Below, one piece after another: positions 1 through 64,000 of a DNA stretch of 64,000 bases. The DNA is from Saccharopolyspora gloriosae. GTDB taxonomy: Bacteria; Actinomycetota; Actinomycetes; Mycobacteriales; Pseudonocardiaceae. Position 1 is the first letter of the stretch. Every line of letters begins with the position of its first letter. The notes beneath the pieces are model-generated. The model did not search any database and was not told where the DNA came from. It was given only the letters and a program-made list of their open reading frames with translations. Made by a program: the position numbers and the translations under genes. The stretch lies in assembly GCF_022828475.1 (NCBI RefSeq), contig NZ_CP059557.1:6805470-6869469 (forward strand). The letters run 5' to 3'.

Positions 1-1868
<1,868 letters not shown>

Positions 1869-2296
1869 GGTGTCTCCATCCGTCGAGCGGTCCGCTCTCC
1901 ACGGACCCGCCCGGCTCCCCAGATCCGGCCCGGCTTCGAACCGTGCCGCTTGTGCCCCTGCGCCCGCGCGGGCCGTGATCGCGACGCCGTGCGCAGGACC
2001 ACTCACGGTACCGTCCACGCAGGTAGGCCCGTGCGCACGCGACGGAAGCCTGCGCCCGCGATCACCGTGGACCGCCGATCACGGGCAGGGGAGTTGTGCC
2101 GCCCGGTCAGGGTTTCGAACTAGGACTCGGTATCGAGTCCACCTTCACCCGGCGTGCGTGGTTCTTCTGCTCGCACCCGAGACGACGCCGTTCCCGCACG
2201 AGAACTTCGGCAAGGGCGCCGGCATCGCCACCGCCTTTTCGGACCGCGACCTGCGGACGACCTGGTACCCCGCTATTCGCGCCCGAACCGCATGGC
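1869..2296. other. intergenic gap of 428 bp with one hairpin
   Basis: The gap lies between the start of the UvrA-like gene and the 3' end of dnaB, both leftward. I see no convincing gene. A short hairpin (GGACTCG, GTAT loop, CGAGTCC at 2123-2140) lies about 157 nt beyond the dnaB stop and could end its transcript. The rest should hold the promoter of the UvrA-like gene, but I cannot place its boxes. Confidence 0.4.
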
Positions 2297-4669
2297 TCAT
2301 TCCGGAGCCATGTCCACGAAACGGCTGTAGTGCAGCTGGTGCGCGACGGTGATCGTGCTGGTCGGGCCGGCGCGGTGCTTTGCCAGAATCAGGTCCGCCT
2401 CGCCCATGCGCGGGTCGTCCCGTTCGAACGCGTCCGGCCGGTGAATCAGGATCACCATGTCCGCGTCCTGTTCCAGTGAACCACTTTCACGCAGGTCGGA
2501 GAGCTGTGGGCGTTTGTCGTTCCGTTGTTCGGGGCCACGGTTGAGCTGGGAGATGGCGACGACGGGAACTTCGAGTTCCTTCGCGAGCAGCTTGAGGTTT
2601 CGGGAGAACTCCGAGACCTCCTGCTGCCGTGATTCGACGCGCTTGCCCGAGGTCATCAGCTGCATGTAGTCGAGCACCACGAGCTGGATGTCGGCGCGCT
2701 GCTTGAGCCGCCGCGCCTTCGCGCGGATCTCCATCATCGTCAGGTTCGGCGAGTCGTCCACGTACAGCGGCGCCTCGCTGATCTCGCTCATCCGGCGGGC
2801 CAGCCGCGTCCAGTCGTCGTCGGTCATGCGGCCACCGCGCATGTCGCCGAGCCGGATGCGCGCCTCCGCGGACAGCATGCGCATCACGATCTCGGTTTTG
2901 CCCATCTCCAGCGAGAAGATGACGCTGGCCATGCCGTGCTTGATCGACACGGTGCGGGCGAAGTCCAGGCCGAGCGTCGAGTTGTGCGTGGGCACCATGC
3001 CCCGACCGGCCAGGTACAGGTGGTCCGGGGCGTCGACCTCGACGCAGCGCACCGGCACGCCGGGCACCTCGCGGATGTCGACGACGGAGCGCAGCGGCTG
3101 AGCCTGCTCCTGCCGAGCCTTCTTGTGCTCGGTGTTCTTCGCGGGCAGCCGGAACACCTCGTCCGCGCCGCTGTCGAAGACGAGCGCGACCCGGTCGAAG
3201 TCGCCCTGTTCGGATTCGGCGATCCGGGCTCCGCAGGTGTAGCCGAGGCTGAGCACGAGCTCGCGGACTCGCACCGAAAGCGGCTCGCTGATCTCCAGGC
3301 GCAGCGTCCCGTCGGCGCTGACCGAACCGGCCGCGTCGAGCAGACCGGCCAGCAGCGCCCGGCGCTGTTCCTCGCTGGCTCGCAGGTAGGCCAGCGGCAG
3401 GTCGTGGTCGTCCCACGCGCCGAATCGGCTGAGCGCGGCGGGGATGTCGACGCCGAAGGCGGGCTTCGCCGATTCCTCGGCTTCGGAGCGCTCCGGCTCG
3501 GCGGGCTCGTCCGGGTACTCGACGACGGCGCCGACGGTGGTGACCGCGGCCCCGTCCGATTCCGTCGCGTGGGCCAGGCCGGCCAGCTCCAGCAGTTCCC
3601 GGTCACCGTGCACCTCGCCGGAACCGTCGCCCGCCGCGAGCCACACGCCGAGCGCGTAGGGCGCCACCGGCAGCTCCTGCTGGGGCAACCGGAATCCGCC
3701 GTGCGCGGGAAGTTGCGGCCGGGCCTGCTCCGCCGCCAGCCGCGCGGTGGTCAGCACGTCGCCGTCGGCGAGCCGCCACTGGTGTTCGGCGTCGGCGACG
3801 ATCACGCCGCCGTCGGAGAACTCGATCTCGTAGCAGGGGCGGTCGGTGAGCACTTCCGTCGCGCGCAGCACCCGCACCGGGCGGCCCGCCACACCGATGA
3901 GCTCGTCACCGGTCGCGACCTCGCCCATCGTGGTCCAGCCGTCGGGGGTGGGCAGCGGGGTGTCCAGCGCGAGCGCCTTGCCGACACCGGGACGCGCCGC
4001 AACGATGATCATCTGGCCGGGGTGCAGGCCGTTGGTGACCTCGTCCAGGTCGGTGAAGCCGGTGGGGATGCCCTGGGACTCGCCGCCGCGCGAGGCGATG
4101 GCGTCGATCTCGTCCATCGTGGGCTGCAGCAGGTCTTCCAGCGCCGCGTAGTCCTCGCTGGTGTTCTTCTCGGTCACGTCGTAGATGGCGGACTGCGCGC
4201 GGTCCACGACCTCTTCGATCGCTGAGCCCTCGGCGCCGTGGTAGCCGAGCTGGACGATGCGGGTGCCCGCTTCGACGAGGCGGCGCAGCACGGCCTTCTC
4301 CGCGACGATCTCCGCGTAGTAACCGGCGTTGGCCGCGGTGGGCACGCTGGCGATCAGCGTGTGCATGTAGGGGGCGCCGCCGATGCGCTTGAGCTCCTGG
4401 CGGCGTTCCAGTTCGGCCGAGACGGTGATCGCGTCGGCGGGCTCACCGCGGCCGTAGAGGTCCAGGACGCAGTCGTAGATCGCCTGGTGCGCCGGACGGT
4501 AGAAGTCGTTCGGCGTGAGCACTTCGACGACGTCGGCGATGGCGTCCTTGCTGAGCATCATGCCGCCGAGGACGGACTGCTCCGCGGCCAGATCCTGCGG
4601 GGGCTGGCGTTCGAAGCCGTGATCCCCGTTCGACGCGGGTTGAGCGCCTCGTTCGTCTGCCAACGCCAC
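2297..4669 (-). CDS. dnaB: replicative DNA helicase DnaB with in-frame intein
   Basis: Hexameric replicative helicase that unwinds the fork and interacts with DnaG primase. The precursor is 790 residues, of which 332 (232-563) are an intein, leaving a normal 458-residue helicase. The N-terminal domain covers about residues 24-170. The RecA-like domain starts near 200, and the intein splits its Walker A after GVGK; the C-terminal extein resumes with STLGLDF. Further on are VVLDYMQLM (Walker B) and QLSDLRESGSLEQDAD. The start is GTG with GGAGGTGA about 9 nt upstream. Synteny with rplI-rpsR-ssb-rpsF matches the mycobacterial order. Splicing must work for the cell to have an active helicase. Confidence 0.96.
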   Translation of the reverse strand: MALADERGAQPASNGDHGFERQPPQDLAAEQSVLGGMMLSKDAIADVVEVLTPNDFYRPAHQAIYDCVLDLYGRGEPADAITVSAELERRQELKRIGGAPYMHTLIASVPTAANAGYYAEIVAEKAVLRRLVEAGTRIVQLGYHGAEGSAIEEVVDRAQSAIYDVTEKNTSEDYAALEDLLQPTMDEIDAIASRGGESQGIPTGFTDLDEVTNGLHPGQMIIVAARPGVGKALALDTPLPTPDGWTTMGEVATGDELIGVAGRPVRVLRATEVLTDRPCYEIEFSDGGVIVADAEHQWRLADGDVLTTARLAAEQARPQLPAHGGFRLPQQELPVAPYALGVWLAAGDGSGEVHGDRELLELAGLAHATESDGAAVTTVGAVVEYPDEPAEPERSEAEESAKPAFGVDIPAALSRFGAWDDHDLPLAYLRASEEQRRALLAGLLDAAGSVSADGTLRLEISEPLSVRVRELVLSLGYTCGARIAESEQGDFDRVALVFDSGADEVFRLPAKNTEHKKARQEQAQPLRSVVDIREVPGVPVRCVEVDAPDHLYLAGRGMVPTHNSTLGLDFARTVSIKHGMASVIFSLEMGKTEIVMRMLSAEARIRLGDMRGGRMTDDDWTRLARRMSEISEAPLYVDDSPNLTMMEIRAKARRLKQRADIQLVVLDYMQLMTSGKRVESRQQEVSEFSRNLKLLAKELEVPVVAISQLNRGPEQRNDKRPQLSDLRESGSLEQDADMVILIHRPDAFERDDPRMGEADLILAKHRAGPTSTITVAHQLHYSRFVDMAPE
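2981..3976 (-). other. class 3 intein in the DnaB Walker A, with degraded LAGLIDADG endonuclease
   Basis: Protein-splicing element of 332 residues inside dnaB. It begins with Ala (ALALDTPLPTPDGW), not Cys or Ser. It has HQW in block B (Trp at intein residue 67), Cys in block F (VRCVEVD, residue 311), and Thr in the terminal PTHN (residue 330), followed by Ser of the C-extein. This Trp-Cys-Thr set is the signature of class 3 inteins, in which the block F Cys starts splicing. A LAGLIDADG-type endonuclease core remains as LGVWLAAGDGS and LAGLLDAAGSV. In both motifs the position normally holding the catalytic Asp is Ala, so homing activity is probably lost. Boundaries come from resuming the helicase P-loop reading. 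Confidence 0.9.
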
Positions 4670-5276
4670 CGGTACCCGTCACCTCCGACACCGTCACCCG
4701 CCACCGCTGCGGGCGGCCTTACTGGTCGCGCGATCCAATCGGCGCCCCTCGATCGCGCTCACCGCCGGTGCGCGGGAACGGACGGCACGCCTCGCCACCT
4801 GATCACGAACCGTCACGCGCGGGCGCGCTCGGCGAAGCTAGATCGCCCGCATGGACCAAGCAAACCGAGCTGTGGACAAGCATCGGGACAACCTGTGGAC
4901 ACCTGGGGACAAGTTGGGGATACCTGTGTACAACTCGGTGGAACCGATGGGGACAACCTGGGGACAACCGACCAAGATCATCCGAAAAGTGCAGGTCAGC
5001 CCTTGTGGGCTACTTGTGGAAAAATCTGTTGAAAAAATCCCGGCGTGTCCCGGGGAAGTTGCCTGTTCGGCGTGTCGAGTTCAGTGGCACACGAACGACT
5101 TCTGTAATCGTCAAGCGGACGATCGGGTGATCATCGTGTCCCCTGCCGGGGCAGCTCGAAACATCCGCGAAGCAGGCGAGGGAAGCACCGGCCGAGCGAT
5201 CAGCCGGCTTCCCCGCAGCACCGATCCGACCCGCTCGGAAACCGAAGAGACCGGGCGAACGAGATCAGCGCTCGGA
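4670..5276. other. dnaB-rplI intergenic region of about 600 bp
   Basis: Non-coding region upstream of dnaB (leftward) and past the rplI terminator. It should hold the dnaB promoter. Its main content is a phased set of DnaA-box-like repeats at 4871-5023, listed separately. Open frames crossing it have no recognisable product. I see no RNA gene. Confidence 0.5.
4871..5023 (+). repeat. phased DnaA-box-like direct repeats upstream of dnaB
   Basis: One perfect actinobacterial DnaA box read on the complementary strand (TGTGGACAA, 4871) is followed by near matches, all in the same direction: TCGGGACAA (4883), TGTGGACAC (4894), TGGGGACAA (4904), TGGGGATAC (4915), TGTGTACAA (4925), TGGGGACAA (4948 and 4959) and TGTGGAAAA (5015). 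Spacing is 10-12 bp, or about two turns, so the boxes face one side of the helix. The region lies 200-350 bp upstream of dnaB. It could be a DnaA titration or regulatory site. A simple tandem repeat of about 11 bp that happens to resemble the box is the alternative. Confidence 0.6.
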
Positions 5277-5310
5277 GACGGAAGTCCGGGCGCAGGCCCG
5301 GACTTCCGTC
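5277..5310 (-). terminator. terminator hairpin after rplI
   Basis: A perfect 15-bp stem (GACGGAAGTCCGGGC at 5277-5291 with its complement at 5296-5310) and a 4-nt loop start about 19 nt beyond the rplI stop. There is no long T run, as is common in high-GC actinobacteria. It closes the rpsF-ssb-rpsR-rplI unit. Confidence 0.8.
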
Positions 5311-5328
5311 CACCGAATGCGTGCCAGG

Positions 5329-5781
5329 TCAGCTCGCGGCCGACACCTGGACGTTCACCGACGCCTTGACGTCGGGGTGCAGCCGGACATCGACCCCGTG
5401 CTTGCCGAGGTCCTTGATGTGCCCGCGCAGCTCCACCGAACGCTTGTCCAGGTTCGGGCCACCGGCCTTGCGCACCGCGGCCACGACATCGGCGGCGGTG
5501 ATCGAGCCGAACAGCTTGCCCTGCTTGGACACCTTCGCGGTCAGCGTGACCGCGCCGAGCTCCTGCAGCTGAGCCTTCAGCTCCTGCGCGTGCTCCAGGT
5601 TGCGAACCCGGCGCGCTTCCTGGGTGCGACGGATCGTCTCGACCTGCTTCTGCGCGCCCTTGGTGGCGACGATCGCCAGGCCGCGCGGCAGCAGCAGGTT
5701 GCGTGCGTAGCCGTCCTTGACCTCGACGATGTCACCCGACTCGCCCAGGCCGGTCACGTCAGCAGTCAGAATGATCTTCAC
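5329..5781 (-). CDS. rplI: 50S ribosomal protein L9
   Basis: L9 binds 23S rRNA at the base of the L1 stalk and helps maintain reading frame. The product is 150 residues, the family norm, and begins [21 protein letters not shown], followed by [15 protein letters not shown], the conserved N-terminal L9 signature. The start is GTG at 5781 with AAGGAG 8-9 nt upstream; longer in-frame extensions lack family similarity. It is the last gene of the leftward rpsF-ssb-rpsR-rplI cluster and is followed at once by a strong hairpin. Confidence 0.97.
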
Positions 5782-5871
5782 GACGTGTCTCCTTCTAGCG
5801 TCTCTCACGAGACCGCGGGCATCCGGACCCGCGCGGCACACGGCGGCGCGGATCGGACGAGCGGTCTCGAA

Positions 5872-6111
5872 TCAGCGGGCGGTCGAGGTGTAGGGCAGCA
5901 GCGCCATCTCGCGGGCGTTCTTCACCGCGATGGCGACGTCGCGCTGGTGCTGGCTGCAGTTGCCGGTCACCCGACGGGCACGGATCTTGCCGCGGTCGGA
6001 GATGTACTTCCGCAGCAGCGTCGTGTCCTTGTAGTCGATGCTCTGCGCCGCACGGTCCTTGCAGAACACGCAGACCTTTTTCTTCGGCTTGCGCACTGGC
6101 GCCTTGGCCAT
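5872..6111 (-). CDS. rpsR: 30S ribosomal protein S18, zinc-binding (C+) form
   Basis: S18 sits on the 30S platform as a heterodimer with S6, whose gene lies just upstream in the same cluster. The protein has 79 residues and carries CVFC near the N-terminus and a further Cys in GNCSQHQ. These mark the zinc-containing C+ form rather than the zinc-free paralogue induced by zinc starvation in actinobacteria. The core [19 protein letters not shown] is conserved. The ATG has an excellent AGGAGG 6 nt upstream. Confidence 0.97.
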
Positions 6112-6158
6112 GGTCTTCCTCCTGAAAAGCTAATACGAGTCGAGTGAGCGCGCGGCCG

Positions 6159-6656
6159 TCAGAACGGCGGTTCGTCGCTGAATCCGCCACCGGAAGAACC
6201 GGCGGGCGGAGCCGAACCCCACGGGTCGTCGGCGGGAGGCGCGGACGCACCGCCGCCACCGCCACCGAAACCACCGCCGCCGCCACCGCTGCGGCTGACC
6301 TTGTTCACCTTGGCGGTCGCGTACTTCAGGGCTGGCCCGATCTCGTCGACCTCGAGCTCGACGACGGTGCGCTTCTCGCCTTCCTTCGTGTCGAAGGAAC
6401 GCTGACGCAACCGGCCCTGCGCCACGACCCGCATGCCGCGGGTCAGCGTCTCGGCCACGTTCTCCGCGGCCTGCCGCCAGATGTTGCAGCGCAGGAACAG
6501 CGCCTCGCCGTCCTTCCACTCACCGGACTGGCGGTCGAAGGTGCGCGGCGTCGAGGCGATCGTGAAGTTCGCCACGGCAGCACCGGAGGGCGTGAAGCGC
6601 AGTTCCGGGTCGGCGGTGAGGTTGCCGACCACCGTGATTACCGTTTCACCGGCCAT
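6159..6656 (-). CDS. ssb: single-stranded DNA-binding protein
   Basis: Coats single-stranded DNA at forks and recruits partner proteins. The product is 165 residues. An OB fold covers about residues 1-110 ([19 protein letters not shown] at the start, then [20 protein letters not shown]). A Gly-rich linker follows, then the acidic tip SDEPPF that binds replication and repair partners. It lies between rpsF and rpsR, the standard actinobacterial arrangement. The ATG start is fixed by the family N-terminus. Confidence 0.97.
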
Positions 6657-6755
6657 CGCCTGGACTCCGTCCTTGACATGCGAGGTCTCTTGAAGTTCGG
6701 GTCACCTGAGTACGGATCGCCTGCCTGCGAACCGGAATATTCCGGTCGCGCTCGC

Positions 6756-7121
6756 TCAGGCCGAGGCCTCGGAGCGGTTGGCGTGCTTGGTCGCCTTCGC
6801 CGCCGCACGGGCGACGCGGGCCGCCTTGCGCGGTTCGACGACGCGCCGCTGCACCTTGGTGCGCAGGACGGTCTCGTTCAGGTTCAGCTGGCGGTCCAGC
6901 TCCTTGACCGAGGCCGGCTCGCTGTTGAGGTCGACCACGACGTAGATGCCCTCGGCCTGCTTGTCGATCTCGAAGGAGAGCCGACGACGGCCCCACACAT
7001 CGACCTTCTCGACACTGCCACCGTCGTTGCGGATGACCTTGAGGAAGTTTTCCAGGGACTGAGGCACAGTGCGCTCGTCCAGGCTCGGGTCGAGGATGAC
7101 CATGAGCTCGTAATGACGCAT
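6756..7121 (-). CDS. rpsF: 30S ribosomal protein S6
   Basis: S6 pairs with S18 on the 30S platform. It begins [17 protein letters not shown], the classic S6 N-terminus, and keeps the [16 protein letters not shown] strand. The C-terminus is extended and rich in Ala, Lys and Arg. I chose ATG at 7121. An in-frame GTG lies 9 nt further upstream, but it would sit only 3 nt after the AGGAGGTGA ribosome site, and S6 families start at MRHYE. It is the first gene of the rpsF-ssb-rpsR-rplI cluster. Confidence 0.96.
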
Positions 7122-7150
7122 GAAGACCACTCACCTCCTGTGGACTCACG

Positions 7151-7169
7151 GCCACGGACTTTCCGTGGC
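7151..7169 (-). promoter_or_regulatory. leader hairpin before rpsF
   Basis: A perfect 8-bp stem (GCCACGGA with TCCGTGGC, 3-nt loop) lies about 11 nt upstream of the rpsF ribosome site, in the likely leader. S6:S18 feedback sites occur in rpsF leaders of many bacteria, but the typical bulged CCG is not evident, so the role is uncertain. Confidence 0.4.
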
Positions 7170-7263
7170 AGGAGGGTCGTTCACGAACTCGACAAGGCTA
7201 GCAACCTGGTCCGACGGCCCGGCGAGCCGGGTACCGGACGCCTCGCGAGAGACGTGGAAATGA

Positions 7264-7308
7264 CGAATTCGGCATTTCCGCTCAGGGCGCCCGGAAATGC
7301 CGAATTCG
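7264..7308 (-). terminator. terminator: 17-bp perfect inverted repeat
   Basis: Arms CGAATTCGGCATTTCCG (7264-7280) and its exact complement (7292-7308) are separated by 11 nt. The hairpin lies about 43 nt beyond the stop of the exported protein gene and upstream of rpsF, so it separates two leftward transcripts. The stem is AT-richer than its surroundings. Confidence 0.75.
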
Positions 7309-7350
7309 ATCTTCAATGCCAATCGGGCTCCGGAGCGGAGCCGCGTGGAA

Positions 7351-8340
7351 TCAGGCTCGGCGCAGAACCCAAGTGCGGACCAGCGCCGCGGTGACGCCCG
7401 CCAGCGAGATCGCGGCGATCAACACCGGCAGCGCCACCCGGTTGCTCTGCCCCATCGGCAGGGCCTCCGCCTTGCCCGCGGCGCGGACCTCTTCCTGCGC
7501 GGCCTGCTCGGCCCGTTGGCGTTCCTGCTCCGCCGCCTGTGCGCGCAGGTCACCGACGTTCGGCTCGAATCCGGGCACGGCGCCGAACCGGGCCTGCGCC
7601 CACGGCGGGAGCGCGCCGGGCATGCCGGGAGCGCCGGACGCGTAGCTCGGCGGCACGACGACCACCGGTGCGCCCGTCCCGTAACCGGGGACGGCCGAAC
7701 CCGGCGCCGTCGGCTGCACGCCCGGCTCGGTGGGCTGCTCGCTGGACGGGGGAGGAGTGGGCTGCTCGGTCGGTTCGGGTTCGGGTTCGGGTTCCGGTGC
7801 GGGCGGCGGCGGTGCGGGCTGCTCCTGCCCGGTCACCTTCGCGCCGAAGCAGCCGAGCGCGGCGAGGTTGCGGACGTGCTTGCTCACCTCGGCGCCACGG
7901 CCCTGCAACGCCGACAGGCCGTCGATCTGCGGGGTGAACGCCTGTGCGAGGTTCTTGCCGGTGAACTTCTGCGTCTCCGAGGTGACCGTGCCGAGGTTGA
8001 TCGCGCCGCTTCCGTCGAACTCCGCCTTCGCCTGGTCGGCGATGTCGAAGCCGAACGGGAAGACCAGCAGCGTCGCCTGGTGCACCTTGTCGTCGAGGGT
8101 GTTCGGGGAGGCCAGGATGTTCTGGCCGAACTCGGTGCTGTCGGTGGTGCCGGTGCACTGGTCGATGACGGCGGAGCCCGCGGCGCTCGCGGAGCCCGCG
8201 CCGAGCAGGCTGCTCGCGGTGACCAACGCGCCGACGGTCCCTGCGGCGAGCACCCGGCCGAGCCCCGCGCGGCTTCTGCGGATCAACGGGTTGACCTGCG
8301 ACTTCGGACCCCGATCAGGACGCACGTATTCGTCACTCAT
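7351..8340 (-). CDS. exported protein with C-terminal membrane anchor, function unknown
   Basis: Product of 329 residues that I cannot assign to a characterised family. An N-terminal signal-like segment (RVLAAGTVGALVTASSLLG, ending ASA) follows a short charged lead. A soluble domain with two Cys comes next (DQCTGTT near residue 60 and LAALGCFGAK near 145). A long Pro/Glu/Gln-rich stalk leads to a final hydrophobic helix (VALPVLIAAISLAGVTAAL) and a basic tail, which would anchor the protein to the membrane from outside. It sits directly upstream of rpsF. The ATG has GGGGAGGA upstream. Confidence 0.75.
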   Translation of the reverse strand: MSDEYVRPDRGPKSQVNPLIRRSRAGLGRVLAAGTVGALVTASSLLGAGSASAAGSAVIDQCTGTTDSTEFGQNILASPNTLDDKVHQATLLVFPFGFDIADQAKAEFDGSGAINLGTVTSETQKFTGKNLAQAFTPQIDGLSALQGRGAEVSKHVRNLAALGCFGAKVTGQEQPAPPPPAPEPEPEPEPTEQPTPPPSSEQPTEPGVQPTAPGSAVPGYGTGAPVVVVPPSYASGAPGMPGALPPWAQARFGAVPGFEPNVGDLRAQAAEQERQRAEQAAQEEVRAAGKAEALPMGQSNRVALPVLIAAISLAGVTAALVRTWVLRRA

Positions 8341-8564
8341 GGTTCCTCCCCGCTGCACGACCCCGTGACACCCGTTCACTCTTCTAAGGAAAATAACGTG
8401 TGAACCGTGGGAATGGTGACGGCCTGCACATGAAAACTTCGCAGAATCCGCATATTGAGAAACCGGATCGATCGAGAAGACCGGCCCCACCAGCCTCGGG
8501 AACCGACCGGTCGGCGGCGTCGCGGCACCCCACCCGCCGGGCGAAAACGCCCCGACCCGGCGGC

Positions 8565-8570
8565 TAAGCT
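8565..8570 (+). promoter_or_regulatory. -10 box (TAAGCT) for a leaderless nfo transcript
   Basis: TAAGCT ends exactly 6 nt before the ATG of the endonuclease IV gene and no ribosome site intervenes. This is the spacing of actinobacterial leaderless promoters, and it recurs at other genes in this window. Confidence 0.55.
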
Positions 8571-8576
8571 GCGGGA

Positions 8577-9347
8577 ATGCGCATTGGGGCTCACGTTCGC
8601 GACGACGACCCGCTCACCGCCGCTCAGGAGCGGGGCGCCGAGGTCGTGCAATTCTTCCTGTCCGACCCGCAGGGCTGGAAGGCCCCGAAGCCGCATCCGC
8701 AGGCCGCCGAGCTGCGCGACAGCGATCTCACGGTGTTCATCCACTCCCCGTACGTGATCAACGTGGCCTCGTTGAACAACCGGATCCGCATCCCCTCCCG
8801 CAAGGCCGTGGCGCAGCAGGCGAAGGCCGCCGCCGACGTCGGCGCGCACGGGCTGGTCGTGCACGGCGGGCACGTCACCAAGGACGACGATCCGGTGGAG
8901 GGCATCGCGAACTGGCGCAAGCTGTTCGAGCGGCAGGCCGATGAGGGTGGCTTCGCGGTGCCGGTGCTGATCGAGAACACCGCGGGCGGCGCCAACGCGA
9001 TGGCTCGCCGCTTCGACATGCTCTCCCGGCTGTGGGACGCGGTCGGCGAGTTCGGCGCCGGGTTCTGCCTGGACACCTGCCACGCGCACGCGGCGGGGGA
9101 GGACCTGCCGGGCATCGCCGAGCGGGTGAAGGCGATCACCGGCCGGATCGACCTGGTGCACCTCAACGACTCCCGCGACGCGTTCGGCTCGTCCCGGGAC
9201 CGGCACGCGAACATCGGCGCGGGCGAGATCGACCCCGACCTGCTGGTCGCGGTGTGCGACACGGCGGGTGCGCCCGTCGTGGTGGAGACCCCCGGCGACG
9301 GCCAGGCCGACGACATCGGCTACCTCCGCGACAAGGTGCGCGGCTGA
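8577..9347 (+). CDS. nfo: deoxyribonuclease IV (AP endonuclease)
   Basis: Zinc-dependent endonuclease that cuts DNA 5' to abasic sites in base-excision repair. The protein has 256 residues and a TIM-barrel AP endonuclease layout. Candidate metal ligands are present in order: HSPY, VHGGH, IENTAGG, CLDTCHAHAAG, HLNDS with RHANIGAGEI, and VVETPG. It starts MRIGAHV, as the family does. The start has no ribosome site but lies 6 nt after a TAAGCT box. It is divergent from the exported-protein gene to the left. Confidence 0.95.
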   Translation: MRIGAHVRDDDPLTAAQERGAEVVQFFLSDPQGWKAPKPHPQAAELRDSDLTVFIHSPYVINVASLNNRIRIPSRKAVAQQAKAAADVGAHGLVVHGGHVTKDDDPVEGIANWRKLFERQADEGGFAVPVLIENTAGGANAMARRFDMLSRLWDAVGEFGAGFCLDTCHAHAAGEDLPGIAERVKAITGRIDLVHLNDSRDAFGSSRDRHANIGAGEIDPDLLVAVCDTAGAPVVVETPGDGQADDIGYLRDKVRG

Positions 9348-9489
9348 TCCGCACCGGCCGTTAGGGTCGCCCACGACAAGCCGCACGCGACGCACCTCAC
9401 CGGTTCCCGCGCGAGCGGAACCGGTGAGGCTGCCGCCACGAATCCGCCGCGGACGCATCGCGGACCGGACCCGGCGGGGAAGGACACCG

Positions 9490-10872
9490 ATGCAGCTCCC
9501 GGCCGAACCGGCGTCCGGCGCTCCAAGCGGCGCGGGGCGGCGCCTCACGTTCGCGGCGCTGGCGCTGTTATGCCTGATCACGGCATTGACGCTGGCGGCG
9601 GGCCATGCGAACAAGGCGCGCTGCACCGGCCCGGAGTTCAACGAGTGGGGCCGTTCCGAACCGGCGTACCAGGAGCGGGCCTACAGCGAGGTCTGCTACT
9701 CCGACATCCAGAACCTGTGGATCGGCCGGGACATCGACCGGCACGTGTTCCCCTACGTGCACGGCGGGATGGACGAGGACGGTTCGCTCTACGGCGGTGT
9801 CGTCGAGTATCCGGTGCTGTCCGGGCTGCTGATCTGGCTGGGCGCGGTGTTCGTGGACACCGACGCCGGGTTCCTCGCCGCGTCCGCGCTGATCATGGCT
9901 CCGTTCGGGCTGGGGGTGGCGTGGTGGCTGGGCCGGTTGAGCGGCTGGCGGGCGTTGCTGTGGGCGCTGAGTCCGCCGCTGGTGCTGTACGCGTTCCACA
10001 ACTGGGATCTGCCGGTGGTGGCGTGCGCGGTCGCGGCGGTGTTCGTGGTGCACCGAGGCGGGGCGGCGCTGCGGCACCGGGCGCTGTGGGGCGCGGTACT
10101 GCTCGGCGCCGGATTCGCGTTCAAGATCTATCCGGGCCTGTTCGTGCTGCCGTTGGCGTTGTTCGTGCTCACCGGCGGCCGCGACGGAGCGGCGCTGCCG
10201 GTCGGCAAGCGGTTCGACGTGCGCGGGGCGCTGGCGGTCGTGGGGGCCGCGGTGGGCACCGCGGTGGTGGCGAATCTGCCGTTCGCGCTGGCCGGTTTCC
10301 GCGGCTGGCTTGCTTCGTTCGCGTTCCAGTCCGATCGCCAGGTCGATCTGAGCACGAACTCCATCTGGTACTGGGGATTGCGCGGTGTCGCCGACGCCGA
10401 CGGTTTCCAGGACGCGATGAGCGTCGTGTCCCCGGTGGCGATGCTGCTGTCGTTCGCCGCCGCCTGCCTGGCCGGGCGGTGGGTGCAGCGGCGGACCGGG
10501 ACGTACCCGTGGATCCAGGTGTCGGCGGCGATGCTGTGCGGATTCCTGCTGCTGCACAAGGTGCATTCGCCGCAGTACACGTTGTGGCTGCTGCCGTTCT
10601 TCGTGCTGCTGCGGGTCCGCTGGGGCTGGGTCGTCGCGTACGTGCTCGCCGATCTGGCGATGGGCATCAGCATCTTCCGGTGGCTGGCGGAGGCCGACGG
10701 GATCAACGACGGTTTCACCGCGCAGGCCCTGATGATCGGGGTCTGGGGCCGAGCCGCCCTGCTCGTCGGCCTGTTCCCGGCCTTCCTCGGTTCGACGTCC
10801 ACCGTCGACGAGGACGAACGCTCCGCCCTCGAACGACGAGTGAATCAACAGCCCTCGCACGACGGCACTTGA
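9490..10872 (+). CDS. GT87-family polyprenyl-phosphate mannosyltransferase-like membrane protein
   Basis: Integral membrane glycosyltransferase of the DUF2029/GT87 group, whose known members use polyprenyl-phosphate-mannose to extend lipid-linked glycans outside the membrane. The product is 460 residues with about ten hydrophobic segments. A long first extracytoplasmic loop (CYSDIQNLWIGRDI, then VVEYPVLSGL) carries acidic residues, and KIYPGLFVLPLAL and HKVHSPQYTLWLLPF are typical of the family. The ATG has GGGGAAGGA upstream. It converges on a second GT87 gene, with a palindromic repeat between them. The actual glycan acceptor is unknown. Confidence 0.85.
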   Translation: MQLPAEPASGAPSGAGRRLTFAALALLCLITALTLAAGHANKARCTGPEFNEWGRSEPAYQERAYSEVCYSDIQNLWIGRDIDRHVFPYVHGGMDEDGSLYGGVVEYPVLSGLLIWLGAVFVDTDAGFLAASALIMAPFGLGVAWWLGRLSGWRALLWALSPPLVLYAFHNWDLPVVACAVAAVFVVHRGGAALRHRALWGAVLLGAGFAFKIYPGLFVLPLALFVLTGGRDGAALPVGKRFDVRGALAVVGAAVGTAVVANLPFALAGFRGWLASFAFQSDRQVDLSTNSIWYWGLRGVADADGFQDAMSVVSPVAMLLSFAAACLAGRWVQRRTGTYPWIQVSAAMLCGFLLLHKVHSPQYTLWLLPFFVLLRVRWGWVVAYVLADLAMGISIFRWLAEADGINDGFTAQALMIGVWGRAALLVGLFPAFLGSTSTVDEDERSALERRVNQQPSHDGT

Positions 10873-10940
10873 TCATCATCTCGTCAGCGGCGAAGCCGTG
10901 CCCCGCGGCGAAGCGCATGACCCACGTCGAGACGACCACC

Positions 10941-11040
10941 GGCGGGTTCTCAGTGAGCCTCTCGCAAGGACAGCGATTTCCCTCGTAGCGGAGCCACCAG
11001 GGAAAAGGATCCCGCAGCGAGGGGCTCACCGGGGTTCCGC
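10941..11040 (-). repeat. convergent-gap palindromic repeat, copy A
   Basis: Diverged, reverse-oriented copy of the palindromic element seen best at 38270-38354. Its arms GTGAGCCTCTCGC (10953-10965) and GCGAGGGGCTCAC (11017-11029) pair with one mismatch. The flanks GGCGGGTTCTCA and GGTTCCGC are shared with the other copies. It fills the gap between two convergent GT87 genes. Confidence 0.7.
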
Positions 11041-11050
11041 CGAGTTCCCC

Positions 11051-12709
11051 TCAACCGCGCTGAGCACGTGAATCACCGGGGCCGGTGAGGGTTCTCGTCC
11101 AGTTGGTGATCCGTTCAGCCGCACCTCGCGGCCACGGCAACGTGACCCGATCCGGCGCACCGTCGAGGAAACCGCCGGACGGGTCGTCGGCCACGACCTG
11201 CCCGTGCGATCCGACCGGCGCCAGCGCGCGGCGCACCCGGTCGGCCGCCGGGTTCAAGATCTCGTGCACGACGAGCGCGCACAACGCGACCACCATGAGG
11301 TCGCGGATCAACACCGCGCCGAGGAACCAGCCTTCGGGCAGGCCCTTGTTGCCGGTGCCCAGGTAGTAGTACATCCGCGGCGCCCACACCGCGGCGTCCA
11401 CGATCATCCAGCTCAGCAGCCACCGCCAGCGCGGCACGGCCAGCACCGCCAGCGGCACCAACCACAGCGAGTACTGCGGGCTCCACACCTTGTTGGTCAG
11501 CAGGAACACGGCCACGACCAGGAAGCACAGCTGCACCAGCCGGGGCCGCACGGGCGCGGCCATGGCCAGCCAGCCGATCACGACGCAGGCCAGTGCGAAC
11601 AGTCCGAGCGATACCGCGTTGAGCACGGCAGGGGTTTGTCCCGGGGCGAGCGGCCCGTCGAACCCGGCCCAGCCGGTGAAGTAGGCCAGCGCGTTGTACA
11701 GCGAGTCCGGGTCGGCGGCGCGGGAGGCGTTGAGCCGGTAGAACTCGCCCCAGCCCACCGGGTACAGCAGCAGGATCGGCAGGTTCACCACCAGCCACGC
11801 CGCGGCGGCGCCGGCGGCCGCGCGTCCGCCCGCGCGCATTCGCCCGGACCGCAGGCACAGGATCAGCAGCGGGCCGAGGAAGAACAGCGGATACAGCTTC
11901 GCCGCGCCGCCGATGCCGATCAGCGCCCCGGCCAGCCAGGGTCGTCGTCGCGACCACGCGAGCAGCCCACCGACGGCGAACGCGGCCGCGAGCGTGTCGA
12001 AGTTGGTGAAGGCGTGCACGAACACGAGCGGGCTGAGCGCGACCAGCGCCGTGTCCCACACTCGGCGGCCCGCCAGTCCCATGACGGCCCACACCGTGAC
12101 GAGCCAGGCCGCGGTCAGCCAGAACGCGGTGACGTTGAAGTACAGGACGGTGATCATCGCCGAGGGCAGCAGACCCATTTCGGACAGCGTCGACCAACCG
12201 TCGGTGATCTTCGCGTTGAGCCACTGGAAGACACCCGTGACCACCGGGTATTCCATGTAGTGCTGTTCTTGCGGCGCCGCTCCGGGGCTCTGCGTCCACG
12301 GCGTCTTGTACGGGAACACCCCGTCGGGGGCCAGGTCGCCCATGCCGAAGCGGGGAATGATGTCGGAGTAGCACATGGCCGTGTACTGGCGGTTCGCCCG
12401 CCAGTCCAGCTGGGTGCCCTGCGCGGTGTCGTAGGTCTGCAGGCACGGGGCTTTGAACAGCCAGGCCGCGGCGAGGGTGATCATCGCCAGCAGCAGCAGC
12501 ACTCGCAGCGGCGTCCAGAACCACTGCCTGCCGACCTGGGCGTGCCGTCCGAGCGGGCCGCCGAGCGGTCGGGACAGCGCCGCCGCCACGGACTCTGTCC
12601 AGGTCGGAGCGACCCGGTCCGCCGCGTCCAGCGAGTCGCCGTCCACTACCGCGCTCACCTTGTCGGGCTCCTCGGGCTCGGTGACGGTGTGCTCGGGCTT
12701 CGTGGACAC
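11051..12709 (-). CDS. GT87-family membrane glycosyltransferase (Rv0051-like)
   Basis: Second GT87/DUF2029-type membrane glycosyltransferase, 552 residues with about a dozen hydrophobic segments after a cytoplasmic lead of about 65 residues. Family features are CYSDIIPRFGMGDLA, YMEYPVVTGVFQWL, AAKLYPLFFLGPLL and KVWSPQYSLWLVPL. Its place next to ponA matches Rv0051 in M. tuberculosis, so a cell-envelope glycan role is likely. The start is GTG at 12709; TAGCAT lies exactly 6 nt upstream and no ribosome site is present. It lies 79 bp downstream of the ponA stop. Confidence 0.85.
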   Translation of the reverse strand: MSTKPEHTVTEPEEPDKVSAVVDGDSLDAADRVAPTWTESVAAALSRPLGGPLGRHAQVGRQWFWTPLRVLLLLAMITLAAAWLFKAPCLQTYDTAQGTQLDWRANRQYTAMCYSDIIPRFGMGDLAPDGVFPYKTPWTQSPGAAPQEQHYMEYPVVTGVFQWLNAKITDGWSTLSEMGLLPSAMITVLYFNVTAFWLTAAWLVTVWAVMGLAGRRVWDTALVALSPLVFVHAFTNFDTLAAAFAVGGLLAWSRRRPWLAGALIGIGGAAKLYPLFFLGPLLILCLRSGRMRAGGRAAAGAAAAWLVVNLPILLLYPVGWGEFYRLNASRAADPDSLYNALAYFTGWAGFDGPLAPGQTPAVLNAVSLGLFALACVVIGWLAMAAPVRPRLVQLCFLVVAVFLLTNKVWSPQYSLWLVPLAVLAVPRWRWLLSWMIVDAAVWAPRMYYYLGTGNKGLPEGWFLGAVLIRDLMVVALCALVVHEILNPAADRVRRALAPVGSHGQVVADDPSGGFLDGAPDRVTLPWPRGAAERITNWTRTLTGPGDSRAQRG

Positions 12710-12715
12710 GCCCGG

Positions 12716-12721
12716 ATGCTA
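12716..12721 (-). promoter_or_regulatory. -10 box (TAGCAT) for a leaderless GT87 transcript
   Basis: On the leftward strand TAGCAT is followed by CCGGGC and then the GTG start, the same N6 spacing as at nfo. This suggests the gene has its own leaderless promoter although it follows ponA. Confidence 0.5.
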
Positions 12722-12788
12722 CGGCGTTCGGGCGGTTCTCCGACGCCCGCACCGGGTGGCTTCGCGGGCCACCCGGTGCGGGCCGGGG

Positions 12789-15700
12789 TCATTCTCCGTC
12801 GCGGCCTCGGGTCGGGCCGACGCCGTTGGCGCCACCCGGACCGTCGTTGCCGGGACCGTCCTCATCGTTGCCGTTGCCGTTGCCGCTGCCGGGCGGGCAA
12901 CCGAACAAGCCGCACTCACCGGACGGGTCGGAGCTCTCCGACTCGCTCTCCGACGTCTCGCTCTCACTGCTGGTCGGCGGCAACGTGGACGTCTCCGGCG
13001 GTGCCGACGGCGGCGGCGGGGGCGGCGGAGCGCTGCTCGTGGTCGGCGTCGGCGGCAGCTTCTGCTCGAACTGACCGATGGGATCCGGCTTCGGGAACTG
13101 CTCCACCGGAAGGTTCTGGTGGTAGTTGTTCATGAATTCCTGCCAGATGTCGCCCGGCAAGCCGCTGCCGTAGACGGTCTTGCCGCCCGCGGCCTCCACC
13201 GGAATCGGCTTGCCGTCCTCGTCGGCGAGCATGCCGACCGCCGCGGACAGCTGCGGCGTGGTGCCGACCATCCAGGCGTTCTGGTTCTTCTTCGTGTCGA
13301 AGTACTGGTGGGTACCGGTCTTCGCCGCGACGGGCCGGTCCTTGTTCAGCGGCAGCTTGGAGTGTTCGGCCACTCCGAGCATCGACTCGATGACGTTCGC
13401 CGCGAGGTTCTTGCTCTCGGAGGCGCTGTCGGCGAACGCGGGCTTCGACGGTTCCGGAGCGAACTCCTCGGTCTTGACCGCGTTCTCGATCTTCTGCACG
13501 AACTGCGGGTGCACTTGCTTGCCCTCGTTCGCGAAGGTCCCGTAGGCCGTGGCCATGTCGATGGTCCGCACCTGGTAGGCGCCCAGCGCGATACCGGCGT
13601 CGACGCCGCCCTGGGGGTTCTGCAGAGTCGGCTCGCCGTTGAACTCGGCCGGGATGCCGGCCTGGATGGCGGCCTCCCGCACCGACGGGGTCCCGAACTT
13701 CTCCGCCATGCGCACGAAGACGGTGTTCACCGACTTGTCCATGGCTTCGCGGACACCGCAGAACTTCGGGTTGTCGCACACCGAACCGGGCGCGTTGCCG
13801 AACGTCGTGCCCAGGATCTCCTGGTGGTCGCTGCCGTCGTAGTACTCGCCGATGCCGTAGCCCTTCTCCAGACCGGCCATCACCACGAACGGCTTGAACG
13901 ACGAACCCGGTGGCTGCGGCGAGTCGGCGTAGTCGAAGTACACCTCGTTGCCGCCGCCGTAGTAGGCGCGCACACCACCGGTCTTCGGGTCAACGGCGAC
14001 CAGCGAGGTGCGCAGGTTCTGCGGCTGGCCGTCCAGCACCTTGGTGACCGCTTCCTCCGCGCTCTTCTGCGCGGCCGGATCGATGGTCGTGGTGATGGTG
14101 TAGCCGCCGAGCGTCAGCGCCTGCTCGTCGTAGCCTTCCCGCTCCAGCTCCGCGAGGACCTGCTTGCGGATGTGCAGCTGGGAGGCGTTGCCCTCGGCCT
14201 TGCTCTTCCACTCGTAGCGATCCCGCGTCTCGGGAAGCTGCATGCCCGCGCGCTCGTCCTGGCTGACGAAGTTGTTCTTCAGCATCTGGTTGGCGACGTA
14301 GGTCCAGCGCCACTTGCCCTGCTCCGGGTCGACCCTCGGGTCGTTGTCCCTGGGACGCTGCACCATGCCGGCGAGCACCGCGGACTCGCTCGGGTTCAGG
14401 TCCTTCGGCAGCTTGCCGAAGTACGCGTCCGCGGCGGCGTGGATGCCGTTGGCGCCGCGACCGTAGTAGGCGGTGTTCATGTACGCCTTGAGGATGTCGT
14501 TCTTCGACTGCTGGTTGGTCACCTTGTAGGCGACGACGACTTCCTTGACCTTACGAGTGATCGAGTACTCGTCCTGGTCGAGCGCCAGCTTCACGTACTG
14601 CTGGGTCAGCGTGGAACCACCGCCGGCGCCACCGGCGATCTGGTTGTACACCGCGACCAGGATGCCTCGGATCGAGAAGCCGGGGTTGGTGTAGAACGAC
14701 GCGTCCTCGGCCGCGACGGTCGCGTCCTTCATCGGCTTCGAGACCTCGGCGTCGAGGTCCCGGATCATCGTCATCGAACCGCCCTCGGGCTCCACCCGGG
14801 TGAGCTCCTGGCCGTTCGAGTAGTTGATGGTGATCGTCTGCTCGGTCTTGGCGGCGATCTCCTCCGGGTTCGGGACCGGCCACATGGTGTAGCCGTAGGC
14901 GAAGGTCCCGATGCCCAGCAGCAGCATCGCCGCGGCAGCGACGTAACAACTGCGGCGGACGCGCCGCCAGATCACCTTGCGCTTGGCCTTGCGGGCGCTC
15001 AACTCGTCGTCCGGGTCGAGCAGCTCGTCGTCGGGGCCGTAGCCGTCGTCACCATGCCCGCCGTCCCCGTACCCGCCGTCCCCGTACCTGCCGTCGTCGT
15101 ACCTGCCGTCGTCGTAGCCGTCGTCGTAGTCGTCGTACCGGCCGCCGTCGGAGTACGGGTCGGAGGAGTAGTAGTCGTAGGAGCTCTGCGTGGCCTCGTG
15201 GGTCAGCAGCTGCGGTTCGCGCGGGGCGTCGTTGCCGGAGGCTCCGCTGCCGGCTCCCATGCCCGCTGCGCCTGCGGCTCCCGCCGCTCCACCGGCGGCA
15301 CCGCCTGCTGCTCCCGCGGCTCCGCCACCGGCGGCCGCGGCGGCGCCGCCTAATGCGGCCGCACCGGCCACACCGCCGACGACACCACCGGCCGCGGCGG
15401 CTCCGCGACCACGGCCGCGGCCCTGGTCCTTGCCGTCACCGGGGGTCTGCGGAATGTTCTCCGTGGGCCGCTCACCGGGAGGCACCGCGGCCTGTCCTGG
15501 CCTGCCGGGCGGCGGCGGGACCTGCCTGGTGCTCTGCTGGCCGCCGGGCGGCGGCGGTGGCACCTGCCGAGTCGACTGCTGTCCCGGAGGCCGCTTCCCG
15601 AACTGCTGGGTGCTCTGCGGATCCGGCGAGGCGGGCGGCTGGCCTGAACCGGGCGGCTGGGCCGAACCGGATTGTTGGGCCGAACCGGACTGACTCGAAC

Positions 15701-16469
15701 CGGGCTGGCCCTGCTGCCCGGCGCCGGCCTGGCGCTGCGCGCGCTGGTCCGGCGGGGGCGGCGGCTGCTTCGTGAACGAGGTGGGCAGGTCGAGCTTGCG
15801 CCCGCCGTCACCGGAGTCCGCGGCGGCTCGCTTACCGGTCGGCGGGTCGTCATCGTCGTCGAACGACGGCACCCAGGCGCCGGTCTGCTCGCTGGGAGCC
15901 TCGGCGTCCTTGTCCGATCCGCGCCGCGCGGCGTCGTTCCCGCTCGGCTGCGCGCTCTCACCGGGCCACTGCGGCTGCTCGCCGCCCTGCCGCGCCCGTC
16001 CGGGCGGCGGCTGCCTGCGAGTGCCCTCACCCGGCCCCTGCTGGGCACCGCTCTGGCCGTAGCCGGGCGGCGGACCCGCCGGCCGCTGCTGCCCTGCCGG
16101 GTTTTGCGGCGGCGGGTTCTGCGCAGGCGGGTTCTGCGGCGGCGGGTTCTGGGGCGGGGGATTCTGCGGCGGCGGTCCCGGAGGCGGGTTCTGGGGAGGG
16201 CCGGGCGGCGGCCCCTGCGGGCGCTGCTGCTGCCCACCGGGCCGCTGACCTCCCGGCTGCTGACCGCCGGGTGGTGCGGAGTTGGGGTTCTGCGGTCCGG
16301 GCGGCCGACCGCCCTGCGGCGTGCCGCCAGAAGGCGGCGGCCCCTGCGAGCGCGGAGCCTGCTGCCGGGACGTGGGGGGCGTGGCCCGGTCGTCGGGGGA
16401 ACCGGGGTTGCGACCTTCGGGCTGCCGGGAGTGGCGGCCACGAGCTGGGTCGTCACGCTCGTCGTTCAC
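12789..16469 (-). CDS. ponA: bifunctional penicillin-binding protein (class A PBP, PonA1-like)
   Basis: Polymerises and cross-links peptidoglycan. The product is 1226 residues. The first 490 or so are disordered, rich in Pro, Gln and Gly, then Asp/Tyr/Gly repeats. One transmembrane helix lies near 506-528. The GT51 domain has EDASFY near 588 and GGSTLTQQYVK. The transpeptidase domain has SSFK near 856, SVN in MDKSVNTVF, and KTGT near 1050. A Pro-rich then Ser/Glu-rich tail follows. The disordered cytoplasmic region is much longer than in most class A PBPs. GTG at 16469 has GGAGG 7 nt upstream. It lies next to an Rv0051-like gene and a DUF5318 gene, as in mycobacteria. Confidence 0.95.
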   Translation of the reverse strand: MNDERDDPARGRHSRQPEGRNPGSPDDRATPPTSRQQAPRSQGPPPSGGTPQGGRPPGPQNPNSAPPGGQQPGGQRPGGQQQRPQGPPPGPPQNPPPGPPPQNPPPQNPPPQNPPAQNPPPQNPAGQQRPAGPPPGYGQSGAQQGPGEGTRRQPPPGRARQGGEQPQWPGESAQPSGNDAARRGSDKDAEAPSEQTGAWVPSFDDDDDPPTGKRAAADSGDGGRKLDLPTSFTKQPPPPPDQRAQRQAGAGQQGQPGSSQSGSAQQSGSAQPPGSGQPPASPDPQSTQQFGKRPPGQQSTRQVPPPPPGGQQSTRQVPPPPGRPGQAAVPPGERPTENIPQTPGDGKDQGRGRGRGAAAAGGVVGGVAGAAALGGAAAAAGGGAAGAAGGAAGGAAGAAGAAGMGAGSGASGNDAPREPQLLTHEATQSSYDYYSSDPYSDGGRYDDYDDGYDDGRYDDGRYGDGGYGDGGHGDDGYGPDDELLDPDDELSARKAKRKVIWRRVRRSCYVAAAAMLLLGIGTFAYGYTMWPVPNPEEIAAKTEQTITINYSNGQELTRVEPEGGSMTMIRDLDAEVSKPMKDATVAAEDASFYTNPGFSIRGILVAVYNQIAGGAGGGSTLTQQYVKLALDQDEYSITRKVKEVVVAYKVTNQQSKNDILKAYMNTAYYGRGANGIHAAADAYFGKLPKDLNPSESAVLAGMVQRPRDNDPRVDPEQGKWRWTYVANQMLKNNFVSQDERAGMQLPETRDRYEWKSKAEGNASQLHIRKQVLAELEREGYDEQALTLGGYTITTTIDPAAQKSAEEAVTKVLDGQPQNLRTSLVAVDPKTGGVRAYYGGGNEVYFDYADSPQPPGSSFKPFVVMAGLEKGYGIGEYYDGSDHQEILGTTFGNAPGSVCDNPKFCGVREAMDKSVNTVFVRMAEKFGTPSVREAAIQAGIPAEFNGEPTLQNPQGGVDAGIALGAYQVRTIDMATAYGTFANEGKQVHPQFVQKIENAVKTEEFAPEPSKPAFADSASESKNLAANVIESMLGVAEHSKLPLNKDRPVAAKTGTHQYFDTKKNQNAWMVGTTPQLSAAVGMLADEDGKPIPVEAAGGKTVYGSGLPGDIWQEFMNNYHQNLPVEQFPKPDPIGQFEQKLPPTPTTSSAPPPPPPPSAPPETSTLPPTSSESETSESESESSDPSGECGLFGCPPGSGNGNGNDEDGPGNDGPGGANGVGPTRGRDGE

Positions 16470-16520
16470 GAGTTGGCCTCCAGGACAGGCGTCGTGCGAC
16501 GCCAGGTGATGCATTCACGT

Positions 16521-16545
16521 CGGGGTAACCCCGCATCCTGCGGGG
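16521..16545 (-). promoter_or_regulatory. mutually exclusive hairpins between DUF5318 gene and ponA
   Basis: CGGGG-TAA-CCCCG (16521-16533) and CCCCGCA-TCC-TGCGGGG (16529-16545) share the CCCCG segment, so only one can form at a time. They lie in the 102-nt gap upstream of the ponA start. The arrangement resembles an attenuator, but it may be a simple terminator. Confidence 0.35.
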
Positions 16546-16571
16546 CGGTGCTTCTTGCGGTCACGGCCGGT

Positions 16572-17012
16572 TCACTCGGCCGCAGTCTTGCGTCGAGGAC
16601 GGCGATTGTTCAAGTCGCCGGTTCCGAGGACGTATGACTGCACCAGGTGGTTCCAACTACATGTGCGACAGACCTCGACGACATGCACGGTGAACTCGCT
16701 GAACAGGCCCGCCAACCGTTCCAGCTCGTCGGGACCGCGGGCGGAACCCGATGCGTGCTTGAGTTCGTCGCCGAAGATCCATGAGACCAGCGTGAGGGGT
16801 TCCTTGCGGCAGACCGGGCAGGGCACCTCGCTGGGCTGGCCGTGGTACTTCGCCGCCCGCAACAGGTACGGGTTGGCATCGCAGACCTCTGTCACCCCGA
16901 CTCGACCAGCGTGGACCTGCGCGAGCAGCGACCTGCGCTGCAACGCGTAATCCACCACTTGCCGTTGGGTCCGCACGAGGAACAGGGTACGTGTCCGATG
17001 CCGGTGCTCCAT
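16572..17012 (-). CDS. DUF5318 family protein (Rv0049-like)
   Basis: Small conserved actinobacterial protein of 146 residues and unknown role. It contains two Cys pairs, CPVCRKE near residue 75 and CRTCSWNH near 118, which would suit a zinc ribbon. The N-terminal core RTQRQVVDYALQRRSLL and VTEVCDANPYLLRAAK are typical of the family. Position upstream of ponA matches Rv0049. The ATG at 17012 has a weak ribosome site; a GTG 13 codons further in is an alternative start. Confidence 0.85.
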   Translation of the reverse strand: MEHRHRTRTLFLVRTQRQVVDYALQRRSLLAQVHAGRVGVTEVCDANPYLLRAAKYHGQPSEVPCPVCRKEPLTLVSWIFGDELKHASGSARGPDELERLAGLFSEFTVHVVEVCRTCSWNHLVQSYVLGTGDLNNRRPRRKTAAE

Positions 17013-17760
17013 GCGCCGTTAGGGGCAGGACCTGCTTCCATCGCGTGACCAGGGATGTCGTCAGCTGCGTGGTTGGTCTCGACCTGGGATTACCAGGTGA
17101 GCGCCGAAGATATACTCCTTCCTCGGGCAAGTACGGCTGGGACGGCTCGAGCGCGGGAGGGTGCGGATGCGCGAACTCGCCATGCCCGACTTCCCGCGGC
17201 ACACCCGGCCGAACACGCCCGAACTGCGACGACGCTGTCCGGGCGATCGCGGCCACCCGGTGTCGCGCTGCGGGATGTTCTACCGGACACCCGCTCCGCG
17301 CCCACACCCCGGGTTGATCTTGAAATTCGGCGACGCCGGAGATTTCGGGACCAATCGGACCGGTCTCGGCGCTCCGGGGCGCCCTGGCACCGGCCGCTCG
17401 CCGCAGAACGTGACAGGCGACACGGGACGGACCGGACGATTCCGGCCGAGCGCCCGCCGCTGCCGGGAACAGCACGCCCGGACCGGCGGTTGTCGAAGGA
17501 GACGCCGGTGCGCGCACCGGTCACCGAGGGCGGCGGGAGCCCTCGGAGACCGCGCGGCACCGGCTACCGGCTTGCCGGGAGGCGGAACGCCATCGACCTC
17601 CCCGCACGACCCGTGCGCTTAGTCCGCGCGACGGGCCACCTCGCGACCACGGCGCGGCCGGTACCGAGCAGGCCGCGCCGGCCCGCTCGCACGTGCTCGG
17701 CTGCCGGGTGCGGATGAGCGACAAGAAGGACAACACATGATCAACAAGGAGGACCCTGCC
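17013..17760. other. 748-bp divergent intergenic region upstream of ino1
   Basis: Separates the divergent DUF5318 and ino1 genes. Open frames here have no recognisable product and unusual composition. In mycobacteria a PadR-type regulator gene lies near this point, but I find no trace of one. The region should contain two promoters that I cannot place. I see no RNA gene or long repeat. Confidence 0.4.
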
Positions 17761-18849
17761 ATGAGCACAGACCGTCGCGAGGGCGCGGTTCGAGTGGCGA
17801 TCGCCGGCGTGGGCAACTGCGCCGCATCCCTGGTGCAGGGCGTCCAGTACTACGCCGACGCCGACCCGGACGCCCGCGTGCCCGGCCTCATGCACGTGCA
17901 GTTCGGCGACTACCACGTGCGCGACGTCCAGTTCGTGACCGCGTTCGACGTGGACGCGAAGAAGGTCGGCAGGGACCTCTCCGAAGCCATCGTGGCCAGC
18001 GAGAACAACACCATCAAGATCGCCGACGTGCCGCCGCTGGGCGTGCCGGTGCAGCGCGGCCACACCCTCGACGGGCTCGGCCGGTTCTACCGCGACACGA
18101 TCACCGAGTCCGAAGAGGGACCCGTCGACGTGACGCAGGCGCTGCGCGACGCGGAGGTCGACGTGCTGGTGTCCTACCTGCCGGTGGGCTCCGACGAGGC
18201 CGGGAAGTTCTACGCCCAGGCCGCGCTGGACGCCGGAGTCGCTTTCGTCAACGCGCTGCCCGTGTTCATCGCCTCCGACCCCGAATGGGCCGACAAGTTC
18301 ACCGCGGGGGGCGTACCGATCGTCGGCGACGACATCAAGTCGCAGGTCGGCGCCACCATCACGCACCGCGTGCTGGCGAAGCTGTTCGAGGACCGCGGCG
18401 TGCACGTGGACCGCACGATGCAGCTCAACGTCGGCGGCAACATGGACTTCCTGAACATGAAGGAACTGGAACGACTGGAGTCGAAGAAGAAGTCCAAGAC
18501 CCAGTCGGTCACCTCGCAGGTCCAGCGCGACCTGGACAAGCGCAACGTGCACATCGGGCCGTCGGACTACGTGCCGTGGCTCGACGACCGCAAGTGGGCC
18601 TACATCCGGCTGGAAGGCCGCGCGTTCGGCGACGTGCCGCTGAACCTCGAGTACAAGCTGGAAGTGTGGGACTCGCCGAACTCGGCGGGGATCATCATCG
18701 ACGCGCTGCGGGCCGCGAAGATCGCCAAGGACCGCGGCATCGGCGGGCCGATCCTGTCCGCATCGTCGTACTTCATGAAGTCGCCGCCCGAGCAGTACTC
18801 CGACTCCGAGGCATATCAGGCGGTGGAGGACTTCATCGAGGGCCGCTGA
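17761..18849 (+). CDS. ino1: inositol-3-phosphate synthase
   Basis: Converts glucose 6-phosphate to myo-inositol 1-phosphate with NAD, feeding phosphatidylinositol and mycothiol synthesis. The product is 362 residues and very close to the mycobacterial enzyme. It has the Rossmann glycine motif [55 protein letters not shown] and SPNSAG. I chose ATG at 17761, with AAGGAGG 8 nt upstream; an ATG eight codons earlier has no ribosome site. It is divergent from the DUF5318 gene and followed by a convergent GGDEF gene. Confidence 0.96.
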
Positions 18850-18984
18850 CACCACGGCTCGTTCGTCTGAGGTGTCCGGGCGGCGGAATCTCAGTGGCCG
18901 GTGGTCGACTTCTCGGTGCTGCAAAAGGATCTTTTGATCCGTCAGTGGCGGAGCCGCTGAGCAGTGACCAGCTTGAGCAGGTCG

Positions 18985-19110
18985 ACCACCCGGCGGGTTC
19001 TCAGCGGCTTCCTCGCGAGGACGGCGATTTCGCCGTGTATCGGACATACATCAGAAATCGGCAGCCACCCCAGCGAGGGGGCAAGCGGCGAAGCCGCTGA
19101 GGTTCCGCTG
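18985..19110 (-). repeat. convergent-gap palindromic repeat, copy D
   Basis: Reverse-oriented copy of the palindromic element. The outer arms CTCAGCGGCTTC (19000-19011) and GAAGCCGCTGAG (19090-19101) pair perfectly but differ in sequence from those of the other copies. The flanks CCGGCGGGTT and GGTTCCGC are conserved; the middle has diverged. It lies between convergent ino1 and a GGDEF gene. Confidence 0.7.
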
Positions 19111-19144
19111 AGCGACCCACTGCGCAGGCCGTTCTGCAGGGAAG

Positions 19145-19993
19145 TCAGTGCTGGAGTTGTTGTTCTGCTCGGGAGAGGACTGCGTGAGCCGTGGCGTTGC
19201 CGTTGGTGGTGACCCAGGAGACTCGCAGGTTGGGGCGGATCCGGGTGGAACCGATTCGCATCGGCCAGCTCGCCATTCTGCGGGCCTGCTGGGCGATCGC
19301 CTCACCGTTGCCGTGCGGATGGTCGGCCACCAGGGCGAACTCGTCGCCGCCGTAGCGGGCGACGGTGTGCTCGTCGGACATGCCTTGCCGGAGTCGTCCG
19401 GCGAGGGTGCCGAGCAGTTCGTCGCCGCGGGCGAAGCCGTGCTCGGTGTTGAACACCGCGAGCCGGTGCACGTCGAGCAGGACCAGCGTGGTGAGCATGC
19501 CGCGAGTCCGCGCCCGCACCAGGGATTGTTCGAGGCGGTCCAGCAACAGCGCCCGGCCGGGCAGCCCGGTGAGCGGGTCGAGCAGGCCGCGGCTGTGGCC
19601 GACGTCGGTCTGCACGGCCTGCAGCAGGATCAGCACGCGGCGCTTACCTTGCGCACGAACCGCGTGGTAGTCGGCCCAGAGCCGAGTCGGATGCCCACCG
19701 CGTTCGACGACCATCGGGGTGGACAGCGGTGAGCCGGCGCGCAGCACCTGCCCGGCCAGCTCCGACCAGTCCGGCATCGCCGCACCGGTGTCGTCGCGCA
19801 CCTTCCAGCCACTGGGACGCGCGCCGGTGAGCAGATCGGACTTCGTCAGCTGCATGAGGTCCGCGGCGACGTCGTTGGTGGCGAGCACCTGGCCGCGCTC
19901 GTCCGTGAGCAGCACGCCCACGGTAAGCCCGGTGATCAGCTCGTCCCAGATCGGCGGCAACTGGGACGGCGCGGTCACGTCGAGGACACTCAT
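19145..19993 (-). CDS. PAS-GGDEF protein, possibly weak or inactive diguanylate cyclase
   Basis: Soluble protein of 282 residues. A PAS-like sensor covers about residues 10-125 (GLTVGVLLTDERGQVLATN). A GGDEF domain follows (DPLTGLPGRALLLDRLE, then ARYGGDEFALV). The GGDEF loop is intact, but the metal and substrate strand reads LLDVHRLAVFNTEHG. It keeps the first Asp and the Asn and has lost the second Asp and the Lys usually seen there, so activity is uncertain. No RxxD inhibitory site precedes the motif and no EAL domain is attached. The ATG at 19993 has GGAGG upstream. Confidence 0.8.
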   Translation of the reverse strand: MSVLDVTAPSQLPPIWDELITGLTVGVLLTDERGQVLATNDVAADLMQLTKSDLLTGARPSGWKVRDDTGAAMPDWSELAGQVLRAGSPLSTPMVVERGGHPTRLWADYHAVRAQGKRRVLILLQAVQTDVGHSRGLLDPLTGLPGRALLLDRLEQSLVRARTRGMLTTLVLLDVHRLAVFNTEHGFARGDELLGTLAGRLRQGMSDEHTVARYGGDEFALVADHPHGNGEAIAQQARRMASWPMRIGSTRIRPNLRVSWVTTNGNATAHAVLSRAEQQLQH

Positions 19994-20070
19994 TCGGCCC
20001 CTCCTCCCCACCAAACGGAGCAGTCAACTGGACTCTCCTCCGCAGACGGGGCCGAATTCAAGAGCATCAC

Positions 20071-20090
20071 TACCACCCGTAATGGTGGTA
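20071..20090. promoter_or_regulatory. palindromic operator-like site upstream of GGDEF gene
   Basis: TACCACC-CGTAAT-GGTGGTA, 7-bp perfect arms, lies about 80 bp upstream of the GGDEF start. A second copy of the half site (GTACCACCC) lies near 20143. The binding protein is unknown. Confidence 0.35.
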
Positions 20091-20321
20091 TTTACCGAGC
20101 GCAAATAACGCTGCGTCAGCAACTACCTGAGTCGGTCACGAAGTACCACCCGATGCGGGAAACGAGACGTCCAGAAGGCGGATGATCTTCCCCTCGGGCC
20201 GCCCTACGAGCCGCTCCGGTTCCGCCGGGCTCCGGTGCGATCACCGGCTGCCTCTACGCTGGTGCCCGGCCGCTCGAGATCGGCGGCACCCCCGCATCGA
20301 TGACCAGGACGGTGAACCCCC

Positions 20322-21641
20322 GTGGCCGTGAGCGGACCGGACAACGCGACGCGACGACCCTTCGGTGAACTGATACGAGACCTGTTCCGCGAGCACCGCA
20401 GGCTGCTGATCGCCATCGGCATCGCCGAGCTCCTCGCCGTGCTCATGGTCTCCACGATCAGCCCGCACGACCACATCGACGGCGAGGTCTACCGCCTGGG
20501 CGCCCGCGCCTGGCTCCAGGGCAAGGACATGTACGGCCCGCTGCCCGCGACGGAGTCCGGGCTGAAGCTGCCGTTCATCTACCCGCCGTTCGCCGCGATG
20601 CTGTTCAGCCCGCTCGGGCTGGTCCCCAAGATCGCCGCGGTCGCGGTCATCATGCTGGTCTCGCACCTGGCGCTGCTGCTCACCCTGTACCTGGTGTTCA
20701 ACGCCTCGACCTTCCTGCGCGGGCAGCGCGACCGCGTCGTGCTGTGGACCGCCGTGGTGCTGCCGCTGGCGACGCTGTCCGAGCCCGTGATGGAGACGCT
20801 CACCTACGCGCAGATCAACCTGGTGCTGATGGCGCTGGTCGCGGTGGACTGCCTGTGGCGCACCGGTCCCGGCGAGAAGACGCCGTACCCGCGCGGCCTG
20901 CTGATCGGCATCGCGGCGGGGATCAAGCTGACCCCGGCCGCGTTCCTGCTGTTCTTCTTACTGCGCAAGGACTTCAAGCCGATCCTGATGACGATCGCCG
21001 GCTTCCTCGGCACGGTGCTGATCGGGTTGGCGGGTGCCTTCGACGGCACCCGGAAGTACTGGCTGCACGAGGTGATGGCCACCGGGAACGTGTCGTTCGG
21101 CCCCACCTTCACCGGCGACGCCTCGGTGTACGCGGGCAACCAGTCGGTGCGGTCGACGCTGACGAAGCTGGGCGTCGGGCACGTGTCGATGGTGTTCGTG
21201 GTGGTGGCGCTGCTGGTCCTGGCGCTGGCGGTGGCGGGCATGGTGCACGCGCTGCGGCAGCGCGACCTGCCGATGGCGATGACCCTCAACGGGCTGCTGT
21301 CGCTGATGATCTCGCCGATCTCCTGGTCGCACCACTGGGTCTGGGCCATTCCCGGCCTGGTGCTGCTGGCCGGTGCCGCGGTGCGCCGCTCGGACTGGGG
21401 CCTGTTGATGATGTCCGGGCTGGCCGCGTCCTTCTTCATCCTCGGCCCGATGTGGAAGGTGCCGCAGGGCAAGGGCCGGGAGCTGCGCTGGAACCTGCTG
21501 GAACATCTGGTGGGCAACGCCTACGTGTACTTCGGCCTGGCGTTGCTGGCGTACTACGCCTACGGCTTGTGGCGCTCGCATCGCCTCGCGAACCGGTCCC
21601 CTGAACCGGACGAGCCGCAGATCTCCTCCGCCCCCGCCTGA
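20322..21641 (+). CDS. GT87-family membrane glycosyltransferase
   Basis: Third GT87/DUF2029-type protein of the window, 439 residues with about ten hydrophobic segments. An early extracytoplasmic acidic loop reads SPHDHIDGEVYRLG. Further family features are WLQGKDMYG, LPFIYPPFAAMLF, GIAAGIKLTPAAFLLFF and ISPISWSHHWVWAIPGL. This places it nearer to the PimE/Rv2181-type mannosyltransferases than the two genes at 9.5-12.7 kb, though the acceptor is unknown. The start is taken as GTG at 20322; a GTG two codons later is equally possible. It ends before a strong shared terminator. Confidence 0.85.
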   Translation: MAVSGPDNATRRPFGELIRDLFREHRRLLIAIGIAELLAVLMVSTISPHDHIDGEVYRLGARAWLQGKDMYGPLPATESGLKLPFIYPPFAAMLFSPLGLVPKIAAVAVIMLVSHLALLLTLYLVFNASTFLRGQRDRVVLWTAVVLPLATLSEPVMETLTYAQINLVLMALVAVDCLWRTGPGEKTPYPRGLLIGIAAGIKLTPAAFLLFFLLRKDFKPILMTIAGFLGTVLIGLAGAFDGTRKYWLHEVMATGNVSFGPTFTGDASVYAGNQSVRSTLTKLGVGHVSMVFVVVALLVLALAVAGMVHALRQRDLPMAMTLNGLLSLMISPISWSHHWVWAIPGLVLLAGAAVRRSDWGLLMMSGLAASFFILGPMWKVPQGKGRELRWNLLEHLVGNAYVYFGLALLAYYAYGLWRSHRLANRSPEPDEPQISSAPA

Positions 21642-21663
21642 TTCGGCGCGACGGCGCGTGAAA

Positions 21664-21697
21664 ACGGCCGCCGGACCTGGTGTGGTCCGGCGGCCGT
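21664..21697. terminator. bidirectional terminator
   Basis: Perfect 14-bp stem (ACGGCCGCCGGACC and its complement) with a 6-nt loop between the convergent GT87 gene and a secreted-protein gene. AAAA precedes and TTGTG follows, so it can serve both strands. Confidence 0.8.
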
Positions 21698-21714
21698 TGT
21701 GCGTTCGATGCGCG

Positions 21715-23124
21715 TCAGATGCGCTGGAACTCGACGGTGTCGTCGAAGTTGCGCTGTGCGCCGATGCCCGGGATCGGGACGGTGTGCCCCTGCGCCGCGC
21801 TGATCGAGGGAATCCCGCCGAGGACCGGCAGTTCCACACCGGCCGGTTCGGCGGCGCGCGGCTCGGCGGGGAAGGGGTTGCCGACGATCCGGTCGCCTTC
21901 GGGGGTGGCCGCGTCGAGTTCGTCGAGCACCGTCACCCGCACCGGAACGTCCTCGGGGGTGGTGCTGAACCGGGGGATCGCGGTGAGGAACGACACCGTG
22001 GGCCGGTCATCGCCGCGCGGCCCCACCTCGTCGAGCGCGTCGGTGAGCCGCCCGAAGGTGGGGCCGCTGACCTGACCGCCGCCGAACGCGGAGAGCTCAC
22101 CGAGGACGGGCAGCGGCGCGTGCAGGCCGGGCTCGGACCCGTCGCGCGGTTCGGTCCCGGTCTGCGATTCGAGCACGAGCGGCTCGGTCAGCGCGGGCGG
22201 CACGTCCGGCCGGTCCTGGTGCTCACCGGGCACCTGCAACGCCACGGTCTCCGCGCGTGCGGCGGGAACGTGCGGCGCTTCGGCGAGGGCGACGGCGAGC
22301 AGCGACGGCGGCACCTGGTGCAACCGGACGGCCGGGCCTGCCAGTTCACCGGAGGTGAGGTCGACTTCCGCGGAGTCGAGCAGGCCGGTGCGGATCGGCG
22401 CCTCGGCCGGTTCGGGGTTCCGGTCGCCGGATCCGAGGGCTCCGTGCCACAGGGCGACGATGCCGTCGTGCGGGTCGACCGTGGCGGGGTCCGCCACCGG
22501 GGTGATCAGCTCGCCGGTCACCGCGGGCACCTGCGCCTCAGCGGGCTGGCCGTGGCCGTTGCGGATGATGCCGCCGATCGGACCGGCCCAGCTCAACGAG
22601 CGGTGGAACCCTTCCGCGGGGGTGCGCATGGTGTGCCGCGACGTCCCGGTGTTGCCGGATCCGAGGCTGTGCCGCCCGTCGCTCGGCGCGGGGCGGGCCG
22701 TGGCCGGGTCACCGACCCAGCCCGCGAGCTGCATGTCCGGGTGCCGTTGAGCGTGTTCGCGATCCAGGTCGCGCAGGACCGGGATCTCCTGGGTCATGTC
22801 GTGCTCGACGGCGGGCAGCAGGTCCCGCACCGGGTCGATCTTCCCGGTCAGCACCAGCGCCCGGTAGCGCCCGGTGTCCGCGTTGCGGTGCGCCGGGAAC
22901 TGCGGCCGAGCGGTGCCGTCGGCGTCGAACGCGGGCAACACGGAATCTCCCCGTCCCGGATCTGCTGGCGACCGGTCGTATCGGGTGCCGAGGCTGCCGT
23001 GGTTCCCGTTTCCGGAAGGCCGGGACGGGCCGGCGCCCTCGGCTGCCGCCATGGTGGTTCCCACGGCGAGCACACCACCGGTGACCAGCGCGGCACGAAC
23101 GCCACGCTTCGCCCAAGTCTGCAT
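21715..23124 (-). CDS. secreted protein of unknown function
   Basis: Product of 469 residues with no family I recognise. A signal peptide (MQTWAKRGVRAALVTGGVLAVG, ending MAAA) is followed by a long low-complexity chain rich in Pro, Asp, Glu, Gly and Thr with no Cys and no transmembrane helix. It is therefore probably released or loosely wall-associated. The gene directly upstream, also leftward, encodes another exported protein of similar composition. The ATG at 23124 lies 5 nt after GGAG. Confidence 0.65.
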   Translation of the reverse strand: MQTWAKRGVRAALVTGGVLAVGTTMAAAEGAGPSRPSGNGNHGSLGTRYDRSPADPGRGDSVLPAFDADGTARPQFPAHRNADTGRYRALVLTGKIDPVRDLLPAVEHDMTQEIPVLRDLDREHAQRHPDMQLAGWVGDPATARPAPSDGRHSLGSGNTGTSRHTMRTPAEGFHRSLSWAGPIGGIIRNGHGQPAEAQVPAVTGELITPVADPATVDPHDGIVALWHGALGSGDRNPEPAEAPIRTGLLDSAEVDLTSGELAGPAVRLHQVPPSLLAVALAEAPHVPAARAETVALQVPGEHQDRPDVPPALTEPLVLESQTGTEPRDGSEPGLHAPLPVLGELSAFGGGQVSGPTFGRLTDALDEVGPRGDDRPTVSFLTAIPRFSTTPEDVPVRVTVLDELDAATPEGDRIVGNPFPAEPRAAEPAGVELPVLGGIPSISAAQGHTVPIPGIGAQRNFDDTVEFQRI

Positions 23125-23265
23125 GCGGTCTCCTTCGGATATTTCCCCGTACGAACGGGGAAAGCAATGGTTCGAGCGACGCCGTCATCGGATGTTGACC
23201 ACGGGGTCCGGCGGCTCGGGGGCAACTGCGGTCTGCTGCGGCGAACGCGCGCCGCGCGGCGCGGG

Positions 23266-24393
23266 TCAATCGGGGGTGGTGCCGGGAGAAGCGGCGAAGG
23301 CGCTGCCCGGCGCGGAGATCGCGGTCCGGACCAGCGAGCTGAGCCCCGCGAGGTGCGCGGGGGAGGGCGGCATCGGCAAGGCCAGACCGACTCCACCGGA
23401 GCCACCGGAGCCGTCCCCGGCGTGTCCGGTGGCTCCGTTGACGGGCAACGGCAGGGTGGCCGATTTGCCCGGCGTCCACGGCCGGTCCTGGCCAGGCGCC
23501 GCGGGCCAACCGATGGCGGTGCCGCCGGAGTCGGCGGCGGTGAGCGCGGCGGTCGCGGTGGCCGCGGGCGCCGCCGGGTGCCTGCTCTCCTGCTCGGCCA
23601 GGCCGTCCGGCGGGGCGAGTGGGAGTCCGGTGGCCGGCGCGGTTTCGACGGGCGCGGTTTCGGCGGGCGCGGGCGGCGCGGGCCGTTCCGGGGCCGGGTG
23701 ATTCCACAGTGGACTCGTCAGCTGGTGGAGCCCGTGCGACACCGGGCGGGTCAGCGCGCCCAGCGGCTTGCCGGGGTGCTCGGCATTCGGATCCGGAGTG
23801 AGCGCACCGCGCACCGGGCTCAGCAGGGAATCGGCGCCGTGCACCACGGTCGCCACGGGTTTCGCCTCGGTCACCCGGCCGACGAGGCGCTGCGGGGCGA
23901 GGGAGTCGAGCGAGAACCTGCCGGGATCGGCGGACTCCCCAGGAACTTCGGTGTCCACTTCGGACTCAGTGGGCCGATCCAGGTCCGCCGCTTCAGCGGA
24001 CTCACCCTCGGAGTCGGCGTCCTCCTGCGCTTCGCCCCCGGTGTCCGTGGAATCCGGCGCGGCGGCGCGGGCCAGCGGCTCGGTGATGTGGTGCACGACG
24101 GCGCCGACCGGACGCCCCGGCGGCGTCGAGCCGGACCGATGTTCCGCCACGTCCGCGCCACGCTCGCCGGTCGCGCCCTCAGCGGCAGGTTCGGAAGCCG
24201 CGGACAGCGGCAAGCCGGGCACCGCGGGATCCGCTCCGGCGTGCCCGGCGAACCAGCCCACCGAAGTTCCCGCGGCGGCGGCTCCCGCGACGACCAGAGT
24301 CCGGGCGAGTAACCGCAAGCCGCGGCCACCGCCTGCTCTCCGGGGGCTGTCCGACATCTGCTGGTCCGGTTCCACTTTCCGTCGCGGATGCAT
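23266..24393 (-). CDS. exported protein of unknown function
   Basis: Product of 375 residues that I cannot assign. A charged lead is followed by a hydrophobic segment (LLARTLVVAGAAAAGTSVGWF, ending HAGA) that acts as signal or anchor. The rest is Ala/Pro/Glu-rich and contains repeated short amphipathic pieces such as GRPVGAVVHHITEPL and GKPLGALTRPVSHGL. The two share a G-x-P-x-G-A pattern, so they may be internal repeats. The start could also be the ATG 12 codons downstream. It is paired with the secreted-protein gene that follows. Confidence 0.6.
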   Translation of the reverse strand: MHPRRKVEPDQQMSDSPRRAGGGRGLRLLARTLVVAGAAAAGTSVGWFAGHAGADPAVPGLPLSAASEPAAEGATGERGADVAEHRSGSTPPGRPVGAVVHHITEPLARAAAPDSTDTGGEAQEDADSEGESAEAADLDRPTESEVDTEVPGESADPGRFSLDSLAPQRLVGRVTEAKPVATVVHGADSLLSPVRGALTPDPNAEHPGKPLGALTRPVSHGLHQLTSPLWNHPAPERPAPPAPAETAPVETAPATGLPLAPPDGLAEQESRHPAAPAATATAALTAADSGGTAIGWPAAPGQDRPWTPGKSATLPLPVNGATGHAGDGSGGSGGVGLALPMPPSPAHLAGLSSLVRTAISAPGSAFAASPGTTPD

Positions 24394-24594
24394 TCCCGTG
24401 GCGAACGGCCGATCGAACGCGCCGATTGGGCCGTTCGGCGGCTTGATCCACCTGCACTGCCGACGGGCACTTTGTCAGCACCCGAGCCGCAGGGGTAGTG
24501 ATCTCCCCGAACACCCCCGGATCGTGTGACGGACGTTCGTCGCCCCGACGGCACAAGATCGAGCCGATCACGCCGGAACACGCTCGACGGCGGT

Positions 24595-24600
24595 TACGGT
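24595..24600 (+). promoter_or_regulatory. -10 box (TACGGT) for a leaderless transporter transcript
   Basis: TACGGT ends 6 nt before the GTG of the AI-2E-type transporter, with GGCCAG between and no ribosome site. Confidence 0.5.
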
Positions 24601-24606
24601 GGCCAG

Positions 24607-25839
24607 GTGAGCAATCCGAAGATCGCGGCGCCGGACGACGCCGCCACCCAGGTGCCGCGGGTCCTGCGAGTCACGGCGGCCGTCTGCTGGCGCCTGCTGG
24701 TGGTGCTCGGCATGTTGTACGTGCTGAGCCAAGCGATCGGCAGGCTCTACGTAGTGGTCATCCCGGTGGCCATCGCCCTGCTGCTGGCGGCGCTGCTGGC
24801 TCCCGCCGTGTCCTGGCTGGCGCGGCGGCGAGTGCCCCGAGCGATCTCCACTGCCGTGGTGCTCGTCGGCGGGCTGGCGCTGGTGGGCGGCGTGCTCACC
24901 TTCGTGATCAACGCGTTCGTCAACGGTTTCCCCGAGCTGCAACGGCAGATCCTGCGCAGCCTCGGGCAGATCCGGGGCTGGCTGCTGCAGGGACCGCTGC
25001 ACCTGCGCGAGGAGCAGATCGACCAGTACCTGGGGCAGGCCGCGAACTGGCTGCAGGAGAACCAGGCCGCGCTGACCAGCGGCGCGCTGTCCACGGCGTC
25101 CACGTTCGGCAACTTCCTCACCGGCCTGGTGCTGGCGCTGTTCACCCTGATCTTCTTCCTGCACGACGGCCGCCGGGTGTGGCTGTTCATGCTCGGCCTG
25201 GTGCCGTCGCACGTGCGGGACCGGGTCGACGTCGCAGGCATCCGCGGGTTCGCGTCGCTGGTCGGTTACGTGCGGGCGACGACGCTGGTGGCGGTCGCCG
25301 ACGCGGTGGGCATCGGAATCGGACTGGTGATCATCGGCGTCCCGTTGGCGCTGCCGCTGTCGGCGCTGGTGTTCCTCGGCGGGTTCGTGCCGATCGTCGG
25401 TGCGGTGGCCTCCGGTTCGGTCGCGGTGCTGATCGCGCTGGTGACCAACGGCTGGGTGGACGCGCTGCTGGTCGTGATCGTGGTGCTGCTGGTGCAGCAG
25501 ATCGAAGGCAACGTGCTGCAGCCGCTGCTGCTGGGCCGCGCTGTGCAGGTGCACGCGCTGGCGGTGGTGCTGGCGATCAGTGCGGGCGTGGTGCTCGCGG
25601 GAATCGTCGGGGCGCTGCTGGCGGTGCCGATGGTCGCGGTGCTGAACTCGGCGATCCGCTCGCTGACGGCGGGGGAGGGCGCGGACACGCCGGTTGACGC
25701 GACCGATCCGCACGAGGCGGAACCTCCGGCGGGCGAATCCTCCGGCGAGACCGGGTCCGGGAAGGACGCCGATTCGGGCAAGGACGGGAAGGACACCGAG
25801 CGGTCCGATTCGGGTTCCGGATCGACCGCGATCGAATAA
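24607..25839 (+). CDS. AI-2E family (PerM/YdiK-type) membrane transporter
   Basis: Membrane protein of 410 residues in the AI-2E exporter-like family, whose members move small molecules or ions; the substrate here is unknown. About eight transmembrane segments are visible in the family arrangement: two near the N-terminus (LLVVLGMLYVLSQ, VAIALLLAALLAPAVSWL), a cytoplasmic helical part, and a C-terminal group with GGFVPIVGAVASG and QQIEGNVLQPLLLGR, both family hallmarks. A charged Asp/Gly/Ser tail of about 50 residues ends the protein. I chose GTG at 24607 because it lies 6 nt after a TACGGT box. Confidence 0.88.
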   Translation: MSNPKIAAPDDAATQVPRVLRVTAAVCWRLLVVLGMLYVLSQAIGRLYVVVIPVAIALLLAALLAPAVSWLARRRVPRAISTAVVLVGGLALVGGVLTFVINAFVNGFPELQRQILRSLGQIRGWLLQGPLHLREEQIDQYLGQAANWLQENQAALTSGALSTASTFGNFLTGLVLALFTLIFFLHDGRRVWLFMLGLVPSHVRDRVDVAGIRGFASLVGYVRATTLVAVADAVGIGIGLVIIGVPLALPLSALVFLGGFVPIVGAVASGSVAVLIALVTNGWVDALLVVIVVLLVQQIEGNVLQPLLLGRAVQVHALAVVLAISAGVVLAGIVGALLAVPMVAVLNSAIRSLTAGEGADTPVDATDPHEAEPPAGESSGETGSGKDADSGKDGKDTERSDSGSGSTAIE

Positions 25840-25853
25840 GCGCCATTTGCGAA

Positions 25854-25897
25854 ACGAGTCCGGGTCGAAAAGGTTCGCCTGTTCGCCCCGGACTCGT
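25854..25897. terminator. bidirectional terminator between convergent genes
   Basis: Arms ACGAGTCCGGG (25854-25864) and CCCGGACTCGT (25887-25897) pair perfectly around a 22-nt loop, between the transporter gene and the convergent diguanylate cyclase gene. Confidence 0.7.
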
Positions 25898-25955
25898 ACT
25901 GTTCCACTGGACGTGAATTCCGTTCATGGAATGTCGGCGCCCGACGATCTCCGAC

Positions 25956-27152
25956 TCAAGCGAACACGACCGCATTGCGCCCGGAGGCTTTCGCCGTCAA
26001 CAACGCGGCATCCGCCGCCACCAGCAGATCGGGCAATTCGTAGCCGAACCGCTTCGTGGTGGCCGCCCCGATGCTCACCGTCAGACCAACGAGCTCGCGG
26101 CGCTCGCCCATGGTGTCGTGGGTCGTCACCGACAGCGCCGCGGTGGACAACCGCATCCGCTCCGCCACGGCATTCGCCACCTCCACGCAGGCGTTCGGGA
26201 GCAGCACCACGAACTCCTCGCCGCCGAACCTGCCGACCAGGTCCTCCTTGCGCACGCTGCCGCGCAGCATCTCGGCCACCGCGACCAGCACCGCGTCGCC
26301 CGCCAAGTGCCCCACCTCGTCGTTGACGCGTTTGAAGTGGTCCAGGTCCAGCAGCAGCAGAGCCGCGCCGCGCTGTCTGGCGCAGGCCCGCCGCAGCCCG
26401 GCGCGGGCGACCCGGTCCCAGTGCAGCGAGTTCGCCAGTCCCGTCTTGCCGTCGCGCTGCGCCGAACGCCGCCAGTGCGGCAGCTGGCCGGCCAGATCCA
26501 GCAGCGCCAGCATCGGCGCCGCCAGCACGGCCACGCTCGGTTCGCGCAGTATCGCCATGCCCAGCACCCCGCCGAAGCAGGCGGCGACGACACCCAGCAG
26601 CGCATCGATCGGCTCGCCGACCACGTCCTCGCGCGCCGCGTCGGGATCGCGCAGCCACAACCCGATCGCGACCAGCACGGCCCGCACCAGCAGCAACGCG
26701 GCACCCGCGAGCAGAATCAGCAGCGGATTCCACGCGGGGTCGTGCCAGCCGAGGATCCCGCGGGCGGCGAACACCGCGAGGGCCGTCGCCGCCGCGCCGA
26801 ACAACCAGCGGTGCGGATCGGGCCGGGCCTCCAGCACGCCGTGCAGCGCGGGACCGAGCAGCAACAGGACCAGCAGGTTCGGCGGCAGGGTGAGCCCGCC
26901 CGCCGCCAGGTAGGCGATGTGCACCGTCCACGGGTCGCGGCGAATACCGCTGCGCAGGTGCAGGGACACGGAGGTGGCGACGATGACGGCGGTCGTGGTG
27001 CCGCCGAGCATCGTGAAGCGCAGCCATTCCGCGGGCGTGGGCGGCGAGTTCAACGCCAGTACCGGGAGGACCAGTCCGATGGCGGCGGCTTGGGTGAGCA
27101 GCACGTGCAGCAGTGCTGGTGCCCGGAGCCGCCATAGGGGCCACGGCGCCAT
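25956..27152 (-). CDS. membrane diguanylate cyclase (GGEEF) with inhibitory site
   Basis: Makes cyclic di-GMP from two GTP. The product is 398 residues. The first 230 or so contain about seven hydrophobic segments, a membrane sensor resembling MASE-type modules. The GGDEF domain follows, with DGKTGLANSLHWDR, LLDLDHFKRVNDEVGH (metal Asp, Lys, Asn and Asp all kept) and GRFGGEEFVVLLP. RKED lies 5 residues before GGEEF and fits the RxxD product-inhibition site. All catalytic positions look intact, unlike the GGDEF protein at 19.1 kb. There is no EAL domain. The ATG has GAGGAA upstream. Confidence 0.9.
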   Translation of the reverse strand: MAPWPLWRLRAPALLHVLLTQAAAIGLVLPVLALNSPPTPAEWLRFTMLGGTTTAVIVATSVSLHLRSGIRRDPWTVHIAYLAAGGLTLPPNLLVLLLLGPALHGVLEARPDPHRWLFGAAATALAVFAARGILGWHDPAWNPLLILLAGAALLLVRAVLVAIGLWLRDPDAAREDVVGEPIDALLGVVAACFGGVLGMAILREPSVAVLAAPMLALLDLAGQLPHWRRSAQRDGKTGLANSLHWDRVARAGLRRACARQRGAALLLLDLDHFKRVNDEVGHLAGDAVLVAVAEMLRGSVRKEDLVGRFGGEEFVVLLPNACVEVANAVAERMRLSTAALSVTTHDTMGERRELVGLTVSIGAATTKRFGYELPDLLVAADAALLTAKASGRNAVVFA

Positions 27153-27425
27153 GATTCCTCACGTCTCTTCCTCGCCCGGACAGGCGAGCATCCAAAGATC
27201 CGGCGGCATTCCGGAAACGCGCGAATGGCGGTGTTTCGGTTCGACCAAGTACCGGATCGGTTACTGCTCCTGAGCCTGGCATAACCCGTTCAGGCAAGGA
27301 AACCCGGCTCCTGACTCCATTCGGGTAATCCCTGTCGGTGACAACAAACACTGAGCGTGTTGATTGATGATCGGGCCACGGGACTCGATCGATGCGGCAG
27401 GATGGTCGATCGGGAAGGAGCAACC

Positions 27426-28754
27426 GTGGCCATGCCGAAGACCACCCCGCCACCACAACGGCTCCGCGTCGCCGATGGGCGCACGCCGTTGTGGCGCGCG
27501 CACAACTTCTTCCGCACCGTCGGACTCATTTACGCGATCGTCTGGTTCGGGATGCAGGTCCCGCACTACGAGCGCCCGGCGCTGGCGACCCTCGAAATCG
27601 TGATCATGATCGGGTGGACCGTGTTCACCGTTCGGCGGTTCCGGCACCGAGAGGGCCGCACGAACACCCTCGTGCTCATCGACCAGGTGCTGGTCTCCAC
27701 GCTGTTCCTCGGCAACCAGCTGATCATGACCCCCGCGCAGTCGGACGGCATGATCCCCTCGGTGACCACCATGTGGCAGCCGTCGATGGTGACGCTCGCG
27801 GGCGTGCAGTGGGGCTGGCTGGGCGGCGGCATCTCCGGCGCGGTCTCCGCGCTGATCAACTTCCTGAACCGGGACAGCTTCGAAGCGCTGATGTTCCAGG
27901 ACGCCGTGCTCCTGATCGGCTCCGGATTGCTGTACGGGCTGGCCGCCGACACCGCCCGTCGCTCCACCGAACGGCTCAGCCAGGCGTTGCGCACCGAAGC
28001 GGCGACCGCCGAACGGGAACGGCTCGCCCGCTCCATCCACGACAGCGTGCTGCAGGTGCTGGCGCGGGTGCGCAACCGCGGCGTCGAACTGGGCGGGGAG
28101 GCGGCCGAACTCGCCCGGCTCGCCGGGGAGCAGGAGATCGCACTGCGCTCCCTGGTCGCGGCCGGACCGCCCGAGCACGATCCGGGCGGCGAGATCGACC
28201 TCGTCGCCCGCCTGCAAGTGCTGCGCACCGGCAAGGTCCAAGTGTCCGTCCCGGCGACCGAGGTCCGGTTACCCGAGCAGAACGGATCGGACGTGCTCTC
28301 GATCGTGCGGGAGGCGTTGGAGAACGTCGACCGGCACGCGGGACCGGATGCCCGCGCCTGGGTCTTGCTCGAAGAGCTGCCGGACGAGATCGTGATCAGT
28401 GTCCGGGACGATGGACCTGGCATCGCCGAAGGCAGGCTGGACGAGGCGGCGGCGGAAGGACGCATGGGCGTGGCCCAGTCCATCCGCGGCCGGGTCGAGC
28501 ATCTCGGCGGCACGATCTCCCTGGACACCACGCCGGGAGAAGGAACCGAGTGGGAGGTCCGGTTACCGCGCCCGACCACGCCCCCCGGCCGGGGGGCGAA
28601 CGGACGGGCGAGAAAGCGGATGTTCACCCGGCGGACGGCGGATCCCGTCCGCCAGGACGCCGCCGACCCGCAGTCCGAGCCACCGCCGGGCTCCGCGACG
28701 AACCCGCCAGACCAGCGAGCCGACCCGGCACCGCGCGGAGGAGGAGAAGGATGA
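27426..28754 (+). CDS. macS: sensor histidine kinase, MacS-like
   Basis: Membrane histidine kinase of 442 residues. About five hydrophobic segments lie in residues 20-185, followed by a dimerisation and phosphoacceptor helix (ERLARSIHDSVLQVLARV, His near residue 205). A HATPase domain has VREALENVDRHAG (N box) and VRDDGPGIAEG (G1 box), and the tail is long and Pro-rich. It resembles the MacS kinases of actinobacterial MacRS systems. GTG at 27426 has GGAAGGAG upstream; longer frames lack such a site. The stop overlaps the regulator start (ATGA), so the two are co-translated. Confidence 0.85.
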   Translation: MAMPKTTPPPQRLRVADGRTPLWRAHNFFRTVGLIYAIVWFGMQVPHYERPALATLEIVIMIGWTVFTVRRFRHREGRTNTLVLIDQVLVSTLFLGNQLIMTPAQSDGMIPSVTTMWQPSMVTLAGVQWGWLGGGISGAVSALINFLNRDSFEALMFQDAVLLIGSGLLYGLAADTARRSTERLSQALRTEAATAERERLARSIHDSVLQVLARVRNRGVELGGEAAELARLAGEQEIALRSLVAAGPPEHDPGGEIDLVARLQVLRTGKVQVSVPATEVRLPEQNGSDVLSIVREALENVDRHAGPDARAWVLLEELPDEIVISVRDDGPGIAEGRLDEAAAEGRMGVAQSIRGRVEHLGGTISLDTTPGEGTEWEVRLPRPTTPPGRGANGRARKRMFTRRTADPVRQDAADPQSEPPPGSATNPPDQRADPAPRGGGEG

Positions 28755-29425
28755 CCGAACCGCACGTGTCGGTGATGGTGGTCGACGACCATCCGATGTG
28801 GCGCGACGGGGTGTCGCGAGATCTCGCCGAGCGCGGCTTCGAGATCCGGGCCACCAGCGGAGACGCGGTGTCCGCGCTGCGCATCGCGCGGACCGTGCGG
28901 CCCGACGTGGTGCTGATGGACCTCAACCTCGGCGACACCTCCGGGGTGGACGCCTCCCGGCAGATCACCCAGGAGATCCCGGGTACCCGGGTGCTGGTGC
29001 TGTCAGCCAGCGGCGAGCACAGCGACGTGCTGGAGGCGGTGAAAGCAGGCGCCTCCGGCTACCTCGTCAAATCCGCTTCGGTGGACGAACTGGTGGACGC
29101 CGTGCGCCGCACCGCCGCCGGGGACGCCGTGTTCACCGCGGGCCTCGCCGGGCTGGTGCTGGGCGAGTACCGGCGGATGGCGGTGTCACCGGGCACGGAA
29201 ACGCAGGCCCCGCAGCTGACCGACCGGGAGACCGAAGTGCTGCGGCAGGTCGCGAAGGGACTCACCGCACGGCAGATCGCGAACAAGCTGGTCATCTCGC
29301 ACCGGACCGTGGAGAACCACGTGCAGTCGACGCTGCGCAAGCTCCAGCTGCACAACCGGGTCGAACTGGCCCGCTACGCCATCGAGCACGGTCTGGACGC
29401 CGACGGCGAGGCCTCCGAGGACTGA
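28751..29425 (+). CDS. macR: NarL/FixJ-type response regulator, MacR-like
   Basis: Partner of the preceding kinase, 224 residues. The receiver domain covers about residues 5-120, with VVDDHPMWRDG (acidic pocket), VLMDLNLGDTSG (phosphorylated Asp) and GYLVKSAS (Lys). A LuxR-type HTH follows (LTDRETEVLRQVAKGLTARQ, then KLVISHRTVENHVQSTLRKL). The start overlaps the kinase stop by 4 nt. A strong terminator follows about 38 nt after the stop and separates the pair from the small-peptide locus. The regulated genes are not evident from the sequence. Confidence 0.9.
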   Translation: MTEPHVSVMVVDDHPMWRDGVSRDLAERGFEIRATSGDAVSALRIARTVRPDVVLMDLNLGDTSGVDASRQITQEIPGTRVLVLSASGEHSDVLEAVKAGASGYLVKSASVDELVDAVRRTAAGDAVFTAGLAGLVLGEYRRMAVSPGTETQAPQLTDRETEVLRQVAKGLTARQIANKLVISHRTVENHVQSTLRKLQLHNRVELARYAIEHGLDADGEASED

Positions 29426-29462
29426 CCCGGCGGCCGTCCACAAGATCCGGCCCGATTCACCC

Positions 29463-29491
29463 GACCCGGCGACCACCACGGTCGCCGGGTC
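29463..29491 (+). terminator. terminator after macR
   Basis: Perfect 11-bp stem (GACCCGGCGAC with GTCGCCGGGTC, 7-nt loop) followed by TTGTG, downstream of the response regulator gene. Confidence 0.75.
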
Positions 29492-29599
29492 TTGTGCCGT
29501 TCGGCCCCTTCCCGCGATTCCCCCTGCGCAGCGGCGGTTTTCACCGCAGGTGACCGAGCAGGTCCGGCCGGTAGCCCACGCGAGTGCCGACCGCACACC

Positions 29600-29661
29600 G
29601 TGACGGTCAGGTGACGGGCCTGTGACGCCGGGTCTGGCGTACTTCGCCGCAGCGGTGACAA
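29600..29661 (+). promoter_or_regulatory. SARP-type direct repeats upstream of the peptide genes
   Basis: GTGACGG, GTGACGG and GTGACGC begin at 29600, 29611 and 29622, exactly 11 bp apart. A weaker GTGACAA at 29655 is in the same register (three periods on). Heptamer direct repeats with 11-bp period placed just before a -10 region are how SARP (BTAD) regulators bind. A possible -10, TACTTC, begins at 29640. The gene cluster it precedes encodes a SARP-type regulator at 32146. Confidence 0.6.
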
Positions 29662-29704
29662 CGCCGCGGTTCGAAAGTTCGCCAACTCGATGAGGAGTAC
29701 GACC

Positions 29705-29893
29705 GTGAACGTTTTCGAGATCTCCGAGCTGGAAGTGTCCGCCGAGCTGCTGCCGAAGCGCGAGGCCCTGGGCGGCTTCAACGTCAACGACTACCTGGCC
29801 GTGGTGGCCGCAGAGAACAGCGCCACCTCCGTCGGCATCGGCGGCGACTCCGGGGCCACCGCCGAGCAGGACATCGACCTCAGCCAGGACTGA
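29705..29893 (+). CDS. small peptide 1, candidate RiPP precursor
   Basis: Peptide of 62 residues beginning MNVFEISELEVSAELLP, then KREALGGFNVNDYL. The segment EVSAELLPxREALGG is shared with the next two small genes and would serve as a leader or recognition part. The C-terminal half (VVAAENSATSVGIGG, then DSGATAEQDIDLSQD) is Ala/Gly/Ser/Thr-rich and acidic at the end, without Cys. GTG at 29705 has GAGGAG about 9 nt upstream; an ATG five codons earlier overlaps that site. I recognise no named family. Precursor identity is inferred from size, duplication and the protease next door. Confidence 0.75.
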   Translation: MNVFEISELEVSAELLPKREALGGFNVNDYLAVVAAENSATSVGIGGDSGATAEQDIDLSQD

Positions 29894-29935
29894 CCTTTCC
29901 TGACCGCTGGGTCCGTGGCCCGGACCGTTGGGTGA

Positions 29936-29957
29936 CCTCGGGGTTCCAGCCCCGAGG
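29936..29957 (+). terminator. hairpin between peptides 1 and 2
   Basis: CCTCGGGG-TTCCAG-CCCCGAGG, perfect 8-bp stem about 43 nt after the stop of peptide 1, followed by CACCTTT. It may limit read-through or protect the 3' end of the first message. Confidence 0.5.
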
Positions 29958-30021
29958 CACCTTTCCCGCGGCGATGTCGCCGCGACCTTGTCTCGCCATC
30001 TCTACTTCGTAGGAGCGCATT

Positions 30022-30207
30022 GTGAACTTCGAGATCTCCGAGCAGGAAGTGTCCGCCGAGCTGCTGCCTCAGCGCGAAGCACTGGGCGGCCTCAACTTCA
30101 ACGACTACTTCGCCGTGGTGAGCGCGCACAACACCGCCACCTCGGTCGCCATCGGCGGCGACGCCGGAGCCACCGCCACCCAGAACGTCGACCTCGGACA
30201 AGGCTGA
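30022..30207 (+). CDS. small peptide 2, candidate RiPP precursor
   Basis: Peptide of 61 residues and a close paralogue of peptide 1. It begins MNFEISEQEVSAELLP, then QREALGGLNFNDYF, and continues AVVSAHNTATSVAIGG, DAGATATQNVDLGQG. Differences from peptide 1 cluster in the second half, where acidic residues change to His, Thr and Gln. GTG at 30022 has AGGAG 6 nt upstream. The stops of peptides 1 and 2 are followed by the same TGACCTTTCCTGACCG segment, showing a recent tandem duplication that includes the 3' flank. Confidence 0.75.
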   Translation: MNFEISEQEVSAELLPQREALGGLNFNDYFAVVSAHNTATSVAIGGDAGATATQNVDLGQG

Positions 30208-30283
30208 CCTTTCCTGACCGAGTTCCCGGTCGTGCGCCGTTGAAAACCGGCGGCGCAGGGCTGGACACCACTTAGGAGGACGA

Positions 30284-30445
30284 ATGGACCACCTGGAGCT
30301 GGCCGCGCAGCCGGCCGAGCTGCTGCCCGCCCGCGAGGCCCTCGGCGGCCTCGTCAACGTCAACGTCAACGTGCCGGTGAACATCGCCGTCGCGACAGCC
30401 GTCGGTGGCGACGCCCTCGCGCTCGCCAACCAGTACGGGTACTGA
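30284..30445 (+). CDS. small peptide 3, divergent candidate RiPP precursor
   Basis: Peptide of 53 residues: MDHLELAAQPAELLPAREAL, then GGLVNVNVNVPVNIAVATAV, then GGDALALANQYGY. It keeps the AELLPxREALGG block of peptides 1 and 2, but the following part is different: an alternating Asn-Val stretch, a hydrophobic run and an aromatic C-terminus. ATG at 30284 has a strong AGGAGGA 4 nt upstream. A shared leader with a changed core is the pattern expected of RiPP precursors. It is short enough to be missed by automated annotation. Confidence 0.72.
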   Translation: MDHLELAAQPAELLPAREALGGLVNVNVNVPVNIAVATAVGGDALALANQYGY

Positions 30446-30473
30446 CAGTAAAAGCGGATATCGGACGTGCCGG

Positions 30474-30512
30474 CCGGCCGGAGACGGAGCTCTTCCGTCC
30501 CCGGCCGGTTTT
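30474..30512 (+). terminator. terminator or attenuator between peptide genes and protease
   Basis: A 15-bp stem with one mismatch (30474-30488 with 30494-30508), a 5-nt loop and TTTT immediately after form the classic intrinsic terminator shape. It ends 15 nt before the protease start and overlaps its leader, so only a fraction of transcripts would reach the protease, keeping peptide messages in excess. Confidence 0.7.
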
Positions 30513-30526
30513 CCTGGAGGGGAACA

Positions 30527-32029
30527 ATGTCAGAAGCCACCCACGTCGGGCAGGCAGCACCCACCGAGCCTGACCTTCCCACCGAGCCCGCCCTGCCCGT
30601 CGTGCCCGCGCAAAGCGCCGCACCCGCTCCGCCGGACGCGGCCCGAACCGACGGCAAGACCTCATCGCCGGCCCACACCGCCGCGCCAGGCGACGTCGCG
30701 CCGATCGCCGAGGTGGACGAGCTCTCCGTTCCGCAGCTCGCGGACGGCGTCGCGCTGTGCGGCCGCTACGAAGGCGTCGGGTACACCGAGCCGCGCTACC
30801 TCATCGCCCGCGCCGACGGGCAGATGATCCTGGTGTCCGAGCTGCTCTACCTGGTCGCCTCGCACATCGACGGCCGCCGGGACCTGCGCCAGGTCGCCGA
30901 GCGGGTCACCGCGGCCGGCGGCGCGGAGATCTCCGCGTCCGGAGTGGGCTACCTGGTCAACGACAAGCTGCACCGGCTGGGCGTGGCCGCGCTCGACGAA
31001 ACGGTGGCCGAGGCGCCGCACGCGGACCCGCTGATCTCGCTGGCGATGCGCGGCGTGCTGCTGCCCGCGGGCGGAGTGCGCAAACTGGCCGCCGTGCTGG
31101 CCCCGCTGTTCCAGCCGGTCATCGTGGTCAGCGTGCTGTGCGCGATGGTCGTGGCGGACGTGGCGCTGGTGGCCTCAGGTTCGCTCGATCCGGCGTTCCA
31201 CGCGTCCGTGGGCGACCCGGCGCACGTCCTGATGCTGCTCGCGCTGATCGTCACGTCCACCTTCTTCCACGAGAGCGGGCACGCCGCCGCGTGCCACTAC
31301 GGCGGCGCCCGGCCCGGCGCGATCGGCTTCGGCATCCTGCTGATCTTCCCGGCGTTCTACACCAACGTCACCGACGCCTACCGGCTCGACCGGGCCGGGC
31401 GGTTGCGCACCGACCTGGGCGGGCTGTACTTCAACGCGATCTACATCCTCGCCGTGGCCGGGCTGTTCTGGGCGACCGGTTTCGCGCCGCTGGCGGTGTT
31501 CATCGTGCTCAGCCACGTGCAGATGCTCCAACAGCTGCTGCCGCTGATCCGGCTGGACGGCTACTACATCCTCGGTGACCTGGTGGGAGTGCCGAACCTG
31601 TTCGCGCACGTGCGGCCGTTCCTGCGCAAGCTGATGGGCAAGCAGCGGCCGGGAGAGCAGGTCGGCGCCGGGCTGCGCCCCCAGGTCCGGCTGCTGGTCA
31701 CCTGCTGGGTGGCGGTCGTGGTACCGATGTTGTTCCTCGCGGTGGTGATGCTGTTCCTGCGGATACCCCGGTACTTGGGCACGGCGTTGCAACGCGGGCA
31801 CGACTACTGGATCTCGGGCCTCGACGCGTTCGGGCAGGGCAGCGTCCTGGCCGGATTGCTGGCGGTCCTGTCGTTGTTCGTGCTGCTGCTGCCGTGGATG
31901 GGCGGTATCGCGTTCACCATCCGCGCCGGGCGCCAGCTCGGCCGCTGGTACCGCCGCAAGCACCCCCGCCACATACCGCGCCACCGCGCTCCGGTCACCC
32001 GCAACCGCTTCGGCCTCCGCACGTCATGA
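30527..32029 (+). CDS. M50-type membrane zinc peptidase with N-terminal PqqD-like segment
   Basis: Site-2-protease-like membrane metallopeptidase of 500 residues. A Pro/Ala-rich lead of about 60 residues is followed by a soluble segment (about 62-155) with the helical look of PqqD-like peptide-recognition domains. The membrane part contains HESGH (His 248, Glu 249, His 252) and a later LDGYYILGD motif (Asp 344), the usual zinc site of M50 enzymes. About eight hydrophobic segments and a basic tail follow. ATG at 30527 has GGAGGGG upstream. By position it should process or export the three small peptides; a role as immunity or signalling protease is also possible. Confidence 0.8.
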   Translation: MSEATHVGQAAPTEPDLPTEPALPVVPAQSAAPAPPDAARTDGKTSSPAHTAAPGDVAPIAEVDELSVPQLADGVALCGRYEGVGYTEPRYLIARADGQMILVSELLYLVASHIDGRRDLRQVAERVTAAGGAEISASGVGYLVNDKLHRLGVAALDETVAEAPHADPLISLAMRGVLLPAGGVRKLAAVLAPLFQPVIVVSVLCAMVVADVALVASGSLDPAFHASVGDPAHVLMLLALIVTSTFFHESGHAAACHYGGARPGAIGFGILLIFPAFYTNVTDAYRLDRAGRLRTDLGGLYFNAIYILAVAGLFWATGFAPLAVFIVLSHVQMLQQLLPLIRLDGYYILGDLVGVPNLFAHVRPFLRKLMGKQRPGEQVGAGLRPQVRLLVTCWVAVVVPMLFLAVVMLFLRIPRYLGTALQRGHDYWISGLDAFGQGSVLAGLLAVLSLFVLLLPWMGGIAFTIRAGRQLGRWYRRKHPRHIPRHRAPVTRNRFGLRTS

Positions 32030-32145
32030 CCTGCGGATCTGTCACCTTGCGTAGTCGTGTAACGGCACACCGACACGGCTGCGACGCCACCGGTGACGGG
32101 TCGCGCCTCAGGTGCGGCCGGTCCTTGCCGGACGAAGGGGGAACC

Positions 32146-32916
32146 ATGAGCGAGGGACCTGCGCGCCCGATCCCGCTCCAGCGGCCGCACGCCGCGGAGC
32201 GGCTGCAGCTGACACTGCTCGGTGGGTGGTCGCTGCACTGTGACGGCGCCGGGGTGCCCGTCTCCAGCAACGGTCAGCGGCTGCTCGCACTGCTGGCGCT
32301 GCGCGGTCGGACGCAGCGGGACCTCGTCGCCGGAACGCTGTGGCCGGGCAACGACGACCAGAGTGCGCTGGCGAACCTCCGGACCACGCTGTGGCGGGTG
32401 CGCAGGCGGGTGCCGGGGGCGATCGCCGGCAACGGACCCGAGATCGAGCTGGGGGACCAGGTCTCAGTGGACGTGCACGAACTGACCTCCACGGGGGAAC
32501 GGCTGCTGCGGGACGACCCGGGGGAGCCGATCGCGGACTGGGCCGCGATCGGCCACACCCTGGCCAAGCAGGATCCGCTGCTGCCCGGCTGGTACGAGGA
32601 CTGGGTGCTGACCGAGCGGGAGCGGTTGCAGCAACTCCAGGTGCACGCGCTGGAGATCGCCGCGGAACGGCTGGTGCAGTCCAGCCAGCTCGCGACGGCG
32701 CTCGAAGTGGCACAAGCGGCGACCGTCGTCGAACCGTTCCGCGAGACCGCGCACTGCGCGGTGGTGGAAGTGCTGATCAAGCAGTCGAACCCTGCGCAGG
32801 CCCTGCGCCACTACCGGCGCTACGCGCAACTGCTGGACCGGGAACTGGGCATCGAACCCTCCCGGCGCCTGCGGGAGCTCGTACGGCCGATGCTCGGCGA
32901 TCACGTCCGAGCCTGA
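32146..32916 (+). CDS. BTAD-domain (SARP/AfsR-type) transcriptional regulator
   Basis: DNA-binding activator of 256 residues. A winged-helix OmpR-like part (about 18-105: LTLLGGWSLHCDG, RLLALLALRGR, LANLRTTLWRVRRR) precedes a bacterial transcriptional activation domain (about 110-250: LLPGWYEDWVLTERERL, ALRHYRRYAQLLDRELGIEPS). It lacks the ATPase and TPR parts of large AfsR proteins, so it is the small SARP type that controls biosynthetic clusters. ATG at 32146 has AAGGGGGAA upstream; a longer frame would overlap the protease gene and is not favoured. It is the natural candidate to bind the 11-bp repeats before the peptide genes. Confidence 0.87.
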   Translation: MSEGPARPIPLQRPHAAERLQLTLLGGWSLHCDGAGVPVSSNGQRLLALLALRGRTQRDLVAGTLWPGNDDQSALANLRTTLWRVRRRVPGAIAGNGPEIELGDQVSVDVHELTSTGERLLRDDPGEPIADWAAIGHTLAKQDPLLPGWYEDWVLTERERLQQLQVHALEIAAERLVQSSQLATALEVAQAATVVEPFRETAHCAVVEVLIKQSNPAQALRHYRRYAQLLDRELGIEPSRRLRELVRPMLGDHVRA

Positions 32917-33060
32917 CGCGGATACCTGCGGTATCCGCGGGCGACGGGCTCCGCTGGGGATGGAGCTCGCCGTCCACCACGCCGGGGCGAGGTGCTGGTG
33001 TACTTCGCCCCGGCGGAGGTCTTTCGGGGTCGTTTGGCTTTGGGGGTCGGGTAGCGGAAC

Positions 33061-33145
33061 CTCAGTTGGTCTCTCGCTGCGGGATCTTTTTCCCAAGTGG
33101 CTCCGCCACGAGGGAAAAAGCTGTCCTCGCGAGAGACCAACTGAG
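33061..33145 (+). repeat. convergent-gap palindromic repeat, copy B
   Basis: Nearly intact element. Outer arms CTCAGTTGGTCTCTCGC (33061-33077) and the exact complement (33129-33145) enclose TTTTTCCC...GGGAAAAA and TGGC-TCC-GCCA inner stems. Compared with copy C, the middle of the arm differs and the other arm changes to match. It lies between the convergent SARP gene and ptsI, followed by TATGCGC-TGAC-GCGCATA and the TTCG hairpin array. Confidence 0.8.
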
Positions 33146-33195
33146 AACCCGCCGGTGAGCGGCTTTTCGACGTGGGCTATGCGCTGACGCGCATA

Positions 33196-33705
33196 CAGGC
33201 ACGGCCTTCGGCCGCCAGGCAAGCGGGGCTTCGCCCGCCCTTCGCGGACTTCGCCGCCAACTGCACGGCTTCGCCGCAAGGCACGGCCTTCGGCCGCGAG
33301 GCAAGCGGGGCTTCGCCCGCCCTTTGCGGGCTTCGCCGCCGAAAGCACGGCTTCGCCGTAAAGCAGGCTTGCTTCGCTTCGCCTTGGCGGGCTTCGCCGC
33401 CGACTGAACGGCTTCGCCGCAAAGCACGGCCTACGGCCGCCAGGCAAGCGGGGCTTCGCCCGCCCTTTGCGGGCTTCGCCGCCGAAAGCACGGCTTCGCC
33501 GTAAAGCAGGCTTGCTTCGCTTCGCCTTGGCGGGCTTCGCCGCCGACTGAACGGCTTCGCCGCAAGACACGGCCTACGGCCGCCAGGCAAGCGGGGCTTC
33601 GCCCGCCCTTTGCGGGCTTCGCCGCCGAAAGCACGGCTTCGCCGTAAAGCAGGCTTGCTTCGCTTGGCGGGCTTCGCTGCCGACTGAACGGCTTTGCCGC
33701 TCGGA
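33196..33705. repeat. TTCG-hairpin array with 143-bp tandem unit
   Basis: About 500 bp of short hairpins of the type CGGC-CTTCGG-CCG and CGGCTTCGCCG. A 143-bp unit starts at 33282, repeats at 33425 and again at 33568; the third copy is shortened, and a partial unit of about 82 bp comes first. Both strands stay open over long stretches because the repeat lacks stops, but composition and repetition argue against coding. It fills the rest of the gap between the SARP gene and ptsI. Confidence 0.8.
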
Positions 33706-33773
33706 CTTGGTTCGGCGTTTTGAGGTCCGGGGTTCGGCGGGACGGTGAGTCGTCCCGCCGAGCGGGGCGGGCC

Positions 33774-35411
33774 TTACTGCAGGGTGGCGAAGGCGGATTC
33801 TCGGGCTCTGGCTGCGTTGGGGGCGTTCTTGGCCTCTTCGGCGGCCTTCTGGAAGGCGACCAGGGTGTGTTCTGCCAAGGCTGAGCCGACTGCGGGGACC
33901 GCGGCGGCGGCCATGGACAGGCTGCTCACGCCCAGTCCGGCGAGCACTCCCGCCAGCAGCGGGTCGGACGCCGCCTCGCCGCACACCCCGACCGGCTTGC
34001 CGAGGCGGTGCCCGGCCTGGCCGATCAGCGCCACGAGCCGCAGCAGCGCGGGCTGCCACGGGTCGTTGAGCCCGGCCAGCGCGCCCGACATGCGGTCGGC
34101 GGCGAACACGTACTGCGCGAGGTCGTTGGTGCCGACGCTGACGAAGTCGACGGCGTCGAGCAGCTCGTCGGCGGTGAGCGCGGCGGCCGGAACCTCGATC
34201 ATCGCGCCTGCCCGCCCGAGCCCGGCGGCACGCACCCGATCGGCGAACCACGCGGCCTCGTCGGCGGTGGCGACCATCGGGGCCATCACCGAGACCTTCG
34301 CGCCGGAATCCTGCTCGGCACCGGCGATCGCCTCCAGCTGCCGGTCCAGCACACCGGGGCGTTCGAAGCACACCCGCAGACCGCGCACGCCGAGCGCCGG
34401 GTTCGGTTCGGTGCCCATGTCCAAGAAGGACAACGGCTTGTCGGCACCGGCATCGAGGGTGCGCACGACGACGGGGCGACCCGCGAACGGGGCGAGCACC
34501 TCGGTGTAGGCGGCGCGCTGGGTGCGCACGTCCGGTTCGCCGTCGGCGCCCAAGTAGCAGAACTCGGTGCGGAACAGGCCGACGCCTTGCGCCCCGGCGT
34601 CCACGGCCAGCCGCGCGTCCGCGGCGGAGCCGACGTTGGCGACCACGGACACGGCGTGCCCGTCGGAGGTGCCGCCGGTGCCGTTCCAGTCGGCTCGCGC
34701 ATCGCGTTCCGCCGCCTGCGTGCGCACGGGTTCACCGGAGGTTTCGACGCTGCCGGTGTCGCCGTCGACGAGGACGCCGACGACGGGTGCGGCGGCGAGG
34801 ATGCCGCGGGCGGCGACGACGGCGGGGATGCCGAGCGAGCGCGCCAGGATCGCGGTGTGACTGGTGGGGCCGCCTTCTTCGGTGACCAGCGCGAGCACCA
34901 GCCTCGGGTCCAGGTCGGCGGTGTCGGCGGGCGCGAGGTCGCGGGCGAGCAGCACGCTCGGCCGGTCCAGGTCGGGAACGCCGGGCGGAGTGGCGCCGAG
35001 CAGTTCGGCGATCACGCGGTCCCGGACGTCGTGGATGTCCCGGACGCGTTCGGCGAGGTAGCCGCCCGCGTTGCGCAGCGCGTCGGCGAAACCGTTCGCG
35101 GCCTCGTGCACCGCGCGCGGCGCGGGGAGCGCGTTGTTCGTGACGAGTTGCTCGGCTTGGGACAGCAGCGCCGGATCGAGCGCCATGGCGGCGGTCGTCT
35201 CCAGCACTGCCTTGGCCTCACCACCGACCGAGCCCGCCCGTTCGAACAGGCGGTTCGCGACGGCTTCGGCGGCCGGGCGGATGCGACGCGCCTCAGCTGC
35301 GGCGTCGGCGGGCGCGGGGGCGGCGGCCGGTTCGGGTAGGGCCTCGGCGACCCTGGCGACCGGGCCGGATGCTCGGCCGGAACTCACTCCGACACCAGTG
35401 AACAGCGACAT
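33774..35411 (-). CDS. ptsI: phosphoenolpyruvate-protein phosphotransferase (PTS enzyme I)
   Basis: First phosphotransfer enzyme of the sugar PTS, passing phosphate from phosphoenolpyruvate to HPr. The product is 545 residues. An N-terminal HPr-binding part is followed by the phospho-His domain with GGPTSHTAILARSLG (active His) and a PEP-binding barrel with GVGLFRTEFCY, NPALGVRG, GAMIEVPAAAL, VDFVSVGTNDLAQY and VCGEAA (active Cys). ptsH and crr are not adjacent. The ATG at 35411 lies inside a DasR-type palindrome, so repression would directly block initiation. Confidence 0.95.
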   Translation of the reverse strand: MSLFTGVGVSSGRASGPVARVAEALPEPAAAPAPADAAAEARRIRPAAEAVANRLFERAGSVGGEAKAVLETTAAMALDPALLSQAEQLVTNNALPAPRAVHEAANGFADALRNAGGYLAERVRDIHDVRDRVIAELLGATPPGVPDLDRPSVLLARDLAPADTADLDPRLVLALVTEEGGPTSHTAILARSLGIPAVVAARGILAAAPVVGVLVDGDTGSVETSGEPVRTQAAERDARADWNGTGGTSDGHAVSVVANVGSAADARLAVDAGAQGVGLFRTEFCYLGADGEPDVRTQRAAYTEVLAPFAGRPVVVRTLDAGADKPLSFLDMGTEPNPALGVRGLRVCFERPGVLDRQLEAIAGAEQDSGAKVSVMAPMVATADEAAWFADRVRAAGLGRAGAMIEVPAAALTADELLDAVDFVSVGTNDLAQYVFAADRMSGALAGLNDPWQPALLRLVALIGQAGHRLGKPVGVCGEAASDPLLAGVLAGLGVSSLSMAAAAVPAVGSALAEHTLVAFQKAAEEAKNAPNAARARESAFATLQ

Positions 35412-35424
35412 GGTCTAGACCATA
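35409..35424. promoter_or_regulatory. DasR-type dre palindrome over the ptsI start
   Basis: ATGGTCTAGACCAT (35410-35423) is a perfect palindrome. Its core TGGTCTAGACCA equals the core of the dre consensus bound by the GntR regulator DasR in Streptomyces, which controls N-acetylglucosamine and PTS genes including ptsI. It overlaps the ATG. Confidence 0.75.
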
Positions 35425-35622
35425 CCCTTCTCTTGCGGCCTCTCCTCGATCGTAGGCACCGCTCATCCGATCGGCCTGGAAACGCACCTCCTGAACGGGC
35501 ACGCCAGGTGAATTCGCGGCCCGGTACGTACCCGTACGGAGCAGCGATTCCACTAACCGATGAGTAACCGATGAGTAGCCATACGGATCCCGCCGGACCC
35601 CTTCGGCCGACAGAGTGTGCTC

Positions 35623-37914
35623 ATGGCAACACAGCGCACAGCACGCACGATCGCAGGCCCCACTTCCGACCTCGACAAGCTCGCCGATCCGATCGACCGG
35701 ATCGCCGTGATGTTCGCCGAGCTGGGGACCGAACTCGGCGTGCTCGGGGAGCAGCTTCGCGGGCCGAACGCGAAGCGCGCAACAACAACTGGGGAAAACA
35801 CGACGAACACCGAAGGTGACACCGTGAACACTGGGGAACGCAGCATCCGCATCGGTGGCCCGACCGCCGCACCACCCGACCGGCCAACACCACCGGACCG
35901 ACCAACACCAGCCGGCCAGGCGCCGGGGAGCAGACGGGCGCGACCGGCCGTCCCGGACCGGATCCCGCTCCCGGAAGCGACGATCCACACCGGATCCGCA
36001 CCGATTCCCGGAGAACCCGTCGACACCAGTTTCGCAGAACCGACGCAGACCCCGGCCGCGCAAGCGGCCGGGGCTGCCCCGTATTCGGGGACCTTTTCCA
36101 CACCGCAAAACCGCCGATCCGACACCGATCACCGGGAACAGCGCGCTCGGCGGTCCGGCTCCACGGGACACGTTGACGCGGTCGGCCTCGACACCGCCCG
36201 CGCGGGGAATCCCGCCGCGCACGCCCGCGCTCAGCCCGACGGCTTCCTGACCTGGCTGAACCAGCCGGTCGGCGGCGAGCAGGCAACAGCCGGGACGCCC
36301 GCGCGCGCCGAGCCGCTGTTCCCGCCGAAGCCCCCGCTGCTGGACCGGCTCGCGAACTGGACGTCCCGGCAAGGCACCCGCCTGCTCGCCTGGTCCGGCG
36401 CCGCGATCACCCTGCTCGGCGTTGTGCTGCTGATGGTGATGGCGGTGCAGAACGGATGGATCGGCCCGCTCGGCCGCGTCGCGGGCGGCGCCGCGCTCGG
36501 CACGCTGCTGCTCGGCTCCGCGTTCCGGGTTCGGCACCGGTCCGCCGTCGCGGGCGCCTTCGCGCTGGCCGCCACCGGTATCGCCGTGCTGTACCTGGAC
36601 GTGCTGGCGGCCACCGCGCTCTACGACTTCCTGCCCGCACCCGCCGGACTCGCCGCCGCGCTGGTGCTGGCCGTGCTCGGGCTGTGGCTCGCCGACCGCT
36701 GGCGATCCCAAGCCCTGGCCATCGGTGTGGTGCTCAGCTGCGCACTGTGCGCGCCGCTGCTGTTCGGCCCCGTGCTGCGCGAGCCCACCGCCACTGCGCT
36801 GCTGACCGCTTTCCTGGTCGTGCTGAAGATCGCCGCGACGCCGGTGCAGGTGCGCCGAGCCTGGCGCGGACTCACCGCGGCCGCTGCCGTTCCGGCGATC
36901 CTCGCCGCCCTCATCTCCGACGGCCACGCCCTGGTCACCGGCTCGCCGTGGGCCGCGGCGTGGGCCGCACTCGCCGTCACCGGCACCGGACTCGCGTTGG
37001 CCGTGATCAGCGCGCACCACCGTCCCCGCGATCCCCTCGCGGTCGCCCTGCTGATCACCGCCGCGACCCCGACGCTGCTGGCCGCGCCGATGCTGGGACG
37101 CGCAGCCGCCCTCGGGTTCCTGGCGTTCGTCGCCGCGCTGTACTTCGCGGTGTGGTGCGCAGGCCGATTCGGCAGGCTGCCCGCCGTGCTCGGCGTCGTC
37201 GCGGGCGGCATGTGCGCCGCGACCGTCTTCCAGGCCACGTTGCTGGTGGCCGGTGGATCGGGACGCTCGCTGAGCCTGCTCGCCGAAGCGCTGGTGCTGG
37301 CACTGCTCGCGCACCGGCTGCGCGGCAAAGGACTGCTGCTGGGAGCCACGCTGTTCGGCGCGATGGGAGTGCTGATCGCGCTGGTGTCCGAAGTGCCGCC
37401 GACGCTGTTCCTGACGTTCGGCGCCGAGCCGTACCTGTCCGGCGGGACCTCCGCGATGATCTCCGGGCTGGCGGCGTTCCTGCTGGTCGGCGCCACCAGC
37501 TCCGCCGTCACCTGGTCGGCCGTCCGGCTGGACGTGCTGCCGCGCACGCCGCAGGCAGTGCTGCCCGCCGCGATCGGCCTGCTCTACGGCGGCGGCGGGA
37601 CGGTGCTGACGCTGAGCCTGCTGGTCGCGCCGAACGACACCGGTTTCCTGGCCGGACACGCCCTGATCACCGTGTCCTGGATGATGCTGGCGTTCCTGTC
37701 GCTGCTGCGCGGAATCCACTCGGTGCCGCCGCGCGTCGCCGGATTCGTACTGGTCGGAGTCGCGTTGACGAAACTGCTCGTGTTCGACCTCTCGGCGCTG
37801 TCAGGACTGGTCCGGGTGCTGGCGTTCCTCGCGGCCGGACTCATCCTGCTCGCCGGTGGAACCCGCTACGCCCGGCTGATCGCCGAACGCGACGAACGCC
37901 CGGCCGAGGTGTGA
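35623..37914 (+). CDS. DUF2339 family polytopic membrane protein
   Basis: Large membrane protein of 763 residues and unknown function. A cytoplasmic lead of about 245 residues is Pro/Thr-rich, with a short helical part at the start. It is followed by some 18-20 closely packed hydrophobic segments, the DUF2339 pattern; typical pieces are LAWSGAAITLLGVVLLMVMAV and GRVAGGAALGTLLLGSAFR. It is divergent from ptsI. The start could be GTG at 35617 or ATG at 35623; neither has a clear ribosome site. Confidence 0.8.
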   Translation: MATQRTARTIAGPTSDLDKLADPIDRIAVMFAELGTELGVLGEQLRGPNAKRATTTGENTTNTEGDTVNTGERSIRIGGPTAAPPDRPTPPDRPTPAGQAPGSRRARPAVPDRIPLPEATIHTGSAPIPGEPVDTSFAEPTQTPAAQAAGAAPYSGTFSTPQNRRSDTDHREQRARRSGSTGHVDAVGLDTARAGNPAAHARAQPDGFLTWLNQPVGGEQATAGTPARAEPLFPPKPPLLDRLANWTSRQGTRLLAWSGAAITLLGVVLLMVMAVQNGWIGPLGRVAGGAALGTLLLGSAFRVRHRSAVAGAFALAATGIAVLYLDVLAATALYDFLPAPAGLAAALVLAVLGLWLADRWRSQALAIGVVLSCALCAPLLFGPVLREPTATALLTAFLVVLKIAATPVQVRRAWRGLTAAAAVPAILAALISDGHALVTGSPWAAAWAALAVTGTGLALAVISAHHRPRDPLAVALLITAATPTLLAAPMLGRAAALGFLAFVAALYFAVWCAGRFGRLPAVLGVVAGGMCAATVFQATLLVAGGSGRSLSLLAEALVLALLAHRLRGKGLLLGATLFGAMGVLIALVSEVPPTLFLTFGAEPYLSGGTSAMISGLAAFLLVGATSSAVTWSAVRLDVLPRTPQAVLPAAIGLLYGGGGTVLTLSLLVAPNDTGFLAGHALITVSWMMLAFLSLLRGIHSVPPRVAGFVLVGVALTKLLVFDLSALSGLVRVLAFLAAGLILLAGGTRYARLIAERDERPAEV

Positions 37915-38269
37915 GGACCGCTCGCCGACAGATCGACGCGTCGCCCTGTCGGCGAGCGGACATGTGTCCATGTCGACAAATCGCTACATCGCCCAACGCG
38001 CCGGACGCCGGACCGGTCGCTGAGCATTCGGTGCAGCCCAGGCCACCGAACACCGACCGCCCCCACCCTTTCGGGCGTAGTTCTTGACCAAGTGGCATCC
38101 ACTGGGCACGCACGCGCGTCAAACTGGATGTGTTGCTGCTCGCCGGTATCGCGCCACCGACGATCAACAACCCCAGGAGCCGGCCGTGACGCCCCCCGTA
38201 CGGCCGGCCCTGGTCTAACTTTCTTGGGGGGGCTGGGCTCTTTTTGCTTGGGTGGTCGGGTAGCGGAAC

Positions 38270-38354
38270 CTCAGTGAGCCTCTCGCTGCGGGATCTTTTT
38301 CCCGAGTGGCTCCGCCACGAGGGAAAAAGCTGTCCTCGCGAGAGGCTCACTGAG
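38270..38354 (+). repeat. convergent-gap palindromic repeat, copy C (best preserved)
   Basis: Outer arms CTCAGTGAGCCTCTCGC (38270-38286) and the exact complement (38338-38354), 17 bp each. Nested inside are CTTTTTCCC with GGGAAAAAG, and TGGC-TCC-GCCA at the tip. The flanks are GGTAGCGGAAC on the left and AACCCGCCGGTG on the right. It lies between the convergent DUF2339 and glutaredoxin genes and could act as a terminator on both strands. Confidence 0.85.
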
Positions 38355-38386
38355 AACCCGCCGGTGGTCGGCTTGATTGCGTGGGC

Positions 38387-38665
38387 TATGCGCTTCGCGC
38401 ATACAAGCACGGCTGCGCCGCAAGGCACGGCTTGCTTCGCTGCCGCAAGGCACGGCCTTCGGCCGCAAGGCACGGCTTCGCCGCAAGGCACGGCCTTCGG
38501 CCGCAAGGCACGGCTGCGCCGCAAGGCAAGCGGGGCTTCGCCCGCCCTTCGCGGGCTTCGCCGCCGACTGCGTGGCTTCGCCGCAAGGCAGGCCTTCGGC
38601 CATTCGGCGGTTACCTTCGCAGCCCTTTACGGGCTTCGGCGCCGACGCGCTGCTTTCGCTGCAAG
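38387..38665. repeat. TTCG-hairpin array, second locus
   Basis: Begins with the hairpin TATGCGC-TTC-GCGCATA. Many copies follow of a unit of about 18-20 bp (CACGGCTTCGCCGCAAGG and CACGGCCTTCGGCCGCAAGG), then longer hairpins shared with the array at 33.2-33.7 kb. It has the same order relative to the palindrome as the first locus. I see no gene in it. Confidence 0.75.
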
Positions 38666-38673
38666 GGGTCGGG

Positions 38674-39042
38674 TCAGTGGTCCGTGCGGCGTAGGCCCAA
38701 GGCGTTGAGGGTTCCGGACACGATGCCGGGCTTGGTCTCCGGGAGCAGTTCCGGGGCGTGCTCGCGGACCGCGTCCAGGACCTGGGAAGCGGAGGGGTTC
38801 ACTGCGGACCAGTCGCCGAGCACCACGGTCGGCACTGTTTCGTTGCCGTCGGCGAGCGCCCGCACTGCGGCCGCGGCACCCTGCTCCTGCCAGATGTCGA
38901 TCTCGCGGAACTCCAGTTCCTGACGTCGCAAGCCCGCGCGCAGCGAAGTGCAGAACGGGCAGCCCGGCCTGGTGTAGACGATCAGTTCCGCGGCGGTCCC
39001 GCCGCCGTCCGTACGCTCACCGTCCGGTTGCGCCGTGCTCAT
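38674..39042 (-). CDS. glutaredoxin-like protein (mycoredoxin-related)
   Basis: Thioredoxin-fold protein of 122 residues with the dithiol motif CPFC in VYTRPGCPFCTSLRAG, followed by LEFREIDIWQE and the cis-Pro strand ETVPTVVLGDWSAVNPS. It resembles actinobacterial glutaredoxin-like and mycoredoxin proteins that reduce mixed disulphides, probably with mycothiol. The C-terminal extension LLPETKPGIVSGTLNALGLRR may contact the membrane. ATG at 39042 has AAGGG upstream. It is divergent from a TetR gene. Confidence 0.85.
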   Translation of the reverse strand: MSTAQPDGERTDGGGTAAELIVYTRPGCPFCTSLRAGLRRQELEFREIDIWQEQGAAAAVRALADGNETVPTVVLGDWSAVNPSASQVLDAVREHAPELLPETKPGIVSGTLNALGLRRTDH

Positions 39043-39237
39043 CGCCCACACCCTTCTGTTCCGGGTGATCACCGCGAATACGGACGGTGATCCACTGCCC
39101 CTCGCCGACGCCAACACCCCGACTGCGCGGGATATTCCGGCATAGCGGGAAAGGGCCACTCCGGAGGACCGGCCGCTACGAACCGTTACGGTGCGTGCAA
39201 CGTCGTCAAACCACACCCCCATGCGGCGGCAGACTCG

Positions 39238-39990
39238 ATGGAGCAACCCACCATGAGCCAGGGCACCCGGCGGGAGCGCATCCGTGCGGCCACCGAAATG
39301 GAGATCCGCGAGCACGCTCGCGCGCTGCTCGTCACCAAGGGGCGGGACGCGGTGACCCTGCGGGCGATCGCCCGCGAACTCGGCATCACCGCACCCGCGC
39401 TGTACCGCTACTACGACTCGCGGGAAGACCTGCTCCGACAGCTCGGCGACGACATCTGCACCGACCTCGTCAGCGAACTCACCGAACGGCTGCAAAGCGT
39501 GGAATCCGCTGACTTCCGCGGCCGGCTGAACTCGGTGTGCCACGGCTTCCGCGGCTGGGCACTGGCGCATCCGAAGGAATTCGCGCTGGTCTTCGCCACC
39601 CGCGCCGACGAGACCTCGGAACCGGAGGGCGGCGCCGCGCACCAGGACGGCTCCGACGACCGGTTCGCGAGCGTGTTCATGCGCATCATCGGGCCGTTGA
39701 TCGTGGAGAGCACGAATCTGGTGCACCACGACGCCGCGCCTGCCGGACTGCACTGCGAACTCGCGTCGAACCAGCAGTCGCTCACCCGAGCCTTCTCCGA
39801 GGAGGGCATCAACATGCCCGCGGAGGCGTTGGACACCAACGCGGTCTACGTCCTGCTGCGCTGGTGGGTGCGGTTGTACGGGCACGTCGCGCTGGAAGTG
39901 TTCGGGCGGTTCCCGTTCACCCTGGTCGACGCGGATCGGCTCTACGACTCGCTGCTCGACGAACTGGCCGCGGAGATCGGCATCGCCTGA
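39238..39990 (+). CDS. TetR/AcrR family regulator
   Basis: Repressor-type regulator of 250 residues. The N-terminal HTH lies at about residues 18-62 (RERIRAATEMEIREHARALL, VTLRAIARELGITAPALYRYY). The C-terminal ligand domain (from about 80) has FRGWALAHPKEFALVFATR, typical of the WHG subgroup. Ligand and targets are unknown; the divergent glutaredoxin gene shares its promoter region and is a candidate. An internal ATG five codons downstream is an alternative start. Confidence 0.88.
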   Translation: MEQPTMSQGTRRERIRAATEMEIREHARALLVTKGRDAVTLRAIARELGITAPALYRYYDSREDLLRQLGDDICTDLVSELTERLQSVESADFRGRLNSVCHGFRGWALAHPKEFALVFATRADETSEPEGGAAHQDGSDDRFASVFMRIIGPLIVESTNLVHHDAAPAGLHCELASNQQSLTRAFSEEGINMPAEALDTNAVYVLLRWWVRLYGHVALEVFGRFPFTLVDADRLYDSLLDELAAEIGIA

Positions 39991-40145
39991 GCCCGCAGCG
40001 GACATCCGGGCGAAGACGCTGCACCACGAGGGGAGGTTGCCTCCCGATCGGGGATCTCACTTCTTCCCGCCCGGAAGCATCCCGTGTCGCCGCAGCGCGT
40101 CTTAGTGATCACAGAAGGCAACACCGATCGCTAGGAGCAACCACC

Positions 40146-40649
40146 GTGGCCATTTCGTCGAAGTTCCGCCGCGTCGCCACCGCCACCGCGCTCGGCGCCC
40201 TGGTCGGCGGGGGTGCGCTGCTCACCGCGGGCGCGGCCACCGCGGCGTCCTCCGAGCCCTACCCCTGGTGCGTTCCGAACGACCTGAACGTCTCGGTGGC
40301 CGAGCGGCCCGCACCGGACGACGGCCGACTGTTCGCGATCACCTTCGAGGCGAAGCCGGGAGTGTCCTGCGAGGTACAGGGCGCCCCGTCGGCCCTGACC
40401 TTCTTCAACGGCCAGACGGCGCAGGACCTCGACGTGATCGCCCCGGAACCGGGTTCGACGCAGGCCTACACGATCGACGAACAGCACCCCGGCGTCGCCT
40501 ACGTGGCGACGCCCGCGGAGTCGTCCGATCCGACACCGGCCACGTCGATCAACTTCAACCTGCCCCAGGGCGGCGGGACCACCGCTGACTGGCCGACGGC
40601 GATCGACGGCCCGGTGCGCATCGGCAACATCGGACCGCAGGTGAGCTGA
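40146..40649 (+). CDS. secreted protein, possible DUF4232 family
   Basis: Product of 167 residues. The signal peptide (MAISSKFRRVATATALGALV, cleavage near ATAAS) is followed by a small beta-rich domain with two Cys (PWCVPNDLNVSV and GVSCEVQGAPSALTFF). The layout resembles DUF4232 exported proteins, which begin C-x4-L and have a second Cys before G-x-P. GTG at 40146 has TAGGAG upstream. Function is unknown. A terminator follows. Confidence 0.7.
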   Translation: MAISSKFRRVATATALGALVGGGALLTAGAATAASSEPYPWCVPNDLNVSVAERPAPDDGRLFAITFEAKPGVSCEVQGAPSALTFFNGQTAQDLDVIAPEPGSTQAYTIDEQHPGVAYVATPAESSDPTPATSINFNLPQGGGTTADWPTAIDGPVRIGNIGPQVS

Positions 40650-40667
40650 GCAGGGGAGCGGGGGACC

Positions 40668-40713
40668 GTGCGGCCAGGGCCTGCGAGAGGGAAGAGCAGA
40701 TCCCTGGCCGCAC
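40668..40713 (+). terminator. terminator after the secreted-protein gene
   Basis: Perfect 12-bp stem (GTGCGGCCAGGG with CCCTGGCCGCAC) around a 22-nt loop, 18 nt past the stop codon. Confidence 0.65.
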
Positions 40714-40753
40714 GTGTGACACCCCTTATTTTCCCGGCCCGACCGGGTCTACC

Positions 40754-40810
40754 TTGATTCGGCGCGGCCAGCCGCATTCCTCGGGGTGATGCGGACCCGC
40801 GCCGAATCAA
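40754..40810. repeat. 57-nt nested inverted repeat
   Basis: Outer arms TTGATTCGGCGCGG (40754-40767) and CCGCGCCGAATCAA (40797-40810) are perfect 14-bp complements. Inside, CCGCAT pairs with ATGCGG. It lies between convergent genes, next to a terminator and palindromic repeat copy E, and may be a second terminator for the leftward gene or an independent structured element. Confidence 0.55.
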
Positions 40811-40909
40811 ATCTCCCGGGAACTCGACGAGTCCCCGAAGCATGATCTTTTGATCGTTGTCCCGTCAGCGAAGCCGATGAGCAGCGACCAGCTTGAGCAC
40901 AAGGAACAC

Positions 40910-41012
40910 CGGCGGGTTCTAGATGCTTCCTCGCGAAGGTCGGCGTTTCCCTCGTGGCGGACTTGGGACAATGATCCCGCAACGAGGGAGCAACCGAGGT
41001 TCCGCTACCCGG
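40910..41012 (-). repeat. convergent-gap palindromic repeat, copy E (degraded)
   Basis: Reverse-oriented, diverged copy. ACCGGCGGGTTCT, TTCCTCGCGA, GTTTCCCTCGTGGCGGA, GATCCCGCAACGAG and GAGGTTCCGCTACC keep the order of the intact copies, but arm pairing is reduced. It lies between the secreted-protein gene and the CAP-domain gene. Confidence 0.6.
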
Positions 41013-41043
41013 CCCGCTACACAGGCCATTCCCAGAACCCGCC

Positions 41044-41514
41044 TCAGCGACCGAAGTCCTGGGTCCAGTTCCAGTTGGTCGTCTCCACTCCAACGCCGAT
41101 GCTCTTGAGCGAGCAGTCGAGAATGTTGCGCTTGTGCCCGTCGGACTTCATCCAGGCGTCCATGACCTGTTCGGCGCTGCTCTGTCCAGCGGCGATGTTC
41201 TCCGAGCCGGGTGACGGGTGACCGGCGTTCTTGATCCGCTGGTCGAAGGTCGCGCCTTCGGGAGTCGTGTGCGAGAAGTAGCCGCGGGCGGCCATGTCCG
41301 AACTGTGCCCGTTCGCGGCGTTGGTGAGCCGCTCGTCCTCGGTGAGCGGTTCGCAACCTGCTCCCGCCCGAGCCTGGTTCACCAGTTCGACGACGCGCTG
41401 CTGCTGCCCGGTGTCAGCGGCGAAGGCCTGGGCCGGCATCGCGACGCCGGCTCCGAGCGCTACCGCTGCGAGCCCCGACGCGATTACGGAACGTTGCAAA
41501 TTGGTCCATGCCAT
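41044..41514 (-). CDS. secreted CAP-domain (SCP/PR1-like) protein
   Basis: Exported CAP protein of 156 residues. The signal peptide covers about residues 1-30 (LQRSVIASGLAAVALGAGVA, ending QAFA). A single CAP domain has VELVNQARAGAGCEPL, NGHSSDMAARGYFSHTTPEG, SENIAAGQSSAEQVMDAWM and SDGHKRNILDCSLKSIGVG. The two conserved His and the SEN motif that line the CAP cleft are present, as are two Cys. Bacterial CAP proteins have been linked to lipid or wall functions, but no specific role can be read here. I chose ATG at 41514, from which a normal signal peptide begins. Confidence 0.88.
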   Translation of the reverse strand: MAWTNLQRSVIASGLAAVALGAGVAMPAQAFAADTGQQQRVVELVNQARAGAGCEPLTEDERLTNAANGHSSDMAARGYFSHTTPEGATFDQRIKNAGHPSPGSENIAAGQSSAEQVMDAWMKSDGHKRNILDCSLKSIGVGVETTNWNWTQDFGR

Positions 41515-41776
41515 GGGGCCGAAAACTACCCAAGGCGGGTGAGATAGTTCCGTTATATGTGCCCCATGACACAGATCAAGACACAATCCGTGCTCAAATC
41601 TCTGTCGATCTTTTAACCCACACGGGCGTACGCAGGCTGCTCGCATCCGCCACGGCGCGGTTCCGGATCAGTGGGACCCGCGGAACGATCCGCCCATTTC
41701 GGGTCGATCGAATTCGCGGATCGACCTGGTGGATCAGCCGGAATTCGCGTTCATCGGTACAACAGCACAAAAAGAA
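41515..41776. other. intergenic region upstream of the CAP-domain gene
   Basis: AT-richer than its neighbours around 41550-41615. It should contain the promoter of the leftward CAP gene. I see no gene, repeat or RNA. Confidence 0.4.
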
Positions 41777-41814
41777 TGGCCCGTTCGACCGAAGGAATCG
41801 GATCGAACGGGCCA
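41777..41814 (-). terminator. canonical intrinsic terminator after the acyl-CoA oxidase gene
   Basis: Perfect 12-bp stem (TGGCCCGTTCGA with its complement), 14-nt loop, followed on the leftward strand by TTCTTTTTGTGC. The T run makes it one of the clearest intrinsic terminators here. Confidence 0.9.
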
Positions 41815-41827
41815 CCTCAGGAAAGGA

Positions 41828-43792
41828 TCAGGCGCGAGTCCGGTCGTGCTCGCGCTGCACGTCCTGGCGAGCCGCCTCGGCGCCGGTCGCGATCGGAGCG
41901 GTGATCCACTGGCGCGGCAGGCCGAACGCCTCCACCAGCTCCACCGCGTGCGGCCGAAGCCCCTGGCACAGGCCGTTCACCCCTTCCGTCACCGCCTTGG
42001 CTCGACGTGGCGTGATCCGCTCGTGCTCCAGGAACCAGCCCCGGTCCTCCTCGATCGTGGCGAGCACGTACAGATCGCAGACCCGCTCCAGCAGCTGCGC
42101 GGTCGGACCGTCCTCGCAGCGTTCGATGCCCGCGACGAACGCCTCCAGCACCACCCGGTCGATGTGCACCCGAGCCGCCCGCAGCACGTGGTCCTGGGCG
42201 TTGTTGAACACCTCGAACGGATCCGCGTCCTTGCCGGTGGCCCGCCGCAGCCTGCGGGCGACACCGTCGAGCACATGGCGCTCGCGGTCGTCGAACAGCT
42301 TGAGCTGCCAGCCGCGGTCGAACACCGCTTCCTCGTCGTCTCGCTGAGCGGCGTCGATCAGGCGCTGCACCAGGGACTTCGCCGCGGTGCGCTCGATGAC
42401 CGTGCCGACGAACTGGTCCGCGACGAACCGCGCCACCTCCAAGGTGCCGAGCTCGCCGAACTGGTCCTTGTAGTCCGTCAGCAGCCCCTTCGCGACCAGC
42501 TGCAGCAGGACGGTGTTGTCACCCTCGAACGTGGTGAACACGTCGGTGTCGGCCTTGAGCTGCGGCAGCTGGTTCTCCGCCAGGTAGCCGGCGCCGCCGC
42601 ACGCCTCGCGCGCCGCCTGGATCGTGCTCGTCGCGTGCCAGGTGCTCAGCGCCTTGATCCCGGCGGCCCGCGATTCCAGTTCCCGCTGCGCCCGCTCGTC
42701 CCCGGAACCCGACACCTCGTGCAGCGTCTGCACCAGCTGTTCCTGCGCGAAGTGCAGCGCGTAGGACTTCGCCAACGCGGGAAGCAGCTTGCGCTGGTGG
42801 CCGAGGTAGTCGAGGACGACGGTCTCCTCCTCGGTGCCCGGCCGGTCGAACTGCCTGCGCGCCGTGCCGTACCGCAGCGCGATCTCCAGGGCGAGCTTCG
42901 CGGCGCTGCCCGCGGTCCCGGCCACCGAGATCCGGCCGCGGATGAGCGTGCCGAGCATGGTGAAGAAGCGCTTGCCGGTGCTCTCGATCGGGCTGCTGTA
43001 GGTGCCGTCCGCGGCCACGTCGCCATAGCGGTTGAGCAGCGCCTCCCGCGGCACCCGCACCTGGTCGAAGGTGATGCGCCCGTTGTCGACACCGTTGAGC
43101 CCGGCCTTGCGGCCGCAGTCGGACAGGTGCACGCCCGGTTCGGCCGCACCGGACTCGTCCCGGATCGGCACCATCAGCGCGTGCACGCCGTGGCGTTCGC
43201 CGCCGGTGATGAGCTGGGCGAACACCACCGCCATCCGGCCGTCGCGGGCGGCGTTGCCGATGTACTCCTTGCGCGCCGACTCGTGCGGGGTGTGCACCAC
43301 GAACTCTTCGGTCGCCGGATCGTAGGTGGCGGTGGTGCGCAGGTGCTGCACGTCCGAGCCGTGGCCGGTCTCGGTCATCGCGAAGCAGCCCGGCAGGTCC
43401 AGGTTCATGATCGAGGGCAGGTAGCGCTCGTGGTGGCGCTCGGTGCCCAGCGCCTGCACGGCGCCGCCGAACAGGCCCCACTGCACGCCTGCCTTGACCA
43501 TCAGCGACAGGTTCCCGGCCAGCATCTCCAGCGAGACGACGGAGCCGCCGACGTCGCCGCGGCCGCCTTGCGCGACGGGGAAGCCGATCTCGGGGATGCC
43601 GCTTTTGACCAGCAGGTGCAGCTGTTCGAGGGTGTGCGCGCGATGCGATTCGGTGTCCAGGTGATCGCCGGGCGGCAACTCGGTGCTTTCGAGTTCTTCG
43701 CGCACCTTGGCGCGGACGCCGGCCCAGCGCCCGTCGAGCAGGTTCGCCAGTTCGGTCGCGTCGAACCGGGCCGGTGCCTTCGGGATGTCCAT
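41828..43792 (-). CDS. acyl-CoA oxidase/dehydrogenase (ACOX type)
   Basis: FAD enzyme of 654 residues that oxidises acyl-CoA to enoyl-CoA in fatty-acid breakdown. The length and the conserved FEGDNTVLLQLVAKGLL (catalytic Glu near residue 420) match acyl-CoA oxidases rather than dehydrogenases of about 390 residues. Other features are CFAMTETGHGSDVQHLRTTA (FAD-binding strand), GGERHGVHALMVPIRD, YGTARRQFDRPG and EACGGAGYLAENQLP, followed by a C-terminal all-helical domain. ATG at 43792 has GGAGG 5 nt upstream. It lies between its own terminator and leuS, with no visible operon partner. Confidence 0.9.
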   Translation of the reverse strand: MDIPKAPARFDATELANLLDGRWAGVRAKVREELESTELPPGDHLDTESHRAHTLEQLHLLVKSGIPEIGFPVAQGGRGDVGGSVVSLEMLAGNLSLMVKAGVQWGLFGGAVQALGTERHHERYLPSIMNLDLPGCFAMTETGHGSDVQHLRTTATYDPATEEFVVHTPHESARKEYIGNAARDGRMAVVFAQLITGGERHGVHALMVPIRDESGAAEPGVHLSDCGRKAGLNGVDNGRITFDQVRVPREALLNRYGDVAADGTYSSPIESTGKRFFTMLGTLIRGRISVAGTAGSAAKLALEIALRYGTARRQFDRPGTEEETVVLDYLGHQRKLLPALAKSYALHFAQEQLVQTLHEVSGSGDERAQRELESRAAGIKALSTWHATSTIQAAREACGGAGYLAENQLPQLKADTDVFTTFEGDNTVLLQLVAKGLLTDYKDQFGELGTLEVARFVADQFVGTVIERTAAKSLVQRLIDAAQRDDEEAVFDRGWQLKLFDDRERHVLDGVARRLRRATGKDADPFEVFNNAQDHVLRAARVHIDRVVLEAFVAGIERCEDGPTAQLLERVCDLYVLATIEEDRGWFLEHERITPRRAKAVTEGVNGLCQGLRPHAVELVEAFGLPRQWITAPIATGAEAARQDVQREHDRTRA

Positions 43793-43893
43793 GCCAGCCT
43801 CCACAGGTCTGGTGCCGTCTCGATCAAGCGTAGTTACTCGTCAGTAGCTCAGCTATGTGACCTCTCTCGCCACTGTCCACGGATCAACGCGAA

Positions 43894-43929
43894 ACGGCCC
43901 GCTCACCGGAGAACAGGTGAGCGGGCCGT
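43894..43929 (-). terminator. terminator after leuS
   Basis: Perfect 14-bp stem (ACGGCCCGCTCACC with its complement) and 8-nt loop, 16 nt past the leuS stop, followed by TTCGCG on the leftward strand. Confidence 0.8.
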
Positions 43930-43945
43930 GCGCGTCGTGGCGAAG

Positions 43946-46879
43946 TCAGGCGACGACGTTGACCAGGCGACCGGGAACGACGATGACCTTGCGCGGCTCC
44001 TTGCCCTCCAACGCGGCCACCACCTTCTCGTCCGCCAGCGCGGCCGTGCGCACCTCGTCCTGCGAGGCCGAAGCGGGCACCACGACCCGCGACCGGACCT
44101 TGCCGTTGATCTGGATCGGGTACTCGGCCGTGTCCTCGACCAAGTACTCCTCCGCCGCCACCGGGAACGGGCCGTGGGCCAGGCTGCCGTCGTGCCCCAG
44201 CCGCGACCACAGCTCCTCCGCCAGGTGCGGAGTCAGCGGAGCCACCATCAGCACCAGCGGCTCCACCACCTGACGCGGCGTGCCCGCCGCACCGGAGTAC
44301 GTCTTGGTGATCCGGTTGTTCAGCTCGATCAGCTTCGCCACCGCGGTGTTGAAGCGCAGCGCGTCGAAGTCCTCGCGCACCCCGTCGATCGTCTTGTGCA
44401 GCGCGCGCAGCACCTCGTCGTCGGGCTGCTCCTCGGTGATCCGCAACTCACCGGAGCTCTCGTCGACGACGTTGCGCCACAGCCGCTGCAGGAACCGGTG
44501 CGAGCCGACGACGTCCTTGGTCGCCCACGGCCGCGAGGTGTCCAGCGGCCCCATCGCCATCTCGTACAGCCGCAGCGTGTCCGCGCCGTAGGCGTCGGCC
44601 ATCTCGTCCGGGGAGACGGAGTTCTTCAGGCTCTTGCCCATCTTCCCGTACTCGCGACGCACCTCCTCGTCACCGAAGAAGAACTTGCCGTCGCGCTCCT
44701 CGACCTCGTCCGCGGGCACGTACACGCCGCGGGAGTCGGTGTAGGCGAACGCCTGGATGTAGCCCTGGTTGTACAGCCGCCGGTAGGGCTCCTCCGAGCT
44801 CAGGAAGCCCAGGTCGAACAGCACCTTGTGCCAGAACCGCGAGTACAGCAGGTGCAGCACCGCGTGCTCCACGCCGCCGACGTACAGGTCCAGGCCGCCC
44901 GGGTCGTCCGCGCCGTGCGTCTGCGGCCGCGGCCCCATCCAGTAGCGCTCGTTGGCCGGGTCGACGAACTCGGAGTCGTTGACCGGGTCGATGTAGCGCA
45001 GCTGGTACCAGCAGGAACCGGCCCACTGCGGCATCACGTTGGTGTCGCGCCGGTAGTCCTTGAGCCCGTCGCCCAGGTCCAGTTCGACCTCGGCCCACTC
45101 GGTGGCCTTCGCCAGCGGCGGCTCGGGACGGCTGTCGGCGTCCTCCGGGTCGAAGGTGCGCGGCGAGTAGTCCTCGACCTCGGGCAGCACGACCGGCAGC
45201 GAGCTCTCCGGCACGCCCAGCGGCTCGCCGTCCTCGCCGTAGACGATGGGGAACGGCTCGCCCCAGTAGCGCTGCCGGGCGAACAGCCAGTCCCGCAGCT
45301 TGTACTGCACCGTGCCGCTGCCGTGGCCGCGCTCGGCCAGCCAGTCGATGACGGTGCTCTTCGCCTCGTCCAGACCCAGGCCGTTGAGGTCCAGGCCTGC
45401 TTCGGGATTCGCGGAGTTGATCCGCGGCCCGTCACCGGTGAAGGCGCCGTCGACGTGGTCGTCGGTGGGCTGCACGGTGCGCACCACCGGCAGCTCGAAG
45501 GCCTGCGCGAAATCCCAGTCGCGAGTGTCCTCGCCGGGCACCGCCATGATCGCGCCGGTGCCGTAGCCCATCAGCACGTAGTCGGCGACGAACACCGGGA
45601 TCTGCGTGCCGTTGACCGGGTTGGTGGCCCAGGCGCCGGTGAACACGCCGGTCTTGTCCTTGTTCTCCTGGCGGTCCAGGTCGGACTTCATCGACGCGGT
45701 GCGCCGGTAGTCCGCCACGGCCTGCGCCGGGGTGGGGGCGCCGCCGGTCCAGCCGTCGCGGGTGCCCTCCGGCCACTCGGCGGCGGTCAGCTCGTCCACC
45801 AGCGGGTGCTCCGGCGCCAGCACCAGGTAGGTCACGCCGAACAGCGTGTCCGGCCGGGTGGTGAACACCTCGATGCGCTCGGCGGAACCGTCCAGCTCGA
45901 ACGAGACGTTCGCGCCCTGCGAGCGGCCGATCCAGTTCCGCTGCATGCTCTTGACCTTGTCCGGCCAGTCCAGCCGGTCCAGGTCGTCCACCAGGCGGTC
46001 GGAGTACGCGGTGATCCGCATCATCCACTGCTTCAAGTTGCGGCGGAACACCGGGAAGTTGCCGCGTTCGGTCAGGCCGTCGGCGGTGACCTCTTCGTTC
46101 GCCACGACCGTGCCCAGGCCGGGCGCCCAGTTCACCGGCGCCTCCGACAGGTACGCCAGCCGGTAGGAGTCGATCAGCTTGCGCTGCTCGGTGCGGCTCA
46201 GCTCGCTCCACGAACGCCCGTCCGGGGTGGCGCGCTCGCCGTCGGCGAACTGCTTCTCCAGCTCGGAGATCGGCCGTGCGCGGCCCTTGCCACCGTCGGC
46301 TTCGGTGTCGTACCAGGCGTGGAAGACCTGCAGGAAGATCCACTGCGTCCACTTGTAGAACTCGATGTCCGTGGTCGCGATCCGGCGGCGCTCGTCGTGG
46401 CCCAGGCCCAGCCGGCGGATCTGGCGCAGGTAGCGCTCGATGTTCTGCTCGGTGGTGGTCCGCGGGTGGGTGCCGGTCTGCACCGCGTACTGCTCGGCGG
46501 GCAGGCCGAACGCGTCGAAGCCCATCGTGTGCAGCACGTTGCGGCCCAGCATCCGGTGGAACCGGGCGTAGACGTCGGTGCCGATGAAGCCCAGCGGGTG
46601 CCCGACGTGCAGTCCCGAACCCGACGGGTACGGGAACATGTCCTGGATGAACAGCTTGTTCGCCGCGTCCAGTTCGGACTCGGTGCGCAGCGGCCCTGCC
46701 GGGTTCGGCGCGTGGAAGGTGCCGAGTTCTTCCCAACGCTGCTGCCAGCGCTGCTCGACCCGCGCCGCCGTCTCCGCGGTGTAGCGGAACCGGGGCGTCT
46801 CCTCACTCCCGTTCACCGAGCTCCCCGTCGACGGATCTCCCGTCGGCTCGCTCGTCACGCCTGCTTCCTGGCCGCTCAT
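43946..46879 (-). CDS. leuS: leucyl-tRNA synthetase
   Basis: Charges tRNA-Leu with leucine. The class I enzyme has 977 residues, the size of actinobacterial LeuRS. A variable lead of about 30 residues precedes [18 protein letters not shown]. The HIGH motif appears as HVGHPLGF near residue 90, followed by [13 protein letters not shown]. The editing domain (CP1) has [20 protein letters not shown]. The KMSKS motif appears as [10 protein letters not shown] near residue 745. The anticodon domain follows. ATG at 46879 is taken; an adjacent upstream GTG is also in frame. No T-box leader is visible. Confidence 0.97.
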
Positions 46880-46882
46880 CAC

Positions 46883-47219
46883 CTGCGTTTCCTTCCCTGC
46901 TCACCGCGCGGATCGCACACCCCCAGTGTGCCGCCCGCGCCCAACCGATTTTCCGCGGCCCGTCCCTGCCGGGGGCCGGGGCCGCGCAGACCGCCCGCCA
47001 TCGGTCGTGCGCAACGAGACGCACCGCGGATTGACAGTGCGGGAGCGGAACTCTCTAACCTGATCACCAGCAGCGGAGCCGCCCTGGCCATCAAGCGGGG
47101 CGGGACGCAAAACGCCCCAGGTGGCATGCGCGCTGAGCGCAGAGGCGAACCTGGGGCTTACGCCGCCACTTTAGCACAACCGCGGCGCGTCCTGATCACT
47201 TCACGACTCGGGGGGACCG
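46883..47219. other. leuS / Abi-like divergent intergenic region with a long hairpin
   Basis: About 340 bp between divergent genes. At 47114-47157 a 9-bp stem (GCCCCAGGT with ACCTGGGGC) encloses an inner GCGC-GCTGA-GCGC hairpin. This could be part of a leuS leader, since it lies about 235 nt upstream of its start. The T-box stem with a GGTGG-type antiterminator element is not evident. I see no gene. Confidence 0.4.
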
Positions 47220-47885
47220 ATGTCCGGCGAACGGCCCGCCTGGATCCACAGCACGCTGTCCGCGGCGCGCTTCCAGCGATACCTGACCGCCGCGAACGGG
47301 GATCACCCCGGCGCCCTCCGGCTGTACCAGTGGAACCTGGACGTCTCCGCCGCCTTCTACGGGCCGCTGCACTGGCTGGAGATCAGCCTGCGCAACGGGG
47401 TGCACGAGCGGTTGCGCGCCCACTTCGGCAGCGCGCAGTGGTGGGAGCTGGTGCAGCTGACCGACTACGGCAGGCGCGCGGTCACGAAGGAGCACGCCAA
47501 GCTGAAGCGGCAGAAGCAGGCCGGGTTCACCGCCGACGATGTGGTGGCGAAGCTGTCGCTGGGGTTCTGGGTGTCGCTGACGAGCAAGGGGCGCGGCTAC
47601 GACCGGACGCTCTGGGTTCCCGCGCTGCACGGCGCGTTCCCGCAGTTCCGCGGCCCCCGGCGGGAGTTGCACGAGCGGTTGTCGCGCCTGCTGGAACTGC
47701 GCAACCGCATCATGCACCACGAACCGATCTTCCACCTGGACCTGCCGGGGCGGCGAGCGGAGATCTACCGCGTGCTGGGCTACCTCTCGCAGACGCTGCC
47801 CGTGCAGGCGCAGCGCTACGACCGCGTCCCCGAGCTGTGGGACGAGCGGCCGTGGGAAGGCGAGGGCTCCGCCGATCCGCGGTGA
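47220..47885 (+). CDS. Abi-like HEPN protein (AbiD/F type), possible phage defence
   Basis: Product of 221 residues in the Abi_2/AbiD-F-like family, which contains abortive-infection proteins of lactococci and HEPN-fold relatives. It has LSAARFQRYLTAANGDHPGA, LYQWNLDVSAAFYGPLHWLE, ISLRNGVHERLRAHFGS and the closing motif LLELRNRIMHHEPIFH, which contains the R-x4-H pattern of HEPN ribonucleases. It is a lone gene with no toxin-antitoxin partner or other defence gene nearby. Family members occur singly in many actinobacteria, so the defence role is inferred. ATG at 47220 has a GGGGGA stretch upstream. Confidence 0.78.
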   Translation: MSGERPAWIHSTLSAARFQRYLTAANGDHPGALRLYQWNLDVSAAFYGPLHWLEISLRNGVHERLRAHFGSAQWWELVQLTDYGRRAVTKEHAKLKRQKQAGFTADDVVAKLSLGFWVSLTSKGRGYDRTLWVPALHGAFPQFRGPRRELHERLSRLLELRNRIMHHEPIFHLDLPGRRAEIYRVLGYLSQTLPVQAQRYDRVPELWDERPWEGEGSADPR

Positions 47886-47889
47886 CCGC

Positions 47890-49005
47890 TCAGCGCAACG
47901 CCAGCACGATGAGCCGGGTGGTCTGGGCGGGGGAGAAGTTGTTGTCGCTGACCAGGGCGAGCGTGCGTTCACCGGTGGGCAGTCGCGGCCCCCACGTGAT
48001 GCCTTCGACGTTGTCGACGGTGCCGGGCTCGAACCGTCCGAGGTCCGCGAGCAGCCGCTTGTGCACCGGGCGGACCGGTGCGTCGCGCAGCGAGGGCACG
48101 TCCTTGACGTCGTCCGAACCGCGCAGGTCCGCTTCGTAGATCCGGATGGAGTTGCCGACTCCTTCGACGTAGGCCCGCTCCAGCACGAGGTAGCGGTCGT
48201 CGCCGGCGGCGAGCACGGCCGCGATCCCGTTGTCACCGGGTTCGCCGTCGGATTCGGCGAAGACCGGGTCGATCGGATAGGCGTGCTGCGAGAGCACCCG
48301 CCCGCCGCGGTCCTGCACGGTGATCCGGCTGAGCGCGCCGTGCTCGGTCGTCGGCGGGTCACCGTCCTGCAGCAGCGCGGACTCGACCGCGTTGACCACC
48401 AGCGAACCGCCTGCGGCGAACGTGAGGGACTCCAGCGATTCGTTGCGCCGCGGACCCGCGTCCGGTTCCACGGCCAGGTTCGGTGGCAGCGGCAGCTCCG
48501 CCCGGAACGCGCCGCCCGGGGCCGCCGACCGGATCGACGGGTCGATCAGCTGCTGGTCCCGTTCCCCTTCGCTGGTCCACCACAGGTCGTGCGACCACGG
48601 GTCGAAACGGATCTCCTCCGGGTCGACGGTGGTGCCGTCCGCCGCGGAGATCGGCGGATAGGTGGCGCCGTCCGGACGCCGGAACGGGTGGGTCCCGGTG
48701 AGATTCCACGCGTCGATCCCATCGGGCTCGATCTCGACGTCCGCGGTGTAGAAGCGGGCCGGGTTCTTCTCGGACCGGTCGTCGCTGATGAACACCCACT
48801 GCCCGGTGCGCGGGTCGAAGTCCAGGCCGGAGAGGCCGCCGACGGCGGTGCCCTGGAACGTCGTCCCCCACGGCAGGGTCCGCTCGCCCAGCAGGCGCAC
48901 CCCGTCCGGGGCGGCGGGCCGGGCCGGTGCGGCGCACGCCGTCGGTGCCGCCGCCATCGAGAGCACCGCCGCGGCCAGCACGACGCGGAGCCGGTTCGAG
49001 ATCAT
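47890..49005 (-). CDS. secreted esterase-like phytase family protein
   Basis: Exported beta-propeller-type protein of 371 residues from the esterase-like phytase family (PF13449 type). A signal peptide (VVLAAAVLSMAAAPTACA) is followed by TTFQGTAVGGLSGLDFDP, WVFISDDRSEKNPARFY, DPEEIRFDPW, RRNESLESLTFAAGG, YLVLERAYVEGVGN, and the terminal VDNVEGITWGPRL and ALVSDNNFSP, the family's recurring blade motifs. Predicted substrates are phosphate esters, but activity is rarely shown. Its stop lies 4 bp from that of the convergent Abi-like gene. Confidence 0.85.
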   Translation of the reverse strand: MISNRLRVVLAAAVLSMAAAPTACAAPARPAAPDGVRLLGERTLPWGTTFQGTAVGGLSGLDFDPRTGQWVFISDDRSEKNPARFYTADVEIEPDGIDAWNLTGTHPFRRPDGATYPPISAADGTTVDPEEIRFDPWSHDLWWTSEGERDQQLIDPSIRSAAPGGAFRAELPLPPNLAVEPDAGPRRNESLESLTFAAGGSLVVNAVESALLQDGDPPTTEHGALSRITVQDRGGRVLSQHAYPIDPVFAESDGEPGDNGIAAVLAAGDDRYLVLERAYVEGVGNSIRIYEADLRGSDDVKDVPSLRDAPVRPVHKRLLADLGRFEPGTVDNVEGITWGPRLPTGERTLALVSDNNFSPAQTTRLIVLALR

Positions 49006-49060
49006 GTGACCCAGCGAACCTCATCCAGGTAGCGAACAGATGTCGGAAATGCAGCGGCCG

Positions 49061-49066
49061 TACCCT
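49061..49066 (+). promoter_or_regulatory. -10 box (TACCCT) for a leaderless SdpI transcript
   Basis: TACCCT is followed by GTCCAG and then the GTG start, again with N6 spacing and no ribosome site. Confidence 0.5.
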
Positions 49067-49072
49067 GTCCAG

Positions 49073-49468
49073 GTGATGGCTGTGCAGGTGATCTTGTGTG
49101 CGTTGCTCGTGGTGCTCGGAGCGGCGCTGGTGTTCATCGGATGGCGCGGACTGCGAAGCCAGCTGCCGCCGAACCGCTACGTGGGCGTCCGCACCCCGGC
49201 GACGATGAGCAGCGAAGCGGCGTTCGAGCTCGGCAACCGGGTCGCCGCCCCCGCGATGCTGGCGGGCGGCGCCGTCGCGATCCTCGCGGGCGTGTCCGAA
49301 CCGCTGCTGAGCACGGTCACCAGTGCCGTGCTGGTCGCGGTGCTCGGCATCGTCGGAGCGTTCGCCCTGATGGTCGTCGGCGGAGTCCTCGGCAACAAGG
49401 CCGCCGAAGCGATGCCCGCCCCGGCGACGGCGGGTTGCTCGGGCTGCCCCGGCGGCTGCTGCGGCTGA
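49073..49468 (+). CDS. SdpI-family membrane protein with Cys-rich tail
   Basis: Membrane protein of 131 residues related to SdpI, the immunity and signalling protein of Bacillus SDP toxin. It has three hydrophobic segments (about 4-24, 64-82 and 84-104) with the family loop LPPNRYVGVRTPATMSSEAA followed by FELGNRVAAP. The last 10 residues are CSGCPGGCCG, an unusual cytoplasmic Cys cluster that could bind a metal. No SDP-type toxin gene is adjacent. I chose GTG at 49073 because of the TACCCT box; an upstream ATG in frame is less likely. Confidence 0.8.
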   Translation: MMAVQVILCALLVVLGAALVFIGWRGLRSQLPPNRYVGVRTPATMSSEAAFELGNRVAAPAMLAGGAVAILAGVSEPLLSTVTSAVLVAVLGIVGAFALMVVGGVLGNKAAEAMPAPATAGCSGCPGGCCG

Positions 49469-49489
49469 GCTCTCCCCACTTCGACACGA

Positions 49490-49514
49490 CGCCCGCGCCC
49501 CACTAGCGCGGGCG
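49490..49514. terminator. bidirectional terminator
   Basis: Perfect 9-bp GC stem (CGCCCGCGC with GCGCGGGCG) and 7-nt loop between the convergent SdpI and YqgE genes, followed by TTCTGC. Confidence 0.7.
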
Positions 49515-49532
49515 TTCTGCTTCGGCGGGGGT

Positions 49533-50105
49533 TCAGTTGAGCTTCACGTCGCCGGGGTGGGTGGCCAGGAACGCCAGCGGAGTGCTCTGCCTGCGCAGCA
49601 CTCGTCCCCACAGGTCCGCATCGGGAGCCGCGATCACGTCGTCCGGCAGCGCGGGGACCACGATCCAGTCGCCGCGTTCGATCTCGCCCGCGAGTTGCTT
49701 GGCGTCCCACCCGGCGTAGCCGGCGAAGAACCGAAGCCCGCGTGCTCGCGGCACCAGATCGTCGGGGTCACCGTCGAGGTCCACGAGTCCGACCGGGCCG
49801 CGCACGCCGACCATGCCGGAGATCCGCGCGACGTCCTCACCGGCGCGGAGCGCGGCCAGGCAGATCGCCGTCCGCTGCTCCACCGGTCCGCCGACGTACA
49901 GCGACGGCGGTTCGCTGGCGTGCGGCGCCCACTGCGGCAGCACGTCGCTGACGGCGACCTCGCTGGGCCGGTTCAAGATGACGCCGAGAGTGCCCTCGCC
50001 CCGGTGGTGGATGATGTAGACCACCGTCCGGCGGAAGTTCATGTCGAGCAGCTGCGGGGCAGCCACCAGCAGCGTCCCCGGCTCGACCTCCGCGTCTGAT
50101 TCCAC
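49533..50105 (-). CDS. YqgE/AlgH family protein (UPF0301, Rv0038-like)
   Basis: Conserved protein of 190 residues with unknown biochemical role. Family signatures are GTLLVAAPQLLDMNFRRTVV, HHRGEGTLGVILNRPSE, LYVGGPVEQRT and RFFAGYAGWDAKQLAGEIE. Its homologue in M. tuberculosis is Rv0038, in the same chromosomal block as leuS (Rv0041). The start is GTG at 50105 with GCGGAG immediately before it, too close for a normal ribosome site; GATCAT ends 6 nt upstream, so a leaderless start is possible. Confidence 0.88.
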   Translation of the reverse strand: MESDAEVEPGTLLVAAPQLLDMNFRRTVVYIIHHRGEGTLGVILNRPSEVAVSDVLPQWAPHASEPPSLYVGGPVEQRTAICLAALRAGEDVARISGMVGVRGPVGLVDLDGDPDDLVPRARGLRFFAGYAGWDAKQLAGEIERGDWIVVPALPDDVIAAPDADLWGRVLRRQSTPLAFLATHPGDVKLN

Positions 50106-50395
50106 CTCCGCATGATCGCAGAGCGGAGGGCCGCCTGGCGTGACCGTGCCGCGAACGCGTTGGATTTCCGGGCGATGCAGCCGTTCAGTCGTATCCGACT
50201 ACTGCGAACAGTCGTTATTGCACACTTGAATGTCGTATCGAGTATTAATATAACTCGCTGACCAGCATCGACGCGTCAGCCGACCAAGTCCGGAGTGCGA
50301 CCGGAGATCAGTGAGCGGGTACGAACCACGAACGGCCGCGTCACGAAGCCCACGTCGCCCCAACCGCGCAACGCCCCGCCCGGTCCGGCCCCGGA
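50106..50395. other. yqgE-pcnA intergenic region with an AT-rich palindrome
   Basis: Mostly ordinary GC-rich spacer. The stretch 50215-50262 is strikingly AT-rich and contains CGAGT-ATTAATATA-ACTCG (50239-50257). It may be a promoter or protein-binding site for the leftward yqgE gene. No gene is seen. Confidence 0.4.
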
Positions 50396-51939
50396 TCAGG
50401 CCTCGCCGGGGACCTCGATGCCCTGCTCGGCGGCCCAGCGGTACAGCTCGGCGACGGCCTCGTCATGGTCCATCGGGCCGCGATCCAGCCGGGCGTTCTT
50501 CAAGTGCTTCCACGCCCGGCCCACCTGCGGTCCCGGCTGCACCCCGAGCAGCCGCATGATCTCGTTGCCGTCCAAATCCGGGCGGACCCGAGCCAGGTCC
50601 TCGTCCGCGGCGATCCGGGCGATCCGCTCCTCGAGATCGTCGTAGGAACGCTGCAGCGCGTTCGCCTTGCGCTTGTTCCGGGTCGTGCAGTCGGCCCGGA
50701 CCAGCTTGTGCAGCCGGGGCAGCAGCGGACCCGCGTCGGTCACGTACCGGCGCACCGCCGAATCCGTCCACTGGCCCTCGCCGTAACCGTGGAACCGCAG
50801 GTGCAGGTACACCAGATCGCAGACCTGGCTGACGATCTCCTTCGAGTAGCGCAGCGCCCGCAGCCGCTTGCGGGCCATCTTGGCGCCGACCACCTCGTGG
50901 TGGTGGAAGCTCACTCCGCCTCCCGGCTCGAACCGCCGCGTGCCCGGCTTGCCGATGTCGTGCAGCAACGCCGCCATCCGCAGCACCAGATCCGGTTCGC
51001 CGTCCGGGTCCGCCGCCCGCTCCAGGTCGATGGCCTGCTCCAGCACGACCAGCGAGTGCTCGTAGACGTCCTTGTGCTGGTGATGCTCGTCGATCTCCAG
51101 CCGCATCGCCGAGACCTCGGGCAGCACGTGCTCGGCCAGCCCGGTGTCGACCAGCAACTCCACGCCCTTGCGCGGGAACTTGCCGCACAGCAGCTTCGAA
51201 AGCTCCGCCTGCACCCGCTCCGGGGTGATCCGGGCCAGCTCGTCGGCCATCTCCCGCATCGCCGCGAGCACCCGCTCGGCCGGTTCGAACCCGAGCTGCG
51301 ACGCGAATCGGGCGGCTCGCAGCATCCGCAGCGGGTCGTCGGCGAACGACTCCTGCGGTGTGGCGGGCGTGTCCAGCCTGCCGTTCGCCACGTCCTCCAG
51401 GCCCCGTGCAGGTCCACGAACTCGCGCCGGCCCAGCTCGATGGCCATCGCGTTCACCGTGAAGTCGCGCCGCAGCACGTCGCCCTCGATGGTGTCGCCGA
51501 ACGCCACTTCCGGGTTGCGGGTCACGCCGTCGTAGCTGTCGGCGCGGAACGTGGTGATCTCCACGGTGGTGCCGCGCTTGTAGGCCCCGAGGGTGCCGAA
51601 GTCGATCCCGGTGTCCCAGATCGTCTCCGCCCACCCGTCGAGCAAGTCCCGGACCTGCCGAGGGCGGGCCTCGGTGGTGAAGTCCAGATCGGTGCCCAGC
51701 CTGCCCAGCAGCGCGTCCCGCACGCTGCCGCCGACCAGGTACAGCCGGTGGCCCGCGGCGGCGAAGCGCTCGGCGAGCTCCTCGGCGATCGGGGCGACCT
51801 TCACCAGCTCGACGACCGCCGTGCGCTGAGCCTCGCGTTCGCGGGCGGGCAGCTGAGCCTCGCGTTCGCGGGCGGGCAGCTGTTCCTCGCGGGCGCGCAG
51901 GTCGGCGTCGTCGGGAGCGTCTCGGGTCGATGGGGGCAC
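50396..51939 (-). pseudogene. pcnA: CCA-adding tRNA nucleotidyltransferase gene with a one-base frameshift
   Basis: Would encode the enzyme that adds or repairs the CCA end of tRNAs. The N-terminal catalytic part ([40 protein letters not shown]) and the remainder (GLEDVANGRLDTPATPQESF, DPLRMLRAARFASQLGFEP, the HD domain LLHDIGKPGTRRFEPGG) lie in different frames. The break is at 51400-51406, where GGGGCC stands for an expected GGGGGCC or GGCGGCC. Restoring one base gives an intact protein of about 514 residues. A homopolymer sequencing error or a real mutation are both possible. The start is GTG at 51939, 6 nt after TATCCT. A 27-bp direct repeat in the N-terminal part encodes AREREAQLP-type repeats. 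Confidence 0.85.
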
Positions 51940-51945
51940 GGGAGG

Positions 51946-51951
51946 AGGATA
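51946..51951 (-). promoter_or_regulatory. -10 box (TATCCT) for a leaderless pcnA transcript
   Basis: On the leftward strand TATCCT-CCTCCC-GTG, with N6 spacing and no ribosome site. Confidence 0.5.
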
Positions 51952-52024
51952 TCGGCTGCTCAGCCGAGGAAATCCGGGCCTCGGCACGCGATGGTTCGAC
52001 CACCGGTATCCACGCTGATCGCAT

Positions 52025-52030
52025 TACCAT
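52025..52030 (+). promoter_or_regulatory. -10 box (TACCAT) for a leaderless NUDIX transcript
   Basis: TACCAT is followed by 7 nt and the ATG of the NUDIX gene; no ribosome site is visible. It is divergent from the pcnA promoter about 75 bp away. Confidence 0.45.
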
Positions 52031-52037
52031 CGGCCGC

Positions 52038-52598
52038 ATGCCTCCGTCGCCCGGCCGCTCCGGCGGCGCACAGCCGGGGCGCCGGAACCGGCGCCGGCGC
52101 AGGCGGCTGCGGACCGTGGACGAGACCTCGGCCGGAGGGCTGGTGGTCGCTGAAGCCGAACGGCTCGCTGCGATCATCGGTAGGTCCGACCGCAGGGGGC
52201 GCCTGCTGTGGTCGTTGCCGAAGGGCCATATCGAGCCTGGTGAGACCCCAGAACAGACCGCGGTGCGTGAGGTCGCGGAAGAGACGGGGATCATCGGACG
52301 GGTGACGGTGGCGATCGGCACGATCGACTACTGGTTCGTCGCCGGTAACCGGCGCGTGCACAAGACGGTGCATCATTTCCTGCTGGACGCGGTCGGCGGA
52401 GAACTTTCCGACGAGGACGTGGAGGTCACCGAGGTGGCTTGGGTGCCGCTAGGTGAACTGGACCAAGTGCTGGCCTACGCCGACGAGCGGCGTCTGGTGC
52501 GGCACGCGCTGACGCTGCTCGGCGATGCGCAGCCGGGCGCGGGCGAGGAGACGGGGAGCCGGAAACCTCCCCGGAACATGGGAACGGAGCAGGGGTGA
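52038..52598 (+). CDS. mutT4: NUDIX hydrolase (MutT4-like)
   Basis: Hydrolyses nucleoside diphosphate derivatives. The product is 186 residues with the complete NUDIX box [20 protein letters not shown] followed by TG (about residues 62-84). The strands [19 protein letters not shown] and LLWSLPKGH precede it. The N-terminus is very Arg-rich ([11 protein letters not shown]). It matches Rv3908 by position, divergent from pcnA and upstream of the Rv3909 homologue. Its TGA overlaps the next GTG start by 3 nt, so translation is coupled. Confidence 0.93.
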
Positions 52599-54850
52599 GG
52601 TGTCTGCTAGCCGCTGTGGTCGCGGTCCTGCTGATCAGCGGGATTCCGATCACCGTGGCCCGCACGGCGAGCGCGCAGGGCGATTCGGCGACCCAACTAG
52701 AAGTGACCAAGGTCACTCCGTCGGTGGTCTCGGGTGCCCCGGGTGAAGTGACGATCAGCGGCCGGATCACCAACACGACCGGCGACACGATCAACGGCAT
52801 CGAGGCCCGCGTGCAACGCGGCTACCCGACGCAGTCGGTCCCCGCGGCCCAGGACGCGCTGCGCGGCAACGCCGCCACGGTCAACGAGACCAGCTTCCGG
52901 CCCCTGATCGACACCCTCGCGCCGGGGCAGCAGGCCCCGTTCGAGCTGCGGGTGCCCGTCAACGGCCCGGACTCGCTGGAGCTCACCGAACCCGGCGTGT
53001 TCCCGCTGCTGGTCAACGTCAACGGCCAGCCCGGAGACGGCGGCCGCGCCCGCATCGGCGAAGCCCACTTCCTGCTGCCGTCGCTGGCCCCGCCCGCGAA
53101 ACCAGCGCAGCCCACGCCGTTCGCGATGCTGCTGCCGATCGTCGACTACCCGCGGATGCAGCAGGAGGGCACGCCCGGCCAGCGCGCCGTGCTGGCCGAC
53201 GACGCGCTCGCCGGCTCGCTCACCCCCGGCGGACGGCTCTACGACCTCGTGCAATCCGTGGTGGACAACGCGGGCGCCGGATCACCGCTGGGCAACGGGC
53301 TGTGCTTCGCGATCGACCCGGACCTGGTGGCCACCGTGCAGGCCATGAGCCGCGGCTACCAGGTGCGCCAGGCCGACGGCGGAATGCGCGACGGCACCGG
53401 CTCGGCCTCGGCTCAGCTGTGGCTGAACAAGCTGCGCGAAGCCACCGAAGGCCGCTGCGTGCTGGCGCTGCCCTACGCCGACTCGGACGTGGTCGCGCTG
53501 GACCACGCCGACCTCCCCGACCTGATCAAGGGCTCGCTGGACGGCGCGAGCCTGGTGCAGCAGGTGCTGGGCGTCGAGCCGCGCCGCAGCGTCTTGTGGC
53601 CCATCGAAGGCGCGCTGGACGAATCCACCGCCCGCAAGCTCGCCGACTTCGGCATCAACACGATGCTGATGGAGCCGTCCGCGATGTCCACCGAGTCGCT
53701 GGCCCCGTCCCGGCTGTACGAGAACGGGCCGGTCGGAGTGCCGGTCGACCCGCTGCTGTCCGAGGCGCTGGACCCGATGCACGGCTCCCCGCTGGAGACC
53801 ACGGCGATGTCGCCCGACGGCAACGGCGCCGCCGCCGTGCAGAACACGCTCGGCGCGCTCGCGTTCCGCGCCACCGCCGGAGCGCAGGGCGGCGCGACCT
53901 CGGTGCTGGCACCGCCGCGGCGGTGGAACCTCAGCGGTGAGGACCTGCGCGCGTTGCTCGACGGAATGCGCGGGCTCACCGAAGCCGGCTACCTGCGGCC
54001 CGCCGGGCTGCCGGAGACGACCGGGCAGGCCGAGCAGAGCGAATCCGCACTGCCGGTGGCCGGGCTCGACTACCCGCAGGAGAACGCGGCGGAGGAGATC
54101 CCGCAGCCGGTGCTCGACCAGCTCGCCGAGCAGAACTACAAGGTCGGCGACCTCTACCGCTCCAGCGAGAAGGACCCGGCAGCCGACCTGGAACCGGCCG
54201 CGCTCACCACGCCGCTGCGCAATGGCCTGCTGCGCGGCGCCTCCAGCGCTTGGCGCGAGAACCCGCCCGCCGCCCGGCATTGGGTCCGGGTCGCCACCGA
54301 CACCCTCAACGGCGTGCTGGCCCGCGTCCGGCTCGACGAGTTCGCGGGCAAGATCACGCTCACCGCGTCGAACGCGCCGATCCCGATGACCGTCACCAAC
54401 GACCTGCCGGTGACCGTGTCGGTGCGGCTGCGGATCCCCGCGACCGCCGGGATCGAGACCCGCGACCTCGGTGTCATCCGGGTGCCCGCGCAGGGTCGCA
54501 GGCACTTCCGGCTGGAGACCGAGGTGCACCGCGCCGGGCAGTTCACCGTCGACATGGACGTGACCACCGAGGCGGGCACCGAGCTGGGACCCGCCAAGCG
54601 GATCCAGCTGCAGTCCTACACCTACGACCCGTTCACGGTCGGGCTCACCGCCATCGCCAGCGCCCTGCTGGTGATCCTGTCCGGGCGTCGCATCCTGCGC
54701 AGGCTGCGGGGTCGCCGGGACAGGCTGGCCGCGGCGAACGGATCCGGAGCGACCTCCGTGCCACCGCCTTCGGCTAGCGAGACGACCAACCCCGGGATGA
54801 CTCCCGTCGTCCCCGGCAGCACCACCGAAAGTGACCGCGGCTCGAACTGA
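52595..54850 (+). CDS. DUF6049 family secreted/membrane protein (Rv3909-like)
   Basis: Product of 751 residues with a signal peptide (residues 1-28, ending ASAQ), a large extracytoplasmic part with beta-rich ends ([20 protein letters not shown] near 50 and a second such domain near 590-680), a middle alpha/beta part, and one transmembrane helix near 690 ([14 protein letters not shown]) followed by a basic cytoplasmic tail. It is the homologue of Rv3909, conserved between NUDIX and MurJ genes across actinobacteria. Placement suggests a cell-wall role, not otherwise known. The GTG start overlaps the NUDIX stop. Confidence 0.87.
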
Positions 54851-54920
54851 CATCCTGGTCCGGCCACCCGCGGGAGTGACATCCCGCGTCGGCACAGGCG
54901 GTGAGTGAAGGGCACAGGCA

Positions 54921-56831
54921 GTGAACCGAGACAGCGACGCGGAAACACGGCGGCACCCGGCCGGACCGGGCGGCCCCGGCGCGAACGGACCAGTGCCTCC
55001 CGGCGGACCAGTGCCTCCCGGCGGACCAGTGCCTCCTGGCGGCCCGGTTCCGCCCCGCGACGACCTGACCAGGCCCATTCCCCGAGTCGAGCCGCACCGC
55101 GCCACGCCGCCGACCGGCTGGCACGCCGCCGAGACGCAACCGATCCCGGCGGTGCTGCCCGAACCCGGCCTCGACCAGGCCGCCGAGCAGGCGGCGGAGC
55201 AGACCCGCGTGCTGCGCCCCGCGGGCGGCTCCACCGGCGGCGGCAAGTCGCTGCTGCGCGCCAGCGGTTCGATGGCCATCGCCACCCTCATCAGCCGAAT
55301 CACCGGCTTCGGCTGGAAGATCCTGCTCGCCCTGATCATCGGCTTCGGCGTCGAGAACGACTCCTTCACCGTCGCGAACAACCTGCCGAACAGCGTCTTC
55401 GAGCTGCTGATCGGCGGCGTCCTGACCAGCGTGATCGTCCCCGTGCTGGTGCGCGCGCAGAAGTCGGACTCCGACGGTGGCGAGTCCTACATGCAGCGGT
55501 TGCTGACCCTGTCGGTCGTGCTGCTGCTGATCGGCACCGCACTCGCCGTTCTCGCCGCACCGGTGCTGGTGTGGCTGTACGTCCGCGACGGCGGCAAAGC
55601 CAGCCCCGAGCTGGCCACCGCGTTCGCCTACCTGCTGCTGCCGCAAATCCTGTTCTACGGGATCAGCGCGTTGATGAGCGCGATCCTGCAAGCCAAGCAG
55701 ATCTTCAGCCCACCGGCCTGGGCTCCCGTCATCAACAACTTCGTCGTGATCGCCACCATCTGCGTCTACTACGTGCTGCCGGGCGAACTCACGATCAATC
55801 CGGTCCGCATGACCGACGCGCACCTGCTGACGCTGGGGATCGGGGTGACCCTCGGCGTCGTCGCGCAGGCGTTCATCCAGGTCCCGGCGCTGCGCCGCAC
55901 CGGATTCCAGTTTCGCTGGCGCTGGGGCTGGGACCCTCGGCTCAACGAGTTCGGCGGCCTCGCGCTGTGGATGCTGGCCTACGTCGGCGTCAGCCAGATC
56001 GGCCTGATGGTGATGAGCGGCGTCGGCACCCGAGCCGTCGTGTGGTCGATGTACAACTACGTGTGGATGCTGCTGCAGCTGCCGTACGGCGTCATCGGGT
56101 TCTCCGTGATGACCGCGATCCTGCCGCGGATGAGCGGCGCCGCCGCCGACCACGACTACCCGAAGGTCGTCTCCGACCTGTCCTTGGGCAACCGGTTGTC
56201 CACGGTCACGCTGCTTCCGATCAGCGGAGTCATGAGCGCCATCGGGCTCCCGCTGGCGTTGGCCCTGTTCTCGGTCGGCAAGAGCAGCGGCGATGCCGGT
56301 CAGATCGGTATCGCGCTGGCCGTCTCAGCGTTCGGCGTGCTGCCCTACGCGATCACGATGATGCAGATGCGCGTCTTCTACGCGCTGAAGGACGCCCGGA
56401 CCCCGACGCTGATCATGGTCGTGATGACCGTGGTCAAGGTCGGACTGGCACTGTTGTGCGGCCTGCTCGATGACCCCGAGATGGTCCTGTACGCCCTGGT
56501 GTTCATCAACTCGTTCAGCTTCGTGGTCGGCTGGCTGGTCGGTGAGGTCTGGCTGCGCCACCGGCTCGGACGGCTCGAGGGCCGCGTCTTCCTGGTCACG
56601 CTCGGCAAGACACTGCTCGCTTCGGTCATCGGCGCCCTTGCGACCTGGGGCGTTGTGATGGGCGTGGACGCCTTGATTCCAGGCGAAGCCGGGTCGGGAA
56701 CGGGCTGGTTGCAGCTGCTGGTCGGCACGATCGTCGGCTTCGCGGTCATCTTCGGACTGATGGCATTGCTCCGGGTGCGGGAACTGGAGCCTGCGATCGG
56801 GCGGCTCACCGCTCTGCTGCGTCGTCGTTGA
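54921..56831 (+). CDS. murJ: lipid II flippase MurJ (MviN)
   Basis: Flips the peptidoglycan precursor lipid II across the membrane. The product is 636 residues. A cytoplasmic lead of about 115 residues is Pro-rich and carries three PVPPGG repeats. Fourteen transmembrane segments follow. Family motifs are MAIATLISRITGFGWKILLA, NSVFELLIGGVLTSVIVPVL, YGISALMSAILQAKQIFSPP, WAPVINN and LPYGVIGFSVMTAILPRMS. In M. tuberculosis (Rv3910) a kinase-like domain and an extracellular domain are fused to the end of this protein; here it stops after the membrane domain and those parts are a separate gene 97 bp downstream. Confidence 0.95.
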   Translation: MNRDSDAETRRHPAGPGGPGANGPVPPGGPVPPGGPVPPGGPVPPRDDLTRPIPRVEPHRATPPTGWHAAETQPIPAVLPEPGLDQAAEQAAEQTRVLRPAGGSTGGGKSLLRASGSMAIATLISRITGFGWKILLALIIGFGVENDSFTVANNLPNSVFELLIGGVLTSVIVPVLVRAQKSDSDGGESYMQRLLTLSVVLLLIGTALAVLAAPVLVWLYVRDGGKASPELATAFAYLLLPQILFYGISALMSAILQAKQIFSPPAWAPVINNFVVIATICVYYVLPGELTINPVRMTDAHLLTLGIGVTLGVVAQAFIQVPALRRTGFQFRWRWGWDPRLNEFGGLALWMLAYVGVSQIGLMVMSGVGTRAVVWSMYNYVWMLLQLPYGVIGFSVMTAILPRMSGAAADHDYPKVVSDLSLGNRLSTVTLLPISGVMSAIGLPLALALFSVGKSSGDAGQIGIALAVSAFGVLPYAITMMQMRVFYALKDARTPTLIMVVMTVVKVGLALLCGLLDDPEMVLYALVFINSFSFVVGWLVGEVWLRHRLGRLEGRVFLVTLGKTLLASVIGALATWGVVMGVDALIPGEAGSGTGWLQLLVGTIVGFAVIFGLMALLRVRELEPAIGRLTALLRRR

Positions 56832-56927
56832 CATTGGCGTCACGTACCCTCGGAGCGGAAGTCTTCTCCCGTGGGGAGGGGGTGTTCAGTGCCCCCCGGC
56901 TGGAGCGGGAGGAGCGGGAGAGGGAAG

Positions 56928-58496
56928 GTGAGCAGCAAACCGACCAGGCAAGCGATGCCGGAACGTGACGCGGGCGATTCGACGGCGGACGACGCCGAAC
57001 AGCTGACCCCCGGCGCGGTACTCGACCACGGCCGATACCGCCTGCTGGAGAAGGTCGGCACCGATCCCCGGTGCGATGCGCAGCTGTGGCGGGCCAAGGA
57101 CGGTGTGCTCGGACGCGATGTCGCGCTGACCATCCTGACCGGGGACCGCTCCCACTCGGATGCGGCGTCGAGCGCGCGGCGCACGCTGGAACGCGCGATG
57201 CACGCCAGCACCTTCAACCACGTCGGCGTCGCGCGAGTGCTCGACGTCGTGACACCCGCACCAGGTGACCCGCAGGGCGTGCTCGGCGTGGTCATCGCCG
57301 AATGGACGCACGGCACCGACCTGATCGAACTGATCGGGGACGGACCGCTGCAGCCGGGCACCGCGGCGCGACTGCTGCAACCGCTGGCCGCCGCGGTCGA
57401 AGCGGCCCACCACGCCGGGCTGGTGCTCGGCGCGGACCATCCGCAGCGGATTCGGGTGACGCCGGAAGGCGAGATCCGGATGGCGTTCCCCGGACCGCTG
57501 TCCACCGCGAGTTCCAGCGACGACGTGCGCGGGCTCGGCGCCGCGCTGTACCTGTTGCTGACCGGACGCTGGGCGTTGGACTCCGCGCCCGAGGGACTCG
57601 CGACCGCGCCGACCGGGCCGGACGGCACCATCGTCGCGCCGCGCACGCTGCGCCCGACGGTGCCGCTGGAGCTGTCCACGGTCGCCCTGCGCGCCCTCGG
57701 CAGCCCCGACACGCACGGCACCACCGGCGGAGTCCGCACCGGTGCCGCGGTGCTGCGGGTGCTGGAGCAGCACGCCACGTTCGACGCCTCGGCCGCCGAG
57801 ACGCAGTCCGCCCCGGCGGGCGGTGGAACGCGGGAGACCAACGAGGTCTGGAGCACCCAGGACCCCAAACCGGACGAGGTCAAGCGCAAGAAGCTGGCGA
57901 TCAGCGTCGGTGCCCTGGCGGTGGCCACGCTGCTCGTCGTCGGCTGGATCGTCGCCAACCTCATCGGCATGTTCGCGGGCAACCCGGAGGCCGAAGGGCC
58001 GTCGGTGACCTTGGGCGAGGACGGCAACACGCAGCCGACCCCGGAGCAAGCGGCACCGGTGCAGGTCACCGGCGGGACGCCGTTCGTCAAGGAACAGACG
58101 CCGGACAGCCCCGGCAAGATCGGCAACCTGTTCGACGGCGACCCGTCGACGAGCTGGGCGACCGACTCCTACAACGATCAGTTCGGCAACGGGTTCAAGT
58201 CGGGCACCGGCACGGTGCTCAGCTTCTCGGCGCCGACGACGGTCCGCGAAGTGGTCATCGACTCGCCCAGCGCGGGCACCGTGGTGGAGATCCGGGCGGC
58301 CGACGGCACCAGCCCGAACCTCGACGCGAGCCCGCTGCTGGGACAGCAGACGCTGGCCGCGGGCAAGACGACGATCCCGATCAACGCGGCGCAGCCCACC
58401 CAGAACGTGATCGTGTGGCTGACGCAGATCTCGCCGTCCGACGGCAAGTACCAGAGCCGGATCAACGAGATCAGCATCTCCGGCACCGCGGCCTGA
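56928..58496 (+). CDS. membrane pseudokinase with extracellular discoidin-like domain, MurJ partner
   Basis: Product of 522 residues. A kinase-like fold covers about residues 30-270 (YRLLEKVGTDPRCDAQLWRA, DVALTILTG, GVVIAEWTHGTDLIELI). The HRD loop is replaced by GLVLGADHPQRIRV and the DFG by AFPGPL, so catalysis is not expected. One transmembrane helix lies near 330-350 (LAISVGALAVATLLVVGWIV). The outer domain (about 385-522) reads GNLFDGDPSTSWATDSY and ends VWLTQISPSDGKYQSRINEI, resembling F5/8 type C folds. These are the parts fused to MurJ in Rv3910, where the phosphorylated pseudokinase recruits FhaA. GTG at 56928 is chosen after GGGAGAGGGAAG; an ATG 9 codons on is an alternative. Confidence 0.88.
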   Translation: MSSKPTRQAMPERDAGDSTADDAEQLTPGAVLDHGRYRLLEKVGTDPRCDAQLWRAKDGVLGRDVALTILTGDRSHSDAASSARRTLERAMHASTFNHVGVARVLDVVTPAPGDPQGVLGVVIAEWTHGTDLIELIGDGPLQPGTAARLLQPLAAAVEAAHHAGLVLGADHPQRIRVTPEGEIRMAFPGPLSTASSSDDVRGLGAALYLLLTGRWALDSAPEGLATAPTGPDGTIVAPRTLRPTVPLELSTVALRALGSPDTHGTTGGVRTGAAVLRVLEQHATFDASAAETQSAPAGGGTRETNEVWSTQDPKPDEVKRKKLAISVGALAVATLLVVGWIVANLIGMFAGNPEAEGPSVTLGEDGNTQPTPEQAAPVQVTGGTPFVKEQTPDSPGKIGNLFDGDPSTSWATDSYNDQFGNGFKSGTGTVLSFSAPTTVREVVIDSPSAGTVVEIRAADGTSPNLDASPLLGQQTLAAGKTTIPINAAQPTQNVIVWLTQISPSDGKYQSRINEISISGTAA

Positions 58497-58509
58497 TCAG
58501 CTCCGCTCC

Positions 58510-58553
58510 CGGCCTGCGCGGGACCGATACCGGTCCTGGTTCCGCGCAGGCCG
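58510..58553 (+). terminator. terminator after the pseudokinase gene
   Basis: A 13-bp stem with one bulged base (CGGCCTGCGCGG(G)A with TCCGCGCAGGCCG), beginning 14 nt past the stop. Confidence 0.65.
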
Positions 58554-58600
58554 CGGCGTGGTGATCGTGGCCGAACTCACGATCAGTAGAGTGCTCAGAC

Positions 58601-59209
58601 GTGTCTGCCCCCGTCAGATCGGACGCCGACCTCATAGCGGCGCACACCAGCGGCGACCCGCACGCGTTCGCCGAGCTCTTCCGCCGGCACCGGGACCGGT
58701 TGTGGGCGGTCGCGTTGCGCACCATGCGCGACCACGACGACGCCTCCGACGCGCTGCAGGACGCGATGATCTCGGCATTCCGCAACGCCGCGTCGTTCCG
58801 GGCCGAATCCCAGGTCACCACCTGGTTGCACCGAATCGTGGTGAACGCCTGCCTGGACCGGATCCGCCGCCGCCAGGCGAGACCCACGGTGCCCTTACCC
58901 GATACCGGTCCGGCCGAGCCGGCCGTTCCGCGCGACGCGATCGAGGAGCAGGACACCCGGATGGCCGTGCAGGACGCGCTGGCCGAACTACCGGAGGAGC
59001 AGCGCGCACCGATCGTCCTGGTCGACGTGGAGGGCTACTCGGTGTCCGACACAGCAGCCATCCTCGGCGTCGCCGAAGGCACCGTGAAGAGCCGGTGCGC
59101 CCGCGGGCGAGTGAAGCTGGCGAAACTTCTGGGACACCTCCGGAACCCGAGTGCGGATGCGAACGTCCCAGATGACGCCAACGCCAAGCGTCGACGGGAG
59201 GGACGATGA
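58601..59209 (+). CDS. sigM: ECF RNA polymerase sigma factor SigM
   Basis: Extracytoplasmic-function sigma factor of 202 residues. Region 2 covers about residues 15-90 (DPHAFAELFRRHRDRLWAVA, SDALQDAMISAFRNAASF) and region 4 about 125-180 (LAELPEEQRAPIVLVDVEGY, SVSDTAAILGVAEGTVKSRC, ARGR). Order and neighbours match sigM (Rv3911) of M. tuberculosis. GTG at 58601 lies 8 nt after TAGAGT and lacks a ribosome site. The stop overlaps the anti-sigma start (ATGA), the usual sigma/anti-sigma coupling. Confidence 0.93.
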   Translation: MSAPVRSDADLIAAHTSGDPHAFAELFRRHRDRLWAVALRTMRDHDDASDALQDAMISAFRNAASFRAESQVTTWLHRIVVNACLDRIRRRQARPTVPLPDTGPAEPAVPRDAIEEQDTRMAVQDALAELPEEQRAPIVLVDVEGYSVSDTAAILGVAEGTVKSRCARGRVKLAKLLGHLRNPSADANVPDDANAKRRREGR

Positions 59210-60024
59210 GCGGCGAACAACGGCGCCCCGACACGCCGCAAGGCCCACCCTGGTCGCTGGACCTGGTGGCCGATTTGCACGCGGGAGTGCTGGATCGGGA
59301 AACGGCCGAAGAACTGCTGCCGCGCATCCAGGCCGACCCGGAGGCGAGCGCACTGCTCGCCGCGCTGGAAGCCACCAGCGCCGAACTCGCGGACCTGCCC
59401 GCACCGGCGATGCCGGACGACGTCGCGACCAGGCTGGACGACGCGCTCGAAGCGGAACTGCAGTCCTGGTCCACGGGCTCTCCGTCCTTGGCCCCCGAGA
59501 TCGCGGCCCCCGATTCCGACGTCTCGGCTGCGGGCACCGCCCAGCCGAGCGCCCCGGTGATCGACCTCGCCGCCGCGCGCCACCGCCGCCGCAAGCGGGC
59601 GGGTTGGACGGCGGGCCTGATCACCGCGGCCGCCGCGATCACCGGCGTCGTGGTGCTCGGCACTTCGACGCTCGGCACCGGCGAAACACCGCAGGCCGGC
59701 CAGAGCCCGAGTCCGCCGCAGGACGGCCCGCCGCCACTGACGTTGCGCGGGAACACGCTGCCCGCGAACCACCTCGGCGAAGCACTCGGTTCCGAGCAGT
59801 ACGGCGCGCTCGCCGACCCGGCCCAATTGATCGGATGCCTGCAAGCAAACGGCGTGACCAGCGGAAATCCGCTCGGCGCCCGGGAAGTCACGATCAACGG
59901 CGAACCGGGCAGGGCGCTGGTGCTGCCCGGTGGCGGCATCGGCCGGTTCCGGATCCTCATCGTCGGTCAGGACTGCGGGCCGGACAGCCCCGCGACGATC
60001 TCCGACAGCACCCTGGGAGGCTGA
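59206..60024 (+). CDS. rsmA: anti-sigma-M factor (RsmA-like)
   Basis: Membrane anti-sigma factor of 272 residues. A cytoplasmic helical part (about 12-90: LDLVADLHAGVLDRETAEEL) should bind SigM. A basic segment (RHRRRKRAG) leads into one transmembrane helix near 128-148 (AGLITAAAAITGVVVLG), then an extracytoplasmic domain with Cys in IGCLQANG and QDCGPDSP that may form a disulphide. No His-x3-Cys-x2-Cys zinc motif is present. It overlaps sigM by 4 nt. The name follows the Rv3912 homologue by position. Confidence 0.85.
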   Translation: MSGEQRRPDTPQGPPWSLDLVADLHAGVLDRETAEELLPRIQADPEASALLAALEATSAELADLPAPAMPDDVATRLDDALEAELQSWSTGSPSLAPEIAAPDSDVSAAGTAQPSAPVIDLAAARHRRRKRAGWTAGLITAAAAITGVVVLGTSTLGTGETPQAGQSPSPPQDGPPPLTLRGNTLPANHLGEALGSEQYGALADPAQLIGCLQANGVTSGNPLGAREVTINGEPGRALVLPGGGIGRFRILIVGQDCGPDSPATISDSTLGG

Positions 60025-60142
60025 GCGAGTCAGGCTCGTCACGCGCGAGGAAGCCGGGAACACACACGCTTAGGATCGCGTTGACCCGGATACGCTCGCG
60101 CGTTCAGCGCGGCGGGCGGCACGCGACAACGAAAGGGGCGCG

Positions 60143-61150
60143 GTGACCGACGACGTCCGCAACCTCATCATCGTGGGCTCCGGCCCTGCCGGATACACCG
60201 CTGCGGTGTACGCCGCGCGGGCCGAACTCCAGCCATTGGTCTTTGAGGGAACGCAGTTCGGTGGCGCGTTGATGACCACCACCGACGTGGAGAACTACCC
60301 CGGTTTCCGGGACGGCATCATGGGTCCCGAGCTCATGGAGCAGATGCGGGAGCAGGCGAAGCGGTTCGGAGGTGAGCTGCGCGCCGAGGACGTCGAGCAC
60401 ATCGACCTCGAAGGCGACGTGAAGAAGGTCACCGCCAACGGCGTCGAGTACCGCGCCAAAGCGATCGTCCTGGCGATGGGAGCGGCGGCCCGCTACCTGG
60501 GCATTCCCGGCGAGGAGAAGCTGCTCGGCCACGGCGTTTCCGCCTGCGCGACCTGCGACGGGTTCTTCTTCCGCGAGCAGCACATCGCCGTGATCGGCGG
60601 TGGCGACTCCGCGATGGAGGAGGCCACGTTCCTCACGAAGTTCGCGGACTCGGTGACGATCATCCACCGCCGCGACGAGTTCCGCGCCTCCAAGATCATG
60701 CTGGAGCGGGCCAAGGCCAACGAGAAGATCCGCTGGCGCACCAACGCCGGTGTCACCGAAGTGCTCGGCGACACCGCCGTGACCGGCCTGAAGCTGCGGG
60801 ACACCGTGACCGGCGAGGAGTCGCAGCTCGACGTCACCGGCATGTTCGTCGCCATCGGCCACGACCCGCGCAGCGAACTCGTGCGCGACCAGGTCGAGGT
60901 CGACGACGAGGGCTACGTCGCCGTCCAGCAGCCCACCACGCACACCGGCATCCCCGGCGTGTTCGCCGCGGGCGACCTCGTCGACCACACGTACCGGCAG
61001 GCGATCACCGCCGCCGGCTCCGGTTGCTCGGCCGCGATGGACGCCGAACGGTGGCTCGCCGAGCACGAAGTGAACGAATCCGCGCACGTCGCGGCCGAAC
61101 ACGTCGGTGGCGGTTACGCGCCCGCCACCGAAACCGCCGCCGCACGCTGA
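60143..61150 (+). CDS. trxB: thioredoxin reductase
   Basis: NADPH-dependent flavoenzyme that reduces thioredoxin. The product is 335 residues. The FAD-binding glycine motif is [20 protein letters not shown], the redox-active pair is CATC in [13 protein letters not shown], and the NADPH motif is [16 protein letters not shown]. The FAD closing strand is [20 protein letters not shown]. The C-terminal tail has an extra 20 residues. GTG at 60143 has AAAGGGG upstream. It is followed after 39 bp by trxA, forming an operon. Confidence 0.97.
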
Positions 61151-61189
61151 ACGCCGAACTGACCCGATTCCACACCCGAGGGAGATGAC

Positions 61190-61516
61190 ATGGCCGGCAA
61201 CACCGTGACCGTTAGCGCCGACTCGTTCAAGGACGACGTGCTGGGCAGCGACAAGCCCGTCCTGGTCGACTTCTGGGCCACCTGGTGCGGCCCGTGCAAG
61301 ATGGTCGCCCCCGTCCTGGAAGAGATCGCCGACGAGAACCAGGGCAAGATCACCATCGCCAAGCTGGACATCGACAAGAACCCGTCGATCGCCCGCGACT
61401 ACCAGGTCATGAGCGTTCCGACGCTGCTGCTGTTCTCCAACGGCGAGCCGGTCAAGCAGATCGTCGGCGCCAAGCCGAAGGCGGCGCTGCTCGACGACCT
61501 GAAGGACTACCTGTGA
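61190..61516 (+). CDS. trxA: thioredoxin
   Basis: General protein disulphide reductase, substrate of the preceding reductase. The product is 108 residues with the active site WCGPCK in VLVDFWATWCGPCKMVAPVL, the cis-Pro strand MSVPTLLLFSNGEPV and GAKPKAALLDDL at the C-terminus. ATG at 61190 has GAGGGAGA upstream. Together with trxB it corresponds to the SigM-linked trxB2-trxC pair of mycobacteria. Confidence 0.97.
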   Translation: MAGNTVTVSADSFKDDVLGSDKPVLVDFWATWCGPCKMVAPVLEEIADENQGKITIAKLDIDKNPSIARDYQVMSVPTLLLFSNGEPVKQIVGAKPKAALLDDLKDYL

Positions 61517-61544
61517 TGCGTCGCTGACCGCGCAGCACCGCGCC

Positions 61545-61590
61545 GAAACCCCGCAGATCTTCGCCACCGCGCGGAGGTGTGCGGGGTTTC
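61545..61590 (+). terminator. terminator after trxA
   Basis: GAAACCCCGCA (61545-61555) pairs perfectly with TGCGGGGTTTC (61580-61590) around a 24-nt loop. The A/T ends give it the U-rich tail of an intrinsic terminator. Confidence 0.7.
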
Positions 61591-61791
61591 CTCGTTCCCG
61601 GCGCAGCGTGGGAGGTCATCCCGTGCGCGGCGCACTGCGAGCGGCCCGCAGCGCCGCTGCATTGCAGGCAAGGCACAATGAGCCGGTGGGTTCCCGTCCG
61701 AACCCATCCACCCAGAAGTGGACATCGGGGGAGTACGACCGTCCTAACGCGCCGCGGTCCATCGTCGGCGCCTGAATCGAGCGAGGAGTGC

Positions 61792-62949
61792 ATGCAGCTG
61801 CTCCACCGCGGTGACGTCGGTCCGGCCGTTGCCGAGATCAGGAACACCCTTGCTGCGCTGGGTCTCCTACCGGCCCCCCCAAACGGAACCGCGACAGGCC
61901 CCGCGAACTTCGACGCGGCGGTGGAACACGCGGTGCGCGTCTTCCAGCAGCGACGTGGCCTGATCACCGACGGCGTCGTCGGTCCCGCCACCTACCGCGC
62001 CCTCATCGACGCGCGCTGGCGGCTGGGTGACCGGTCGCTGGCGTACCTGGTGTCCAAGCCCATCAGCGGCGACGACGTGTTCGCGCTGCAAGAACGGCTG
62101 CTGGAACTCGGCTTCGACGCGGGCAGGCCGGACGGCATCTTCGGCTGGCAGACCGAGCAGGCGCTGCGCAGCTTCCAGCGGGACTACGGCCTCGGCAACG
62201 ACGGCATCTGCGGCCCGAACACGCTGCGCGCGCTCAAGCAGCTCGCTCCGAAAGTCCGCGGTGGGCGCCCCGTCTACCTGCGGGAACAGGAAAAGGTTCG
62301 GCGGTCCGGGCCGTTGCTGCGCGGCAAGCGCATCGTGGTCGACCCCGGTCACGGCGGCACCGATCGCGGCGTGACCGTGGGCGGCGTCAACGAAGCCGAC
62401 CTCGCCTGGGATCTGGCCCGTCGGCTCGAGGGCCGCATGGTCGCCACCGGGATGGAAGCGCTGATCACTCGCGGCCCGCACTCGTGCCCGCCGGAGGCCG
62501 ATCGCGCGGGATTCGCCAACGAGGCGGGTGCCGATCTGTTCCTGTCCCTGCACATGGACGCCAACTCGGCGCCCTCCGCGCAGGGCGTCTCCAGCTTCCA
62601 CTTCGGCACCGGCAACGGCACCACCTCCACGGTGGGGGAGGCGCTCGCCGGTTTCCTGCAGCGCGAAATCGTCGCCCGCACCGGAATGCTGGACTGCCGC
62701 ATCCACCCGAAGACGTGGGAAGTCCTGCGCCTGACCCGGATGCCCGCGGTGCGCACCGAGATCGGCTACCTCACCAACCCGGAGGACCGGCGGCGGCTGC
62801 TCGACCCCGCGTTCCGGGACATCATCGCCGAAGGTCTGCTGGTCGCGGTGAAACGGCTCTACCTGCTCGGCAAGGACGACCAGCCGACCGGCACGTTCAC
62901 CTTCGACGATCTGCTGCGCCACGAGCTCACCCGAGCCGAAGGCGCCTGA
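61792..62949 (+). CDS. cwlM: CwlM-like N-acetylmuramoyl-L-alanine amidase homologue
   Basis: Product of 385 residues. Two peptidoglycan-binding (PG_binding_1) repeats (about 5-70 and 85-155: VFQQRRGLITDGVVGPATYR and SFQRDYGLGNDGICGPNTLR) precede an amidase_3 domain (about 180-370) with the four zinc-site motifs VDPGHGGTD, VNEADLAWDL, LFLSLHMDAN and RTEIGYLTNPED. There is no signal peptide, so it should stay in the cytoplasm. In mycobacteria the homologue CwlM is a PknB-phosphorylated regulator that acts on MurA and contacts MurJ and FhaA. The neighbourhood with MurJ and its pseudokinase supports that role. ATG at 61792 has GAGGAG upstream. Confidence 0.92.
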   Translation: MQLLHRGDVGPAVAEIRNTLAALGLLPAPPNGTATGPANFDAAVEHAVRVFQQRRGLITDGVVGPATYRALIDARWRLGDRSLAYLVSKPISGDDVFALQERLLELGFDAGRPDGIFGWQTEQALRSFQRDYGLGNDGICGPNTLRALKQLAPKVRGGRPVYLREQEKVRRSGPLLRGKRIVVDPGHGGTDRGVTVGGVNEADLAWDLARRLEGRMVATGMEALITRGPHSCPPEADRAGFANEAGADLFLSLHMDANSAPSAQGVSSFHFGTGNGTTSTVGEALAGFLQREIVARTGMLDCRIHPKTWEVLRLTRMPAVRTEIGYLTNPEDRRRLLDPAFRDIIAEGLLVAVKRLYLLGKDDQPTGTFTFDDLLRHELTRAEGA

Positions 62950-62959
62950 TCAGGTTCGG

Positions 62960-62983
62960 CCCGCGCCGCCCTACCGGCGCGGG
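62960..62983. terminator. bidirectional terminator
   Basis: CCCGCGCCG and CGGCGCGGG, perfect 9-bp stem with a 6-nt loop, between the convergent cwlM and GNAT genes. Confidence 0.7.
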
Positions 62984-63019
62984 CGGAGCAGGTTCGGCCG
63001 CGCGGCTCGTTGCGCGAGG

Positions 63020-63640
63020 TCAACCGAGTGCGGGCTCCGCAGTCTTGACCGACACCGTGCTCAGCAGGCGTTCCAGCGCTGCTTCGACGTCTTCCTTCCA
63101 GGAGATCGCCGTCCGCAGCTCCAGCCGCAATCGCGGCCACTTCGGGTGCCGGCGGACCGTCTTGAACCCGACCTGCTGCAGGAATCCCGCCGGGACAAGG
63201 CAGCCCTCGTCGTCCTCGTGGAGATCACCGAAGGCCTCGATCGCGCGGACTCCGCGCTTGGTCAGGTCCTTCGCCACGTTCTGCAGCAGCACCCGACCCA
63301 GCCCGCCGTGCTCGAATTCCGGGATCACTCGCAACGCGGTGAGCAGCACCGCGTCCGCGCTGACCGGCCCCGATGGGAACGCGGCGGCACGCGGCACCGC
63401 GGCGGGCGGGGCGTACAGCGCATAGCCGGCCGGAACGTCGTCGACGTACAGCACACGACCGCAGGATCCCCAGTCCAGCAGCACGTTGGACACCCAGGCC
63501 TCTTTCTCGAGGCCGGTCTCGCCGAACTCCTCGGCCTGCTCCCGAATGTGCGGCGCGAGTTCCCAGAACACGCAGCGACGGCACTTCGGTGGCAAGTGGT
63601 CGAGGTTGTCCAGCGTGACGCCTACGACGCGTCGCGACAC
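63020..63640 (-). CDS. GNAT-fold acetyltransferase-like protein (Rv3916c-like)
   Basis: Product of 206 residues with a GNAT-type core: VLYVDDVPAGYALYAPP, LLTALRVIPEFEHGGLGRVL, LQNVAKDLTKRGVRAIEAFG. The usual acetyl-CoA loop Q/R-x2-G-x-G/A appears as HGGLGR. An N-terminal part with CRRCVFWEL is conserved in this actinobacterial group. Position between cwlM and the expected parB matches Rv3916c. Substrate unknown. GTG at 63640 has AGGAGG 6-7 nt upstream, preferred over an ATG 12 codons earlier. Confidence 0.87.
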   Translation of the reverse strand: MSRRVVGVTLDNLDHLPPKCRRCVFWELAPHIREQAEEFGETGLEKEAWVSNVLLDWGSCGRVLYVDDVPAGYALYAPPAAVPRAAAFPSGPVSADAVLLTALRVIPEFEHGGLGRVLLQNVAKDLTKRGVRAIEAFGDLHEDDEGCLVPAGFLQQVGFKTVRRHPKWPRLRLELRTAISWKEDVEAALERLLSTVSVKTAEPALG

Positions 63641-63907
63641 CCTGACCTCCTGCGAATCCGCCAGAATCCCACGCATGGCAGGTGGGGCTGCGGCCAGGAT
63701 AAGCCGCTGCGACCTGCCGTCGGAAGCTCCTCACCCTTCCCAGTGCCCCCGAAATGGTGAGATGGGTTACCGTCAAGCCGGTTTGTGCGAGGCGCCCGTT
63801 ACACAAGCCACCGGCGGACGCGATAGCACAGATAGACTCGCGCGAACGTCACCTAGCGGTTACAGGAGACGATCACTACAGCGCACACCCGATCCACGGA
63901 GCGCGGA

Positions 63908-64000
63908 ATGTCCGAGAACGGCAGCAACCCGACCGATCCGCAGCAGCCCGGCCCCCAGCAGGAGGCAGCGGTGCAGCAGGCAGGAGCGGCGCGCAACCTC
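63908..64000 (+). CDS. start of an unidentified protein, cut by window edge
   Basis: The first 31 codons of a rightward gene: a Pro/Gln/Ala-rich, disordered start (MSENGSNPTDPQQPGPQQEA...). The ATG has GGAG about 9 nt upstream. Too little is present to name it. Synteny with mycobacteria would place parB/parA nearby, but those are leftward of GNAT there and the visible residues do not identify them. Confidence 0.45.
   Translation, partial: MSENGSNPTDPQQPGPQQEAAVQQAGAARNL

Follow-up and report, generated by a model that had tools for sequence, protein, structure and literature searches.

What do three very small genes produce when they stand in a row ahead of an intramembrane protease and a SARP-type regulator, and what is the protease for? 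The question is raised by a locus of Saccharopolyspora gloriosae contained in the 64,000-nucleotide stretch of DNA analysed here (the window). In our reading, to which we give a probability of about 65%, it encodes a dedicated system for precursor-peptide maturation, in which RRE-guided intramembrane cleavage of a leader would release extracellular, possibly self-assembling peptides. The host is a soil actinomycete. The locus reads along the plus strand from an operator through three peptide genes and the M50 gene to the BTAD gene, with two further genes ahead of it:

27432..28754, plus strand: histidine kinase with DUF5931, a conserved neighbour in 19 loci including the window; candidate link to the system only
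28751..29425, plus strand: LuxR-type response regulator, a very conserved neighbour in 19 loci including the window; candidate link only
29600..29627, plus strand: SARP-type operator made of three GTGACG copies in direct repeat, spaced by exactly 11 bp, 0 mismatches
29639..29644, plus strand: conserved GTACT(T/C) block 12 nt after the third GTGAC, putative -10 region
29705..29893, plus strand: peptide gene 1, 62 aa, GTG start, leader MNVFEISELEVSAELLPKREALGG followed by the core
30022..30207, plus strand: peptide gene 2, 61 aa, GTG start, paralogue of gene 1
30284..30445, plus strand: peptide gene 3, 53 aa, ATG start, under strong purifying selection in a comparison of three species
30527..32029, plus strand: RRE-M50 intramembrane metalloprotease, 500 aa, NCBIfam matches below cut-off, catalytic residues invariant
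30815..30988, plus strand: PqqD/RRE-like domain within the protease (approximately residues 97-154), from hhalign against 30 PqqD sequences
31268..31282, plus strand: HESGH zinc motif of the protease (sequence motif), residues 248-252
32146..32916, plus strand: small SARP-type BTAD activator, 256 aa, Pfam BTAD E 9e-18

Judged by sequence comparison, all three small frames are coding and consist of a conserved leader and a variable core. A codon-position gene caller selects each of them, and between the sister species L002 and L032 gene 3 shows changes at 7 third codon positions and 0 amino-acid changes. Gene 1 also has an in-frame ATG at 29690, 5' of the GTG; we place the start at the GTG because the spacing of a GGAG ribosome site suits it. 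The leader is common to the three window peptides and ends in AELLPxREALGG. Over the first 25 codons of gene 1, dN is 0.02 between the window and L002 and L032, and dN/dS of the core is at least 0.8 in seven of nine gene 1/gene 2 pairs. The last residues of the three window peptides are D, G and Y; C-termini vary across the peptides, and the conserved part is the N-terminal leader. A ribosomal precursor with leader and core, one hallmark of RiPPs, is thus present. Homology of the peptides extends across genera (hhalign 97-99% for alignments A1-A6, A1-A7 and A6-A2, where A1 holds 44 of the 50 peptides of clusters c2, c25 and c156, and A2 holds 17 of the 19 in c7), and core-to-core profile matches beat all 100 shuffles in four of four tests.

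The protease carries both HESGH and LDGYYILGD, and across 34 short-form and 19 long-form homologues the H, E and H of the first motif and the D of the second never vary. Hydropathy gives it six hydrophobic segments, so that an HExxH motif and a second Asp motif lie in a polytopic membrane protein, as in peptidase family M50. The Pfam M50 model does not match it; the best NCBIfam model is daptide_HExxH, at 102 bits against a cut-off of 300, and searches of solved structures with two of the M50 proteins gave no match. Towards the N-terminus, a PqqD-like segment aligns with 30 PqqD sequences over 57 columns (hhalign probability 95%, a value reached by 0 of 100 shuffles). The Pfam PqqD model does not match the protein and a profile-profile comparison was needed, by which an RRE-like domain of the RiPP kind is recognised, though not by Pfam PqqD alone. 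The earlier note on this DNA had named the three paralogues with their common leader segment, the division into leader and core, the M50 protease directly downstream, its PqqD-like segment and the small BTAD activator, and these identifications have stood.

That the protease processes the peptides, as the earlier note went on to propose, is supported by their near-constant pairing and by the matching of their clades; we infer leader processing from these two observations together. At 79 of 85 homologous M50 places an open reading frame with the LPx[RK] motif lies upstream; among control genes the figure is 29 of 336. Six places miss this criterion: L108 ends at the contig end, and at the other five (L067, L069, L124, L138 and L139) a peptide gene is present but breaks the rule for start, spacing, strand or motif. 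Profiles detect peptides in 25 family genomes, every one of them among the 65 of 297 that carry the M50 gene. Peptide type also tracks the M50 tree, with 7 label changes for 8 labels over 79 labelled rows; when two unlabelled rows are added as a ninth group, there are 9 changes (minimum 8, shuffled mean 49.6). Part of this clade matching is plain inheritance, since M50 phylogeny mostly mirrors the lineage of the hosts. Counting the window, 19 loci share the order of peptides, M50 and BTAD gene, so that the conservation among relatives on which the earlier note had staked its proposal is found. The pairing of peptide and M50 is phylum-wide. Relatives of the peptide-protease pair matched nothing in either of two family libraries, and the open-licence papers searched, PMC12670281, PMC7470986 and PMC12710340 among them, yielded no description of the family or its leader strings. 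This appears to be a large, unnamed precursor-peptide family, tied to an RRE-M50 protease across Actinomycetota.

The case for the SARP as activator of the peptide cluster, an assumption of the earlier note, is now strong, because a predicted operator lies 5' of the peptides and almost nowhere else in 16 whole genomes. Shuffling the window leads one to expect 0.03 matches with at most two mismatches. The triple array is present in 19 of 19 loci with the conserved gene order, window included, and occurs once in the whole window genome. Across the 16 genomes there are 24 such triple sites; LLPxR peptides follow 22 of them, including six unlinked satellites, and no antibiotic cluster was recognised alongside the sites. 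The BTAD gene is linked in 22 loci, 19 with the triple array and 3 with a two-repeat GTGAC array. GTACT or CTACT follows the array at all 27 triple sites listed, and this putative -10 block, 11-12 nt from the third GTGAC, stands slightly farther off than the 8 bp given in PMC10936776. The arrangement agrees with the published rule for SARP sites, and small SARPs resemble the window activator in their BTAD domain, their size of about 256 aa and three nearby direct repeats at 11-bp spacing (PMC10936776, PMC10972967). Pfam reports no OmpR-type N-terminal DNA-binding domain in the activator; an AfsR model matches residues 13-249 weakly (E 2e-5).

We are therefore able to propose an order of events, conditional at each step. 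The small SARP/BTAD protein would bind the triple 11-bp GTGAC array and switch on the peptide operon, and in the sister species it would also activate the unlinked satellite peptide genes. The leader would be recognised by the PqqD/RRE-like domain on the cytosolic side, and the intramembrane zinc site may cut the leader off near its border with the core. The core would be freed to or across the membrane, perhaps through the protease itself, and the mature peptides would work, and possibly assemble, outside the cell. Parts of this have precedents: DapP is an RRE-dependent M50 protease that removes daptide leaders (PMC10036551), and EpeP is thought both to cleave and to export its peptide (PMC10885120). 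If the proposal holds, an RRE may here serve to remove a leader where no tailoring takes place, and recognition by an RRE would then be independent of RiPP chemistry. Because the operator is nearly unique, the system lends itself to direct tests: it comprises a single regulator, a single promoter, a single protease and predicted substrates that include distant satellites.

The peptides might instead be secreted signals, the protease freeing a pheromone that is sensed by the adjacent DUF5931 kinase, with the response regulator and the SARP closing a quorum-sensing loop. We consider this improbable. The kinase and regulator genes do adjoin the operon in 19 loci, that of the window among them, and the peptides seem to be under an activator of their own. 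However, neither was found at L049-L052, where peptides and M50 remain, and several different cores occur within one genome. The response regulators of the other 18 loci are 85-99% identical to that of the window while the cores diverge, which is the behaviour of a core gene and not of a co-evolving receptor. Control by the MacRS-like kinase pair was also considered and rejected: what we take to be the MacR box consensus has a single match, with 3 mismatches and at chance level, which lies within peptide gene 3 and not upstream of the operon. A signalling product, which the earlier note had suggested alongside a surface function, is not established; the cores, mostly acidic, of low complexity and different between copies, suit a function in structure or at the surface no less well.

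Another possibility is that the peptides are RiPPs whose tailoring enzymes are encoded elsewhere in the genome, the protease removing the leader after modification. RRE-M50 fusions are of the daptide type (PMC10036551), and the satellites show that not every component has to be encoded at the locus. According to that paper, daptides (MpaP/DapP, MpaA) also have an RRE at the N-terminus of a site-2-type protease, beside several short precursors that each have a conserved leader motif. Their leader, however, is ELExMEAP where the window has xELLPxREAL; their C-terminal Thr is absent from the window peptides; and Pfam recognised neither the DapB/C/D/M set nor a daptide-kind ABC transporter among the scanned neighbours. 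Daptide membership was rejected on these differences and on the protease score. The earlier note had seen no tailoring enzyme, and indeed Pfam recognised no tailoring family in the part of the window that was scanned, 24.6-40.0 kb. The only accessory seen to recur beside the M50 across lineages is a core-like secreted domain, and in genome G000 the triple array marks the peptide operon only. Tailoring at a distance thus seems unlikely to us. The system is not a demonstrated RiPP, and the RiPP affinity suggested earlier is not justified as a name, since no tailoring gene was recognised in the scanned part.

That the peptides are antimicrobial, in the manner of bacteriocins, we regard as quite unlikely. 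GG ends the leader in the window peptides, recalling double-glycine leaders, and an M50-matured epipeptide is antimicrobial (PMC10885120, PMC7026026), but GG is not retained outside the closer relatives, median net core charge is below zero in seven of nine clusters (zero in one, +2 in one) with a median K+R of 0-4, and neither an immunity gene nor a C39 exporter was recognised among the Pfam-scanned neighbours. YydH, LiaK and EpeP resemble the window protease as intramembrane M50 proteins that mature a short peptide, with export supposed (PMC10885120); they differ in lacking the RRE-like domain and in their precursors, the NCBIfam LiaK model gives 49 bits against a cut-off of 225, and no radical SAM gene, hence no epimerase of that kind, lies among the scanned neighbours. 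A Pearlin-like scaffold, to which residues are added at the C-terminus and then cleaved off by the protease, as the M50 proteases TglG and TmoG do (PMC10885120), is very hard to reconcile with variable C-termini, a conserved N-terminal leader and the lack of any PEARL (dehydratase-like) gene among the scanned neighbours.

Leader cleavage by the RRE-M50 protease remains our preferred reading, and the cores offer a hint of what its products may do. They are mostly acidic and of low complexity, and their type differs by M50 clade. In several clusters an N-x-A-x-A...A-x-(A)-x-Q pattern points to packing of beta-arches and to peptides that self-assemble on the cell surface. Hydropathy alternation as a general signature of beta structure was dropped as support because it is absent from most clusters; z exceeds 2 mainly in c7 (15/17) and c25 (6/6), with 3 of 43 in the window's own cluster. 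Curli and chaplins, presumably also short secreted-type peptides with N/Q/A/S repeat patterns, serve as an analogy only: they differ in leader and in kind of protease, the window precursors have no Sec signal evident by eye, and no curli- or chaplin-type amyloid family, repeat models included, matched in Pfam.

The core-like domain of some relatives bears on the same point. It is predicted to be extracellular, usually bears Cys, and is either fused after an extra hydrophobic segment or encoded as a separate protein whose N-terminus resembles, by eye, a signal peptide; both forms belong to one family (pairwise E 2e-29). It was not found in the window genome and is present in one of 18 checked genomes. 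Its core-like pattern was chosen after the sequences had been seen; 30 of 32 members show it, compared with 6 of 1117 further proteins encoded nearby, and none of the 68 peptides in the remaining 8 clusters tested has it. Core and domain profiles match better than shuffles in two of four tests, one of them on the window's type; the other two were equalled by 7 and 28 of 100 shuffles. From this we draw a broader and distinctly tentative picture: throughout the phylum, a class of surface peptides that are secreted and assemble by themselves, with beta-arch, Asp/Val-alternating and Gly-rich cores, matured by RRE-guided leader cleavage within the membrane and without chemical tailoring, in which the cysteine domain of some lineages, fused or secreted, might copy the core arch as nucleator or receptor. 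Such a route is absent from the literature searched, and if the cores do assemble extracellularly, it would be a new way to surface material in Gram-positive bacteria. The earlier note had missed this domain, along with the operator, the satellite peptides and the phylum-wide spread. Two Streptomyces plasmids also carry members of the family, with peptides and protease alike annotated as hypothetical.

The window genome is a single contig of 6.88 Mb, in which the genes considered here share one order and the plus strand:

27432-28754, plus strand, histidine kinase
28751-29425, plus strand, LuxR-type response regulator
29705-29893, plus strand, pep1, LLPxR-leader peptide of 62 residues
30022-30207, plus strand, pep2, likewise, 61 residues
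30284-30445, plus strand, pep3, likewise, 53 residues
30527-32029, plus strand, M50 intramembrane protease with an RRE-like segment
32146-32916, plus strand, BTAD, small SARP-type regulator

The surroundings are ordinary genes, encoding an AI-2E transporter, a GGDEF protein, a PtsI-like PEP-utilising enzyme, a DUF2339 membrane protein, a glutaredoxin and a TetR regulator. The GGDEF gene (25956-27152) is divergent from the kinase gene and is kept in 18 loci including the window. Between the BTAD and PtsI-like genes lies a tandem array (33196-33700; 3.3 copies of a 143-bp unit, 94% matches), whose unit is composed of shorter GGCTTCGCCGCC-like repeats.

The three peptides are very probably real genes. 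All are distinct by codon-position composition and are retained in 6/6 same-genus genomes (window included), and in pep3 the seven differences between two sister species all fall at third codon positions. Against the same two species, dN is 0.02 over the first 25 codons of pep1 and 0.14-0.16 over its core; core dN/dS is at least 0.8 in 7/9 pep1/pep2 pairs, and the pep2 leader varies more than that of pep1. A constant leader joined to a changing core is the pattern of precursor peptides; codon composition, conservation and dN asymmetry agree with the earlier note, which had described three small genes with one segment in common and differing second halves. No Pfam or NCBIfam model covers these peptides, ten typed relatives, or the relatives' secreted domain and long peptide form at a meaningful score.

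Pairing with the protease extends well beyond the genus. Counting the window genome each time, the M50 protein has matches in at least 65/297 genomes of the family, at least 60/394 of the class and at least 27/246 of the phylum, other classes included; no more than 3-6 candidates per genome were scored in each search. We chose 80 neighbourhoods from the family and class match tables and added the window and a sister-species locus, giving 82 loci with 85 M50 places. Lack of conservation of the peptide genes with the protease had been set beforehand as the refuting outcome, and the count does not refute: a reading frame that has a ribosome site and encodes LPx[RK] stands upstream at 79/85 places, against 29/336 control genes. 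Five of the other six have a peptide that fails this rule, and one is truncated by a contig end. Furthermore, the 25/297 family genomes with profile-detected peptides are all among the M50-bearing ones.

The peptides group by core into sequence types. A tree of 81 M50 proteins accommodates the assigned types with 7 changes for 8 labels; the figure is 9 when two unlabelled rows form a ninth group (minimum 8; shuffled mean 49.6). In six of the fetched genomes there are two M50 loci that differ in type, and each is accompanied by a peptide type of its own (A and R in G046, G137, G160, G207 and G268; S and C in G686), so species history is not all that the match of types reflects. The arrangement recurs in two Streptomyces plasmid records, where both peptides and protease carry the annotation 'hypothetical protein'. 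By profile-profile comparison the window peptides match two types, one present on one of these plasmids (98.8%) and one found in further genomes of the class (97.0%); the latter in turn matches a long form of 200-500 residues (98.9%), and the direct match of window type to long form is weak (30.9%). With leaders removed, all four core-to-core tests, a set that leaves Gly-rich and other cores outside, exceed all 100 shuffles, with modest probabilities (20-72%) in three. By these profiles, the types compared appear to form one family. No description of it was found in the open-licence literature searched.

Neither HExxH nor the second Asp varies among 34 short-form and 19 long-form homologues of the protease. 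The segment preceding its membrane part, described earlier as PqqD-like, aligns over 57 columns (probability 95%) with a profile built from 30 PqqD sequences of related genomes, with 0/100 column shuffles near the real score; the Pfam PqqD model alone gives no match. One homologue (L112:7337-9625) carries a MinD/ParA-like ATPase domain as a C-terminal extension (CbiA, E 3e-10). Among named models the daptide protease (102 bits against a cut-off of 300) and YydH/LiaK (49 bits against 225) score best, both below cut-off. The window system is neither a daptide nor an epipeptide and, on present evidence, not a RiPP; its likeness to daptides is that of a daptide-type leader peptidase with its own precursors. 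RRE-dependent leader removal is described for the daptide protease (PMC10036551), and EpeP, which matures an epipeptide, is proposed to act in both cleavage and export (PMC10885120). By analogy we propose that the leader would dock on the RRE of the M50 protein, be cleaved within the membrane near REALGG, and release the core outside.

Upstream of pep1, at 29600-29627, stand three GTGACG repeats spaced exactly 11 bp apart with zero mismatches, where shuffled sequence is expected to give 0.03 matches even at up to two mismatches. Published SARP sites consist of direct repeats 11 or 22 bp apart, with 8 bp between the final repeat and the -10 element (PMC10936776, PMC10972967). The triple array occurs once per locus in 19/19 loci of the kinase-regulator-peptide-M50-BTAD order, window included, partly dependent through near copies (L034/L035, L046/L047), which supports the SARP as probable activator of the cluster. 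Three loci (L049, L050, L051) have only a two-repeat form upstream, which is weaker evidence; there BTAD is on the other strand and no kinase pair was found. This form is absent at L052, which is without BTAD. In 16 whole genomes the triple array stands at 24 sites, of which 16 belong to the main locus, 6 precede unlinked LLPxR peptide genes and 2 lie elsewhere as one orthologous pair, against 2 occurrences of the reversed pattern; the window genome has only the pep1 copy. At that orthologous pair (G046/G079) another BTAD-type gene, named by eye (L213:1501-2079), follows the array at a distance of about 85 bp. All 27/27 sites listed have a GTACT or CTACT block 11-12 nt past the array; if a -10 element, this block is slightly farther off than the published 8 bp. 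We take the triple array as a candidate operator of the BTAD protein.

In each of five related genomes examined (G129, G160, G173, G207, G261), two additional peptide genes, mostly DxDx-rich, lie apart from the M50 locus; a triple array precedes seven of the ten, a two-repeat array two, and neither one. G208 has four tandem peptides at a separate place, one with a two-repeat array. Such satellites would have to be processed in trans. At L151, L153, L154, L156 and L158, in five genomes, satellites lie beside comparable runs of metabolic genes, with a 760-775-residue and 158-residue pair, oxidoreductase-like by eye, and often a 970-residue protein.

The cores contain many small, Asn/Gln/Asp or Gly residues. 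Their few Lys and Arg, and a median net charge below zero in 7/9 clusters (zero in one, +2 in one), speak against classical cationic antimicrobials. Many show N-x-A-x-A ... A-x-A-x-Q. In long-form relatives the pattern recurs in a domain past an extra hydrophobic segment, where the turn usually contains CxxC; this domain also exists as a separate protein with a signal-peptide-like N-terminus, adjoining the shorter M50 (pairwise E 2e-29). The pattern occurs in 30/32 such domains (twice in 23), in 32/43, 13/13 and 12/12 peptides of three clusters, and in 6/1117 other neighbours, among which a few singleton peptide genes remain; it is absent from the other eight clusters tested (68 peptides). Self-assembly of the cores is offered only as a hypothesis, because the pattern was picked after inspecting sequences, 2/4 core-to-domain profile tests (the window type among them) exceed 100 shuffles, the domain is absent from the window genome, and hydropathy alternation consistent with beta structure appears in two clusters, the window's not included.

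In other classes of Actinomycetota, small leaderless Lys/Arg-rich peptides were noted by eye beside LPxR-type peptides:

L218:3713-3874, small Lys/Arg-rich peptide
L219:293-493, likewise
L220:3784-3975, likewise
L221:60-287, likewise

These bear a core-like N-A ... Q-x-[IV]-x-Q pattern and are perhaps caps or partners.
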